The notes under the pieces: model-generated
Seen by the model: only the letters and a program-made list of their open reading frames with translations
Database searches by the model: none
Told to the model about the DNA's origin: nothing
Part shown: one piece after another, positions 1 through 64,000 of the stretch
Layout: every line of letters starts with the position of its first letter
Numbering within the stretch: the stretch's first letter is position 1
Source of the DNA: Spiroplasma sabaudiense Ar-1343
GTDB lineage: Bacteria > Bacillota_I > Bacilli_A > Mycoplasmatales > Mycoplasmataceae
Assembly (NCBI RefSeq): GCF_000565215.1
Contig: NZ_CP006934.1
Coordinates: 124,001-188,000 of the forward strand
Reading direction: 5' to 3'
DNA length: 64,000 nt
Program-made: the position numbers and the translations under genes

Positions 1-1088
1 CATTTGAATACGATAGTTTAATCTTGACATTTAATTTCTTTTTAGAATCATTTATTTTAGCATCGATTTTAATCACGGTTGCTATTCGATTCAATGAAGT
101 TCAACATCAAGGTTATCGCCAAATCGGATTAGTTTCAACTATTTTACTATTTATAATGCTAAAGTTCTTTTTGGGATTTATCGATTTTGCAATTTGAAAT
201 GAATTAACGTATTTTATTTATTTAATTTTTTATGCAATTACTTTGTTAATAAGTTATTCATCTCCAAAGTTTCGCGAAGCAAATTTACCGATGGTGATTG
301 GATTTTTACTTGCTGGTTACATTTCGTTTTCATGGGAAAATTCATATCCAATGATTTTTTTATTGTACTGCATTGTTTTTACATTACAAAGTACGCTATC
401 AAAAAATTACACAAAAGATATTATTAAGATTATTATGTTCCCCTTGATCAACTTAATCTTCTTCAACGTTCTTCAACGCCTTTATGTTCAGGCTGTAATT
501 TTCTCTGTAATTATATTAATTTTCTTCTTGGTTATTTACTTTATGACAAAAAATTATTCAAAAATTATAAAATTTGAAACCGCCTTCGATAATCATAATA
601 AGTTTTTTATGCTTTTTCTTCCGGTTGTTTTCTCAGCTATTTCATTAATTTTAATATTGTCATCAAATCAAAATTTGAAAGATATGTTTATAAATTATTT
701 AAGCTTTATATATAAATGAACAATTTTAGTTGAACTTCCAGCGGCTCGTGAGTGAATCGCATTAATCTCAACCATTTTACTAATTGTTTTATCACTAGTT
801 TGAATTTTTATCAGAAAAAGATTTGAACCAAGCCAAACAACAGCAATTATTGATTTAACAACGATTAGTTTTATAACTTTTTATAATCCTTTGGTTATTA
901 GATTTATTTCCGTGATTTATAGTGATTTTATTAATCTAAATGGATTCATCATGGCAGTTCTTTTTGTTGAATTAATAACTGTGGCACTCTACTCCTTAAC
1001 AAACCGTTTTGGAAAATACTTAGAAAACCGTACCATTAAAAACCGCCCCAAAGTTAGGTATAAACCAAACTTTATTGAAATTAATTAG
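1..1088 (+). CDS. Polytopic membrane protein, 5' end outside window
   Basis: The reading frame is open from base 3 to a TAG at 1086-1088, giving about 361 residues; the start lies upstream of the window. It reads through several TGA codons as Trp (for example near 198 and 717). The product is almost entirely hydrophobic, with roughly eight to ten predicted membrane helices separated by short basic loops, and it ends in a short basic tail rich in Arg, Lys and Asn. I do not recognise a family. It lies 11 bases before ligA, so the two could be co-transcribed. Function unknown. Confidence 0.75.
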
Positions 1089-1099
1089 AGGAAAATTAT

Positions 1100-3112
<2,013 letters not shown>

Positions 3113-3113
3113 A

Positions 3114-3413
3114 ATGGAAATGAAAAAAATTTCACCAAATTTAGTTAAAGAACTTGCAAATGATATTATGTTGGATATTTCAGATGATGAAGCTTTAGAT
3201 ATTTATAATACAGAAAGTAGTTTAAAGAAGAAATTTGCTAAAGTCTTAAAAATAAATACTGATAATGTTGAACCAATGTACTATCCGTTTGAAACTAATT
3301 TCATTGGAATGCGCGAGGATGAGGTAATGTCAACTAATAATCAAAAAGAAGTTTTGGCAAACGCTCCTTCAACTGAGGGTGACTTTATCACGATAGTGAA
3401 GGTGGTTAAATAA
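3114..3413 (+). CDS. gatC: Glutamyl-tRNA(Gln) amidotransferase subunit C
   Basis: GatC is the small subunit that holds the GatA amidase and the GatB kinase together in the enzyme converting Glu-tRNA(Gln) (and often Asp-tRNA(Asn)) to the amidated form. The 99-residue product is short and acidic, and typical in length. Sequence identity to GatC is weak by eye; the assignment rests mainly on position directly before gatA and gatB and on the closing section with many acidic residues around residues 60-90. It starts one base after ligA and its TAA overlaps the gatA ATG (TAATG), which suggests translational coupling. Confidence 0.88.
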   Translation: MEMKKISPNLVKELANDIMLDISDDEALDIYNTESSLKKKFAKVLKINTDNVEPMYYPFETNFIGMREDEVMSTNNQKEVLANAPSTEGDFITIVKVVK

Positions 3414-4885
3414 TGAAATACGAAAATTTGTCAATTGAACAGCTTCACGAACTTTTAAAGAATAAAAAATTCACAGTTACAGAATTAACTCAAGCAGTTT
3501 TAAAAAATGCCAAAAAATATAGTAATGAAAATTTTTTAGTGACTAGTTGTGATGAGTTAGCTTTAAAAAATGCTAAAAAACTGGATAATAATTTTGAATT
3601 AGATAACCTTTTGTTTGGAATTCCTTATATGATGAAAGATAATTTAGCAACTAAAGGAATTAAGACAACGGCTTCTTCAAAAATTCTTTCAAACTTTATA
3701 CCAACTTACAATGCAACTGTTTTTGATTCTTTAAATCAGGTGCAAAGCATAATGATCGGAAAAACAGCCCTTGATGAATTAGGGATGGGTGGGACTGGGC
3801 TGCTTGCAGCTACAGGAATAATTACTAATCCACGAAATTCAAAACATCAAGTTGGAGGAAGTTCAAGTGGAAGTGCTTGAGCTGTTGCCAAGGGAATTGT
3901 TCCATTTGCAACTGGAACTGATACTGGAGATTCAATCCGAAAACCAGCTAGTTATAACGGGATTGTTGGTTATAAACCAACTTATGGAGCGATCTCGCGT
4001 TTTGGATTGCTTCCATATGCTCCCAGTTTAGATCATGTTGGTTTTTTCACTCGCAATGTTAACGACATGGCAATTCTAGCGGATGCTTCAATTAGTCTAG
4101 ATTCAAAAGATTTAACAAGTATGCCAATCGCTGAAAAGGATTTTTTTAAAAACCTCAATAATTTTAATTCAAAAAATAAATTTGGATACATTATTGAAAT
4201 TCACGAAGCTTTACCCAAAGATTTAAAAACTGCTTACGACAATTTTTTCAAAAAACTTCGCGAAGCAGGAGTTAGTGTTGAGGGTGTTCACTTTAAAAAA
4301 GAATTATTGCAAACAATTCCTTCTGTTTATATGATGATTTCTTTTTCAGAAGCCGTCAGTCAAAGTTCCAACTTAAATGGAATTAATTTTACAAATCGCA
4401 TTGATGGTAAGGACTATGCTGAAATAATGACTAAAACTCGTAGTCAACTTTTTGGGCCAATTGTAAAACGTCGTTTTTTAGTTGGTAGTTTTCAATTAAA
4501 GCGCGAAAACCAAGAATTATTACTTGAAAAAGCTAAAAAAGTTCGCCGCTTAATTGCCCAAGAACTTAAGAAAATATATAATGAAATTGATATTCTTATT
4601 CTACCTCCAGCAATTGATGTGGCCCCAAAAATCGACACTAAAAAAATTCTTGACTTAGAGGATAATGCTGATGATGATCTTGAATTTATTAATGATATTT
4701 TAATTTTAGCCAACTTCAATGGAATGCCGTCTATCACCATTCCATTTATTGAAAAAAATAATTTACCAATTGGAATAAATTTTTCGTGTGCTCCTTTAAA
4801 GGATCAAAAACTTTTGCAAGCAGCAAAGTTTGTCGAAAATATTATTGGAATTAAAGATCGAATTGCAGGTGATAATCATGAATAA
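3413..4885 (+). CDS. gatA: Glutamyl-tRNA(Gln) amidotransferase subunit A
   Basis: GatA hydrolyses glutamine and delivers ammonia through a tunnel to GatB. The amidase-signature Ser-Ser-Lys triad can be seen: Lys in the MMKDNLA segment (about residue 78), the cis-Ser in GGSSSGSA (about 148-155) and the nucleophile in TGTDTGDSIRKPAS. In many bacteria the last motif reads DTGGSIR; here it is DTGDSIR, which I believe is common in Mollicutes. The 490-residue length is normal. The TGA at 3878 is Trp. It overlaps gatC by one base and gatB by eight bases, consistent with coupled translation of the complex. Confidence 0.97.
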
Positions 4886-6320
4886 TTTTGAAGTTGTTAT
4901 TGGTATAGAAAACCATGTCGAATTAAAGACCAAATCAAAAATGTTTTGTACAGGTCCTGTTGAATTTGGAGCAACTCCAAACACCAAGGTCAGCGAAGTT
5001 GATTTGGGTTATCCAGGAGCTTTGCCAACTGTCAATAAACAAGGGGTGAAACTGGCAATTTTAGCAGTTAATGCTTTAGGGATGGAATTAGATGATCTTT
5101 TAAGATTTGACCGCAAAAGTTATTTCTACCCAGATTTAGCTAAAGGATTTCAAATAACTCAGCAATTTCATCCAATTGGAAAAAATGGTAAAATCACAAT
5201 TACTTTGGAAAATGGCAGCGAAAAGATAATTTCAGTTGAGAGAATTCATATTGAAGAGGACACTGCCAAACAGACTCATAAGGGTAATTTAACCTATTTA
5301 GATTATAACCGTAGTGGAGTTGGTCTAATCGAAATTGTTAGCGACCCTGTTTTGAGAAGTGCAGATGAGGCTGTTGGTTATGTTGAAAAATTGAGGGAAA
5401 TTTTATTATTTTTAGGAATTAGTGATGTCAAAATGAACGAAGGTTCACTGCGATGTGATGTTAATATATCTTTGCGTCCTTTTGGCCATCCAAATTTTGG
5501 AACAAAAGTTGAAATTAAAAATTTAAATTCATTAAACAATGTTAAAAAAGCAATTGAATTTGAAATTAAACGTCAAAGCGCACTTTTATTAAGCGACCAA
5601 GAAGTAATTATGGAAACTCGCCGCTTTGATGAATCTTCGAATGAAACAGTTTCAATGAGAATTAAAACAGATGCTGTAGACTATCGCTATTTTAGAGAAC
5701 CAAATATTTTGCCGATTAAATTAGATAAAAATTGGGTGCTTGATGTCATTAAAAATTCACCAGAGTTACCTCAAATTAAACGTCGCAGATATTTAAATGA
5801 CTATTCTCTAAAAGAGGAGGAGGTTAATCAGCTTCTAGCTTCTTTGGAATTGACTAATTTCTTTGAAGTGACTCTTAAATATACTAATGAAGTAAACAAG
5901 GTTGTTAATTTACTTTTAGGAGATATTCAATCACATTTGAATAAAAATAACCTTGAAATTGGTGCTACCAAGCTGACCCCGCAGCTTTTAGGAACTTTAT
6001 TAGAACTTATAAGTCAGGGTGTCATTTCTTCAAAGCATAGCAAAACAATTTTACCTATTTTAATTGAAAATGGCAATTCTGTTGAAGAAATTATTGAAGC
6101 TCATGGATTAAAACAAATCTCAGATCCAATTCAAATTGACGGCTTATTGACTCCAATTTTTGAAGAAAACAAAGATTTGCTAGAGCAATTTGAGCAAAGA
6201 CCAGAAAGGGTCACAAAAACCATTATGGGACAGTTGATGAAGGAAACTGGAGGAAACGCTAATCCCGACGTTTCCCAAGAAATTATTTTAAAAAAAATTA
6301 AGGAATACAAAATTAAATAA
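4878..6320 (+). CDS. gatB: Glutamyl-tRNA(Gln) amidotransferase subunit B
   Basis: GatB phosphorylates the glutamyl group on tRNA and uses GatA-derived ammonia to form Gln-tRNA(Gln). The start ATG 4878 gives the classic N-terminus MNNFEVVIGIENHVELKT. An upstream ATG at 4830 in the same frame lies inside gatA and would add 16 non-family residues, so it is rejected. The cradle-domain motifs YPDLAKGFQITQ and CDVNISLRP are present. The YqeY-like C-terminal tRNA-binding domain ends in the family's GGNANP motif. Length 480 residues is usual. A strong terminator follows at 6331. Confidence 0.97.
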   Translation: MNNFEVVIGIENHVELKTKSKMFCTGPVEFGATPNTKVSEVDLGYPGALPTVNKQGVKLAILAVNALGMELDDLLRFDRKSYFYPDLAKGFQITQQFHPIGKNGKITITLENGSEKIISVERIHIEEDTAKQTHKGNLTYLDYNRSGVGLIEIVSDPVLRSADEAVGYVEKLREILLFLGISDVKMNEGSLRCDVNISLRPFGHPNFGTKVEIKNLNSLNNVKKAIEFEIKRQSALLLSDQEVIMETRRFDESSNETVSMRIKTDAVDYRYFREPNILPIKLDKNWVLDVIKNSPELPQIKRRRYLNDYSLKEEEVNQLLASLELTNFFEVTLKYTNEVNKVVNLLLGDIQSHLNKNNLEIGATKLTPQLLGTLLELISQGVISSKHSKTILPILIENGNSVEEIIEAHGLKQISDPIQIDGLLTPIFEENKDLLEQFEQRPERVTKTIMGQLMKETGGNANPDVSQEIILKKIKEYKIK

Positions 6321-6330
6321 TATTAAAATT

Positions 6331-6362
6331 AAAACCTGTTGAATTGCTTCAACAGGTTTTTT
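6331..6362. terminator. Bidirectional terminator between gatB and ktrA
   Basis: A 13-base perfect stem (AAAACCTGTTGAA at 6331-6343, complement at 6348-6360) with a TTGC loop is flanked by an A run and a T run. It lies between the convergent ends of gatB and ktrA and can serve both strands. Confidence 0.85.
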
Positions 6363-6383
6363 AGTGAATAGTTCATTAATTTA

Positions 6384-7079
6384 TTAGTTTTCTACTTCGT
6401 CGTCACCTTTAATTTTTAAAATTAAATCATTTACTGCTGTTATTCTCGCAAATAAAACGACCTGGTCATCTTTTTTCAAAATAGTTTTTTCATCTGGAAG
6501 GATTACTTTTCCTCCGCGCTTAATTTGAATTATATTTCAATTGTTATTTGCTGTTAGGTGTGACTCTTGAATGCTCTTATCAATCACTCCAGGATCGCTA
6601 ACAATAATTGTTGTTGAAATAAAGTCATCATCGATTGACTGAACATCAATATCAATATCAAATAACGAACGAGTTGCAACCATTTTTCCTGAAATAATAT
6701 CGGGAATAATAACCTGGTTTTCATCCAATCCTAAAGCCAATAAAATTCGCTTGTGACGTAAATCGTTTGCCTTGGCAATAATGTTGCCGATTCCTAAATC
6801 CAAAAGATTTAAAACGGTAATTATTGAAACCTCCATGTTGGAACCAAATGCAACGATAACCCCATCAAACTGCTTAATTCCTGCTTTCTCTAGAGAGGTC
6901 TTATTTGTTGCATCCAAAACGATACCCTCTGCTGTGGCCATCCCTGCTAAATGAGCATTTAACTTATGTTCGTCAAAGTCATAAACAACAACTGATTGTT
7001 TTTTATCTTCTAGGGTTTTGGTAACAGCCATCCCAAAGTTATTGGCCCCAATTACTGCAAAGCTTTTTTTCCTAGCCAT
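6384..7079 (-). CDS. ktrA: Potassium uptake regulatory subunit KtrA (TrkA family)
   Basis: KtrA is the cytoplasmic octameric RCK ring that gates the KtrB potassium channel in response to nucleotides. The 231-residue product has an N-terminal Rossmann (TrkA-N) domain beginning FAVIGANNFGMAV, a slightly altered GxGxxG loop, followed by a beta-strand ending in the acidic YDFDEH. A C-terminal TrkA-C domain spans about residues 145-225. The TGA at 6534-6536 is Trp, so the product is about 50 residues longer than a standard-code reading suggests. A strong site GGAGAGGTGG precedes the ATG. It is transcribed divergently from ktrB. Confidence 0.92.
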
Positions 7080-7105
7080 TAATTATTTCCACCTCTCCAT
7101 TACTT

Positions 7106-7146
7106 TTATTATTATACAACCAAAGCAGATTATTGTATAATAATAA
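7106..7146. promoter_or_regulatory. Divergent ktrA/ktrB promoter with perfect inverted repeat
   Basis: The 92-base gap between the two starts contains a perfect 14-base inverted repeat (TTATTATTATACAA at 7106-7119, its complement at 7133-7146) around a 13-base spacer. Each arm contains a TATAAT -10 hexamer pointing outward (7111-7116 minus, 7136-7141 plus). The arms may be mirrored promoters, a binding site for a dimeric regulator, or both. Confidence 0.6.
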
Positions 7147-7171
7147 TTAGTGAATAAAGAAGGTGATTTGA

Positions 7172-8908
7172 TTGTTTTTGCTATTAGAAGGCCAAGAAAA
7201 CGGCAAATTTATTAAAAAAAACGAATCAGATGAAAATCCAGGGCTCTCCCTTAAGGAAAAACGCCGCCGCCATAAAGAATTGAAGAAAGAACGTCTTGAA
7301 GAGCGCCGCCGAAAATTCAAAGAAGAAGGCCAAGAACGTAAGAGTTTCATAACTAAATTCAAAAATTGATGACCTTTAAGTAAAGTCTCGGGAAAAATTT
7401 TGCTAATCTATTTTTTGACAGTTTTAGTTGGGGGACTGCTTTTAGCTATCCCTGGAGTTATCTTAAATAGCCAATTTCATTGGGATTTTTTGACAGGAAT
7501 ATTTACAGCGAGTTCAGCATTTTCTGATACAGGGATTTCAATTTCCAATGCTGCTGCGGACTACTCATTTTGAGGACAATTGCTAATTTTAATAATGATT
7601 CAAATCGGGGGAATTGGAATCCTTACCTTTAAAATTGTACTATTAATTTCATTAGGTAAAAAAGTCTCAATAAACGATCAATCTGTGGCTCAAAGTGAGC
7701 GAGGCAGTTCACAATTTTCCAGTACAGTTGAAATGATTAAAGATGGTTTTATCTTTTTAACTTTTGTTGAAATTATCGGTATGGTGATGCTCTTTTTTGG
7801 GTTTTATTTTACACCCTTAACTTTTGAAAATTATAATTCAATCTATAAAGATAATTTCAGTTATCAGTATGTTGATGTTTATCATGACTTTGGAGGTTCG
7901 CTTTGAGCTGCTATATTCCATTCGATCAGTGCTGTTAATAATGCTGGTTTTGATATAATCTCTGGTTCTTCTTTGCAACCCTATAATCTTTCAGATAACC
8001 AAGGTTACTTAATTCAGTCTGTGTTTTTAGTTCAATGGGTCATTGGGGGGCTGGGGTACCCAACTTTCCACGATATTAAACAAAAAATTAAAGCCCGCCG
8101 TACTGGTCAAGTTGTAAAGTGATCGCTATTCACAAAACTAAATTTTACTGTTTATTTAACACTATTTTTAGTAGGGCCATTATTGGTTTTTTTATCAGAA
8201 TTATCACAGGGAAAAGATAGCTACATTTTAAATTACTATAACGTCACAAGAGATGAAACGTTTTATGATGTAATCCTATCTTATGAATATATTGATATTG
8301 GTCCAAAACCGGTTGGCCAGGCATTTATGGATATTTTCTTTAACGTCACAAGTTCACGAAATGCCGGATTTACAACTGTTGATATTAACCAGTTTAATGC
8401 CGGATCAAAATTGATAATGTCGGTTTGAATGTTTATTGGATCAGCACCTTCTTCAACGGCAGGAGGAATTAGAACCACAACATTTGCAATTGTAATTTTA
8501 ACGATCATTTCAATTATGCGAAATCGCCGCTCGGTTGTGGCCTTTCGTAAGAAAATTCCAGAAGAAACCGTTCGCCGAAGCCTAGCGGTCGCTTTTGTTG
8601 GGGTCATGGTTATTGTTGGGGCAACCGCAATTATATATATTGACAGTAATAAAGTTTTGGCTAATCGAACTAATGGAGACAAAACTATCATTGAACTTAT
8701 TACACTAATTTGTTCAGCGTTTGGAACCGTGGGGTTAAACCCCTTTACAACTGGACAAATGATTGGATTGGGAGCTTTTTCAAAAATCACACTAATATTT
8801 ATTATGTTCATTGGTCAATTGGGGATTTCCAATACTTTGTTAGCATTTATTAAACCAAATAATAAAAAAAGTTATGAATTTTTAGAAGAAGAAGTTGTAA
8901 TTGGTTAG
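7172..8908 (+). CDS. ktrB: Potassium channel subunit KtrB (TrkH/KtrB family)
   Basis: KtrB is the membrane pore that imports K+ (often Na+-coupled) and is gated by KtrA. Four M1-P-M2 repeats are visible through their filter glycines: SAFSDTGIS, SAVNNAGFD, TSSRNAGFT and CSAFGTVGLN. The M2C gate region reads GSAPSSTAGGIRT, typical of KtrB. The TTG start at 7172 is chosen because AAGGTGA lies six bases upstream and no ATG fits. The product is 578 residues against about 450 in the family; the excess is mostly a very basic N-terminal extension (residues 1-70) rich in Arg, Lys and Glu. TGA at 7367, 7571, 7904, 8120 and 8426 are Trp. folD follows 11 bases later. Confidence 0.93.
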
Positions 8909-8919
8909 GAGTTGAAAAT

Positions 8920-9768
8920 ATGAAATTATTAGACGGAAAAGCTTTGGCAGCAAAACGATCAGCAATAATTAAGGCAGAAATTAGCCAGTATCAAAGTTAT
9001 CGCAAACCAAAACTAACGGTTATTTTAGTTGGCAATGATAGTGCAAGTGAAATTTATGTTCAACACAAACAGCGAGCTTGCGAAAAGGTGGGAATTATTT
9101 TTGAGCTAGTGAGATTCCAAGAACAGTGCGAACCACAATCAGTTCTAAAAGAAATTGAGTCTTTAAATGAAAACCCGACAGTTGACGGAATTTTAATTCA
9201 GTTACCTTTACCCCAAAAATGAAAACAAGAAGATTTCTTGCAAGCAGTAATTCCTAGTAAAGACGTTGATGGATTCCATTACATAAATCAAGGAAAATTA
9301 TATCAAGGCAATGAAAAATTTACCCCCTGCACACCTCAGGGAATTATTGAACTGTTGAGTGAATATCAGATTAATTTAGTTTCAAAAAAAGTAGCAGTTA
9401 TTGGAACTTCTAATATTGTTGGTAAACCTTTGGTGGGAATGTTAATTAATCGTGGGGCGACTGTTTTTGCTTGTAATAAAAATACTAAGAACATTGCAGA
9501 ATTGACAAGGATTGCAGATATTGTTATTTCAGCAACAGGATCTCAATTTTTAATTACTAAAAATATGCTTAAAAAAGATGTTATAGTAGTAGATGTAGGC
9601 ATAATAAGAGATCCTATAACTAACAAGCTTGTTGGAGATGTAGATTTTGAGTCTGTTAAAGATATCGTCTCATTTATCACTCCGGTACCTGGGGGAGTGG
9701 GTCCAATGACGGTTGAAATTCTTTTAGAAAATACTCTAAAAGCCTATAAAAAAACCATAAAATTATAA
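8920..9768 (+). CDS. folD: Methylenetetrahydrofolate dehydrogenase/cyclohydrolase FolD
   Basis: FolD interconverts 5,10-methylene-, methenyl- and 10-formyl-tetrahydrofolate, supplying formyl groups for initiator tRNA and one-carbon units for thymidylate. The 282-residue length is typical. The catalytic Tyr and Lys lie in SEIYVQHKQRACEKVGI, and the C-terminal signature PVPGGVGPMTVE is complete. The dinucleotide loop reads VIGTSNIVGKP; most homologues have GRS, so the Arg thought to contact the NADP phosphate is replaced by Thr. The TGA at 9220 is Trp. The start ATG is preceded by TTAGGAGT. Confidence 0.95.
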
Positions 9769-9841
9769 AAATTTAATATTTTTTTTGATAAAAAACTTGT
9801 TTTTATATCTTTGTTTTGATATTATAAATAAGGTTCTTTAT

Positions 9842-9917
9842 GGCTTTTTAGCTCAGTTGGTAGAGCAACCGGCTGTTAACCGGTTTGTCACAGGTTCGAG
9901 TCCTGTAAAAGCCGCCA
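9842..9917 (+). tRNA. tRNA-Asn (GTT)
   Basis: A 76-base cloverleaf with acceptor GGCTTTT/AAAAGCC, encoded CCA, and anticodon loop CTGTTAA (anticodon GTT). It is first of a four-tRNA run. Confidence 0.96.
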
Positions 9918-9937
9918 TTATCAATTTTATTATTTTT

Positions 9938-10013
9938 GGCCCGTTGGTGAAGCGGTTAACACACACGGTTTTCATCCGTGGACACACGAGTTCGAACCTC
10001 GTACGGGCTACCA
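9938..10013 (+). tRNA. tRNA-Glu (TTC)
   Basis: A 76-base cloverleaf with acceptor GGCCCGT/ACGGGCT including one G-U pair, encoded CCA, and loop TTTTCAT (anticodon TTC). With GatCAB present, a GluRS product could also supply Gln-tRNA. Confidence 0.95.
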
Positions 10014-10028
10014 TTTATTATTTTTTGT

Positions 10029-10104
10029 GGAGTGCTAGCTCAGTTGGGAGAGCTCCTGCCTTACAAGCAGGCGGTCGGCGGTTCGAGCCCGTCGCACTCC
10101 ACCA
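10029..10104 (+). tRNA. tRNA-Val (TAC)
   Basis: A 76-base cloverleaf with acceptor GGAGTGC/GCACTCC, encoded CCA, and loop CTTACAA (anticodon TAC). Confidence 0.96.
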
Positions 10105-10122
10105 TTTTTTTTATTTTTTTTC

Positions 10123-10198
10123 GCTGATGTGGCTCAATTGGCAGAGCAACTGACTTGTAATCAGTAGGTTGTAGGTTCAAGTCCTATCATCAGCACCA
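10123..10198 (+). tRNA. tRNA-Thr (TGT)
   Basis: A 76-base cloverleaf with acceptor GCTGATG/CATCAGC, encoded CCA, and loop CTTGTAA (anticodon TGT). This is a possible ligand of the thrS T-box at 54.5-54.7 kb. Confidence 0.96.
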
Positions 10199-10214
10199 TT
10201 AATCTGTATAAAAT

Positions 10215-10247
10215 AAACACACTTACTCAAAGTAAGTGTGTTTTTTT
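10215..10247 (+). terminator. Terminator after tRNA run
   Basis: A 13-base perfect stem (AAACACACTTACT at 10215-10227) with a CAA loop is followed by seven T residues. It ends the tRNA-Asn/Glu/Val/Thr transcript. Confidence 0.85.
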
Positions 10248-10281
10248 GATAAAATACAAATATAGAAGAGAAGTGAAAAAA

Positions 10282-11346
10282 GTGTCGTACCCTTTAATCG
10301 AAATTGATCTAGAAAAGATTCAAAAAAATATTCGAGCGCTCGCTAGCAAGTGCGAGTCAAAAAATTTGGATTTGGTTGTTGTGCAAAAACTATTATCTGG
10401 GAGCAAGGAAATGGCAGAATTTTTGGTTGAGAACGGTATTAAAACAATCGCTGACTCAAGAATATTAAATCTAACCAATTTTCAACACTTAAAAGTTCAA
10501 AAAATGCTATTAAGACTGCCAATGCTAAGTGAAATCGATGAAGTAGCAAGACTTTGTGATATTGTTTTAATTAGTGAAATGAAGACAATTTTGGCGCTAA
10601 ATGCAGCAGCTCAAAAGGCAAAGCGCCACATTAAACTAATTCTAATGATTGAAACTGGGGATATTCGCGAAGGTTTACTGGATAAGGATAAAATTATTGC
10701 AGCGGCTTTAGAAATTAATAAATGTGAGTTTCTAACTTTGGAAGGATTGGGCACTAATTTCGCTTGCTATGGGGCAACAAAACCAACGGTTGAAAAATTG
10801 CAAAAACTGGCAGCTCTCAAAAATGAACTAGAGCAAATAACCAAAAAATCCATTCCTGTAATCAGTGGGGGAAGCTCAACTCATTTGACCATTTGGGACG
10901 AAAAAAATATCCCAAGCGAAATAAACCAAATTCGAGTAGGATCTGCAATTTTAATGGGCATCGGACTAAACGATGAACCAATTTCATGACTCAAGAATAA
11001 CACTATAAAACTTAAAGCTGAGATAATTGAAATTCAAGATAAACCAAGCGCCTCTTGGGGACCAAGAGCTTTAGATGCTTTTGCCAGAGAAGTAAATTTT
11101 CAAGATAGGGGAATCCGCAAAAAAGCAATAATTGCTTTGGGTCGTCAAGACTGCCCAAGTGAAGAGTTGGTACCTCTTGATTCTAAAATTGAGGTTTTGG
11201 GAGGCAGCAGTGATCACACAATTTTAGATTTAACAGACAGTCCCATTGACTATCAAGTTGGAGACATTATTGAATTTTACCCGACTTATTTGGGAAACCT
11301 TTGTCTAACAACTAGCAAATATGTTAGCGTTGTGTATAAAAAATAA
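10282..11346 (+). CDS. Alanine/ornithine racemase family PLP enzyme
   Basis: This is a fold-III PLP-dependent racemase related to clostridial ornithine racemase. The PLP Lys is likely that in LVVVQKLLSGS near residue 37, followed by ADSRILNL, KMLLRLPMLSEIDEV, MIETGDIREG, GLGTNFACYG and ISGGSSTH, all of which match the alanine/ornithine racemase pattern rather than classical Alr. Length is 354 residues. The GTG start at 10282 is preceded by GAGAAGTG; another GTG at 10273 is possible. The true substrate cannot be told from sequence. A wall-less cell has no peptidoglycan use for D-Ala, so the role is open. The TGA at 10987 is Trp. Confidence 0.82.
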
Positions 11347-11390
11347 AATACTAAACTTAATAAGATTATAAAAAAACCTAAAATATATTG

Positions 11391-11421
11391 AATATCACTT
11401 ATTAAAGTGATATTATTTTAT
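11391..11421 (+). terminator. Probable terminator after racemase gene
   Basis: A 10-base stem (AATATCACTT at 11391-11400, complement 11405-11414) with loop ATTA is followed by ATTTTATT. The T tract is weak. Confidence 0.55.
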
Positions 11422-11443
11422 TGTTTGCTTTAAGCAACAATTT

Positions 11444-11519
<76 letters not shown>

Positions 11520-11522
11520 TCT

Positions 11523-11608
11523 TCCGGAATTGGCGGAATTGGCAGACGCACCAGACTTAGGATCTGGCGTGGTAACACGTGGGGGTTCAAGTCCCTTATT
11601 CCGGACCA
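11523..11608 (+). tRNA. tRNA-Leu (TAG)
   Basis: An 86-base class II tRNA with acceptor TCCGGAA/TTCCGGA, a long variable arm, encoded CCA, and loop CTTAGGA (anticodon TAG). It starts three bases after tRNA-Lys, so the two are co-transcribed. Confidence 0.95.
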
Positions 11609-11632
11609 AAATGAATAAAAATCCTAAGAAGG

Positions 11633-11667
11633 AAAAAACACAAATTTTTAATTTGTGTTTTTTTATT
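11633..11667 (+). terminator. Terminator after tRNA-Lys/Leu
   Basis: A 13-base stem (AAAAAACACAAAT at 11633-11645 with its complement at 11651-11663) is followed by a T-rich tail. Confidence 0.8.
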
Positions 11668-11676
11668 TTTAAATCT

Positions 11677-11685
11677 TGCTATAAT
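11677..11685 (+). promoter_or_regulatory. Extended -10 promoter
   Basis: TGCTATAAT (TATAAT at 11680-11685) is an extended -10 element. The expected start of transcription is only a few bases before the AGGAGG of the next gene, implying a very short leader. Confidence 0.6.
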
Positions 11686-11704
11686 AAATCGGTAGGAGGT
11701 CATT

Positions 11705-12157
11705 TTGAAAAGACAAGGATTGTATAAACAAGCAAAAACATGAAGTATTGTAAATATCGTAGTTTGCTCATCAATTATGGGAATATTTTTATTATTAGGA
11801 TTTATATTTTTTTCATCAACACCGACTTCAACCGGATTGGAGTCAATTGCACTAACCACCACACTTTTAATAACAGGTACAATGACTTTTATGCCAATAA
11901 TGGTCTGCTCAATAATCACAGTTATTATTGTTAACAGAGAATTGAAATCAGGGAGAGAAGAAAAGCACACAGCCTTAGCGATTTGTTCTATTATTTTTTC
12001 TGGAATTTTTGGAATAATATCAGGGATTTTAATTCTAGTTGCCGACTCAGAATCATCAGCACAAGGATATTCAAATGAAGATTCGGCAAATGTTCCTAGT
12101 TGAAAAAATAATGAAAATAAATCTGAAAATTCTGAAATAGATAAAATGGAAGATTAA
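11705..12157 (+). CDS. Small membrane protein, paralogue of 34121-34561
   Basis: The TTG start at 11705 follows a strong TAGGAGGT and gives 150 residues. An amphipathic N-terminus (KRQGLYKQAKTWSIVN) leads into three predicted membrane helices (about residues 15-40, 48-75 and 90-118). A polar, Ser/Asn/Glu-rich tail ends KMED. The third helix region ALAICSIIFSGIFGIISGI resembles LAFFMIFFIPLFGFFSGL of the protein at 34121, and both have a similar layout, so they are probably paralogues. Family not recognised; function unknown. TGA codons at 11741 and 12101 are Trp. Confidence 0.7.
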
Positions 12158-12163
12158 TTAACT

Positions 12164-12197
12164 AAAAACCTTAATTTTTTAATTAAGGTTTTTTAAT
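12164..12197 (+). terminator. Terminator
   Basis: A 12-base stem (AAAACCTTAATT with its complement after a TTTT loop) is followed by TTTTTTAATTTT. The AT-rich stretch from here to 12383 holds no gene that I can see; it should contain the promoter of the glycosidase gene. Confidence 0.8.
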
Positions 12198-12383
12198 TTT
12201 CAATTTCAATTTTTATTTATTTTCAAACATTACAAAATCATTTGATTGAGAAATTATTTTAAATTAATTGTATTTAAATTTGTATGAATTAATAAAATCC
12301 CAAGAAATTAAACTGCTAAATCGTGTTATCATTTTATTAACGCCAAAAAAATTGGTGATCAATCATTAATAAGGAGAAACAAA

Positions 12384-13796
12384 ATGAAAATAAAATTTCC
12401 AGAAAATTTTTTATGAGGTGCTGCAACTTCGGGTCCTCAATCTGAGGGGAGCAAAGATAAGCCACACTTAAATGTAATGGATAAATGATTTCAATTGCAT
12501 CCAGAAGATTTTCACAATCAAGTTGGTCCAGAAATAACTTGCAATAGTTACGAAAAATATCCAGAGGATATTGAATTAATGCAAAGAATAAATTTAAACA
12601 GCTTTAGAACTTCAATTCAATGATCTAGACTTATCGATGATTTGGAGACTGGAACTGTAAACCAGAAAGCTCTGAAGTATTATCGTGACTACTTTAGTAG
12701 ACTTAAAAAAGCAAATATTAAACTTATGGTAAATCTATACCACTTTGATATGCCTTGAGAACTACAAGAAGTTGGGGGATTTGCAAATAAACATGTTGTT
12801 GACTTATTTGCTCTATATGCAAAGCGATGTTTTGAATCTTTTGGAGATTTAGTAGATATGTGATCAACTATGAATGAACCGATTGTTCCTGTGGAAGCTC
12901 AATATTTATATAAATGATGATACCCATACATAAGCGATTATAAATTAGCTGCTCAGGTAGGTTATAATACTATCTTGGCTCATGCAAAAGCAGTTAAGGA
13001 ATTTAAAATTTTATTTGCTAACGACTCTAAAAAGGAAATCACCGTTGTCTTAAACTTAACGCCAAGTTATTCAAAAGATGACAAACCCGAGAATATTAAA
13101 GCGGCAAAGCTAAGTGATGAGTTTTTCAATAAATCAATGTTAGAAGCGGCTGTTAACGGAAGATTTAATCAAGAATTTATTGATGTGTTAAAAGCAGACA
13201 ATGTCTTGCCAGAATTTAATAAGTCAGAATTAGACATAATTGCTAATAATAGAATTGATTTTTTAGCAGTTAATTACTATCAGCCAAGAAGAATCCAGGG
13301 TCGCGAAAAACCGTACTCTGGAGAAAATATGCCAGACAAACATTTTGAAAATTTTGACTGAGCTGAAAAAAGGATTAACCCTCACCGTGGTTGAGAAATT
13401 CACCCAGAAACAATATATAATATTGCGATGGATATTAAAAATAATTATAACAACATCAAATGATTTATTTCCGAAAACGGAATGGGTGTTGAAGGTGAAG
13501 AAAAATTCAAGAACCAAGATGGTGTTATTCAAGATGACTATCGAATCGATTTTATAAAAGAACATCTCTATTGATTGCATAAAGCAATTCAAGAAGGAAG
13601 CAATTGTTTTGGTTACCAAATGTGAACTTTTATTGATTGTTGAAGTTGAGCCAACTCATTTAAAAACCGCTATGGTTTTGTTTCCCTTGATTTAAAAACT
13701 CAAGCTCGCACAATTAAAAAATCAGGAACTTGAATAAGCAATTGTATTATTAATAATGAATTTGAAATAGAGGAAAACTTAGTTAACAAAAACTAA
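12384..13796 (+). CDS. Glycoside hydrolase family 1, probable 6-phospho-beta-glycosidase
   Basis: GH1 enzymes of this kind cleave phosphorylated beta-glucosides delivered by PTS uptake. The N-terminus FPENFLWGAATSGPQSEG, acid/base motif STMNEP (about residue 160) and nucleophile motif FISENGMG (about 360) are diagnostic. Near the C-terminus, SWANSFKNRYGFV corresponds to the phosphate-binding loop of LacG-type enzymes; the Ser and Tyr are present, but the usual Lys position is Asn with a Lys two residues earlier. Length is 470 residues. RBS AAGGAG. No PTS transporter is seen nearby. At least ten TGA codons read as Trp. Confidence 0.88.
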
Positions 13797-13805
13797 GTTT
13801 TTTTA
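13774..13805 (+). terminator. Terminator overlapping glycosidase stop
   Basis: An 11-base stem (AAAACTTAGTT at 13774-13784, complement 13791-13801) is followed by a T tract. The stem includes the last codons and the TAA of the GH1 gene. Confidence 0.75.
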
Positions 13806-13837
13806 AAATAATAATGAATTTGAAAGAAGGTGAAATT

Positions 13838-14527
13838 GTGAAGAGAAATTATTTTAAAAAAATGTTTTACTTAAATTTTGTTTTATTACATTTAACAATT
13901 TTAATAGCAACAACTTTAAACATATTTTTTCCAAACCAAGAAACTATCTTTGTTGTTCAAGTCTCTTTAACAATTTCGCTGATTCAAACTTTATTATTAT
14001 TTCTAGCATATTTATCTTATAAGCTTATTTGTAATTGAAAAGTAGTTATTGAAAGAGCGGTTTCTTTAAATTTTTCTAGAAAAGAAAAACCTAGTGAATT
14101 AAAAAAAATCCTTCAAATTGTCTTACCCTCATTTTTAATTATTCAGGGAGAAACTTCAGCAATCATGAATGAGACAATGAAAGGAACCTTTTTTGCTTCT
14201 GTTTATTCATTCGTTTTAGTTTCCTTTTTAACATTATTACTTTTCGCAATTATTATGGCAATGATTTCATTTAAAGATCTAAAATCAAATCATATTATTA
14301 AACGAATAATAAAAACAATTAAAAGATTAAAGAATATTTTGCTATCATTTTTTAAAAAATCAAACGTTAAAGTATTTCAAGCAGATAATAAAATAGCATA
14401 CAATTTAACCGTCGAGATTTTCTTAAATAGAAACTCCAATTTTTTCGTGACCCAGTTTAACTATATAAAAACTGAACAGCTCAATAATTTGAAGAAAGCC
14501 CTGGATTTTAGAGCACCTAGCTTATAA
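13838..14527 (+). CDS. Membrane protein of unknown function preceding ABC transporter
   Basis: The GTG start at 13838 is preferred because AAGAAGGTGA lies just upstream; an in-frame ATG at 13814 would add eight residues and has no such site. The 229-residue product has four predicted helices in two pairs (about residues 10-30 and 38-62, then 95-115 and 125-150). A basic Lys-rich segment separates helices from a C-terminal soluble tail. I recognise no family. Its position before the ATPase-permease fusion suggests it may be an accessory subunit, but the 134-base gap contains a hairpin, so co-transcription is not certain. Confidence 0.6.
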
Positions 14528-14583
14528 AAGAAAGCGATTAAGTAACGCAAACTTTTACTATGTGTAAATTTAAAATTAAGGCT

Positions 14584-14640
14584 GCTAAAAATATTTAAAT
14601 ATTTAAAAATAATTTTTATTACGTTAAAAATATTTTTAGC
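14584..14640 (+). promoter_or_regulatory. Long-armed hairpin in ABC transporter leader
   Basis: Perfect 13-base arms (GCTAAAAATATTT at 14584-14596 and its complement at 14628-14640) enclose 31 AT-rich bases. No T tract follows. The hairpin ends 21 bases before the ATG and close to the GGGAGC ribosome site, so it could affect translation. Confidence 0.45.
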
Positions 14641-14661
14641 TTGCCCAAATAAGGGAGCAAC

Positions 14662-16266
14662 ATGAAAAAACAAATGATAAATAACATTAACAACAATGAA
14701 TTGCTAGAACCAATCATTGAGTTAAAAAATGTAAGTAAAAATTATAAAAACAAAATAATTCTTGAATCAATAAATTTAAAAATTTATCCAAATGATCGAA
14801 TTGGGATTATTGGATCCAACGGAGCTGGTAAAAGCACAATAAGCGAAATTATTGGTGGCATTAAAACTATTTCATCAGGAACAATTGTTAAAAAAAGTGA
14901 CTTAGTTTTGGGGTTTCAATTTCAGACTACTGCATATCCTGTGGGAATTACCGTTCTTGATATGGTTAAATATTATTTAGAAGTTTTTGATATTCCAATG
15001 ACTGCAAGCAATCTTGACGAAATTTTAAAAAGATATCAAATTTATAAATTTAAAAATCGTACATTAGAACGTTTAAGCGGAGGTCAACAACAACTTGTCA
15101 ACATACTTTTGAGTTTAATACATAATCCTGATTTTGTAATTTTGGATGAAATTTCTACAGGGCTAGATATCGAGGTTCGAAGCGAAATCTTCAAAATAAT
15201 CGAAGAAAATATAATTGAGAAAAACAAAGGGATGCTTCTGGTAACTCATCAAATGAAAGAAATTGAGAATTTATGTAATAAGTATATTTATATAGATGAA
15301 GGTAATATTAAAGAATCAGGCTTAGTCAGCGACCTAATAGAAAAATACGGTTCTGTTGAAGAATACACAATGCAAAAAATCCTAGTTTCAAAATCTCAAA
15401 TAGATACCAGAAAAAATGTTTGTACAAAAAATAATAAAAATCGATTTAATAAAATTATAAATAGCGAAGCCAAAAAAGGTAAAACCATTCCTTTGGTAAA
15501 ATTAATTTTAAAATATTACTATAAAGGAGTTGCTGTGCCATTTTTCTTATTTGCCTTTCCAATAATTTTAATGTTTTTAGAAGGCTTTGCATTTAAGGAA
15601 ATATATGGTGATGTAAATAGCGCAGCTGCGGCACTAATAATAAAACAACTAACTGTTTCTGTGGCAACAGTATCGATAATTATTGTTGGAATATCTGTAT
15701 TACCTCAAACTTTAATTGAATTTAGAAATAGTGGACTAATGAAGAGAATTGGTTCAACAAATACTAGAGCAGTTAACTTTATGGTAACAACAATTTTAAT
15801 CTGTATTTTATTTATGATTACCACATTTTTATGAACTATGCTTTGAAGTGGAATTATGTTCGGCTGAGAATTTGGCTGAAATCAAATTTTGGCACCAATT
15901 AATATTGGAGAGGCGATTGGTTACTTAGTGGTTGTGATTTTGGCATCAACAACTTTTGGAATCATGATTGCAAGTCTATTTAAATCAACTTCTCCAACTG
16001 CCTATATTACAATCTCAAATATAATTTTCATTCCAATTGCCTTTTTAAGTGGGTCGTTTATTCCAATCAGTTTAATTGAAAAAAGCGAAATATTGAATGT
16101 GTTTTCATATTTTAACCCCTTTAAATACAGCATTACTCCATTGAATAGTTCTTGAATTGGGGAACACAAATTAGATTTAAAAAATTCGTTATTTTTATTG
16201 ACATCTCTAGTTTTGGTTGGAATTTACGGATTTGTGGGATTTAGAAAAATGAATTGAGATCGATAA
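14662..16266 (+). CDS. ABC transporter: ATPase fused to ABC-2 type permease
   Basis: This 534-residue half-transporter has its ATPase at the N-terminus and its membrane domain at the C-terminus, the reverse of most fused exporters. The ATPase (about 1-235) has Walker A GSNGAGKST, signature LSGGQQQ, Walker B FVILDE and the switch His in VTHQ. A basic linker leads to an ABC-2 domain (about 285-534) with six hydrophobic segments, including IAFLSGSFIPISLI and FSYFNPFKYSITPL, a pattern seen in drug or polysaccharide exporters. Two copies would be needed for a full transporter. Substrate unknown. TGA codons at 15832, 15841, 15865, 15877 and 16153 are Trp. Confidence 0.85.
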
Positions 16267-16301
16267 TCAATCAACTTTAACTTTAAATAATTCTTGTTGT
16301 T

Positions 16302-16310
16302 TGCTATAAT
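16302..16310 (+). promoter_or_regulatory. Extended -10 promoter
   Basis: TGCTATAAT (TATAAT at 16305-16310) lies 24 bases before the ATG of the next gene. Confidence 0.55.
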
Positions 16311-16333
16311 AATTTTATAGTCAGGTTAAACAA

Positions 16334-16726
16334 ATGAACGAAATTATACATACCATTATTGATCGTGCCTACATGATTAAATCAGAAGCGGGCGCTTTAA
16401 AATTATCTACAGAGGCTAAACTATACTGTTCTAGCTTAAGTTTAAATAATTTAAAAGAACTTAGCAAAGAAGACCAAGAAACAACTTTGGAATTAATTTG
16501 AGTTTGAAATTTAGTCTATTCTTACGCAAGTTGATATATTAAATTTTTGGCCGCTAAGAACCTTGGCGCTATTGATGAAAACTTAAAAGAAAAAGTATCC
16601 AAAGCCTTTGAAGTCTTTACGAGCGGAGAAAACATTTTTCACTCGAATCAAATTGATTTTAAACCTCATTCAGAAATGATTGAAGCAGCAAATAAATTTG
16701 AACTAAAACTAATTACAATTAGTTAA
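16334..16726 (+). CDS. Hypothetical protein, 130 residues
   Basis: ATG 16334 opens a 130-residue frame ending at TAA 16724-16726; three closely spaced TGA codons (WVW...W around residues 62-72) are read as Trp. The product is probably helical and soluble, with an aromatic-rich central helix pair (WVWNLVYSYASWYIKFLAA). It has its own extended -10 promoter and a terminator, so it is a single-gene unit. No family recognised. A weak ribosome site (CAGGTT) lies upstream. Confidence 0.65.
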
Positions 16727-16733
16727 ATTACAT

Positions 16734-16778
16734 TAACCCGAAATGCCATTATTATGGTTTTTCGGGTTATTTTTTTTA
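16734..16778 (+). terminator. Terminator
   Basis: The stem TAACCCGAAA (from 16734) pairs with TTTCGGGTTA (16760-16769), with an inner CCAT/ATGG stem, and is followed by eight T residues. Confidence 0.85.
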
Positions 16779-16858
16779 TTTTAAATTTTTCTAAATTTCT
16801 TGCATTATTACGGTTTATTAATTAAAATAAAAATAATGTGAAAGTCGAGGTTGCTCCA

Positions 16859-16996
16859 ATGTTTAAAAAATCATTAATAAATCTACAAGAACAATATTTA
16901 ATAACTCAGTGATTAGATGTTTTAGCAACTCGAGGCGAAGCTTTTGAGAAAGCTTTAGAGAATCAGTCACTCTCCGTATTAGCTATTTTAGCTTAA
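16859..16996 (+). CDS. Possible small protein, 45 residues
   Basis: ATG 16859 follows CGAGG at a good distance and opens 45 codons ending at TAA, with one TGA as Trp. The sequence begins MFKKSLINLQEQYLITQW, which resembles the start of the 241-residue protein at 23542 (MFLKKSLNLYFI...), so it may be a truncated relative. A short hairpin follows. Only the start site, termination and this resemblance support it. Confidence 0.4.
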
Positions 16997-17000
16997 TTAA

Positions 17001-17030
17001 AATACAAACATAGTTTGTATAATTTTTTAT
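17001..17030 (+). terminator. Probable terminator before potA
   Basis: An 8-base stem (ATACAAAC at 17002-17009, complement 17013-17020) with loop ATA is followed by AATTTTTTATT. The 3' arm also contains TATAAT and might act as the -10 of potA. Confidence 0.5.
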
Positions 17031-17058
17031 TGTTTAAATAGTTATAAGGAGAAATACG

Positions 17059-18114
17059 ATGGAAAAAAATAGTATTCTTCAAATCCGAAATATAACCAAA
17101 GACTACGATGGTAAGGTTGTTTTAAAAGGAATTAGTTTAAATATTCACGAAGGTGAATTTATAACACTTTTAGGACCTAGTGGTTGTGGTAAGACTACAA
17201 CTTTAAATATTATTGGTGGATTTGAAAAACCCAATTCAGGGGAAATTTTGTTTGAAAACAAAAATCTTTTAGCATTGCCAATTAATAAACGTCAGATGAA
17301 CACAATTTTTCAGGGGTATGCACTGTTTCCGCACCTTGATGTTTTTGATAATGTGGCTTATGGATTACGTAATAAGAAAACCAAACCAGATATTATTGAA
17401 AAAGAAGTTATGCAGCACTTAAAACAAGTGGGCTTACTAGGAAATGAAAATAAACGAGTTGGGGAATTATCTGGAGGGCAAAAACAAAGGGTTGCAATCG
17501 CCAGAGCTCTTGTAATGAAACCAAAAATTTTGCTTTTAGATGAGCCAATGTCAGCCTTAGATGTTCATTTGAAAAAAATTATGCAAAAAGAGTTGAAAAG
17601 ACTTCAAGAGGAAGTTGGAATTACTTTTATTTTAGTAACCCACGATCAAGAAGAAGCACTAACTTTAAGCGATCGTGTTGTAGTAATGAATCAGGGAATG
17701 ATACAACAAGTTGGAACTCCAGAAGATATTTATAATGAACCAGAAAATAAATGAGTTGCTAAATTTATTGGAATAAGCAACATTATTGAAGATGGTATTT
17801 TTATAAGAGATGGCAAAGTCAAGATTGACGGCCAAGAGTTTAGTTGTCAGGATAAAGGTTTTGGAGAAAATGACGAAAACATTGATATTGTAATAAGACC
17901 AGAAGATGTTGATATCCAGACTGCGGGAAAAGGATTTTTCCAAGGGATAATAAAAAACGTTATTTTTAAGGGAGTTTATTATGAAGCAATTGTTGAGACT
18001 GAATTTAGAGAATGATTAATTCATACAACAGACTTGGTGGAAGAGGGAGCGAATGTGGGAATTCGCTGAAATGTTGAAGATATTCATGTTATGTGAAAAG
18101 AAATTGATAACTAA
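17059..18114 (+). CDS. potA: Spermidine/putrescine ABC transporter ATPase PotA
   Basis: PotA powers polyamine import. It has Walker [10 protein letters not shown] (about residue 40), Q-loop [12 protein letters not shown], signature LSGGQKQR, Walker B ILLLDEP and switch VTHDQEE, followed by a C-terminal TOBE-type regulatory domain (about 235-351). The 351-residue length is normal. TGA codons at 17752, 18013, 18067 and 18094 are Trp. RBS AAGGAG precedes the ATG. Its TAA overlaps the potB ATG by one base, so potA-potB-potCD is a coupled operon ending at the terminator at 22174. Confidence 0.96.
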
Positions 18115-19121
18115 TGGATGCATTAAAAGATAAAAAAATAATCGAAGATAATTCTACAAAAGAAAATATTTTTGAAGAAATCGAAGCAGTTCATGAAGAA
18201 TTAAATAACCCCGATGAGCCTAAATCATCTAAACCCCCAGGACTATTTTATAAACTAAAAAACTCCAAGTTTGTTTCAAGAGCAAGCCAAAAAACCTGAC
18301 CAATTTTATTACCATTTATTATTGTAATGATATTTTTAATAATTCTACCCCTGATTGGAATTGTTGTATATTCAATTATTCAACCAACCAATAACAGTTT
18401 GGTTTTTAAATTAAGTTTGGAAAACTTTGTAAAGTTGTTTAGTGATTCAAATATTATGATTGCTATGCTTTTATCAATTGCTTATGCGCTAGTGGCGGCT
18501 TTTTGTTGTGTAATCATTGGTTATCCAATTGCCTACATTATGGCGCAATTAAAAAGTAAAATTTTAGCAAAAAATGTTTGAGTATTAGTAACAATGCCAA
18601 TTTGAATAAGTATGCTTTTGAAGGTTTTGGGATTGCAAACACTATTTTATGTCTTAGCACCAACTGCTTTGGGAACCCCGATTGCAATTATTATCGGAAT
18701 GGTTTATATGTTTTTACCATTCTGTATTACACCAATATATAATTCATTAGAAAGTTCAGATAAGAGCCAACTTTTAGCTGCCAAAGATTTAGGAGCAAGC
18801 AATTCTAAAGCATTCTTCCAATTTACCTTGAGACAATCAATGGGGGGAGTTTTAGCGGGATTTAGCTTAGTAATAATTCAAGCAGCAACATCTCTAATTG
18901 TTATCCGTTACCTTGGTGATGGAAAAATCAACCTGATTGCTTCAATTATTGAATCTTACTTCTTTAAAGGAAGTAACTTTGGTTATGGTGCGGCAATTTC
19001 TGTTGTTTTAGCGATTTTAATTGGTTTATTAATGTTAGTAATGAAATTAATTTCAAATAAATTTGAAGGGGGGTCAACCAAAAAATGAAAAGGTTCTTCA
19101 AGACAAGCTATTTCGCAATAA
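18114..19121 (+). CDS. potB: Spermidine/putrescine ABC transporter permease PotB
   Basis: PotB is one of two permease subunits. The first 60 residues are a charged, Glu/Lys-rich cytoplasmic extension not seen in typical PotB; six membrane helices follow. The EAA loop that docks on PotA reads LLAAKDLGASNSKAFFQF (about residues 222-239). The product is 335 residues. The TGA at 19086-19088 is Trp, so the true stop is the TAA at 19119-19121, adding 11 residues and a 37-base overlap with potCD. TGA codons at 18297, 18579 and 18603 are also Trp. Confidence 0.94.
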
Positions 19122-22100
19122 TTATGGCATTTATCTATGTGCCGATTATCATTATGATAATCTACTCATTTAATTCAGGTAAAACCATCTCACAATTTGA
19201 GGGTTGAAGTCTAAAGTGATACGCAGAATTTTTTAAAAATAGTCCCTTCATAAAATCAATTATTACATCACTGTTTGTGGCAATCGTGTCAACAACGGTT
19301 TCGGTAATTATTGGGACTCTAGCCGCTATTGGATTGAGCAGAGTAAATCGAACAACCCGAAATGCTTGATTTTCTATTGCAAATATCCCTTTAGTAAATG
19401 CAGATGTAATTACGGCTGTAAGTTTGATGGTGGTATTCATAATAGCTGGACTTAAGTTTGGAATTATGACGTTAATTGCAGCGCATATTTCTTTTAATGT
19501 CCCATACGTGCTAATTACAGTAATGCCACGATTAAGAAAAATTGACCCAAATGTAATCGATGCAAGTTATGATTTAGGGAGTTCTTCAACTCAGACAATG
19601 TTCAAAATTGTTTTGCCAATTTTGCGACCAGCAATTATTGCAGCAACTGCAATCGCTTTTGCTATGAGTTTTGACGATTTTATTATTTCTTACTTTACCG
19701 GGGGAGATCAAACCAATGTCTCAACCTTCATATATACTGCCAAAAAAATTCAACCATATATTAATGCTTTTGGAACAATTTTAGTTGGGGTTATTGTCCT
19801 ATCAATTCTAGTATGAAACACAATCTCGTTTACTAAGTCGCGAAACGATGAAATTAAAAATCAAATTAAAGAAGGTTACTATAAATCAAAACAAATTGAT
19901 GACTTAAACCATAAACTTACTATCTTGTATCACCAACTTTCAAGCAATCAAATTGTTAAGAAAAGTTTAAAACCTAGTCTGAGAATGAAAGCGACTTTGC
20001 TAAAAATTCAAATTCGGATTTTAGAAAATAAAAACTATAATGCCAAGATTTCAAAATTAGAATGGAAAAAAGAATTAATAAGCAATGAAATAAAATATGA
20101 GAAAAGACTATTTATCGCATATGAAAAATCTCAAACTAAGATGAAATTACTTGAACAACAACTTTTGAAAAACTACAAAAGTCATCGAAAAGTGCGCTTT
20201 CAAAACGCGATTATCAAGTTATCAAAAAGAATTAAAAAATATGAATCTGAAATTGAATGAATTAACGAAAGAAATCAATCAGATTCTGATTGAATAAAGG
20301 AACTGGATGCCGAAATTTTAGAACTTCAAGCCGAATGAAACCGCGAAAGCCCGTTAAGTAAAAAAGATAATCTAGCTTATAAAAAGAAAATAAAAAAATT
20401 GCAAACAAAACGTGATGAGTTAAAAGAAGGTCGCAATCAACTAAAATTGCGATTAGTTCTAGAAAAATTAAAAGACGTTCAATCACGTTCGCAAGAACAA
20501 CTCCAAGAACTTGTTGAAAAGCAACGTGATTTGAGTAAAGTTTTATTTTCAAAAATTTCTTTAACTGCGAAAATTGATAAAAAAATTGAGACGCTAGAGA
20601 CCAAGGAAAATAAAACTGAGAACGATTTTCAAATATTAAGCGAACTAAAGCAAGAACGTATTGAAACTTTGGAATTAAAACGCCAAGTTATTCGCGAAAA
20701 AATAATTACTGCAGAAAACAAAATTGAAGAAATTCAAATTAAAACTGATGCTAAACGCGAAAAATTATTTCCAGCAATTGAAGATAATGCGGTTGTCAGC
20801 CATAATAAAGGATTTTTCAAAAGATCTTGAAAGACTTTATTAGCATTTACCTTATTTGCTTCGTCATTTACACTTTTAACTGTTGCTTATGTTAGAAACA
20901 ATATTTATGATTTAGTTATTGGAAACTGGGGATCTTACATTAATCCTGAGTTTATTTCAGAATTTGAAAAAAAATATGAAGTCAAAGTCAACTACCAGCA
21001 ATTTGATTCCAATGAATCTTTATATAATAAGTTATATACATTTAACTATGATGTTATGGTGCCAAGTGACTACATGGTTCAAAAACTAGTTGCAGAAGAT
21101 AAATTACAAAATATTGACTACAATAAAGTAAATATCTACGGAGAGTTTGAAGAAACTACTCCTGGTTCACAAATTACCACAACTCGTTATTTTAAGGATT
21201 TAGAAGGCAATGAAATCACTAGCAAAGGTGATCGAGACTATACTGTAAATGCTGACCTAATGAAATTAATGTTTCAGTCACCAACTGAAGACGAAAATGA
21301 GGGTAAACATTTAAATCACAATATTACTGATTATGCTATTCCATATTTTTGAGGAGACTTAGTTGTTGTTGCAAACCCCAATGATAAAGTAATTAAATTT
21401 TTAGAAGACCAAAATGTTGAGTTTGCAGAAAATCAACAGTATCAAATTGATTCGTCAACTTTAAGCTGAGACATTTTCTGAAAGGCTGCACAAGCTGGTT
21501 TAAATGTTCGATTAAACGAAGATGCCAAAAATATTTTTGCAATCGCTTCGGAGAAAATGTTTGGAACAATTCAACCAAATTTAAGTCAATTGGATGAAAC
21601 TGTTGCGGAATTAAAAAAATTAATTTTAAGACCGAATGTATCATTACTTGGTGATAATTTAATTGAAAAAGTTGCTTTAGGAGACTTTGATTTGGCGCTA
21701 ATGTATAATGGGGATGCAATTTATGCTAATCAAATTTATAACGGGGAAGCTGAATTAGAGGATGAAGACGACCTATTTGCTAAAAATGCAAAATTGGATA
21801 AAAACTTCTTTTTCTACGGAAGACCTGGAATGCAACATGAAAACTTTAAAGAGGGAACTAATGTTTTTTCTGATAATTTGGTAATTAACAAAGTTAATAG
21901 AAATTTGGATCTCTCATACAAATGAATTAATTTTATGCTCTACAAATCAACGGAATTAACCGAATATGTTGGGATAACATCCCCAATTCAAGAGGCAATG
22001 GATGAGGTTTCAGGAGAAGGTGGAGTATTTAAAAACTACTTCAACCTATACATTCCTCAAATTTCACAAGACCCAAATGCTCGCGGAAGCGCGTTTCAAT

Positions 22101-22174
22101 ACAGTAAAAAAGATGAAATTCTTAATAACAAAATTATTGACGCCTTCAATTCATTGATAGCGGGTAAAAACTAG
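19085..22174 (+). CDS. potCD: PotC permease fused to PotD binding protein through long coiled coil
   Basis: One open frame of 1,029 residues joins two normally separate proteins. Residues 1-250 are PotC, with six helices and the EAA loop VIDASYDLGSSSTQTMFKI. Residues 250-582 are highly charged Lys/Glu/Leu heptad-like sequence, predicted as long coiled coil. A single helix (WKTLLAFTLFASSFTLLTVA, about 583-605) leads to a PotD-type binding domain (606-1029, with VIGNWGSYINPEFISEFEKK and YNYDVMVPSDYM-like segments). With PotC ending inside, the linker would be cytoplasmic and the extra helix would put PotD outside, anchored without a lipid. Permease/binding-protein fusions occur in other Mollicutes; the size of the linker is notable. 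No frameshift is needed. Confidence 0.92.
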
Positions 22175-22203
22175 CAAAGGGCTAAACCCTTTGCTTTTTT
22201 TTG
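22174..22203 (+). terminator. Terminator of potABCD operon
   Basis: An 8-base GC-containing stem (GCAAAGGG at 22174-22181, complement 22187-22194) is followed by eight T residues. It begins in the potCD stop codon. Confidence 0.85.
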
Positions 22204-22279
22204 CTTTTTACAAAATCTTTAACGAAATAAAGTTTTTTTTAATTATTGTTAATAATTTAGTATAATTAATTTTGGTAAT

Positions 22280-22354
22280 GGTGGTATAGCCAAGAGGCTA
22301 AGGCGTGGGACTGCAACTCCCTGATCACCGGTTCGAATCCGGTTACCACCTCCA
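22280..22354 (+). tRNA. tRNA-Cys (GCA)
   Basis: A 75-base cloverleaf with acceptor GGTGGTA/TACCACC, encoded CCA, and loop CTGCAAC (anticodon GCA). A TATAAT at 22261-22266 is its likely -10 box. Confidence 0.94.
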
Positions 22355-22367
22355 GATTAAATTAAAT

Positions 22368-22408
22368 AAGACCGGTATTGTTAAAGCAATATCGGTCTAT
22401 TTATTTTT
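22368..22408 (+). terminator. Terminator after tRNA-Cys
   Basis: The stem AAGACCGGTATTG pairs with CAATATCGGTCTA allowing one G-U pair, and is followed by TTTATTTTT. tRNA-Cys is thus a single-gene unit. Confidence 0.7.
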
Positions 22409-22496
22409 AAAATTTTATTTATTTAGTTAAATAAGCCCTATTATTTTATTAAAATGCACAAAAAATTCATTTTTTTAACGACACTAATAATTTTTT

Positions 22497-22573
22497 TGTT
22501 ATAATAAATAAGTCGCATTTATTGCAAAAAAATTTAATTTTTTTTGCAAAATTCGGTTGACATGTATTATAAT
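22497..22573 (+). promoter_or_regulatory. Leader region of tRNA-Arg cluster: two -10 boxes and a hairpin
   Basis: The gene-free stretch 22409-22591 holds an extended -10 (TGTTATAAT, 22497-22505). Then comes a hairpin with 11-base arms (TTGCAAAAAAA at 22522-22532, complement 22539-22549). A second TATAAT follows at 22568-22573. A consensus TTGACA sits at 22557-22562, only five bases before it, too close to pair with it. The second box is the likely promoter of the nine-tRNA cluster. Confidence 0.5.
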
Positions 22574-22591
22574 ATCATAGGTATGTTTATT

Positions 22592-22668
22592 GCGCTCGTA
22601 GATCAATTGGATAGATCGTTTGACTACGGATCAAAAGGTTAGGGGTTCGAGTCCCTTCGAGCGCGCCA
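22592..22668 (+). tRNA. tRNA-Arg (ACG)
   Basis: A 77-base cloverleaf with acceptor GCGCTCG/CGAGCGC, encoded CCA, and loop CTACGGA (anticodon ACG, probably edited to ICG). First of nine clustered tRNAs. Confidence 0.96.
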
Positions 22669-22711
22669 ATTTTAAACCCAAATACATAATTTATAATTAT
22701 GTATTAAATAC

Positions 22712-22788
22712 CGGGAAGTGGCTCAGTTTGGTAGAGCATTCGGTTTGGGACCGAAGGGTCGCAGGTTCAAATCCTGTCTTCCCGACCA
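22712..22788 (+). tRNA. tRNA-Pro (TGG)
   Basis: A 77-base cloverleaf with acceptor CGGGAAG/CTTCCCG, encoded CCA, and loop TTTGGGA (anticodon TGG). Confidence 0.96.
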
Positions 22789-22800
22789 TTTATTATTTTT

Positions 22801-22876
22801 GGGCCCTTAGCTCAGCTGGGAGAGCACCTGCCTTGCACGCAGGGGGTCGACGGTTCGATCCCGTTAGGGTCCACCA
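22801..22876 (+). tRNA. tRNA-Ala (TGC)
   Basis: A 76-base cloverleaf with acceptor GGGCCCT/AGGGTCC including one G-U pair, encoded CCA, and loop CTTGCAC (anticodon TGC). Confidence 0.96.
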
Positions 22877-22891
22877 TTTTATTTTTTTTAC

Positions 22892-22968
22892 GGCGGGGTA
22901 GCTCAGTTGGTTAGAGCGTTCGGCTCATACCCGAAAGGTCAGGAGTTCAAGTCTCCTCCCCGCTACCA
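22892..22968 (+). tRNA. tRNA-Met (CAT), elongator
   Basis: A 77-base cloverleaf with acceptor GGCGGGG/CCCCGCT, encoded CCA, and loop CTCATAC (anticodon CAT). It is assigned as elongator Met because the body resembles Bacillus elongator tRNA-Met and it lacks the initiator C1-A72 mismatch. Confidence 0.85.
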
Positions 22969-22979
22969 TATTCAATTTT

Positions 22980-23056
22980 GGACCTTTAGCTCAGTTGGTT
23001 AGAGCATCCGGCTCATAACCGGACGGTCATTGGTTCAAGTCCAATAAGGTCCACCA
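22980..23056 (+). tRNA. tRNA-Ile2 (CAT, lysidine-modified)
   Basis: A 77-base cloverleaf with acceptor GGACCTT/AAGGTCC, encoded CCA, and loop CTCATAA. The body matches Bacillus tRNA-Ile2 (GGACCTTTAGCTCAGTTGG start), whose C34 is changed to lysidine by TilS to read AUA. An alternative is a second Met tRNA. Confidence 0.82.
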
Positions 23057-23106
23057 TGATTAGCTAAACAAGGCGGATTGTGAAGGACCCAAAATAAATT
23101 TTTTTT

Positions 23107-23199
23107 GGAAGATTACCCAAGCCTGGCTGAAGGGGTCGGTCTTGAAAACCGAGAGTCGGGGAAACCCGAGCGGGGGTTCGAATCCCTCATCTTCCGCCA
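23107..23199 (+). tRNA. tRNA-Ser (TGA)
   Basis: A 93-base class II tRNA with acceptor GGAAGAT/ATCTTCC, a long variable arm, encoded CCA, and loop CTTGAAA (anticodon TGA). Confidence 0.95.
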
Positions 23200-23219
23200 T
23201 TTTTTTATTTATTATATAT

Positions 23220-23295
<76 letters not shown>

Positions 23296-23297
23296 TT

Positions 23298-23374
23298 GGC
23301 CCCATAGCGAAGTTGGTTATCGCGCCTCCCTGTCACGGAGGAGATCACGAGTTCGAGTCTCGTTGGGGTCGCCA
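23298..23374 (+). tRNA. tRNA-Asp (GTC)
   Basis: A 77-base cloverleaf with acceptor GGCCCCA/TGGGGTC, encoded CCA, and loop CTGTCAC (anticodon GTC). It begins two bases after tRNA-fMet. Confidence 0.96.
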
Positions 23375-23381
23375 TCGTTTC

Positions 23382-23457
23382 GGTTTTGTAGCTCAGTCGG
23401 TAGAGCAATTGATTGAAGCTCAATGTGTCGGCGGTTCAATTCCGTCCAAAACCACCA
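23382..23457 (+). tRNA. tRNA-Phe (GAA)
   Basis: A 76-base cloverleaf with acceptor GGTTTTG/CAAAACC, encoded CCA, and loop TTGAAGC (anticodon GAA). Last gene of the cluster. Confidence 0.96.
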
Positions 23458-23470
23458 TTTTTTGTTAACT

Positions 23471-23495
23471 AAGATGCTTAGAGCATCTTTTTTTT
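23471..23495 (+). terminator. Terminator of tRNA cluster
   Basis: An 8-base stem (AAGATGCT, loop TAG, complement) is followed by a run of T residues. Confidence 0.85.
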
Positions 23496-23541
23496 GTTTT
23501 AAACTAGTTTATAATTAAATAAGAACAAAAGGACGTGCGGT

Positions 23542-24267
23542 ATGTTTTTAAAAAAATCATTAAATCTTTATTTTATAAATAACCGCAGTGATTGGTTATC
23601 ATATTTTGATGAAACTAATGCTTTGAAAAAATCTCGAAGCCTAATAAAGAAAACAGGAAGAAAAATTAAAAATTATGAATGTTTCATCTTATTTAAACGC
23701 TGAATTTTGTGACGCTGAATAATTCAGAATTTTACTTTTGAAGAACGTTTTATAAATAACTTTTTTAAATTAGTGAAAAAGTTTGACTTAACCCTAACAT
23801 CTCAAGAAAATCGCTTTATTTTCAATGTTCAAGAAATCTACTTTAATACTTGAAGACCAATTAAAGAACTTCCAGTAAAATTTGAACTAGAAAGCAAAGA
23901 AACTATAAATTTTCGCGAAAGTTTAGTAAATGTTCATAAATACTTTGATAACGATAAAAAACCTAAAATTGAGTTTGAAAACAACTATGATCTTTATTTT
24001 TCGTTTAAAAATATTTACTTTTGCAATGGTGTGCAAACTGTTTTAAAAAAAATCAATTTGAGCGATTTAAGTGATGTTGAATTAAAAAGATTTGGAGTCA
24101 TTATTACTGTAAAAAAAGATAAATATCTATTAAGGGGAGCAAATAAGTTATTGGTTTATTCAATACTACAAAGAGTTTTACCACAACCAATTAAGCCATT
24201 AAAAAACTATGAAGATTTATACGGTTATTTTGATTTTTTATCAAAAATAGAACAAAAATTTAGTTAA
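23542..24267 (+). CDS. Hypothetical protein, 241 residues
   Basis: ATG 23542 follows AAAGGACG and opens 241 codons; TGA codons (23704, 23710, 23716 and 23851) are Trp, giving an unusual RWILWRW segment near residue 55. The product is soluble, basic and aromatic-rich with no membrane helix or recognisable motif. Its start (MFLKKSLNLYF) resembles the small protein at 16859. It stands alone between the tRNA cluster and tpiA. Function unknown. Confidence 0.7.
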
Positions 24268-24316
24268 AAGCTCAGTCTCTCATTTTCTTGGAAGGCTTTA
24301 ACTCCTTGCCTAGAAG

Positions 24317-24325
24317 TGTTATAAT
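24317..24325 (+). promoter_or_regulatory. Extended -10 promoter of tpiA operon
   Basis: TGTTATAAT (TATAAT at 24320-24325) lies 29 bases before the tpiA ATG. It probably drives tpiA, the HAD gene and gpmI. Confidence 0.6.
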
Positions 24326-24354
24326 TTTTTGGTAAGAAAAAGGAGAAACTCAAA

Positions 24355-25101
24355 ATGAGAAAACAAATTATTATTGGTAACTGAAAGATGTATAAAACAA
24401 ATTCAGAGGCACTAAATTTTATCAAAGAAGTTGATAGCAAAATTGTCAAAAACAGCAATTTAATAGCTGGAATTGGGGTTCCATTCACAGCATTAAGTGA
24501 TGCTAAAAAGGCTGCAAAAAACTTAGTAATTGCCGCTGAAAATGTTCACTTCGAAAAAGAAGGGGCTTACACTGGTGAAATTTCAATCCCAATGTTAAAA
24601 GATTTAAATGTGGAATATGTTATTATTGGTCACTCTGAACGTCGCGAAATGTTTAACGAAACAGATGAAACAGTAAATAAAAAGGCTTTAGCACTATTAG
24701 CAAATAATATGATTCCAGTTTTATGTTGTGGAGAAAGTTTAGAAATTTTTGAAGCTAAAAAAACTAAGGAATGAGTAGAAAACCAAATCACTAAAGGATT
24801 TAATCAAATCAGCGCAGCAGATGCAAAAAAAGTAGTGATAGCCTATGAGCCAATTTGAGCAATCGGAACTGGGAAAGTTGCGACCCCAGAAATCGCCCAA
24901 GAAATTTGTAAAATAGTTCGTGAAAAAATTGCTTCATTATACAACCAAGATGTTGCAAATGAAATTTTAATTCAATACGGGGGAAGTGTAAAACCTGAAA
25001 ATATCAAAGAAATTTTAAACCAAGCAGATATCGATGGAGCACTTGTTGGGGGAGCTTCTCTAATTCCTGATTCATACCTTGGATTAGTAAACTTTAAATA
25101 A
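24355..25101 (+). CDS. tpiA: Triosephosphate isomerase
   Basis: TpiA interconverts dihydroxyacetone phosphate and glyceraldehyde-3-phosphate. The substrate Lys is in IIGNWKM (about residue 12), the electrophile His in IIGHSERRE (about 96) and the catalytic Glu in AYEPIWAIGTGK (about 168). The flexible loop 6 and the phosphate motif GGSVKPEN are intact. The 248-residue length is typical. RBS AAGGAGAAA. TGA codons at 24382, 24772 and 24859 are Trp. The TAA overlaps the next ATG by one base. Confidence 0.97.
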
Positions 25102-25928
25102 TGAAAGATATAAAATTACTTGCACTTGATATGGACGGAACTGCCTACGACCCAATGGGGGAAGTTGTTCCAGAAAATCGAGAAGCAATTTTAAAATTAA
25201 TAAAAAAAGATTTTCCGGTTGTCTTTATAACAGGAAGACCAGTAAATGCGCCCAAAAATAAATTTATTGAAAACAACTTTGTATCAAAATATTCAGTAAT
25301 GGGAGCATTTAACGGTGCTTGCATCTATGACTTAAAAACTAACAAAATCTTAGATGCAAAGCCAATTTCCAAAGAAATTGTCAATCAAGTATTTAGTTTA
25401 ACAAAAAAAGATAATTTTAAAAATGTTATTATTTGAGGATATAGCACTGATTTTAATGAAGTTATAATTAATAATTTAGCATCAAATGCAAGTGAAATTA
25501 TAAAAGAACAATCTTTTTTCGAAGGTAAGTTTGTGGAGTTTGAAACTTTAACAGCACCATATCAATTAGATTGTTACAAACTTTTAATTTTTAATTTCAC
25601 TAGCGAGTTTATTAATGAATTAAAAAAAATTGGTTTGGAAACAGCACCAAATATTTTAGGAACAGCATGCGAAGTGACGGCAGCAAATATTAATAAAAAA
25701 TATGCCATTCAATTTATAGAAAAAACTTGAAATATTAATGCAGAAGAAATTATGGCGATGGGTGATGGGACAAACGATATTCCAATGATGGATTATGTTG
25801 GGTTCCCTGTCTCTTTTAACAACTGTGTTTCAAAAATTAAACACATTGCTAAAGCGCATGTCGATTTAGACTGATCACAAGGTGCCGTGGCACAAGCAAT
25901 TAGTAAATATATATTAAAAGATAAATAG
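25101..25928 (+). CDS. Cof-type HAD-superfamily IIB hydrolase
   Basis: A sugar- or nucleotide-phosphate phosphatase of the Cof/YidA type. Motif I LLALDMDGTAYD carries the nucleophile Asp (about residue 9), motif II is the Thr in FITGRP, and motif IV is MGDGTNDIPMM (about 218-228). A C2-type cap lies between about 80 and 190. The product is 275 residues. The substrate cannot be assigned; position between tpiA and gpmI suggests a role close to sugar phosphate metabolism, perhaps phosphate release from accumulating intermediates. It overlaps the tpiA stop by one base. Confidence 0.9.
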
Positions 25929-25937
25929 GAGATAAAA

Positions 25938-27527
25938 ATGAAAACTAAACAACCAGTACTACTTGCCATTTTAGATGGCTGAGGAATTGCCCCAGGAAAT
26001 GCCGGCAATGCTGTTGCACAAGCAAATATGGAATTTGTGGAATCATTAAAAAAAGATTATCCATGAGTTGCAGCTCATGCAAGTGGAGAATGAGTTGGAC
26101 TCCCAGATGGTCAAATGGGAAACTCAGAAGTTGGTCATATCCATTTAGGATCTGGAAGAATTAAATATGAATCTTTAACTTTAATTAATCAAGCAATTAA
26201 AAATAAATCGTTTTCTAAAAACGAGGAAATTTTGGCAGCAATTAATTTTGCTAAAAAAAATAATGGAGCTTTCCATATTATGGGACTATATTCTGATGGT
26301 GGTGTTCATGCCCACATGAGTCATATGTTGGCAGCTTTTGAAACTGCAGCCAATTCTGGATTAAAAGAAATTTATGTTCACTTATTTTCTGATGGTCGTG
26401 ACACAAAACCAATGGTTCTAGAAACTTATTTAAATGCTTTAGAATCGCTGTTTGCAAAATATAAAGTCGGAATGATTGGTTCAATCAGCGGGCGTTTTTT
26501 TGCAATGGATCGAGACAAGCGTTTAGAAAGAACGGCGCAAGCTTATGAAACCTTATTTACTCATAATGGAGCTAATAGTTTTACAGACGCAAGATCTTAT
26601 ATTCAAGAACAATATAATCTGGGCAAAGATGATGAAGCCATTATTCCAGCATTCAACAAAAATGCTGCTAACGGTTTTATTAAAAAAGGTGATGGTGTTT
26701 TATTTGCTAACTTCCGTCCTGACCGCGCAATTCAACTAGCAGCCACAATCACAAATGAAAATTATCTTGCATGAAAAGATGAGGCCTTTAAAAATTTACA
26801 ATTTATTGGTCAAGATATTTATTTTGTATCAATGATGGAATACTCAGAGGTTGTTAAGTCTCCCAAAGTTGCATTCAAGTCAATTGAAGTTGTAAATGGA
26901 TTGGGAGAATGGTTGAGTAAAAAGGGATATCGTCAATTGAGAATTGCTGAAACTGAAAAAATTGCTCACGTAACATTTTTCTTTGATGGAGGAAAAGATT
27001 ACTTCAAAAATGGTTTAGCTACCCAAGCAGAAATTCAACTAGCTGGAGCTAGTGCTGACTTAATTGCTTCGCCCAAAGTTGCCACTTATGATTTAAAACC
27101 AGAAATGAGCGCAAAAGAAATAACTGATAAATTAGTTGAAGAAATTGCTAAAAATGAATTTGATGTAATAATCCTAAACTATGCCAACTGTGATATGGTT
27201 GGTCATACAGGAATTTTAGAATCAACAGTTGTGGCTGTTAAAACACTAGACGAACAATTAAAACGTGTTCATGAAGCACTAGAAAAAGTAAATGGTGTAA
27301 TGATAATAACAGCCGATCATGGTAACGCCGAAGTTATGATTGATGCAGAAGGTGGACCTAATAAAAAACACACTAGCCAACTTGTACCAATAATTATTAC
27401 CAAAAAAGGCCTAGCTCTAAAACAAAAAGATCCAGCGATTGCAGATATCGCTCCAACTATTCTTGATTTATTGGGGGAAGAAGCCCCAGCAGAAATGACA
27501 CAAAGTAGTTTAATTCTAAAAAAATAA
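25938..27527 (+). CDS. gpmI: 2,3-bisphosphoglycerate-independent phosphoglycerate mutase
   Basis: GpmI converts 3-phosphoglycerate to 2-phosphoglycerate, with two Mn ions. The N-terminus LLAILDGWG supplies metal ligands, the phosphoserine motif is QMGNSEVGH (Ser about 62), and the C-terminal metal motif ITADHGNAE (about 455) is complete. The 529-residue length is a little above the usual 510. RBS TAGGAGAT precedes ATG 25938. TGA codons at 25980, 26064, 26091 and 26772 are Trp. Third gene of the tpiA operon. Confidence 0.97.
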
Positions 27528-27529
27528 TT

Positions 27530-27560
27530 ATACAAAGATTTTAAAAGTCTTGTATTTTTA
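27530..27560 (+). terminator. Weak terminator after gpmI
   Basis: ATACA...TGTAT with an inner AGA/TCT pairing and one bulge is followed by TTTTTA. The stem is weak and read-through into trxB is plausible. Confidence 0.4.
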
Positions 27561-27576
27561 AAAAGGGGAAATTTTT

Positions 27577-28497
27577 ATGAAAACAGATTATGAAATACTA
27601 ATCATCGGTGGTGGTCCGGGAGGAATTACTGCCGGAGTTTATTGCGCCCGAGCTGGTCTAAAAACAGCAATTGTTGAACGTGAAGTCCCTGGGGGGAAAG
27701 TAAACAAAACTGCGGAAATCGAGAACTACCCAGGCTTTACTTCAATTTTAGGACCCGACCTAGCGGTTAACCTTTTTTCTCAAGCTCAAGCAGTTGGAGC
27801 CAATTTTATTTTTGACGAGGTTATTAAAATCAACCAAAGAGAGGATAAGTTATTTGACGTCCATCTTAAATCAAAAATTCTAATTGTCAAAGCGGTTATT
27901 ATTGCAACCGGAACCAAGGAACGAAAATTAGGAGTACCTGGGGAAGATAAGCTTTATGGTCGAGGAGTTTCTTACTGTGCTGTATGTGATGGAGCCTTTT
28001 TTAAGGAGAAACCTTTAATTGTTGTTGGAGGAGGGCTAGCAGCGATTGAAGAATCACTGTATTTAACAAAATTTGCTAGCAAAGTCACACTGATTCATCG
28101 CCGTGAAGAATTTCGTGCCGCAGAGCCAGTTGTAAATAAAACCCGAAGCCATCCAAAAGTTGAATTTATGCTCAACTATGTTGTTGAGGAAATCATTGGG
28201 GAGACAACCGTTCAAGCTGTTGTTGTAAAAAATCTTAAAACCAATGTTACAGAAAAAATTGAAGTTGCTGGGATTTTTCCACTAATTGGGAGTGATCCGA
28301 TTACAGATTTTGTAAAAGAGCTGCCAATTTTAAATGAAACCAACAATATCATAACTGATGTAGAAATGAAAACTTCAATCAGCGGACTGTTCGCGGTGGG
28401 GGATGTTAGAAATACACCTCTAAAACAAATTGCAACAGCTGTTGGTGATGGAGCGATTGCAGCTCAAAAAGCAATTGATTACTGTGATAACTTTTAA
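27577..28497 (+). CDS. trxB: Thioredoxin reductase
   Basis: TrxB reduces thioredoxin with NADPH and FAD. The FAD motif is IIGGGPGGITAG, the redox disulfide CAVCDG (about residues 133-138), the NADPH motif VVGGGLAAIEES and the C-terminal FAD motif LFAVGDVRNT. The 306-residue length is standard. The usual GGGDSA of the NADPH fold reads GGGLAA here. ATG 27577 follows AAAAGGGG. It converges on a minus-strand flavoprotein pair, with a strong terminator between. Confidence 0.96.
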   Translation: MKTDYEILIIGGGPGGITAGVYCARAGLKTAIVEREVPGGKVNKTAEIENYPGFTSILGPDLAVNLFSQAQAVGANFIFDEVIKINQREDKLFDVHLKSKILIVKAVIIATGTKERKLGVPGEDKLYGRGVSYCAVCDGAFFKEKPLIVVGGGLAAIEESLYLTKFASKVTLIHRREEFRAAEPVVNKTRSHPKVEFMLNYVVEEIIGETTVQAVVVKNLKTNVTEKIEVAGIFPLIGSDPITDFVKELPILNETNNIITDVEMKTSISGLFAVGDVRNTPLKQIATAVGDGAIAAQKAIDYCDNF

Positions 28498-28511
28498 TAA
28501 TTTTTAAATCC

Positions 28512-28547
28512 AAAAAATGTCATCACTATTAAGTGATGACATTTTTT
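28512..28547. terminator. Bidirectional terminator between trxB and rhodanese gene
   Basis: A perfect 16-base stem (28512-28527 with 28532-28547, loop ATTA) starts with six A and ends with six T residues. It can therefore terminate both converging transcripts. Confidence 0.88.
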
Positions 28548-28563
28548 GTATTGTACTAATAAA

Positions 28564-28857
28564 TTATTTTTTTTGATTGCGCAAATGCAACATCCCACCA
28601 TTAATGCTAATAACATTTGTAAAGCCTTGGTTTTGCAATGCTTTAGCTGCTGTTTCAGAACGGCGACCACTTTTACAAATTAGTGCCAATTTTTTTGAAT
28701 ACTCTAGATTAAATCCTTTAGGATTTGAAACTAGACTAGGTATTGAAATATTAATAGCTTCCTCTAATTTTGGAATTTCGCGAAATTCAGCAGGCTCACG
28801 AATATCCACAATTTGATAGCCTTCGCCAATTAATTGGTCAATAATTTTGTAACCCAT
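28564..28857 (-). CDS. Rhodanese-like domain protein
   Basis: A single-domain rhodanese of 97 residues, likely handling protein- or small-molecule-bound persulfide sulfur. The active-site loop is ICKSGRRSE, with Cys at about residue 62. The N-terminal DIREPAEF and C-terminal INGGMLHLR match the family. The ATG at 28857 is preceded by AAGGGTTGAT; a longer start overlapping the upstream gene is rejected. It is separated by one base from the TAA of the reductase-like gene, so the two form an operon. Confidence 0.9.
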   Translation of the reverse strand: MGYKIIDQLIGEGYQIVDIREPAEFREIPKLEEAINISIPSLVSNPKGFNLEYSKKLALICKSGRRSETAAKALQNQGFTNVISINGGMLHLRNQKK

Positions 28858-28858
28858 A

Positions 28859-29815
28859 TTATCAACCCTTATTTGCAATCTTCTTGTTATTTAAAATCAA
28901 ATCAATGCGGCTCAGCCCAACAACTGCCTCTTGAAATCCAAATATTAAGTTTCTTTTTTTTGTTGGATAAAAAATTGCATCTCCGGCTGCAAAAACTCCG
29001 GCTAAACTAGTTTGCATGTTTTCATCAACAGCAATTTTTTTCAATTCATTGCGTTTAACTTCAAGTCCCGAAATTGGGTGTGGCTTAATTGTTGCTCCGA
29101 ATTGAACAATAATTTCATCAACTAAAATTTCTTTCTTGGATTTTCCGTTAAAAATAGTGATGCTTTTAATTAAATTATCTTCGGCTTTTTTAATTTCACA
29201 AAACTCATAAGGAGTTAAAATTTCAACATTATCTTTTATTGAATCAATAGGACTTCTAAATTCATTTCGACGATGAATTAATGTGACTTTAGCTGTTTGA
29301 CTCAATGTCTTTGCTCAGTCAATTGCAGAGTCTCCTCCCCCAAATATTGCAACTTTTTTATTTTCAAAATTTTCTTTATTATTTACAACGTAATGAACGT
29401 TAGCCCAGTTATTTTCTGTAAGTCGAACTGCCTGGTATTCTCCTAACCCTTCGCAAATAATTATTGACTTATAAGTTTTTTGAGTTTTATCACTAAACTT
29501 CACTAAATAGTGAAAATTAAAATCAGTTTCTACTTTTATAGCAATTACCTCAATAATTGACACAGCGGTTTTCAAATTTATTTTTGAAGTCTCAACTTGA
29601 GCGTCTTGTAAAAGGTTTTGAACAAAATCTTTAGCTTGAATGGCACTGATACCTGGAAGATTATAAATTAACTTTTCGGGATAAGCTAAGTTTGCTTGGC
29701 CGCCAACCTCAAAATTTGCCTCAATTATTGTACCGCTTAGTTCAAGACTGTTAGCTATTTTTCAAGTATACAATCCAGTTGCCCCAGCCCCGATAATTAA
29801 TAAATCTTTAATCAT
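28859..29815 (-). CDS. Ferredoxin/flavodoxin-NADP reductase-like flavoprotein
   Basis: A 318-residue two-dinucleotide-fold flavoprotein of the TrxB-like superfamily. The FAD fold begins LLIIGAGATGLY, followed by VGGQ and YPEKLIYNLPG, which resemble the YumC (type 2 ferredoxin-NADP reductase) pattern. The NADPH fold is VAIFGGGDSAIDW, and LAGVFAAGDAIF closes the FAD site. No CxxC disulfide is present, so it is not a thioredoxin reductase. The TGA at 28862-28864 is Trp and the real stop is the following TAA. Electron acceptor unknown. Confidence 0.82.
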
Positions 29816-29873
29816 TTAAATCATTCCTTTCCAAAATTATAGCATATTGATATAATAAGATAAGGTGAAAAAA

Positions 29874-30302
29874 ATGAAAATAACTAAAATAACTGATTGG
29901 AATAATATTATAAGTGACCTAATTTTAAGAGTCAAACCCAATTTTTATTTATTGCTTACAGGAGATTTGGGGGCTGGCAAAACTACATTTACCAAATTAC
30001 TTTTAAAACAACTTGGAGTCCAAGATGTTGTAGTATCACCAACCTTTCAAATTTTAAAGCAGTATAAAATATCAAATAATCTCAATATTAATCATATGGA
30101 TGCTTACCGTTTGAGTGAAAGCGACGATATTGAGATGTATCTTGAACAATTTGAAAATAGTTTTAATATAATTGAGTGACCGTCTCATTTAGCGCTTGAT
30201 TATAGTAACTTGCAGGGTTATCATTTAGATATTAAGTTAATTAGCGAAGAAATCCGAGAGGTTTTGATTAATACAAATTTAAGTCAAATAAAAGGAGAAT
30301 AA
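29874..30302 (+). CDS. tsaE: tRNA t6A biosynthesis ATPase TsaE
   Basis: TsaE is the ATPase that works with TsaB and TsaD to make N6-threonylcarbamoyl-adenosine at position 37 of ANN-decoding tRNAs. Walker A is LTGDLGAGKTTF (about residue 30), and the family motif SPTFQILKQY follows. The 142-residue length is normal. ATG 29874 is chosen with AAGGTGA upstream; a GTG at 29865 is less likely. The TGA at 30177 is Trp. A TATAAT at 29851-29856 is the likely promoter. tsaB starts one base after the stop. Confidence 0.93.
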
Positions 30303-30303
30303 A

Positions 30304-30870
30304 ATGAAATTATTTATTGATACTTGTAATAACAATCTGATTCTAATTTTATTTAGTGATAAAAAAATTGTTGACAAAGTTGTAATTTTACAGCAAAATC
30401 GAATCTCAGACATTTTTAAAAATCATCTACAAGAACTTTTAGATCGCAATAGTTTGCAGTTAAAAGAAATTTCAGAGCTCTATGTTACAAAAGGTCCAGG
30501 TAGTTATACTGGGGTTAGAATTGGCTTGACAATTGCCAAAACCCTTTTTACTATTAGTAAAACAATTGCAATTTATACAATTTCAAGTCTAAAATTTCAA
30601 GCAGGATTAGAAAATGTTGTTTCAATTATAGATGCTCGTTCAAATAAATCATATTTGGGGATTTATCAAGCCGGTTTAATAGAAATTGAGGACCAACTTT
30701 TACCAAACGAAACCGTTGAAGAAATAATTAAAAATTTCACTAATTATAAGATTGTAAAAGATCAGGTTGCCATTGATTATTGCAAAAATTTGCTAGATTT
30801 ACTGAATTCGTTTGATAGAGTTCAAGAAAGTTCAGAATTAAATCCAAACTATATAAAAAATTTTATTTAA
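30304..30870 (+). CDS. tsaB: tRNA t6A biosynthesis protein TsaB
   Basis: TsaB is an inactive ASKHA-fold partner that scaffolds TsaD and TsaE in the t6A complex. The N-terminal FIDTCNNNLIL and the conserved KGPGSYTGVRIGLT (about residues 64-77) identify it. The 188-residue length is at the short end of the family (about 190-230), so the C-terminal lobe is trimmed. RBS AAAGGAG lies at the end of tsaE. Confidence 0.93.
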   Translation: MKLFIDTCNNNLILILFSDKKIVDKVVILQQNRISDIFKNHLQELLDRNSLQLKEISELYVTKGPGSYTGVRIGLTIAKTLFTISKTIAIYTISSLKFQAGLENVVSIIDARSNKSYLGIYQAGLIEIEDQLLPNETVEEIIKNFTNYKIVKDQVAIDYCKNLLDLLNSFDRVQESSELNPNYIKNFI

Positions 30871-30901
30871 TCCAAAAAACAATGTATAATAATATTTGTA
30901 T

Positions 30902-30992
30902 GGATTGATACTCAAGTTGGTGAAGAGGGCACCCTGCTAAGGTGTTAGGCCGGGCAACTGGCGCGAGAGTTCGAGTCTCTCTCAATCCGCCA
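30902..30992 (+). tRNA. tRNA-Ser (GCT)
   Basis: A 91-base class II tRNA with acceptor GGATTGA/TCAATCC, a long variable arm, encoded CCA, and loop CTGCTAA (anticodon GCT). Confidence 0.95.
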
Positions 30993-31007
30993 TTTTAAAA
31001 AAATGAC

Positions 31008-31037
31008 AACTGCTTAATTAGCAGTTTTTTATTTTTT
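31008..31037 (+). terminator. Terminator after tRNA-Ser
   Basis: A 7-base stem AACTGCT/AGCAGTT with loop TAATT is followed by a T-rich tail. Confidence 0.75.
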
Positions 31038-31074
31038 AAAATGCTCTTCAAAACCCGTGAGAGTTTAGAAAATT

Positions 31075-31083
31075 TGTTATAAT
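31075..31083 (+). promoter_or_regulatory. Extended -10 promoter
   Basis: TGTTATAAT (TATAAT at 31078-31083) lies 23 bases before the ATG of the orphan gene and probably drives it with proS. Confidence 0.6.
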
Positions 31084-31106
31084 TATTAAATAGCTGAGGT
31101 GAATTT

Positions 31107-31697
31107 ATGGCAAAAACAAAAGACAAGGTAATTGTAAAAGACTTAGCAACAACCGCCCCTAAAAAAAGTATTTTTGGTAAAATTTTTGCAAAGCATTCTC
31201 AAAGAAAAATGATTTTAAATCATATGAGTGAAAATAACATCAAAAACTTTTTGTTTTACACTAACGTCCAAAATATATTATTAATTTTAGAGAATGGGAT
31301 TAAACTTGTTTCGAACCAAAATTTGAAAAAAGGTGAAGAATACACCGTTTGAACATATTTGGAAAATAACAACACGATTGGTCTTGAATATGATTCCTCA
31401 ACTAGAGCCCATTTTTGGAAATGAGCTATTGAGGCCGGTTTAAATATCGAAGAAGTGGCTGTAATTGGAATCAATCCACAAATTTTATCACAAACTACTC
31501 AAAAAGATTGAGCAGCAGATAAGGCAACTAACATTGTTTATATTTATGAAAATATAGATATTAAGGCAATTGAATGAATCATGGTTAAGGATCGCAAGAA
31601 TTTAGAACGTATTAAAACTATTGTAGAAAGCAATGATTTAAATATTAATGTTTATTACGGTGAAAAAGGAAATATTAAAGAAGAGGTAAAAAAATAA
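31107..31697 (+). CDS. Orphan protein before proS; possible ADP-ribosyltransferase-like fold
   Basis: A 196-residue protein with a basic N-terminus. Two features recall DarT/DUF4433-type and related ADP-ribosyltransferase folds: an N-terminal-like segment LFYTNVQNILLILENGI (compare the hydrophobic-His-x-Thr...Asn...Ile...Gly pattern) and a C-terminal-like segment DIKAIEWIMVKDRKN. The His is replaced by Tyr and I cannot place the catalytic Glu, so any such protein may be inactive. This is inference from pattern only. TGA codons are Trp (31350, 31422, 31509, 31575). It is separated from proS by one base, so the two are co-transcribed. Confidence 0.6.
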
Positions 31698-31698
31698 T

Positions 31699-33123
31699 AT
31701 GGCGCAACAATTAAAAAACATAACAAAGAGATCAGATGATTTTTCACAATGATACACAGATGTTGTTAGAAATTCAGGACTAGTTGAGTATGGACCTGCA
31801 AAAGGAACAATGATAATTAAACCTTATGGATTTGCAATTTGAGAGTTATTACAAGAAAGATTTAATAAAGAATTCAAGAAACTAGATGTTGAAAATGTTT
31901 ATTTTCCGTTATTAATTCCAGCATCGCTTTTTAATAAAGAAAAAGAACATATTGAAGGTTTTGCCCCAGAAGTTTTCACTGTTACTAAAATAGGAAATAA
32001 AATTTTGGAAGAAGAACTTTATATTCGTCCAACTAGTGAAGTTTTACTTGCGACACATTTTTCAAAAGAAGTTAAATCCTATCGTGACTTACCGTTGATT
32101 TATAATCAGTGAGTAAATGTTCTTCGTGGAGAAAAAACAACAAGGCCATTTTTGAGAACAAGCGAATTTTTATGACAAGAGGGCCATACTCTTCATGAGT
32201 CTGAACAAGAAGCTGTCAAGATAACTAATGAAATTTTGGGTGTATATCAAAAAGTTGCCAAGGAATTATTTTTGCTACCAGTTATTGCTGGGGAAAAAAC
32301 AGCACACGAAAGATTTGCTGGAGCATCTAAAACAATGACAATTGAAAGTTTAATGAGTGACGGTCATGCTTTGCAATGCGCAACAAGTCATTATTTAGGT
32401 GACAAATTTTCATCAGCTTTTGATATTAAATTTCAGGGTCGTGATTCACAATGACACCTAGGATATTCAACTAGTTGAGGAATTTCAACTAGAATTATCG
32501 GGGCAATTATTATGACCCATTCTGATGATAATGGACTTGTATTGCCAAGTGGAATTGCCCCAATTCAAGTTCAAATTATTGAGGTGAAAGAAACCGAAAA
32601 CGTTACTAATGCATCGCAATTAATGTTAAAAAATCTAAAAAGCAAATTTCGAGTAAAGGTTGATAATTCCGATAAGTCATTTGGTTTCAAAATGAGTGAA
32701 GCTGAAATTAAAGGGATTCCAATTAGAATTGAGGTTGGACCACGAGATTTAGAAAATAATAATGTGGTGATTTCAAGAAGAGATAACCGCGAAAAAGTTA
32801 TCGTACCAATTGAAGATGTTGAAAAAACCATCATTAAAATGATGAGCGAATATGACAAAAATATTTATAATTTAGCACTAGAAAATACTAAAAACCGCAC
32901 TTGAAAAGCAGAAACTATTGAAGAATATATTGCGATTTTGAGCAAAGAACAAGGATTTGTCTTAGTGCCATTTTGTGGAGAAATAAGTTGTGAAGCGGAT
33001 GTTAAAGAAAAAACCCAAACAACTTCTCGTTGTATTCCCAACGATGTTAAGCAAGTTAAGGGTAAGTGTTTTAATTGTGGAAAAGATTCACAATTAAGAG
33101 TCTATTTTGCTCGCTCATACTAA
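31699..33123 (+). CDS. proS: Prolyl-tRNA synthetase, eukaryote/archaea-like type
   Basis: ProS charges tRNA-Pro. The 474-residue length, lack of the bacterial editing insertion, and motifs such as GTMIIKPYGFAIWE, RPTSEVLL and RGEKTTRPFLRTSEF mark the short type-3 enzyme found in Mollicutes, archaea and eukaryotes. The C-terminal part has paired Cys (CGEISCE...CFNCGKD) that resembles the zinc site of this type, and the protein ends in Tyr (VYFARSY), also typical. TGA codons are Trp throughout. The cognate tRNA-Pro lies at 22712. Confidence 0.96.
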
Positions 33124-33133
33124 GGAGAAAAAC

Positions 33134-34063
33134 ATGAAAGAATTTAAATTAACAATGCGTGATAATAAAATTATTCATATGACAACATGAGATGATGTCA
33201 AGAAGCCTGTTGGGGTCCTGCAATTGGTCCACGGTTCTTGTGAAGAAGCATCGCGTTATGATGAATTTGCTAAGTTTTTAAATAAAAATGGCTTTATCGT
33301 TGTTGCAGATGACCACCGTGGTCATGGACACACTGCAAATATCGAAGAAAACGAATTGGGCTGGTTTGCTGATGAAAATGGTTGAGAAATGATCATTGAT
33401 GATTTAAAAGAAGTTAATGACTATATTAAAAAAACCTATCCAAGCCTGCCGGTTTCCATTTTCGGTCACTCAATGGGAAGTTTTATGGTTCGTCACTATT
33501 TGATAAAATTTGGAAACACCGTTAATGCGGCGATTATTTGCGGAACTGCTGAACACAGTGCAATATCACTTAAATTAGGAATTTTACTAGCTTCAAAATA
33601 TCAAAAAAAACATGGAGCAAAAGAAGTTCCTGAAAAAATTTGGAAACTAAGCTATAAGGCTCTAAACAAAAGGTATAGTAAAGATCCAAATGAAACTGGT
33701 TTTGAGTGAATGAATGATAATCCTGAGGAAATTGAGAAATTTATTAATAATCCTCGTGTTGGGCAAAAGTTTAGCAGTAGTGCATTTAAAGATATGTTTA
33801 CGGGATTACTTTTTATTAGAAAGAAATCAAACTATACCAAAACTCCCAAAAATTTACCGCTATTTTTTATTGCTGGTTTAGATGATCCAGTGGGACAATA
33901 TGGTAAGTCAGTTTATAAGGTTAGAAATAAATACAAAAAATCCAAATATAAAACAGCTCTAAAGTTATATCCAAAACTTAGACACGAGATTCTTTTAGAG
34001 AAAGAAGAATATCGCCAAATCGTTAGTGAAGATATTCTAAAATTTTTAAATTCAAGTTTATAA
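33134..34063 (+). CDS. Alpha/beta hydrolase, monoacylglycerol-lipase-like
   Basis: A 309-residue serine hydrolase of the Hydrolase_4 (lysophospholipase/monoacylglycerol lipase) group. The oxyanion motif is QLVHGSCEEASRY, the nucleophile elbow FGHSMGSF (Ser about residue 116), the acid probably Asp in AGLDDPVG and the base His in KLRHEIL. Between the elbow and acid is a basic lid region of about 100 residues. It has no signal peptide. A role in releasing fatty acids or processing host lipids is a family-level guess. RBS TAAGGAG follows the proS stop. Confidence 0.87.
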
Positions 34064-34120
34064 AAAAGCTTTAAAAGTAGTGTAATTTTTATTATATAAT
34101 TGCCAATAAGGAGTTTTTTT

Positions 34121-34561
34121 ATGAAAGAAAAATATTATAAAATTGCAAGAGGTTTCAACCTTGCATATATTATTATTACATCTGTTTCATTAATCATTTT
34201 AGCAATTATTTTTATTACATCTTTAGTTTTAAGTCCTGTCAATATTTCAGAATACAATTTGATGGCTTTGATCATTCAAGTTTCTTCGCTAATTGGGATT
34301 GCAATTTTGTTAATTATTCCAATCATTGGAGAAGTTATTATTAAAAGACAAATTAAAAATAGCGACGATAAACCACATACAACTTTAGCGTTCTTTATGA
34401 TTTTCTTTATTCCGTTATTTGGTTTTTTTTCAGGACTTATGATCTTAATTGCGGATACTAATAATAACATTGAAAACAATTCCCCTAAAAAAGAAAAATA
34501 CAAAAATAGCGAACCTAAAAAATCTAAAAAGGAATCAGATTTTGTAGACTTAGTAATGTAA
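34121..34561 (+). CDS. Small membrane protein, paralogue of 11705-12157
   Basis: ATG 34121 follows ATAAGGAG and gives 146 residues. Three predicted membrane helices lie at about residues 12-38, 48-72 and 88-112. A polar tail rich in Lys, Ser and Glu ends DFVDLVM. Layout, the first-loop serine-rich segment, and the third helix (FMIFFIPLFGFFSGLMILIAD) match the protein at 11705, which has the same ILVAD/ILIAD end. TATAAT at 34095-34100 is its likely promoter. Function unknown. Confidence 0.75.
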   Translation: MKEKYYKIARGFNLAYIIITSVSLIILAIIFITSLVLSPVNISEYNLMALIIQVSSLIGIAILLIIPIIGEVIIKRQIKNSDDKPHTTLAFFMIFFIPLFGFFSGLMILIADTNNNIENNSPKKEKYKNSEPKKSKKESDFVDLVM

Positions 34562-34576
34562 TTTAATATTTCAATT

Positions 34577-34608
34577 AAAGCGCTTCTAATTAAAGGAAGT
34601 GCTTTTTT
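34577..34608 (+). terminator. Terminator
   Basis: A 10-base stem (AAAGCGCTTC at 34577-34586 with GAAGTGCTTT at 34596-34605, one G-U pair) is followed by T residues. Confidence 0.78.
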
Positions 34609-34804
34609 ATTTTAAGGAATTCCAGAAAATCGCACAAAAAATGTTAATATTTAACTCGTATGAAATTATTAATATTTTAGAAACTAATATTTTAATTAAC
34701 TAAGTTATATTCTCAATCGCTCAGCAAATCGTAGTAAAATTCAATTTATTTTGAATAATTTTTGTTTATTTTCACATTAACTATTTATAAGAAAATAAAT
34801 AAGT

Positions 34805-34832
34805 TATAATTAAATTGTATTCGGTTAACCGA
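34805..34832 (+). promoter_or_regulatory. Promoter with palindromic operator candidate
   Basis: In the gene-free stretch 34609-34888, a TATAAT (34805-34810) is followed ten bases later by the perfect 12-base palindrome TCGGTTAACCGA (34821-34832). The palindrome would overlap or follow the transcription start, a typical place for a repressor site. It stands out in GC content from its surroundings. No terminator-like T tract follows. Confidence 0.5.
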
Positions 34833-34888
34833 TTTAAGGTAAAAATTATCAGCATTTAAATACAAATAGAATCACGGGAGGTTTTTTT

Positions 34889-35467
34889 ATGGAAAATCTA
34901 AAGAAAGGTGATTTTGTTCTTGTTCATGCGTATAAACATAACGGAAGCGTCTATCGATCTTGAGAAAGGTCTATTGTTTTTGAGAACAACAGCGACAACC
35001 TAATTTTAATTAATGAAGAAGTTGTTGTTACAGAATTAAACGGAAGAAAATGAAAGACAAATGAGCCCGCAATTTGATTTTTTTCAAAAAAAGATTGATA
35101 TAATGTTATTTGTATGTTTAAAGAATGGGGCATAAATTACTACTGTAATATGGCATCACCATATATAATCGAAGACAAAACAATAAAGTATGTAGATTAT
35201 GATTTAGATATTAAAGTTTTCAATGATAATAGTTTTAGAATTTTAGACTTAAAAGATTTTAATCGCAATCGCATCAATTTTAGTTATTCTCAAGAGATAA
35301 TTAATCGAATTTGATCTGAAATAGAAACTTTGAAAGAAAAAATTAGACAAAAAGAAGGTTGTTTCAACCACGACTTAGTTAAAAGCCACTGAAAAGAGTT
35401 TGTAGAACAAATTAAACCAAAAATTGTAAAATTGGAAACAGAAACAGAAACAGAAATAGGAGAATAG
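34889..35467 (+). CDS. DUF402 family protein, probable nucleoside di/triphosphatase
   Basis: A 192-residue member of DUF402, whose studied Staphylococcus relative hydrolyses nucleoside tri- and diphosphates. The family core is visible: [38 protein letters not shown] and FRILDLKDF, giving the Asp/Glu cluster that binds metal. A charged C-terminal helix ends in repeated Glu-Thr. The RBS GGGAGG is strong. lepA begins four bases after the TAG, so they share a transcript. TGA codons are Trp. Confidence 0.85.
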
Positions 35468-35471
35468 TCTA

Positions 35472-37274
35472 ATGGACAAATCAAAAATTAGAAATTTTAG
35501 TATAATTGCCCATATTGATCACGGAAAATCAACTTTAGCTGATCGAATCTTAGAAATGACTCACACCGTTGAAAAGCGCGATATGCAAGCCCAGCTATTA
35601 GATTCGATGGACATTGAGCGTGAACGCGGAATTACAATAAAATTGAACTCTGTCCAACTAAAATATAAATCAAAAAGTGGTGAAGAATATATCTTTCATT
35701 TAATTGACACCCCAGGTCATGTTGATTTTACATATGAAGTTTCTCGAAGTTTGGCTGCGTGTGAGGGTGCTATTTTAGTCGTCGATGCCAGTCAGGGAGT
35801 TGAGGCCCAAACTCTAGCAAATGTTTATTTGGCTCTTGATAATGATTTGGAAATAATCCCAGTAATAAATAAAGTTGATTTACCAGCAGCAGATGTTGAG
35901 CGAGTGAAATCTGAAATTGAAAATCTAATTGGTTTAGACACAACAGAAGCACCACTGATTTCTGCAAAAACAGGTTTAAATGTTGAAGATGTTCTAGAGG
36001 CAATTGTAAATAAAATTCCTCCCCCAAAAGGAGCAGACGATTCCCAACCGCTAAGAGCTCTAGTTTTTGATTCTTACTATGACAAGTATCGAGGAGTTAT
36101 GGTTTCAGTAAGGATAAAAGAAGGAACTGTTAAAGTCGGTCAAAAAATTAAAATGATGGCATCGCAGGCGGTTTATGAAGTTACAGAGTTGGGAATTAAA
36201 AACCCCTTAGAAGTAAAACGAGATTCACTTGAAGCAGGGGAAGTTGGGTGAATTGCTGCTAGCATCAAAAATATTAAAGATATTCATGTTGGTGATACAA
36301 TTACAACAGAAAAAAATGGAGCTACAGAATCATTACCAGGTTACAAAAAAATGAACCCCACTGTTTATTGTGGAATTTATACAGTAGATAATGCCAGATA
36401 TAAGGATTTAAAAGATGCTTTAGAGAAAGTTAATTTAAGTGATGCAGCATTAGTTTATGAACCAGAGTCTTCACAATCGCTTGGATTTGGTTTTCGCTGT
36501 GGATTTTTGGGGTTATTGCATATGGATGTGATTCAAGAGCGTTTGGAGCGCGAATACGATCTCACATTAATCGCCACTGCCCCATCAGTTATTTACAAAG
36601 TATTTTTAACAAATAAAGAAATGATTGAAATTGATAACCCGGCAAATTTACCCGATGTTCAAAAGATTGACCACATTGAAGAACCGTTTGTGAATGTGAA
36701 AATCATGACTCCAGAAAAATTTTTAGGGGACTTAATGGAATTATGTCAGAACAAGCGAGGCATTTACAAAAACTTAGAATATATTGATGATACTCGTCGA
36801 ACCCTAACATATGATATGCCTTTAAATGAAATTATCTTTGATTTTTTTAATAAATTGAAATCAATTTCTAAAGGATATGCATCTTTTGATTATGACCTTA
36901 TTGGTTATCAAACTAGCAAACTTGTTAAGATGGATATTTTACTTAATGGAGAAGTTGTAGACGCCCTAAGTTTAATTGTTCATAAAGACTTCGCTTATGC
37001 AAGAGGAAAAGTCTTGACAGAAAAACTAAAAGAAATTATCCCGCGACAAAATTTTGAGGTTCCAATTCAGGCCGCTATTGGTAGCAAAGTGATTTCTCGT
37101 GAAACAATAAAAGCAATGCGAAAAAATGTTTTAGCCAAATGTTATGGTGGGGACATTTCAAGAAAGAAAAAACTTTTAGAGAAACAAAAAGAGGGTAAGA
37201 AACGAATGAAATCAATTGGTTCTGTTGAAGTACCACAAGAAGCATTTATTGCAGTATTAAAACTAGATGATTAA
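35472..37274 (+). CDS. lepA: Elongation factor 4 (LepA)
   Basis: LepA is a ribosomal GTPase that acts on stalled or back-translocating ribosomes. G1 is [10 protein letters not shown]2 lies in ERERGITI, G3 is DTPGHVDF and G4 NKVDLP. Domains II-V and the LepA-specific C-terminal domain (with [18 protein letters not shown] and [16 protein letters not shown]) are complete. The 600-residue length is typical. TGA at 36249 is Trp. It follows the DUF402 gene closely and ends with a terminator at 37284. Confidence 0.97.
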
Positions 37275-37283
37275 TAACGCTTT

Positions 37284-37318
37284 AAAAATAATAATTCGAA
37301 CAGGATTATTATTTTTTA
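37284..37318 (+). terminator. Terminator after lepA
   Basis: A 12-base AT stem (AAAAATAATAAT with its complement) and a nine-base loop are followed by T residues. Confidence 0.65.
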
Positions 37319-37425
37319 TTTATTAAGTTCACAGCTTTGATAACTTGCAATTTTAAACCCGCTATTTAATGGTAATATAGTAAATATTTGATTATAATTA
37401 AAAATATAACAAAATGGAGGACGAT

Positions 37426-38310
37426 ATGAAAAAACTAATTTATTTAAATTTAATAAGTTTATTTTTAGCTGTTTTTTCAATGGCTTTTATTGCGCCGTTT
37501 ATGTATTTTAGCAAGACAATCGATGGGAAAATTTTAATTTTTACAAAAAATGTATACACTCTGTCAGAAATCGGTTTAGGACTAACTTTTTTTGCATTTG
37601 GAATTGGTGCTCTATTTGCCAAAAACCGAATTCTCAAAGTAATTGCGTTAAGCCTATCAATATTTACTTGTTTGGTGTTCGTTTTTATAGCTGGTTATGG
37701 AATGTCGGGTTTGTTTGCAATTGAAAAAATTCATGTTTTTAAAATAATAATACCAGTCTTTTTTATCTCGCTATTTTTTATTGGACTGTTGTTTTCTCAA
37801 ACCCCAAATCACTTGCAAAATCTGGTTTTACAAAATAAAAGTGAAGAAGCCACTGATCAAATAACTGACGTCTTGGTCAAAGACGATTTGAAGATTAAAA
37901 TTTCAAAGCTAAAAACCAATTTATCTAAACCATCTTTTGAAATTTTGCAAGAAATAGATTCGACAGGGAGTTTTTCGGGAATAGATATTCAAAAAATTAT
38001 TGGAATAGATGAAAACATCGGTGAATCAAATGATGAAAGTTCAAAAGGGCCTGAAGATTTAAAAATCATTAATCCAAATTCTGAAAATTTTGTTAAAAAA
38101 AATTCACAATCTCCTGAAAAAATTAGTGATTCTGATGGTAAAGACAGCAATAAAAATAAAAAAATTATTCAAGAACATAATTATGATTTTATTGATTTAA
38201 CAGAATTATCTTTTGAAAAAAATAAGGAAAAAGACGATTTTGAAATTATCACTCCAAGGAGACTAGACGGTAAGAATGAAACAGAATTAAAAAAGGACTT
38301 AAATGAGTAA
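37426..38310 (+). CDS. Membrane protein with acidic C-terminal tail
   Basis: A 294-residue protein: four predicted helices in the first 130 residues (about 5-28, 42-60, 65-90, 102-128), then a 165-residue hydrophilic tail rich in Ser, Asn, Asp, Glu and Lys, probably disordered. ATG 37426 follows TGGAGG; an earlier in-frame ATG at 37414 lacks a site. No family recognised. Its last eight bases overlap the next gene, so the two membrane proteins are translationally coupled. First gene of a five-gene cluster to 41627. Confidence 0.7.
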   Translation: MKKLIYLNLISLFLAVFSMAFIAPFMYFSKTIDGKILIFTKNVYTLSEIGLGLTFFAFGIGALFAKNRILKVIALSLSIFTCLVFVFIAGYGMSGLFAIEKIHVFKIIIPVFFISLFFIGLLFSQTPNHLQNLVLQNKSEEATDQITDVLVKDDLKIKISKLKTNLSKPSFEILQEIDSTGSFSGIDIQKIIGIDENIGESNDESSKGPEDLKIINPNSENFVKKNSQSPEKISDSDGKDSNKNKKIIQEHNYDFIDLTELSFEKNKEKDDFEIITPRRLDGKNETELKKDLNE

Positions 38311-39046
38311 AAAGATTAAAGTTTTAAATAATGAATTCAGTAAAGAAACCAATCCGTTACATCCAGGAGCTGTCTCTTTTAGTTTTTTTCTAAGAATTAC
38401 AGCTTTTTTCATTTGCATGACTTATTTTGTTGTCTTGTTAATTGTATTAATTAGCGATGTTTTGACGAAAGATATTATAATTTTTTTATATTATTACTTT
38501 TTAGAATTAATTGGTTTAGCAACCGATAACATTTCCTATAATGTTTATTTAATATGTTGACAAGTTATATTTCCAATATTATTCGCCTTATCTCTGGGAT
38601 TACTATATTTATTGCCAATTATCATTTCCAAATCTCGTGGCTTTAGAATTTTTATTGGAATTTCATCAATGATTTTAGCAATTTCACTCCTAACCATAAC
38701 TATATTATTTGTTGAATTTAAAGATCTTTGAAATGATATTGAATTTGAAAATTCTAGCACGGCGATTTTAAGAGATTCAATTGTTGGGAATCTTAAATAC
38801 AATTCATTTTTAATTATTTTTCTATTAGCTGCAAACTCAAGCATTATCGCGATAAGCATTTTTTTATTTATTGAGGCAAGCCTGGCTAAAAAAGGCTTAG
38901 TAGATTTAAAAGTTTTAACTTTTAACAAATTTAAGAACAGACATCTAATTATAAAGTTTCTCGAAGGTGATGAAACGTTTGTGGAAAACAAAAATCCCAA
39001 AAAAACAAAGCCCCGAAGCGAGGATTCTGAAAATGACTTGAATTAA
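38303..39046 (+). CDS. Membrane protein of unknown function
   Basis: A 247-residue protein with about four predicted helices (about 28-55, 88-108, 116-138 and 175-198) and charged ends; the C-terminus is Lys/Glu-rich. TGA codons at 38558 and 38729 are Trp. It overlaps the gene before by 8 bases and the metallopeptidase gene after by 14 bases, implying coupled synthesis. No recognised family. Confidence 0.7.
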
Positions 39047-39719
39047 AAAGAAATTACAGTATCAAGGCAATTTAGTTGAGTATAATTTAAGAATTGCAGA
39101 TCAAAAAAATATAATCTTAAAAGTTAAAGAGGGCAATATTTTTGTATCTGCACCCCATAGAGCAGCTGATTGGGAAATCAATAATTTGATTTACAAAAAT
39201 TTAAAAAAAATTCAAGCAGTACAATCAACTTTTACAACTATACAAAAAATATCATTTAAAAACGATGATAGTTTTGTAAAGATTTTTGATAAAAAAATTA
39301 AACTTCACATTACTGAAGAAAACATTCATACGACGGCAAAACCCGAAGGAATCTTTATGAAAAATTACCAAAATCATGAAAATCAAACACAAAAGTTGTA
39401 TGCTTTTTTGGGAAAGTATTATTATAACTGATTTGAAAAACGATTAAGCCATTGAGCAGAAATTATGAATTTGACTTATAAAAATCTCTCAATGCAAAAT
39501 ATGAAAACCCGTTGAGGGGTTTGTTACCCAGAAAGAGAAAAAATAGTTTTAAATACGAAACTAATTCATTTTTTACCAGATGTAATAGATTATGTCATTG
39601 TACACGAATTAAGTCATTTGGTTCACAAAAACCACTCTAAAGATTTTTGGTGAAATGTCGAAAAATTTTTACCAAACTATAAAGATAAGGCACTAGTATT
39701 AAAACAATCAGGAATTTAA
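39033..39719 (+). CDS. YgjP/DUF45-type zinc metallopeptidase
   Basis: A 228-residue member of the YgjP-like (WLM-related, M48-like) family. The zinc motif is VIVHELSHLVHKNHSKDFW: the two His of HELSH, with a third ligand in the downstream H. The preceding MKTRWGVCYPEREKIVLN segment is the family's conserved strand-turn. Members are called metal-dependent hydrolases and the natural substrate is not settled. It starts inside the preceding membrane-protein gene. TGA codons are Trp. Confidence 0.88.
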
Positions 39720-39778
39720 AAGATAAATTTGTTTAAATTTTTTTTAAAGTTTATAATATTAGGAAATGAGGTGTTAAA

Positions 39779-40774
39779 ATGGGATGGAAAAATAACTATA
39801 AAAAAGCCTTTAAAAATAAGTTAAAAAATAGCAAATCTGTCAATATTAGTTATTTTGAGCCGCTCCCATACTTCATATTGTGAGAGCGCGAGCACAAACA
39901 AGTTAACGAGTGAAACGAAGAGACTTTAATGCGAGAAATTAAACTCTATCAAACCAAAATCTTAAGTTTTAAAACAATTCATCAAATTCCAGAGGAATTT
40001 AATGAACAAGTTGAAGTTAAATTTATGGAAGATGAAATCGTGGAGAAATTCACAGGCCTGCCAGCTATTTCTAATTTCCAAGCAACTTACAATTATTTTT
40101 TAAAAAAAATGGGCAAATATAAGGCTTTAGTAATGTTGTTTAGTATTACAAAGTTTACTTATTACACCACTTCTAAATTTTGACAAATTTATATGAATAG
40201 TTTTTCAAGTTATGATGTAGAAAAAACAAATTTTAAGAGAATATTTTTAGTAATGCGTCGGACAAGTTTTGAGTCTATTGAAAATCTTTTAAAAAAGTTA
40301 ATTATTTTAGTTGGTAAAAATGAAATAGATCAATACCGCCACCATATGTTAATTGAGGAAATTATTGAAGGGGGAGAAGACCTAACCTTTCACTGAGCAA
40401 GAATGCTTGAGCAAATAATTGAATCTAGTTTTGAAAGTATTAGTTTTGAAAGTAGATATGGAAAACCCTACGAAGGCTATTCCCAGGATGAAACCCTTGA
40501 TAGCCCCTTTGGAGACCCAGATCAAGACAACTTTGATAAATTCTTTGAACAAACTCACACCTTGGTTATCAATGATGAAGTCAATGAAGCATTTAATTTT
40601 TTTGGTTTAACTAAAATGACTGAACCCAGTGATTTTAAAAAAACTTATCGCCATTTTGCAAAAAAATTTCACCCGGATGTCAATTCAAATGAATCATCGG
40701 CTTCAGAAATGAAGAAAATCAACATTTATAAACAAATTATTGAAGATTACTTTGATAGATATAATATAACATAA
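39779..40774 (+). CDS. Protein with C-terminal J domain
   Basis: A 331-residue protein with its J domain at the C-terminus (about 268-331): EAFNFFGLTKMTEPSDFKK then YRHFAKKFHPDVN, with the essential HPD that stimulates DnaK ATPase. The first 260 residues are unlike DnaJ: no Gly/Phe region and no zinc repeats; they are mixed helical with an acidic loop around residues 220-262. It is therefore a specialised co-chaperone rather than DnaJ. ATG 39779 follows TGAGGTG. TGA codons at 39881, 39911, 40181 and 40394 are Trp. Confidence 0.85.
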
Positions 40775-40790
40775 TTGAAAGGAAGCAATC

Positions 40791-41627
40791 ATGGATAAAC
40801 GAACTTGAAAAGACTATGAAAAAATAGTTGAGAAAATAATGGATGAGGAGATGTTGTTACTAAAACTTTCTCCTGAGTTTTATGAATTTCCAATAACAAA
40901 AAGTATTATCAAATTTTGGCAAAAAACTCCAGATGTCTTTAAGTTCCAAAAATTTCTAGAGAAGAAAATGACCGAACTAAGTCAAGAAGCAGACTCAGAA
41001 GTTGAAGATTTAGACGATTTCAGTGAAATTATTTTTATACGAATAATGGCTCTAACTACAACTATGACCGTGGTAATCAAAAATTTTAATCAAAAAACAG
41101 ATCTTTTTTGAAAGAAAAGATTTAAGGAAATTAACAATGCAGATCATAATTTTTTAATTCATTTAGTGCCAAGAATTGTTGGAAACCATTATCTACAAAA
41201 TTTTGAATTTGAAATAAGAAATTTAATAATTCCTGAGAGTTTAAGCAGTTTTGGGAATAGAGTTTTAAATCGAATTACCAAAATTTCTCAAGAAGACAAT
41301 ATTGAAAACTTTTTTGAACAACTTTATGAATTGCAAGAGTCATTTGAAGACATGTTAGAAAGCGTCAGCCAAACAGAAGTTGATATTTCAGATCAAGAAT
41401 TAAATGAAGCAGGTTTATTTTTTAACTGAAGTATGTATGTAGAGGCTAGTTTATATTTTCTGCTGCTTATCCACGAAAATCTTCTAGCAATTGAAGAAGA
41501 AAATACAAAACTTTTAATTCAAGAAGAAAAGTATCATATGATTAATAGAGAAGAAAAGATTAGTGAATTAAAGTTTATCAACAACGAAATGAATTATAAT
41601 GAAGATTATAGTAAATTAAAAAATTAG
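40791..41627 (+). CDS. Hypothetical acidic helical protein
   Basis: A 278-residue acidic protein, predicted mostly helical and soluble, with Glu-rich stretches (around residues 60-85, 165-205 and 235-270). No recognised motif. ATG 40791 follows AAAGGAAG and lies 16 bases after the J-domain gene, so it may be a partner of that co-chaperone. TGA codons at 40806, 41109 and 41427 are Trp. Last gene of the cluster before typA. Confidence 0.7.
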
Positions 41628-41705
41628 ACCACTTTTACACAATTTTTTTGCTATTTATGCCGCAAATTGGTATCATTAATCTTGTGTATTATTAGGAGAA
41701 GAAAA

Positions 41706-43532
41706 ATGTCAAATCAAAAAATTATTAATATTGCCGTGATTGCCCACGTTGATGCAGGAAAATCTACACTTGTAGACGCTTTTTTGTCACAATCGGGAGT
41801 ATTTCGCGCAAACGAAGAAGTTAAAGAACAAGTAATGGATAGTAATGATCAAGAAAGAGAACGTGGAATCACAATTTATTCAAAAAATTGCGCCATCGAA
41901 TATAAAGGAATCAAAATTAATATCGTAGATACTCCGGGCCATGCTGATTTTTCATCAGAGGTTGAGAGAATTATGAAAACTGTTGATACAGTAATCCTTT
42001 TGGTTGATTCATCAGAGGGACCAATGCCTCAAACTCGTTTTGTATTATCAAAAGCTTTAGATTTAGGATTAAAACCAATTTTGTTAATCAATAAAATTGA
42101 TAAAAAAGATCAAAGAGCCCTTGAAGTTGTCGACGAAGTATTAGAACTGTTTATGGAACTGAATGCAAACGATGAACAACTAGAGTTTAAAACTTTATTT
42201 GGAATTGCTAAACGTGGAATTGCACAAAAAACAATTGACGAAGAGGGCAAAGACTTATCACCGCTATTTGATACAATTATCGATCAAGTTGGAACCTACC
42301 CAGAAGATTTAATAAATAACACAACAAGAATGCAAGTATCATCTCTTGCATATGATTCTTTTATTGGTCGTTTGGGAATTGGAAGAATTTTTGAGGGTAC
42401 TTTAAAAGAGGGTCAAACGATTTCAAACTCTCGAAATGACGGAACTGTGACAAAAGGTAAAATTGGTGGAATTTTTGTGTATCAAGGATTAAATCGTGTT
42501 GCTGTTAAAGAAGCTGTTGCTGGAGACATTGTTGTAATTTCAGGTTTAAGTGATGTTTCAATTGGAGACACAATTTGTGATCAAAACGATGTAAGACCAA
42601 TGCCAACAATTACAATTGAAGAACCAACAATGAGTATGAACATTTTGGTAAATACCTCACCATTTGCTGGCCGTGTTGGAAAGTTTGTTACAACAAGAAA
42701 TATTAAAGAACGTTTAGATAAAGAGCTTGAAGTAAACGTTGGATTGAAAGTTGAAAAACTATCAGATTCATCAGCTGATGGTTTTAAAGTTCTTGGTCGT
42801 GGAGAGTTGCACTTATCGGTTTTAATTGAATCAATGCGTCGTGAAGGGTTTGAACTTGGAGTTTCAAAACCAGAAGTTGTTATGCACAAAAATGATGCAG
42901 GAGAACTTTTAGAACCAATGGAAAAAGTAATTATTAGTGTGCCAACAGAATACTCTGGAACAGTAATTAATAAATTAAATCTAAGAAAAGGTCTAATGAT
43001 GGACATGGACTCAGATGGAATTCGTGATAAAGTTATTTACAATGTCCCAATGCGTGGATTAATTGGATTCAGAAGTGAATTCACCAACGATACCCACGGT
43101 GAGGGAATAATGGTTAGAAGCGCAAATGGCTTTGAAGCTTATAAAGGCAAAATTGACGGCCGCGCAAATGGGGTTTTAGTTTCAATGGCCAATGGAGTAA
43201 CACTACCTTATGCACTAGCAAACTTAGAAGATCGTGGGAAATTATTTGTTGGTCCGCAGACTGAAGTATATGAAGGAATGATCGTAGGACTACATTCTCG
43301 AAATAATGATTTGGATGTTAACCCAACAACAGGAAAAAAATTAACAAACACTCGTTCTTCAGGAACTGATGAGTCAAGTCGTCTAACACCGTTTACAAAA
43401 TTTTCTTTAGAAGAGTCACTTGAGTTTATTGAGTGAGATGAGTTGGTTGAGGTAACACCAAACGACATTAGATTGCGTAAAAAATGATTAACAATCAATG
43501 ATCGTAAACTACATCGAAATGATAAATTTTAA
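41706..43532 (+). CDS. typA: GTPase TypA/BipA
   Basis: TypA is a ribosome-associated GTPase involved in 50S assembly and stress. G1 is AHVDAGKSTL, G2 lies in ERERGITI, G3 is DTPGHADF and G4 NKIDK. Domains II, III and V and the TypA C-terminal domain (with LEDRGKLFVGPQTEVYEGMI) are complete. The 608-residue length is typical. ATG 41706 follows TTAGGAGAAG; an earlier in-frame start is rejected for lack of family match. TGA codons at 43434 and 43485 are Trp. Confidence 0.96.
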
Positions 43533-43547
43533 ACTTATTTAAATTTT

Positions 43548-43577
43548 TAAAAAGAATCCCAAAGGGATTCTTTTTTT
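43548..43577 (+). terminator. Terminator after typA
   Basis: A 12-base stem (AAAAAGAATCCC, loop AAA, complement) is followed by seven or more T residues. Confidence 0.88.
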
Positions 43578-43684
43578 GTAAATATCGCAACTCTAAATAA
43601 TTTAGTATTGAAATACGGAAATTTTTTTCATTTTAAGGAATTATAAAGCGATTATTTTCTCATTAATTTTGTTTGGAATTGTAA

Positions 43685-43690
43685 TATAAT
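43685..43690 (+). promoter_or_regulatory. -10 box of eno
   Basis: TATAAT at 43685-43690 lies 27 bases before the eno ATG. I see no clear -35 hexamer at the usual distance. Confidence 0.5.
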
Positions 43691-43717
43691 AGTTTTGTAG
43701 AGAAAGAGGAATACATA

Positions 43718-45070
<1,353 letters not shown>

Positions 45071-45080
45071 TTTAGAAACT

Positions 45081-45115
45081 AAAATCAATTTATTTAATAA
45101 ATTGATTTTTTATTT
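45081..45115 (+). terminator. Terminator after eno
   Basis: AAAATCAATTTATT pairs with its near-adjacent complement, followed by T-rich sequence. Confidence 0.7.
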
Positions 45116-45151
45116 ATTTACTCTATGAGATAATTACAAAAGAGGTAATTA

Positions 45152-46054
45152 ATGGAAAAGATAAATAAAAATTTAAAAATTACCTGCTTAGTATCTTTGT
45201 TTTTAATGTTTTTTTTAATAGGCACATTCAATGACTTGCAAATTAGCATTACGTTGTCTAATTGAACCGAAAAAAGCGCCATACTAAGCTTTGTTGCTAA
45301 ATTAATGAGCAACTTAGGAGATTTGGGCCTTTATTTAATTTTATTAATGTTCGCAGCGGTTTTAATCAACTGGATCGTTTATAGTTTTTTTCAAAAAAAA
45401 TGACACTGACTAATTTTTGTTTTTCAAATTTTATTATTCATTATTTACATTGCGACCTTAACTAATAGAATTTGATTATTCAACAATCTTAGTTCTGATT
45501 CTGATTCAAATTTTTATTATTATGGTTCTTTAGTTATTAATGCTGTTTTAGGACTAACTGCTCAAATTCTGGTGATTATAAAAATAAATAACCAAGCAAT
45601 TGCTAAAACTTATTTGGTTCCAGTAGTTAAAAGCATTATTTTTATTGCTATGTTATTTGGAGTTATTTTAGTTATGAAGTATGCTTTTGGAAGACCAAGA
45701 TTTATAGATTTACAACCCGACTTTTATGATTATCGACCTTGATTTGCAAATATCTTTTCCTCGCAAAATCGAGGCACAAGTTTTCCTTCGGGACATATGG
45801 GGGTTGTAACTGCTTATCTATCTTTAATTTGATTTTTGGAACCATTAAAAATCAAAAAAGTTTTCACAAAAAATTTTTTACTTGTGATCTACTGAGTTGT
45901 TATTTTCTTAATGGCAACAGCTCGTATTGGAATTAAAGCTCATTATTTCACGGATGTCTTAACTACCCCAGCAATTGGTTTATTAATGATTACAGCAGTT
46001 GAAAAAATTGAAAATGTTTTTTGAAATTTTAAAGTAAGCAGAAAGGGAAAATAA
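45152..46054 (+). CDS. PAP2-superfamily membrane phosphatase
   Basis: A 300-residue polytopic protein with the three-part acid phosphatase signature: KYAFGRPRF, FPSGHMG and ARIGIKAHYFTD, in the right order and on the same face. Members remove phosphate from lipid phosphates such as phosphatidic acid or prenyl pyrophosphates. About eight membrane helices are predicted. With no cell wall, a role in phospholipid metabolism is more likely than undecaprenyl recycling. Many TGA codons are Trp. ruvX starts two bases after the TAA. Confidence 0.85.
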
Positions 46055-46056
46055 GT

Positions 46057-46506
46057 ATGGAAAAATATATTGGACTAGATTTGGGTTCAAAAACTATTGG
46101 AGTGGCAATTTCAAGTGGAATTATTGCAAATCCTCTAGGAACTATTCGCTTTGAAGAATATGATTTTGAAACCGCCGCAAACATGCTCCATAAATACTTG
46201 GAAGAAAATCAAATTTCAATAATTGTAATCGGTTATCCGATAAATATGAACAATAGTATTGGTCATCGAGCAGAGATGGTAGATTACTTTATTGAGGTTT
46301 TAACAACTATTTTCCCAAAGTGAAATTCAACAAATGTAGTGAGAGTTGATGAGCGCTTAACAACAAGAATGGCAAAAGCCATAATGATTAAAGCTGACTT
46401 ATCTAGAAAAAAACAAAAAGAAAATAAGGATGGCCTAGCGGCACAATTGATATTGGAAACTTATTTAACTCAAATTGCTAATAAAAATTTGAAAAACCCC
46501 CAATAA
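46057..46506 (+). CDS. ruvX: RuvX/YqgF family nuclease
   Basis: A 149-residue RNase H-fold protein, annotated as a putative Holliday-junction resolvase, with demonstrated or proposed roles in pre-16S rRNA 5' processing. [14 protein letters not shown] supplies the first catalytic Asp, VIGYPINMN the next strand, and [10 protein letters not shown] the second acidic region; the family Asp near the C-terminus lies in [10 protein letters not shown]. Length is typical. The TGA at 46321 is Trp. Confidence 0.92.
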
Positions 46507-46559
46507 TTTTGTATACTCAATTATATATAACTTTGAAGTGAAATAAATAGGAGATAATA

Positions 46560-47123
46560 ATGCACCCATTAATAAAAAATGTTCTTTTAAATAAAGAAGA
46601 AATCAACAAGAGAACAAACCAAGTAGCGTTAGAAATCGAAGAGTATTATAAAAAGATAATTCCAAACGAAGAGCCAATTGTTTTAGTGGGTTTTTTAAAA
46701 GGTTGCGTCCCTTTTATGGGAAAATTTTTAGAAAACTTTAGTCTAAGTTGTCAAACGGAATATATGCTGATATCTTCATATGGATCAAACATTAAAAGTT
46801 CGGGAAAACCAGAAATTTTATTAGATTTAAAGATTCCGATTGAAAACCGACATATTTTAATTGTTGAAGATGTCATTGACACCGGTATTACTTTGGACTT
46901 TATGGTTGATTATTTTAAAATGCAAAAACCAAAATCAATTAAAATAGTAACAATGCTTGATAAAGTTAATTCTCACAAGGTTGATATAAAAGCTGACTGG
47001 AAGTGCTTTGATGTTGGTGATGATTTTTTAGTAGGAATGGGATTAGATGTCAATGAGAGGTTTAGAAACCTCCCCTATATCGGTGTAATCGATACAGAGA
47101 AATTAAAAAATTGAAAATGGTAA
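46560..47123 (+). CDS. hpt: Hypoxanthine-guanine phosphoribosyltransferase
   Basis: Hpt salvages hypoxanthine and guanine with PRPP, an essential route where purine synthesis is absent. The PRPP loop is LIVEDVIDTGITLD (about residues 99-112), the N-terminal VGFLKGCVPFMG and the flexible ISSYG loop are present, as is the C-terminal VGMGLDVNERFRNLPYIGV. The TGA at 47112 is Trp, so the protein ends NWKW and the stop is TAA; length 187 residues. RBS TAGGAGA. It precedes pfkA by 17 bases. Confidence 0.95.
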
Positions 47124-47140
47124 GTTAAAGGAGTAAAAAA

Positions 47141-48118
47141 ATGATAAAAAAAATTGGTGTATTAACATCTGGGGGCGATGCTCCGGGAATGAACGCAGCA
47201 GTTGGTGCTGTAATCAAAACAGCGATTGCAAATAAAATCACACCTTTTATTGTAAAGGATGGTTATAAAGGGCTAGTTAATAACTGAATTGAAGAGGTAA
47301 ATGAAACTTTTGCCAACGATATTATCTCTCGAGGAGGAACTGTTATTGGAAGTGCTCGACTACCTGAATTTAAGGATATCGAGGTTCGTAAAAAAGCGGT
47401 TAAAAATTTACAAAATTTAGGCATTGAAGCCTTGGTTGTAATTGGGGGAGATGGTAGTTATCAGGGAGCCCAAAAACTAACTGAAATGGGAATCAACTGT
47501 ATAGGATTGCCTGACACAATTGATAACGATATTGTCTCATCAGATTATACAATTGGTTTTGACACCGCTTTAAATACTGTTGTTGAAGCAATTGATAAAA
47601 TTCGTGATACAGCTCAGTCACATAATCGCTGTATGGTTATTGAAATCATGGGTAACGCTTGTGGTGATTTAACATTATTTGCCGCAGTTGCTACTGGAGC
47701 TGAAGTAATTTCGGTTCCTGAATCAAAATTATCAGAGGAAGAAATCTGTAACCAAGTTAGCAAACTTGCCAAAGATAATCGTCGTAGTGTGATTGTAGCA
47801 ATTTCTGAAAAAATATATCCAAGCGCAGAAGAACTTGCTAAAAAAATTCAAAAAGCATCAGGTTATGATTCAAGAGCCACAGTGTTGGGACATATTCAAA
47901 GGGGAGGTAGCCCAACAGCTATGGATCGATATTTATCAGTAACAGCAGGAATTTTCGCGGTTGAACAATTGATTGCTGGAAAAGGTGGACTATACATTGG
48001 TTTGGATAAAAACGAACTGGTGGCCCGTGATATTGATAAAACCTTAAATATGGAACGCAAGGATGTATCAAAATTGATTTCTAAGATAAGAGAAATTAAT
48101 GCTAATATCAAAAAGTAG
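47141..48118 (+). CDS. pfkA: 6-phosphofructokinase
   Basis: PfkA phosphorylates fructose-6-phosphate. The ATP motif is [13 protein letters not shown], the Mg/[12 protein letters not shown], and the catalytic segment LPDTIDNDI with Asp as base. The C-terminal [15 protein letters not shown] is complete. The 325-residue length is typical of the bacterial ATP enzyme, and Gly in GGDGS marks ATP rather than pyrophosphate use. TGA at 47285 is Trp. pyk follows 26 bases later, so pfkA-pyk is probably an operon. Confidence 0.97.
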
Positions 48119-48144
48119 CATAAGAAAAGAACAGAGGCATAAAG

Positions 48145-49587
48145 ATGAAGATTTATAATTTAGAAAATAAAATTAAACGTACCAAAATAATTACAACAAT
48201 TGGACCAAGTACTCACAAAAAGGAAGACATTAAGGAGTTATTTGAGAACGGAATGAATACAATCCGTTTAAACTTCTCACATGGAAACTTTGAAGAACAC
48301 GGAGAACGTCTAAAAGGAGTTGCAGAAATTCGCAAGGAAATCAACAAACCAATTTCAATTTTACTAGACACAAAAGGACCAGAAATTCGCATTGGACAAA
48401 TGAAAGACGGCAAACAAGAAATTAAAGCTGGTAGTGAAGTTACAATTTATACTAACCCTCAAGACTTCGTGAGTCGTCAATGTTCAGCCACAGAACTACA
48501 AATGTCATATGACATGAGTAAAGATGTTAAGGTCGGAGATACAGTATTAGTTGATGATGGAAAACTAACAATGCATGTGACAGCTGTTGACAGCAAAAAA
48601 ATGATCGTTAAAGTTAAAGCCTTTAACCACCACTTAGTAAAAACTAACAAACGTGTTAACTTACCAGGAGTTGATTTCACCCTACCATTTTTAGCAGAAA
48701 AAGATTACAACGATATTAAATTTGGAATTGAACACAATATTGATTATATCGCAGCAAGTTTTGTTAACTCTGCAGACAATGTTAATGAGATTCGCAAAAT
48801 TTTAGTCGAAAATAAAGCCGGTCACATTCAAATTATTTCAAAAATTGAATCACAATTGGGAATTGATAATATTGATGCTATTATTGATGCTGGAGACGGA
48901 ATTATGGTTGCTCGTGGAGACTTAGGACTAGAAATTCCTTATTACGAAGTTCCGTATTGAGAAAAACAAATTATTCGCAAATGTCGTGAAAAAGGAAAAA
49001 TTGTTATTGTTGCTACTCAAATGCTAGAATCAATGACAGATAACCCAGCCCCAACTCGTGCTGAGGTTACTGATGTTTACTGAGCAACAGAGTTGGGAGC
49101 CGACGCAACAATGCTATCAGGAGAATCAGCAGCGGGAACTTACCCATTTATCACCACTCAAACAATGGCAACAATTAACAAACGTGCGGAAATTGAGTTT
49201 TATGAAAAACTTTACTATGAAAAACAATTAGCTGATGCGAGAAAAAACACAACAGGCCCACGTGCTAAAATTGCAGATCAGTTAGCAGAGCGATCAAAAA
49301 CTGGAGATTATGAATTTGCAATTGTACTTTCACGAACAGGGGAGCTACTAAAAACTATTTCAAAATTCCGTCCCAATGTCACAATTTTGGGAGTTAGTGC
49401 TGATCCAAAATTATATAACGCGTTTGGATCATGACATTCAATTTTTATGAACCAATGTAAAGATTTTGATGCTATTTCAAAAAATGAAGCAGAGTTATCA
49501 AAAATTGCTAAGTCTTGAGGAGCGAAGGTTAACGAGAAAGTTCTTGTTGTTCGTAACGAAGATATTAGTGAAATTATTGTTAAATAG
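48145..49587 (+). CDS. pyk: Pyruvate kinase, first copy
   Basis: Pyruvate kinase makes ATP and pyruvate from phosphoenolpyruvate. The N-terminal [32 protein letters not shown], the catalytic-Lys region [21 protein letters not shown] and the signature [12 protein letters not shown] are all present. Length 480 residues. TGA codons are Trp. A second copy of identical length lies at 53074 and is very similar throughout. It follows pfkA closely, and the two enzymes are usually co-regulated. Confidence 0.96.
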
Positions 49588-49649
49588 TTTACAAAAAAAT
49601 AACCAGAGTCAGGCTTTAATCTTAGCCCAAGCTTTGGTTTTTTTGTAAA
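49588..49649 (+). terminator. Long terminator after pyk
   Basis: Outer arms TTTACAAAAAAA (49588-49599) and complement (49638-49649), then AACCAGAG/CTTTGGTT and an inner GGCT/AGCC stem, form one long imperfect hairpin with a run of T residues in its 3' arm. Confidence 0.75.
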
Positions 49650-49736
49650 TAATTTAGTAAACTCACTTTTTATTAAAAATTTATCTTTAACTAATATGAT
49701 AAAATAATTGTATATTTATTTAAAGGAGTCGATTTT

Positions 49737-51077
49737 ATGAGAGTTGTTGTAATTGGTGGTGCAGCAATGGGAATGGGTGTTGTTGCCAAACTAATGCGAC
49801 TTGATCCAACCATTGAGATTGTGGTCTTTCAAAAAAATGACTATGTTTCTTTAGGGGCTTGTGGGATTCCATATTTTATTGGTAATAAATTTTCTGACTC
49901 AAATATCATGCTTGCAAGAAAAGTTAGTGACTTTGAAAATAACAAGGTTAAAGTTTTCACAAATACAATTGTTGAAAAAATTGATTTTGAAAAAAAACAA
50001 GTTTTTGGGAAAAATAATTTGCGAACAATTGCTGAAAATTATGATAAGTTAGTAATCGCAACTGGAGGAACACCAATCACTCCCGATGTTATTTCACAAA
50101 AATATGAAAACTGTTACACTGTTAACTCCAAAGAGGATGCTGAAGAAATTAAAAGAGCTTTACCACTAGCGAAAAACATCGTTATAATTGGGGCGGGTTT
50201 AATTGGTCTTGAAGTGGCTGAAAATATTTCACACTCTACTAGTGCTCAGATTTCAATTATTGAAAAAGGTCAGCGACCATTGGCGAATTTATTTGATTCT
50301 GAGTTTACTGATCTGATTGAGGACGAGTTACAAAAAAACCAAGTTAATTTAATAAAAAATAGCGAAGTAATAGAAATAAAAACAATTAAAAATAAAATTA
50401 GCGAAGTTATTTTAAAAGACAATACAAAGTTAAAATGCGACTTATTAATCTGTTCAATTGGGATTAGACCTAATACCGATTTCTTAATTGGAAGCGAACT
50501 AAAATTAAATAATCGCAATGCAATTATTATAGATAAAACCGGTTTAACTAATTTAGCTGATGTCTATTCTGGGGGAGATTGTGTTCAAACTTTTGGACGA
50601 ACATATGACAATCCAACTTATACACCCCTAGCAACAGTTGCTTCAAAGCACGCCACAATTGTCGCAGAAAATATCTGTGGTGCCAAAAAAGAATTTTCAG
50701 GAACTTTAAATACAGCAATAGTTAAGGTTTTTGCTTTAGAACTAGCCCGAACCGGAGATAATTTACAGTTTTTAGAAAATAATAAAGTAAGTTATCAAGA
50801 AGTTTTTATCAAAGATAAAGACCATACCAACTATTTACCAGGGCAAGAAAATCTTTATCTAAAGATTTATAAAGATAAACAAAAAAACACTTTGATCAAT
50901 GCCCAGATGGCAGGATATAATAATGCAGTTTTAAGAATTCATAGTCTAATTAGTTTAATTTGAACGCAGACAAATTTAACTTCAGGAATTAATGAAATTG
51001 ATTTACCTTATGCTCCCCCATTTAGTCGAACCAAAGATATTATAAACATTGCCTTGGGCAAAATAGCAGAAAAATAG
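49737..51077 (+). CDS. NADH oxidase / CoA-disulfide reductase family flavoprotein
   Basis: A 446-residue FAD-dependent enzyme of the Nox/CoADR group. The FAD fold begins VVVIGGAAMGMGVV, the single redox Cys sits in SLGACGIPYF (about residue 43), the NADH fold is IVIIGAGLIGLEVAENI, and VYSGGDCVQ closes the FAD site. Members either reduce oxygen to water with NADH or reduce CoA disulfide; the sequence alone does not decide. Regenerating NAD for glycolysis would fit the neighbours. TGA at 50961 is Trp. RBS AAAGGAG. Confidence 0.88.
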
Positions 51078-51094
51078 AATAGGAGAAATTCTAA

Positions 51095-52894
51095 GTGATT
51101 AATTTACTAGCCGGTGCGCAAAAAGAAAATAACTTGTTAAGAGACTTTTTGGCAATTAGCACATGGCAATCATTTGTATCAATTTTATTATTATTTTCAA
51201 TCATTATTGGTTTTTGATTTTTTCTAAAATACATTAAAATAAAATTCGTTTACCGTGTTTTAATTGGTTTGGGAATTGGATTAGTGTTTGGGATTGTTGT
51301 CCAATCAATTATTGGCTTTCCTGGTGGTAGCTGATTTACTTCGGGCAGTGGTGGGTGATGAGCCCAAACCGATGCGGGAAACTGAATGAATCTAAACAAT
51401 TACTTCTATTTGGGAGATAAAATTGGTGATCTTGAACAAGTTTCAGGTTCAAGGTTATTCCTTTGAAACCAAATCACCTCAGATGCTGCTGGTGAAAATT
51501 TTGTCTTCAAGGACGCAACAGGATATGCTAGTGCGGTATGAAAAAACGAAATTCTTTGAGTTAATGAATTATCAATTTGAGCATCGTTGTTCAAACAAGT
51601 GTTTATTAATGGAATTTTAATGTTAACAATTCCGGTGGTATTTTTGGCAATCTTTAGAGTAACCTCAAAACCAAAAGTGAAAGGTTTAGGCCGCATTACT
51701 TTAAAAGGGGTTGGAATTTTACTACTTAATGTAACAATTGCTTTTGCAATCACTTTTTGAATTGGTTACGCTCTAAAAGTTGGAAAAGGTCTTGAGTTAG
51801 ATCAACAAGCTCAAGGAACTGGATCGGCTGTCACCAAACCAATTCCCCAAATTATTTGGGAATATGTTCCAAGTAATTTTGTGGCAGCATTTACAACAGG
51901 ATTAATAATTCCAGTTATGGTAATTTCTGCTCTAATGGGAACAAGTGTGAAAGTATTATCAAAACGCCAACCCGAAAAAATGACTAATCTACGTAAAGCA
52001 ATGGACACAGGTTGAGATGTAATTATGTCAATGTTAATGACATTTATGAAAATTATGCCAATTGCAGTGATATCAATGATATTAACCTCAATTACTACAA
52101 GACCAATTGGAGCTTTAAAATCAATTGGTTTAGTTTTAGGAATTGGATACTTATCAATTCTAATCATGATGGTTTTAATGACATTATCGGTTATGGCCTT
52201 TGGGGTTAAAATCGGACCATGATGAAAATCAGCATGAAAACCACTAGTTCAAGGATTTGCAACCCAATCAAGTAATGCAACTTTACCGATCTCAATTTCA
52301 ACTTTAAAAGATGAAATGAAGGTAAATGATAATGTTGTCGGAGTTGTAGCTCCACTATCAACTAGTATGGGACTTGTAGCTTGTGCTGGGGTCCAAGCTG
52401 GATTGGTAACCAGCCTACTTTACACTGGAAGCGACAATGTTGCTGCAAATTATAGTCTGGTTGCGTTCTTTTTAATGGCGTGATTTACAACAGTTATTGC
52501 TTCATTGGGAATTGCTGGTGTTCCAGGAACTTCTTCAGTGGTAACAGCTGGAGTATTGGGTGGCCTAGGATTTGGTGCTTATTATGCTTCTGTTTATGCA
52601 ATTATTGGAGCCCTTGACGGATTATTTGATATGGGAAGAACCGGAGCCAATGTAATTGGGGGAATTCAAGCCAATACAATTGTTGCGGCTAGCGAAGGTG
52701 AATTTGCACCCGATTCCCCATTATTTAGCAAGGCAAGGATGAACAAGTTGCAAGAACGTCATCGAAAAATTATTGAAAAAGACGATCTCAAAGAAGAAAA
52801 ATTAAAAAATCAGGTTCTAAAACGCAAGGCAAGTATTGAGTTAAAAGCTGAGGCAAAAAAGCAAAAAGACGCTCTTAAACACAAGGAAGAATAG
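51095..52894 (+). CDS. SDF-family dicarboxylate/amino acid:cation symporter
   Basis: A 599-residue member of the dicarboxylate/amino acid:cation symporter family. The conserved HP1 region reads FATQSSNATLPIS, HP2 has ASLGIAGVPGTSS, and TM8 reads ALDGLFDMGRTGANVIGG, with the Asp, Arg and Asn used for substrate and Na+. It is longer than the usual 420-460: an extra loop (about residues 75-150) rich in Trp and Gly, and a basic C-terminal coiled coil (about 540-599). GTG 51095 follows AGGAGAAA. Substrate (glutamate, aspartate, cystine or other) is open. TGA codons are Trp. Confidence 0.87.
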
Positions 52895-52947
52895 TGCTTT
52901 CAACCAAGGATTATTAAAAAATTTTAATAGTTTTTAAGATTTCAAAT

Positions 52948-52986
52948 AAAAGCGACCATTACAGTTTGTAATGGTCGCTTTTTGTT
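52948..52986 (+). terminator. Terminator after symporter gene
   Basis: A 16-base perfect stem (AAAAGCGACCATTACA at 52948-52963 with its complement) and a short loop are followed by T residues. Confidence 0.9.
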
Positions 52987-53073
52987 TAATATCAAACTGA
53001 TATTTTCGCTTTTTTTATGACTTTTTTATTAAATTTAGTTATAATCAAAATGAAAAAGAATTAGGAGATAAAA

Positions 53074-54516
53074 ATGAAAATTCACGATTTAAGTAACAAA
53101 ATTAAACGTACCAAAATTATTACAACAATTGGTCCAAGTACTCATTCAAAAGAGAACTTGTTTAAACTTTATGAAGTAGGGATGAACACAATTCGTTTAA
53201 ACTTCTCACACGCTGACTTTACAGAGCACGGAGAAAGAATTGAATGAATCAAAACTTTACGTAAAGAAATTAAAAAACCAATTTCAATATTATTGGATAC
53301 CAAAGGTCCTGAAATCCGTATCGGAAAAATGAAAGATGGTAAACAAGAAATTAAAGCCGGAAGCGAAGTAAAAATCTTTACAAATCCAGCTGACTTTGGT
53401 AAAAAAGAATGTTCAGCAACTGAATTGCAAATGTCATATGACATGAGTAAAGATGTAAAAGTTGGAGATACAGTTTTAGTTGATGATGGAAAATTAACAA
53501 TGTATGTAACAGCAGTTGATACTAAAAAAATGGAAGTAATGGCAAAAGCATTTAACCACCACTTAGTAAAAACTAACAAACGTGTTAACTTACCAGGAAT
53601 TGATTTCACTTTACCATTTTTAGCTGAAAAAGACTACAATGACATTAAATTTGGAATTCAACAAGGTGTTGATTATATTGCAGCAAGTTTTGTTAATACT
53701 GCTGACAACGTTCATGAAATTCGCAAAATCTTAAAAGATAACAAAGCTGAACACATTCAAATTATTTCAAAAATTGAATCTCAAATTGGAATTGATAATA
53801 TTGATGAAATTATTGATGCTGGAGACGGAATTATGGTTGCTCGTGGAGATTTAGGACTAGAAATTCCTTACTACGAAGTTCCATATTGAGAAAAACAAAT
53901 TATTCGTAAATGTCGTGAAAAAGGAAAAATTGTTATTGTTGCTACTCAAATGCTAGAATCAATGACAGATAACCCAGCTCCAACTCGTGCTGAGGTTACT
54001 GATGTTTACTGAGCTACAGAATTAGGATCGGATGCAACTATGTTATCTGGGGAATCAGCCAATGGTGATTACCCATTTATTACAGTTGACACAATGGCAA
54101 CCATTAATAAACGTGCTGAAGTTGAGTTTTATGGAAAATTATACTATGAAAAACAACTTGAAAACGCTCGTAAAAACACTTCAGGTCCAAGAGCAAAAAT
54201 CGCTGATAAATTAGCTGAAAAAGCTAAATCAGGAGCTTACGAATTTGCAATTGTTTTATCAAAAACTGGAGAATTATTGAAAACTATTTCAAAATTCCGT
54301 CCAAATGTTACTATTCTTGGAGTTAGTGAAGATGCAAAACTGTATACTGCTTTTGGAATTTGACACTCAATCTTTATGAATCACACAAACAACATTGATA
54401 AAATTCATGCTGATGAAAAAGCATTAGCAGAAATCGCTAAATCATGAGGCGCTAAAATTGGTGAAAAAGTTTTAGTTGTTCGTAATGAAGATATTAAAGA
54501 AATAATTGTAAAATAA
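53074..54516 (+). CDS. pyk: Pyruvate kinase, second copy
   Basis: This copy has the same 480-residue length and every motif of the copy at 48145, including RLNFSHA (Gly to Ala), [21 protein letters not shown] and [12 protein letters not shown]. Differences are mostly conservative and cluster in the N-terminal third and the C-terminal domain. It has its own -10 (TATAAT at 53040-53045) and RBS TAGGAGAT, so it is expressed separately from pfkA-pyk. TGA codons are Trp. A T-box leader for thrS begins just after its stop. Distinct regulation rather than distinct catalysis is the simplest reason to keep both. Confidence 0.95.
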
Positions 54517-54529
54517 AACTAAATATTTT

Positions 54530-54730
54530 AATTTCTAAAGGGACAAGATTTTTTCAAGGTTCATTTGCAGAGAGCTAGTGGTTGGTGCGAACTAGTTGAA
54601 CCTAATTTAATTACTACCTTTTGTTAGGAAATTACGCTAACGCGATAAAATTAAATTAAGATACAAATTATTTAATTTGTAAATTGAGGATGGTACCGCA
54701 GCAATGCTCCTTTTATAGGGGCATTTTTTT
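54530..54730 (+). ncRNA. T-box riboswitch, threonyl type
   Basis: The 238-base leader of thrS has T-box features: a stem GGTTCA/TGAACC enclosing CAGAGAGC and CTAGT/ACTAG around a GGTTGGTGCG-type distal loop, and the T-box consensus GAGGATGGTACCGC at 54686-54699. A terminator stem AATGCTCC/GGGGCATT (about 54703-54725) with a T tract follows. Candidate Thr specifier codons ACT and ACC occur near 54614-54620. Uncharged tRNA-Thr would pair with the antiterminator and switch on thrS. Confidence 0.85.
54703..54730 (+). terminator. T-box terminator stem
   Basis: AATGCTCC pairs with GGGGCATT across a seven-base loop and runs into seven T residues. It is the competing terminator of the thrS T-box. 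Confidence 0.8.
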
Positions 54731-54754
54731 ATTTGCAAATAAAGGAGAAAATAT

Positions 54755-56692
54755 ATGAAAATTACATTATTAGATGGTTCAATTCGAGAATTTAGTGAAC
54801 CTAAATCAGTTAAAGAAATTGCAACTTCAATTGCAACAAGCTTAGGTAAAAAAGCTGTTGGGGGAATTGTTGATGAATACAAAATTGTTCCAAGTGATGC
54901 GGTCATTTACTTTGATTGTCAATTAGAAATTATAACAGAACGTCATGAACAGTATTTGAATGTCATCAACCATACAGCTGCTTTGGTCACAGCGCTAGCA
55001 ATTAAAGAGCTTCACCCCAAAGTAAATATTGCTGAAATTTTTATTGAAGATGATGATGAATTTGCTCTAACTTTTAATTTAGAACCTCGCTTGAAAATTG
55101 ATTCACTTGCAGAAATTACAAAGCAAGCAGAAAAAATCATTAAGGAAAATATCACCATTGAAGTTGAAACCATTGAACCCAAAGACTTTAAAAAAGTTGC
55201 CCATGACAACCCCTTGTTAGAAGAATTAATGAAAGTAAATTTATGTGCCAACGGAAACGCACTTTTATTCAAAATTAAAGATTTATATATTATCAGTAAG
55301 TTCGCGGCTCTAACTAGCACAGGAGAATTGAAAATTGCTGAAAGTCAACAACTTTCAGGTAGTTACTTCTTAGGGAGCGAAAAAAATAAAATGCTACAAA
55401 GAATAAATGGGATGGGGGGAGTTAAAGCTGAAGATTTTAAAACAAGAGTTGCTAAAAAAGAAGAACGTAAAGCAAATGACCACCGAAAAATTGGTAAGGA
55501 TTTAGAAATTTTTCACTTAGACCAATTAATCGGTCAAGGACTTCCGATTTGACTTCCAAATGGAACCATTTTAAAACAAGAAATTAAAAAGTATTTAATG
55601 GAAAAAGAATGGGAGTATGATTTTGTACAGATTGAAACCCCAGTTATTGGTTCAAGTGAACTTTACAAAACTTCAGGACACTGAGATCATTATCGCGATG
55701 ATATGTTTGCTCCCATGACAATGGGAAACGAAGAACTGGTCTTAAAACCAATGAGTTGTCCACACCACGTTTCAGTATATCGTCAACAACCTCGTAGTTA
55801 TCGTGATTTGCCAATTCGTTATGCAGAACACGCCTTACAACATCGCTATGAATCTTCGGGTAGTTTAACTGGTTTAGAACGTGTAAGAGCAATGGAATTA
55901 ACAGATTCACATATTTTTGTCCGCCCAGATCAATTAAAAAGCGAATTTAAAAGATGTTTTAACTTAATTACTGAAGTTTTAAGAACTTTTGATATTCAAA
56001 TTGATTACTTATCATTATCGCTTCGCGATCCCAAAGATAAGGAAAAATACTTCCCCGATGACAATATGTGAAATAAAGCTGAAGCCGAATTAGAAGATAC
56101 TTTAAAAGAGTTAAACCTGGTTTACAAAACTATGATTGGTGAAGCCGCTTTTTATGGTCCTAAGCTAGATATTCAAATTCGTACCGCATTAAATCACGAA
56201 ATCACTGTTTCCACCTTGCAATTAGACTTTCTATTGCCAGAAAAATTTGATTTAAATTATATTAACCCAATAAATGAAGAAGAGCGACCAATTATGATTC
56301 ACCGTGGACTAATTGGAACTTATGAGCGTTTTATCTCGGTTTTACTAGAACAAACCAAAGGGGTTTTGCCGCTTTGATGTTCTCCCAAACAAATTAAAAT
56401 CATTCCCGTAAACATTGAAAATGACTTACAATATTGTGAAGAATTAAAAGATCTTTTTAAAAAAGAGTACCTGAGAACAGAAATTGATTTACGTGACGAA
56501 CGCTTAAATTATAAAATCCGCGATGCTCAAATAAATAAAATTCCATTTCAACTAGTTATTGGAAAAAATGAAGCCCAAAACAAAACTGTTACTTATCGTC
56601 GATATGGAAGCGAAGAACAAATAACAGTCAGTGTTGCAGATTTCTTAAAATTAGTTAAACAAGAAATTGTTACAAAAGGAATAATAGTTTAG
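54755..56692 (+). CDS. thrS: Threonyl-tRNA synthetase
   Basis: ThrS charges tRNA-Thr. The 645-residue protein has an N-terminal TGS domain (1-62), an editing domain (about 63-225), the class II core with LKPMSCPHH (the zinc Cys, about residue 334) and motif 2 region [18 protein letters not shown], motif 3 (about 500-525), and a C-terminal anticodon-binding domain. In the editing domain, the usual HxxxH reads [14 protein letters not shown] rather than HSAAHLLA..., so the family's two His are not both evident. RBS AAAGGAG. TGA codons are Trp. Controlled by the T-box upstream. Confidence 0.95.
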
Positions 56693-56700
56693 TTTTTTAT

Positions 56701-56736
56701 AAAAATAGTGATTAAAAGTAATTGCTATTTTTTTAT
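56701..56736 (+). terminator. Terminator after thrS
   Basis: AAAAATAG (56701-56708) pairs with CTATTTTT (56725-56732), with an inner ATT/AAT extension, followed by T residues. Confidence 0.7.
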
Positions 56737-56811
56737 TTTTTGCTTAAATATTAAAAAAAAAATTATCAATATATGATAATATATTAAAAGTTATTTTTAA
56801 AGGAGCAATTT

Positions 56812-58005
56812 ATGATTAAAGATGAAGATATTGCCTATATCTCAAAGCTAAATGAAACAATTCATGATTTAGAGCAAATTGACTATTCGGCATTGAATGT
56901 TTCTCATGGATTTCAAACCGATGGTTTTTTAGGTGGATTTACAGCAGTAATTAAAAAAATTAAATACGCCTTACATTTACAATTTTTATTAGGTGTCCTT
57001 GGAGGAATTATCGCTGCTTCAGCTTATGTGGCTGTTGTTTACAGTACTAAAGGAATGCCAAGCAGCTTAGGGTGATTAAAAACTATTCTGTCAGGACTAA
57101 TTTTTCCGGGAGGAATTATTATGATCACCTTTTTGGGAGGATCGTTATTCACCTCTCATAGTATGGCGACATTACCAGTAATGTTAAATGCTGTGGATAA
57201 GAAACCATTTTTTAAAGCGTTATTTGTTACTTTATTAGGAAATATGACAGGGGCCTTGATTGTTCCAATTATTTTTATGGGAACCGGCGCTTTTAAGGAT
57301 GAAGCATTTTATAATGCAATGACTTCAACAATCACCCATAAAATGTTCCAAATGGGAGATGTCCTAGAAGAGTCAGTTCACAGTGGCTTGAACACTGCTC
57401 CAGAATTAAAATTATGAATTATTGCCATTGTTTCATCACTATTTTCTGGAATTTTATGTAATTTTTTAGTATCAACAACATTACCAATCACGTTCTCTTC
57501 TAAATACCCAATGGCATCTGTTGCTGTTATGTTTTTTAGTTTAAGCTTTTTTGTAATCTCAGGTTATAATCACGGTCCAGCAAACTTCTTCTTTTTTTGA
57601 AGTTGGATTGTAATGTACATTCAACACCCAGCTGGGGTTGAGATGTTCCCCTGATGAGGCCCATTAGCTTTTCTAGTAGTTAATGTTATTCCAGCTTTAT
57701 TTGGAAACTGATTGGGTGGAGGGTTGATTATGCCATTAATCCTTTACTCAAATAATAAAGATTTAACACAATTATTAGTTAAAAAGGTAATTTTAGAGCG
57801 CGCCCAAGTTGCTTTAAAAGAGGTTAATGGAGAAGTTTTTATGACTTCAACAGGAGCTGCTATTGATACACAATTTTTAGAAGATATTAAAAAAGAGCGC
57901 GATCGCAAAGCTCTAGAAAAAGAGAATGAAATTTTAAAAGAAATCACCAAAAAAGAAATTCGCAAAAAGGAATTAGAAGAACCTGATTCTGATAGAAATA
58001 GTTAG
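56812..58005 (+). CDS. FNT-family channel, first copy
   Basis: A 397-residue formate/nitrite-transporter-family channel. The first omega-loop region reads GGSLFTSHSMATLPVML, the central His is in SGYNHGPANFFFF (about residue 250), and the last helix contains GNWLGGGLIMP. Core helices span about residues 60-320. The N-terminal 55 residues (with NVSHGFQTDGFLGGF) and the C-terminal 75-residue charged coiled coil are extra to the usual 270-290. Members move formate, lactate or other monocarboxylates with protons. TGA codons are Trp. A paralogue starts 12 bases after its stop. Confidence 0.88.
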
Positions 58006-58017
58006 GAGAAGAGAAAA

Positions 58018-59313
58018 ATGCCAGATAATAAAAAATTAGCAAAGTTAAAAGCTAAATACGAAAAACAAATCGCTGCTTATCAAAATGTTGATTACTCTTC
58101 GCTTGATGTTTCTCACGGTTTTGCCACAGATGGAGTTCTTGGGGGATTTCGTGAAGTTGTTACTAAAATTCGTTATACTTTTGGACTACAATTTCTATTA
58201 GGAATTTTGGGAGGTTTATTATTCTCAATTGCAGTTGTTGCAGGAATTTATGCCACCAAAGCAGTTGGTGATACTGAAGCCCAAGCAAGTCGTCTGTGAA
58301 TCAGAACAATGATTATGGGAATGATTATTCCTGGAGGAGTTATTTTAATGACTTTTTTAGGAGGGACCCTATTTACAAGACACTGTTTTGCAACTCTGCC
58401 AACAATGCTTGGGGTAACAAAAAAGCGTATTCTTTTCAAGGGAATGGCAGCGGTTTTATTTGGTAACTTCATTGGTTCGTTAATTTTAGGAGTCATTTTT
58501 GTGGGAACAGGAGCTTATAAAGACAACCAGTTTACCACACGACTATTGGAAATAGCAAACCAAAACCTTTTTACAGTTGGAGATAAAATTTTTCCCCAGT
58601 TTTCAGCAACAGGAGATTTAAATTACTCAGGTATTGGTGGGGGAATTTGAGTGCAAACAATTTTTGCCTCACTAATTTCAGGATTTTTATGTGGGATTTT
58701 AGCTTCAGGAACTGGAGTTGTGACTCACGCTGATAAAAATCCACTTGTTGGAATTGTTGTAACATTCTTCTGTGTTCTGTATTATGTTTTATCAAATTAC
58801 AGTCATGGACCAAGTAACATGTTTTACTTCTGAAGTCTTCTTTTTATGAAATGATCTCACCCTGAAACTTTAACAATTTTTAATGAATTAGGACCAGCAG
58901 TTCAAAATCTAAGTTCTGGGGGTGGGCAACTGGCTCCAGGAATGATAGAAATTACCGATTGAAGTGGAGTTGGCCTTAATTTCTCAATGGTTTTCTTTGC
59001 TTGTGCCTTGCTTCCTTCAATTGTGGGAAACTGAATCGGGGGAGGAATTGTAATGCCAGGAGTTTACTATGTTAACAATCGTGAGTATGTTCAATTGCTA
59101 GCTGGTAAAATGAAATTAGAAAATTCTCAAGAACAACTTCGTGAAATTATTGCAATGACCCAAGGACCAGTTAACCAAGGACTTCCAACTTTGGAGTCAA
59201 CCAATACTCTCAATGAGCCCAAACTTAATAAGGACTTTGAAAGTAAATTTGAGGTTGAAGAGGTCTTTTTGAAAACTAAAAAGCCTAAAAAGCCTAAAAA
59301 ATCAGAAAAATAA
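58018..59313 (+). CDS. FNT-family channel, second copy
   Basis: A 431-residue paralogue of the preceding gene, with matching landmarks: DVSHGFATDGVLGGF near the N-terminus, GGTLFTRHCFATLPTML in the first omega loop, central His in SNYSHGPSNMFYF, and GNWIGGGIVMP in the last helix. It has a larger loop (about residues 280-330, Gly/Ser-rich) and a Lys/Pro-rich tail. FNT channels are homopentamers; two genes in one operon could form mixed pentamers. RBS TAGGAGAAG. TGA codons are Trp. Confidence 0.88.
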
Positions 59314-59320
59314 TTTTGAT

Positions 59321-59372
59321 AACCAGTTTAAATTTTTTAACAAAAGTTAGAATAATTTAGACGGTTTTTTTA
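59321..59372 (+). terminator. Probable terminator after FNT pair
   Basis: AACCAGTTTA (59321-59330) pairs with TAGACGGTT (59358-59366) with one bulged A and one G-U pair, followed by seven T residues. The rest of the gap to 59472 is AT-rich, with no gene seen. Confidence 0.5.
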
Positions 59373-59472
59373 TTTGTAAATTTTTTATTATTTGTTTTTA
59401 TATTTGTAATTTTATTGTTATTCATTTAGAATATTTAAAGTGAATGTTTATAGAAAATAAGGTGATTTTTAA

Positions 59473-61305
59473 ATGGCAAAGTTTGTAAACGACAAAGCCT
59501 TTTCCTATCAAAAATTTAAAGGTTTTTTAAAACCAATTTTTGCTAGTGTTAAAAAAAGCCCATGATTATTTTCTTTCATTGTCTTATCGGTTGCCATGGA
59601 TGCAATAGCCTTTTCTTTTATTCCTAAGTTCTTGCAACTAATGATTGAAAAAGTTCTCTTAAGTGCTCGGGAAAGTGCCCAACCAGGAACTGTTGACTTG
59701 TCACAGAATTTATTTGGTCATATTATCACGGTTGACTGAACTGTTTGACTGTGGGTCATTTTAGGGATTTTCTTATTTATGGTTGCTTGTGAGTATTTTG
59801 GAAACTACACCTCATCACTGTTTGCCAAACGGATTGAAATTGATTTAAGAATAGAATGTTTAGAGCGACTAGTTAAACAAGATATAAGTTATTACTACGA
59901 TCACCAACTTGGTTTAATCATGTCGCGAGTAATTGGTGATACTGAGGGAGTTGGTTTAGGGTTAAATGATTTTATCTTGAATGCAGTTTATTTAGTGGCA
60001 ATGTATGTGACCACAAGTGCGTTGATGCTAACAATGGATATACCAATTGCACTAATTGCAATTTCTTATACAATGCTAGTATTTATTGCAACTTGAATTA
60101 TTTTTATATATTATCGTCGAGCAATTTTAGTTTCTGTGGATATTCGTCAAAAAATTGATACTGAAATAACTGATCGGTTAATGAATGTTCGACTAATCAA
60201 GTCAAGTGGAACCGAAGAATATGAAACTCAACGCTCAATTGAAAACCACGAGCCCTATAATAAAGCTGCAAATCGGGTAATAAAATTACAAACCACGTTG
60301 CAAATGTTTAATGGTTTTGCTGTAGCGATTTTATCAAGTTTAATGGTGATTTCAGCATTTTTACTTTATCATTCAGACCCTGACAAAGTAATTAATTTAA
60401 TAGTTGGATTTACAACTTCAATTTTTGCTTTAGCAGCCCCAATTGCTTATGCAACAATGACCTTTAGAGGAGCAACAAAGGCAGCCAATTGTGCAATGCG
60501 ATTATCAGATATTTTACAACCAATACCCCTAATTATTCCCGACCCACAAGGAATAAAAATTGCCAAAATTGATGAAATTAAATTTGAAAATCTAGGCTTT
60601 GCTTATCCAAGTAAACCAGAAAACCAGATTCTTCCCAATATTGATTTTACTTTTGAAAAAAATAAAAGTTATGCTTTTGTTGGGGAAACTGGTGTTGGAA
60701 AGTCAACCTTTGCTCAGTTGTTATTGCGTTTCTATGACCCAACAACAGGAAGAATTACAATTAATGGGATTGATTTAAAAGAACTTGATTTACCAGATTA
60801 CCTTTCAAAAGTTGGTTATGTTGAACAAGATCCTCAAATTTTATATGGTGATATCTACTATAACGTTGGTTATGGAATTGAAAATGTGACCAATGCTCAA
60901 ATTGAAGAAGCTTGTAAAAAAGCCCAATTACACAATTATGTTGAAACCTTGCCAGAAAAATATCATACAATTTTAGGAGAACATGGACTAATGTTTTCTG
61001 GAGGTCAAAAGCAACGTTTAGTAATTGCACGACTATTTTTAAAAGACCCCCAGTTGCTAATTTTAGATGAGGCAACAAGTGCACTAGATAATATTGTTGA
61101 ACATGAAATTCAAGAAGAATTAGAAAAATTAATGAAAAACCGGACAAGTGTGACAATTGCCCATAAACTAAGTACAATTCGCAATGTTGATCAAATCATT
61201 GTCCTTGATAAAGTGAAGGGGATTGCTCAGGTGGGAACCTTTGAAGATTTAAAAACGACCCAAGGGCGTTTTAGAAAACTTTACTTAGCAGGATTAATGG
61301 AATAA
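59473..61305 (+). CDS. ABC exporter, fused membrane and ATPase domains
   Basis: A 610-residue half-exporter of the MsbA/multidrug type: six helices in about residues 1-340, then an ATPase with Walker A FVGETGVGKST (about 400), Q-loop YVEQDPQILYGDI, signature MFSGGQKQR, Walker B LLILDEATSALD and switch IAHKL. It would act as a dimer to export drugs, lipids or peptides. The start ATG 59473 follows TAAGGTGAT. TGA codons at 59563, 59737, 59746 and 60094 are Trp. Single-gene unit with a strong terminator. Confidence 0.92.
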
Positions 61306-61310
61306 TTATT

Positions 61311-61350
61311 TACAAAAAAACCAGCAATTAAAATTGCTGGTTTTTTTGTA
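61311..61350 (+). terminator. Terminator after ABC exporter
   Basis: Arms TACAAAAAAACCAGCAATT (61311-61329) and its complement (from 61332) form a near-perfect long stem with a T tract. Confidence 0.88.
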
Positions 61351-61355
61351 ACCTA

Positions 61356-61493
61356 ATGGTTAAAATTAATAAAACAATTGATAGCATCATGGAACCAATG
61401 GAATTATTAAATAAAATGGTTGAAGATCATTATGATGAAAAAGGAAAATTAACATCTAAAATAAAACTACAAACTAGTTTTTTGCTGTTGTAG
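61356..61493 (+). CDS. Doubtful 45-codon open frame
   Basis: ATG 61356 opens 45 codons to TAG 61491-61493. The predicted sequence is polar and plausible (IDSIMEPMELLNKMVEDHYDE-like composition), but no ribosome site precedes it, it starts just after a terminator, and its last third lies in a hairpin. It may be the remnant of a lost gene rather than an expressed one. Confidence 0.2.
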   Translation: MVKINKTIDSIMEPMELLNKMVEDHYDEKGKLTSKIKLQTSFLLL

Positions 61494-61507
61494 TTTTATT
61501 TTAGATG
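61453..61507. repeat. 20-base perfect inverted repeat
   Basis: CATCTAAAATAAAACTACAA (61453-61472) and its exact complement (61488-61507) flank 15 bases. A shorter 11-base inverted repeat abuts it at 61507-61533 (GATTAAATTCA, loop TTTTG). Together they separate the convergent ABC exporter and lipoprotein array, probably ending transcription on one or both strands. Confidence 0.7.
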
Positions 61508-61554
61508 ATTAAATTCATTTTGTGAATTTAATCAAATTTTTATATATAATTAAT

Positions 61555-62451
61555 TTACCATTCTTCGTGTTTATAAAATCCTCATGTTGCTGAAAAATCA
61601 GCCTTAGTTTTATTTGTATTTTTAAATTGTGCTTCTCCGCTTACTTCGACAAAATATAATTCTTCTGTTTCATATTGCAACAATTTTATATCATTTACCT
61701 TTGAATCAAAACGGTATTCTTCATATATTGGAGTTCTCGAGCTACTCATGAAAATAGGATTTGAATTTTCGTTGATTCCTTTTTCGATTTCATTACGAGC
61801 CTCAGGTAAATCATTTTTTGCCAATAAAATTGAGACTTCGTAGAATTCACCAAAACCTCCATTTACTCAATGAAATTTGTGATTTTTAGGTGAGTTTACT
61901 CCCCCTAATCAATAATTTAAAAAAAACTCATAATTTTTTTCGCTAATGTTATTTTGTTTTATTGAATTTGTTTGTTCGAATACAAATTCAAAATCTTCGA
62001 ATACATACCTCACATCAGTTTTTGTATTTTTAATTGATATTTTATCATATTTAAAAACATATTTTTTTCCGCTTACTAAATATTTTTCATTTTTAAATTT
62101 ATTATTGATATCAGCTCGATTTATTTCAAGACCTACATCATAAAAACAATCAGTTTCCAGTTCCAATGTTTTTTCCATTTCTTTAATAATAGTTTCTCGC
62201 ATTAGAGAATTTAGAAAATCCATTGTTGGTAACTTACTTTTTATTTCTTCATCCCTTGGCTCATCAATAAAGATAAATTCTCCCTCATAGCTGAATGTTT
62301 TATTTTCGGTAAAAAATTTTTCTACATTTTCTTCGTTGAATTCTAGTTTTTCTTCTGGTCTAGGATTAATTGGACCCCCACAGGATACCACACTAATTGT
62401 TGAAGTAGTTAAAAGTGACAAAGAACCGATCATACTTAGTAATTTTTTCAT
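61555..62451 (-). CDS. Lipoprotein, array member 1
   Basis: A 298-residue secreted lipoprotein. The signal peptide MKKLLSMIGSLSLLTTST ends in the lipobox VVSC, with Cys at about residue 24. The mature part is acidic and shares blocks with member 2: EKLEFNEENVEKFF, YEGEFIFI, FKYDKISIKN/FTFDEVLIEN-like strands and a C-terminal ADFSATWGF/ANFSGNWGF motif. No known domain. Strong RBS AAAGGAG. TGA codons are Trp (for example 61906-61908). Likely on the cell surface; host contact or nutrient binding are possibilities only. Confidence 0.88.
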
Positions 62452-62529
62452 TTTTTTCTCCTTTAAATTTATTATATTTACATAATTTATAATATCATTT
62501 TTATTTAATATATACTATTAATGAAAAAT

Positions 62530-62657
62530 TTAAAATTAATATTTGTGATTTGTGGATAGGGTAGATTAATTTGGATAATATAGGCTTAGAAAAGGCGCTT
62601 TATAAGATTCTATTCTGAAAAATAAAAAATTTTCAATCTTCTATGATTGAAAATTTT
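62530..62657 (-). repeat. Lipoprotein-array intergenic repeat, copy A
   Basis: About 130 bases between lipoprotein genes 1 and 2 recur, with few changes, as copy B at 63660-63790. A 45-base core (about 62594-62638) is identical. Reading on the minus strand, it comprises the terminator of gene 2 followed by the upstream region of gene 1. Confidence 0.75.
62621..62657 (-). terminator. Terminator of lipoprotein 2
   Basis: AAAATTTTCAATC (62626-62638) pairs with GATTGAAAATTTT (62645-62657). On the minus strand it runs into TTTTTTATTTTT. It overlaps the stop codon of lipoprotein 2. Confidence 0.8.
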
Positions 62658-63579
62658 AGTGTGAATGTCCTGATTTATTGACTAACTCTTTTTTTCAAAA
62701 TCCCCAATTTCCTGAAAAATTAGCTTTTTGACCATTATTAATATTGGGAAATGTTGCAACCCCGCTAATATTTGCAAAAACTAATTTTTCACTTTTATTG
62801 GGTAATAATTTGACATTTTCTATTTCAACTGTAAAACGGTATTTTTCAAAAATTGGAGTTCTGACATATCCCATTCAATTACTGTTCGAAAGCTCCTCAA
62901 TACCAGATTTAATTTCTTTTTTAGAATCATCTAACGAACCATTTTCCAAAGTATCTGCAACTTCATGAAAGCTAGCATCATTAGCCTTTGCTCAGTTAAA
63001 TCTCTCACTGGGCTCTGAGTTTATTCCTCCAAGTCAATAACTAAACAAATTTTCAATCTCTTTTTCTTCGACCTTGTCGCTAATTATTTCATTTGTTTGC
63101 TTAAAATTAAATTTAAACTCATTAAAAACCATTTTTTCATCGGTGGTAGTATTTTCTATTAAAACTTCATCAAAAGTAAAAACGTAATTTTTATCATATT
63201 TTGGATACTTGTCAGGGCCTAATGATTTTTTTAAACTTGGTGTTCCTAATATTGATACAACTTGAATAAAATCATTAGTATTTAAATCAATATTTTTAGA
63301 CATTTCTTTAATTATCGTTTTTACGAATAGACATTCAATTATATTGGTTGTTGAACTAAATACATCAAAATCTTCATTATCCATTTCTCAAGGATCACTT
63401 ATAAAAATAAAATCACCTTCATAAGTGAATTCCTTATTTTCTTCAAAAAAATTTGTCACATTTTCTTTGTTAAACTCGAGTTTTTCCTCGGGTTTTACTC
63501 GTTCTTGACAAGCTACAACACTAATTGTTGAACTTGTTAATAAAGATATTGAACCAACTATACTTAATATTTTTTTCAT
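62656..63579 (-). CDS. Lipoprotein, array member 2
   Basis: A 307-residue paralogue of member 1. The signal peptide MKKILSIVGSISLLTSST ends in lipobox VVAC. The shared blocks include EEKLEFNKENVTNFF, YEGDFIFIS, YWLGGINS, RTPIFEKYRF and ANFSGNWGFWKK. The C-terminal 55 residues are nearly the same as those of member 3 while the rest differs from member 1 more freely. The TGA at 63385-63387 and others are Trp. RBS AAAGGAG. Confidence 0.88.
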
Positions 63580-63659
63580 TTTTCTCTCCTTTTATAAAAT
63601 ATTTATTTAATATAAAATAATGTTATCACTTTTATTTAATATATACTAAAATTGATAAA

Positions 63660-63790
63660 CTTAAAATTAGTAATTGTGATTTATGGATAGGGCAGATTAA
63701 TTTGGATAATATAGGCTTAGGAAGGGCGCTTTATAAGATTCTATTCTGAAAAATAAAAAATTTTCAATCATTAATGATTGAAAATTTTTA
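63660..63790 (-). repeat. Lipoprotein-array intergenic repeat, copy B
   Basis: Second copy of the repeat at 62530-62657, here between lipoprotein genes 2 and 3, with matching hairpin and upstream region. Confidence 0.75.
63756..63789 (-). terminator. Terminator of lipoprotein 3
   Basis: A near-continuous palindrome (AAAAATTTTCAATCATTAAT...) pairs around ATTAAT and on the minus strand runs into T-rich sequence. Confidence 0.75.
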
Positions 63791-63806
63791 ATGTAAACAT
63801 TATGAT

Positions 63807-64000
63807 TTATTGGTTGACTCTTTTTTTTCAAAATCCTCAATTTCCTGAAAAATTAGCTTTTTGACCATTATTAATATTGGGAAATGTTGCAACCCCGCTA
63901 ATATTTGCAAAAACGAATTTAGTACTCTTGTTTGGTAATGATTTGACATCTTCTATTTCTACTGTAAATCGATATTCTTCAAAAACCGGAGTTCTAGAAT
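63807..64000 (-). CDS. Lipoprotein, array member 3 (3' end only)
   Basis: Only the last about 64 codons are in the window; the gene continues past base 64000. The visible part (RTPVFEEYRFTVEIEDVK, FANISGVATFPNIN, ANFSGNWGFWKKRVNQ) is almost the same as the end of member 2. This shows the array extends beyond the window. Confidence 0.85.

Follow-up and report, generated by a model that had tools for sequence, protein, structure and literature searches.

Between the genes for LepA and a presumed TypA/BipA-type GTPase of Spiroplasma sabaudiense Ar-1343, a set of five closely packed genes raises the question of whether it works as a single unit and, if so, on what. The set lies in a stretch of 64,000 nucleotides (positions 124,001 to 188,000 of contig NZ_CP006934.1), which is called the window here and to which the coordinates refer unless another locus is named. 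A reading of these letters alone (hereafter the sequence-only reading) had proposed a jointly functioning module for membrane-protein quality control or secretion assistance. The genome (1.076 Mb, one contig) decodes TGA as Trp, and the five reading frames, broken under table 11, are all open under table 4 at the coordinates given here:

35472..37274, forward strand: LepA/EF4 gene, upstream neighbour (LepA_C, 6.9e-51)
37284..37316, forward strand: likely LepA terminator hairpin, A/T-rich, with a 12-bp perfect stem, a loop of 9 and a T-rich 3' side
37393..37398, forward strand: TATAAT, predicted -10 box of unit 1, from its sequence and its conservation upstream of MEM1
37426..38310, forward strand: MEM1, four predicted transmembrane (TM) helices followed by an acidic tail (net charge -11)
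38303..39046, forward strand: MEM2, polytopic membrane protein with a basic C-terminal tail, poorly conserved
39033..39719, forward strand: YgjP-like metallopeptidase (ATG at 39033; HELSH motif; PF01863, 3e-51)
39752..39757, forward strand: TATAAT, predicted -10 box of unit 2, from its sequence and its conservation upstream of JDOM
39779..40774, forward strand: JDOM, basic amphipathic N-terminus, helical N-terminal domain, C-terminal J domain
40791..41627, forward strand: PART, acidic, predicted all-helical, C-terminal end -LKN
41706..43532, forward strand: downstream neighbour, whose product we take to be a TypA/BipA-type GTPase (reading frame open from 41667, ATG at 41706)

The overlaps among the first three genes and the close spacing of the last two, from which joint function had been concluded, hold: MEM1 and MEM2 share 8 bp, MEM2 and YgjP 14 bp, and PART begins 16 bp past JDOM, which itself starts 59 bp past YgjP. 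Since the set recurs in related genomes, it is more than a chance arrangement. The explanation that we tentatively favour is that of two adjacent, separately promoted modules, which may jointly tend membrane-proximal proteins.

For comparison, 60 genomes of the family from 12 genera were searched (the genus labels g1 to g12 and genome labels such as G000 are search labels). Single-sequence searches found YgjP in all 60 genomes, PART in 32, MEM1 in 15, and MEM2 in 3. The J domain of JDOM has matches in 60/60, and full-length JDOM is found in 28 genomes from six of the 12 genera (g1, 3; g4, 1; g5, 1; g6, 1; g9, 20; g10, 2). A profile of the JDOM N-terminal region matches 29 of the 320 genomes of the order, the extra copy being that of G018 (g8), and a PART profile matches 42 of the 320; the MEM1 profile matches 26 of the 60 family genomes, all 26 of which possess JDOM, and according to an iterated profile MEM2 adjoins MEM1 in 26/26; because of shared ancestry, these genome counts are not independent. 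In a search of named genomes, the JDOM sequence gave no match and the cluster-family profile A1 a single locus.

Concerning gene order, which was mapped in 60 fetched stretches including all 28 with JDOM, the gene directly preceding JDOM is YgjP in 27 of the 28; in the exception, G004, the two are 678 bp apart, with an ORF of 120 aa in the gap. MEM1, MEM2, and YgjP are contiguous in all 26 genomes with MEM1. PART follows JDOM, or a sixth gene (X) situated between the two, in 25 of the 28, the exceptions being G006 (where the contig ends), G005 (another gene), and G050 (a weak candidate). All five genes co-occur in g1, g4, and g9, and the linkage extends over several genera, which is the point on which the proposal of joint function was open to refutation. 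Other genera possess parts of the set. Members of g10 have YgjP-JDOM(-PART) without MEM1 and MEM2, and in g8 a MEM1-related protein lies beside YgjP, with JDOM not adjacent. PART directly follows LepA in g7 (7 genomes), g11 (4), and g12 (4), where JDOM, MEM1, and MEM2 are absent and YgjP is located elsewhere. Members of g2 carry LepA, YgjP, and PART in succession; in G001 a gene on the reverse strand separates the last two.

These parts standing apart in g2, g7, g8, g10, g11, and g12 speak against a single five-gene quality-control operon with all five proteins acting together, an explanation which would fit the overlaps, the short gaps, and the co-occurrence in three genera and which we nevertheless consider unlikely. 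The same map would also agree with the genes being neighbours by position only: PART would be LepA-linked and perhaps translation-related, YgjP a housekeeping gene, and JDOM with the two membrane genes an insertion in a Spiroplasma ancestor. This is somewhat doubtful, and similar reserve applies to its corollary that the inserted genes stayed because these genomes rearrange slowly. Besides the position of PART directly after LepA in three genera and the presence of YgjP in every genome, the LepA tree fits an insertion: it has 43 rows, with a single row from g8 and none from g3, and under midpoint rooting every one of the 25 JDOM rows falls on one side, grouped with the g8 row (100/100) and apart from g2, g7, g11, and g12. 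Tree and gene order together suggest that PART is the older resident, and that the JDOM-carrying side, which we take to be the Spiroplasma lineage, is distinguished by JDOM and the two membrane genes. Furthermore, the order of LepA, TypA, and enolase is often kept as well, so that conserved order is in part slow rearrangement. Against mere neighbourhood, however, stand the linkage of YgjP and JDOM, which persists where the upstream neighbour has changed (in G050, G031, and G033 it is not LepA, and the set is still kept together), and the MEM1-family protein that adjoins YgjP in g8 also.

The division into two modules is suggested by the distribution of promoter motifs. For the 28 genomes with JDOM, exact TATAAT was counted in the 60 bp upstream of the individual genes, with expectations from Markov shuffles. 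The motif precedes MEM1 in 22/26 genomes (6.8 expected) and JDOM in 26/28 (5.8 expected), whereas it is rare upstream of MEM2 (2/26), YgjP (2/28), and PART (2/25), as well as of X (2/17); for the flanking genes the numbers are 3/23 (TypA) and 12/25 (LepA). If only positions -42 to -20 are considered, it is found at JDOM in 22/28 and at MEM1 in 18/26 genomes, compared with 7 of 186 other closely spaced genes and 19 of 97 genes with longer upstream gaps. The JDOM copies of g10 (2 genomes) have no TATAAT upstream. From the conserved boxes before MEM1 and JDOM and their rarity before the other three genes, we infer two transcripts, MEM1-MEM2-YgjP (unit 1) and JDOM-(X)-PART (unit 2). No terminator hairpin was found between the five genes, the nearest being situated before MEM1 and after TypA, so that read-through is possible, a point in favour of the single operon. 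The hairpin after LepA (RNA fold, -10.7 kcal/mol) was missed by a standard terminator scan because the scan needs G-C pairs. As to a common promoter, the five genes thus have predicted -10 boxes at genes one and four and no intergenic terminator. The joint unit of the sequence-only reading therefore survives in that the genes are kept together, but a single five-gene unit is not supported, as the boxes predict two transcripts and parts occur apart; separate transcripts, which that reading had named as speaking against itself, are in part what the predicted boxes indicate.

Within unit 1, the YgjP-like protein is by its sequence a clear member of the PF01863 metallopeptidases (174.8 bits, cut-off 26). 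Equally to other members of this family it matches over the full length and possesses the HExxH zinc motif (present in 42/42 fetched copies), whereas here it is co-encoded with two membrane proteins; to proabylysin (4jiu) there is a weak link (E 0.0011). MEM1 has four TM segments in hydropathy and carries in its tail the conserved stretch DLKxKIxxLKxxLSKxxxExxxEIExTGxxxG. MEM1, MEM2, and PART have no Pfam match up to E=1 and no NCBIfam match, such that the three proteins called hypothetical before remain without a known family. MEM1 and MEM2 were considered as paralogues, which is unsupported (hhalign, 2.3%).

In g8, comparison of coordinates places a four-TM protein directly beside YgjP in 14/14 genomes (split in G017). 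The profiles cross-match for this protein; it aligns with MEM1 at 96.2% and better, at 99.3%, with another chromosomal gene of g1 and g9. Being closest to a third paralogue, it is assigned to MEM1's broader family only, rather than to MEM1 or MEM2. A family of four-TM proteins with a tail accordingly exists, some member of which accompanies YgjP. This hints that a membrane protein is YgjP's partner, the g8 neighbour being the strongest pointer. A distant MEM1-family protein is also encoded by the genome to which the window belongs (L159:4310-5626, minus strand; G000:C1, about 713.3-714.6 kb), where its gene adjoins those of an alpha/beta hydrolase and an aldehyde dehydrogenase.

In unit 2, the J domain of JDOM occupies residues 272-323 of 331 (PF00226, 29.9 bits, cut-off 27.8), and the HPD motif is intact here and present in 29/29 copies. 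The C-terminal position described for it earlier is thereby confirmed, as is the novelty of the region preceding it: no Pfam family is supported there across 17 rows, no NCBIfam family covers it, and the only Pfam hit of JDOM besides PF00226, YTH (E 0.16), lies below its cut-off. Having a J domain with HPD and neither DnaJ zinc-finger nor C-terminal substrate domains, JDOM is a class C J-protein. Its N-terminus carries MGWKxxFKK, the first 20 residues are basic (mean charge +4.9), and residues 2-13 are amphipathic (shuffle p<0.05) in 25 of 29 copies; those that deviate are both copies of g10 and the ones of G043 (p 0.07) and G018. Hydropathy gave no TM segment in the JDOM of the window. In the g8 relative of G018, a clear homologue (hhalign, 99.6%), a hydrophobic stretch replaces the amphipathic N-terminus. 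This relative stands alone in g8 (L157:6693-7649). The genome encodes one full-length DnaK, away from the cluster; four other matches to the Hsp70 profile cover only about 110-160 profile positions each. Because the basic amphipathic N-terminus is conserved and G018 has a hydrophobic stretch in its place, we read JDOM as a membrane-bound recruiter of DnaK. AlphaFold, run on JDOM together with one homologue, gave a model too poor for use (pLDDT 55.2). When this model was searched with Foldseek, nothing matched at E<=0.001 and J-domain structures appeared only in the weak rows; in PDB searches with the cluster-family profiles A1 and A2, no match had an E value below 0.5. A connection of JDOM with helical cell shape was dropped, because g8, which we take to be the helical citri group, is without the cluster's JDOM.

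Among known J-proteins, JDOM resembles TopJ, the terminal-organelle J-protein of mycoplasmas, in being a Mollicute J-protein with a long non-J region. Despite this similarity, it reaches only 21.7 bits against the NCBIfam equivalog of TopJ (cut-off 300), and the J domain alone aligns, at the N-terminus of the TopJ model, whereas that of JDOM is C-terminal. DjlA is described, in the passages covered, as having a helical region followed by a C-terminal J domain and a membrane-linked topology (PMC11451591), and JDOM likewise carries its J domain at the C-terminus after a helical region. There are, however, differences: the TerB-like middle domain is absent in JDOM (window protein and 17 N-terminal rows), the window protein lacks a predicted N-terminal TM helix, and its score against the DjlA equivalog of NCBIfam is 16.2 bits (cut-off 162). 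JDOM would thus work like DjlA without being a DjlA member. For DjlB and DjlC, the passages covered describe membrane-anchored J-proteins with suspected membrane clients (PMC8215388); these work with an Hsp70 of their own, HscC, whereas here the single full-length DnaK is encoded elsewhere in the genome.

PART (pI 4.71, net charge -21) is predicted to be helical. It ends in Asn in 37 of 48 copies and in Lys-Asn in 30, compared with 52 and 9, respectively, of 742 other ORFs; the seven g7 copies have E, D, or F as the last residue, and the endings KS and KK occur in two copies each. This C-terminal Asn, usually Lys-Asn, is kept down to about 20% identity (41610-41627 in the window). Among 30 PART rows, no Pfam match recurs in a second row, and the AlphaFold model of PART alone (pLDDT 47.6) was too poor for use. 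Searches against PHROGs and PADLOC yielded nothing informative. The g7 rows taken by themselves do not match those of g9 (hhalign, 2.7%); they are counted as PART since they match the full profile with per-genome E values of 1e-13 to 1e-18 and lie directly after LepA. At the position of PART, G050 has a 270-aa gene that qualifies only weakly (8.1%, E 0.0043), and the 335-aa gene of G005 is not recognisably PART (1.5%). Gene X is found in 17 of the 28 JDOM genomes, being the final gene on the contig in G006, and is absent in the window's genus. The JDOM N-terminal domain, PART, and X looked plausible by eye as paralogues, for which hhalign gave probabilities of only 0.1-0.2%, and the idea was rejected. 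Seven PART-type matches exist in G057 (g12; L114, L113, L126), five of them on L114 and most away from LepA.

In almost every carrier mapped, PART is located in the interval from LepA to TypA or follows LepA directly. Given this position, unit 2 might serve ribosomes or nascent chains, and JDOM and PART would then cooperate with LepA and TypA during co-translational membrane insertion. The sequences hold no signal for ribosome binding, however, and with no Pfam match shared among the PART rows this appears very improbable.

If the two-module explanation is followed further, YgjP would be a soluble zinc metallopeptidase co-produced with two polytopic membrane proteins, and the cytosolic tail of MEM1 would, via its conserved stretch, probably dock YgjP or its substrates at the membrane. 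JDOM would rest on the membrane via its basic amphipathic N-terminus, use its N-terminal domain to bind a client or partner, and by its C-terminal J domain recruit the single DnaK of the cell, with PART (and X in relatives) as likely helical partners or client adaptors. Both units might then keep proteins near the membrane in an unfolded state, from which they could be refolded or be cleaved by YgjP. Against this explanation stands that PART occurs without JDOM in g2, g7, g11, and g12 and YgjP universally, so that neither depends on the others, and that the two g10 genomes have JDOM without MEM1, TATAAT, or an amphipathic N-terminus. The membrane-protein quality-control role proposed before is a fair guess, whereas nothing at the locus was found to speak for secretion assistance. 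A more specific version, in which JDOM, X, and PART form a new membrane-tethered, Hsp70-recruiting complex of the Spiroplasma lineage that feeds membrane-proximal substrates to a YgjP docked by MEM1 and MEM2, with the Lys-Asn of PART as a C-terminal recognition tag, is distinctly unlikely.

Mollicutes possess few chaperones and proteases, so that a conserved J-protein specific to this lineage and its putative partner beside a metallopeptidase and membrane proteins constitute a testable lead, which concerns membrane-protein upkeep in wall-less cells. The cluster is real and conserved, and two modules are more likely than one operon; the mechanism is deduced from domains and anatomy. No description of the cluster was found in the literature covered on YgjP, minigluzincin, Spiroplasma DnaJ and lepA, DjlA, the JCVI-syn3 metallopeptidase, and Mesoplasma essential genes, which included passages of PMC11130926, PMC9437053, PMC11451591, PMC8215388, PMC4559962, and PMC5893858. 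The papers covered give no function of YgjP, for which the cluster supplies candidate partners.

Some variation exists around the cluster. In G043 (g9), LepA-MEM1-MEM2-YgjP occurs a second time, in broken form and lacking JDOM (L158:3775-7797), the duplication ending before unit 2. In ten g9 genomes, PART and TypA are separated by an additional small gene (L099:10711-11160; no Pfam match in the L099 copy), and in L099 a GNAT gene is situated between LepA and MEM1. Where YgjP lies away from LepA, a 364-aa gene is often found near it (L118:6046-7140 and others; ORFs of this length in L095, L096, L117, L119, L120, L124, and L125), which is YchF in the one copy tested, the remainder being matched by length only.
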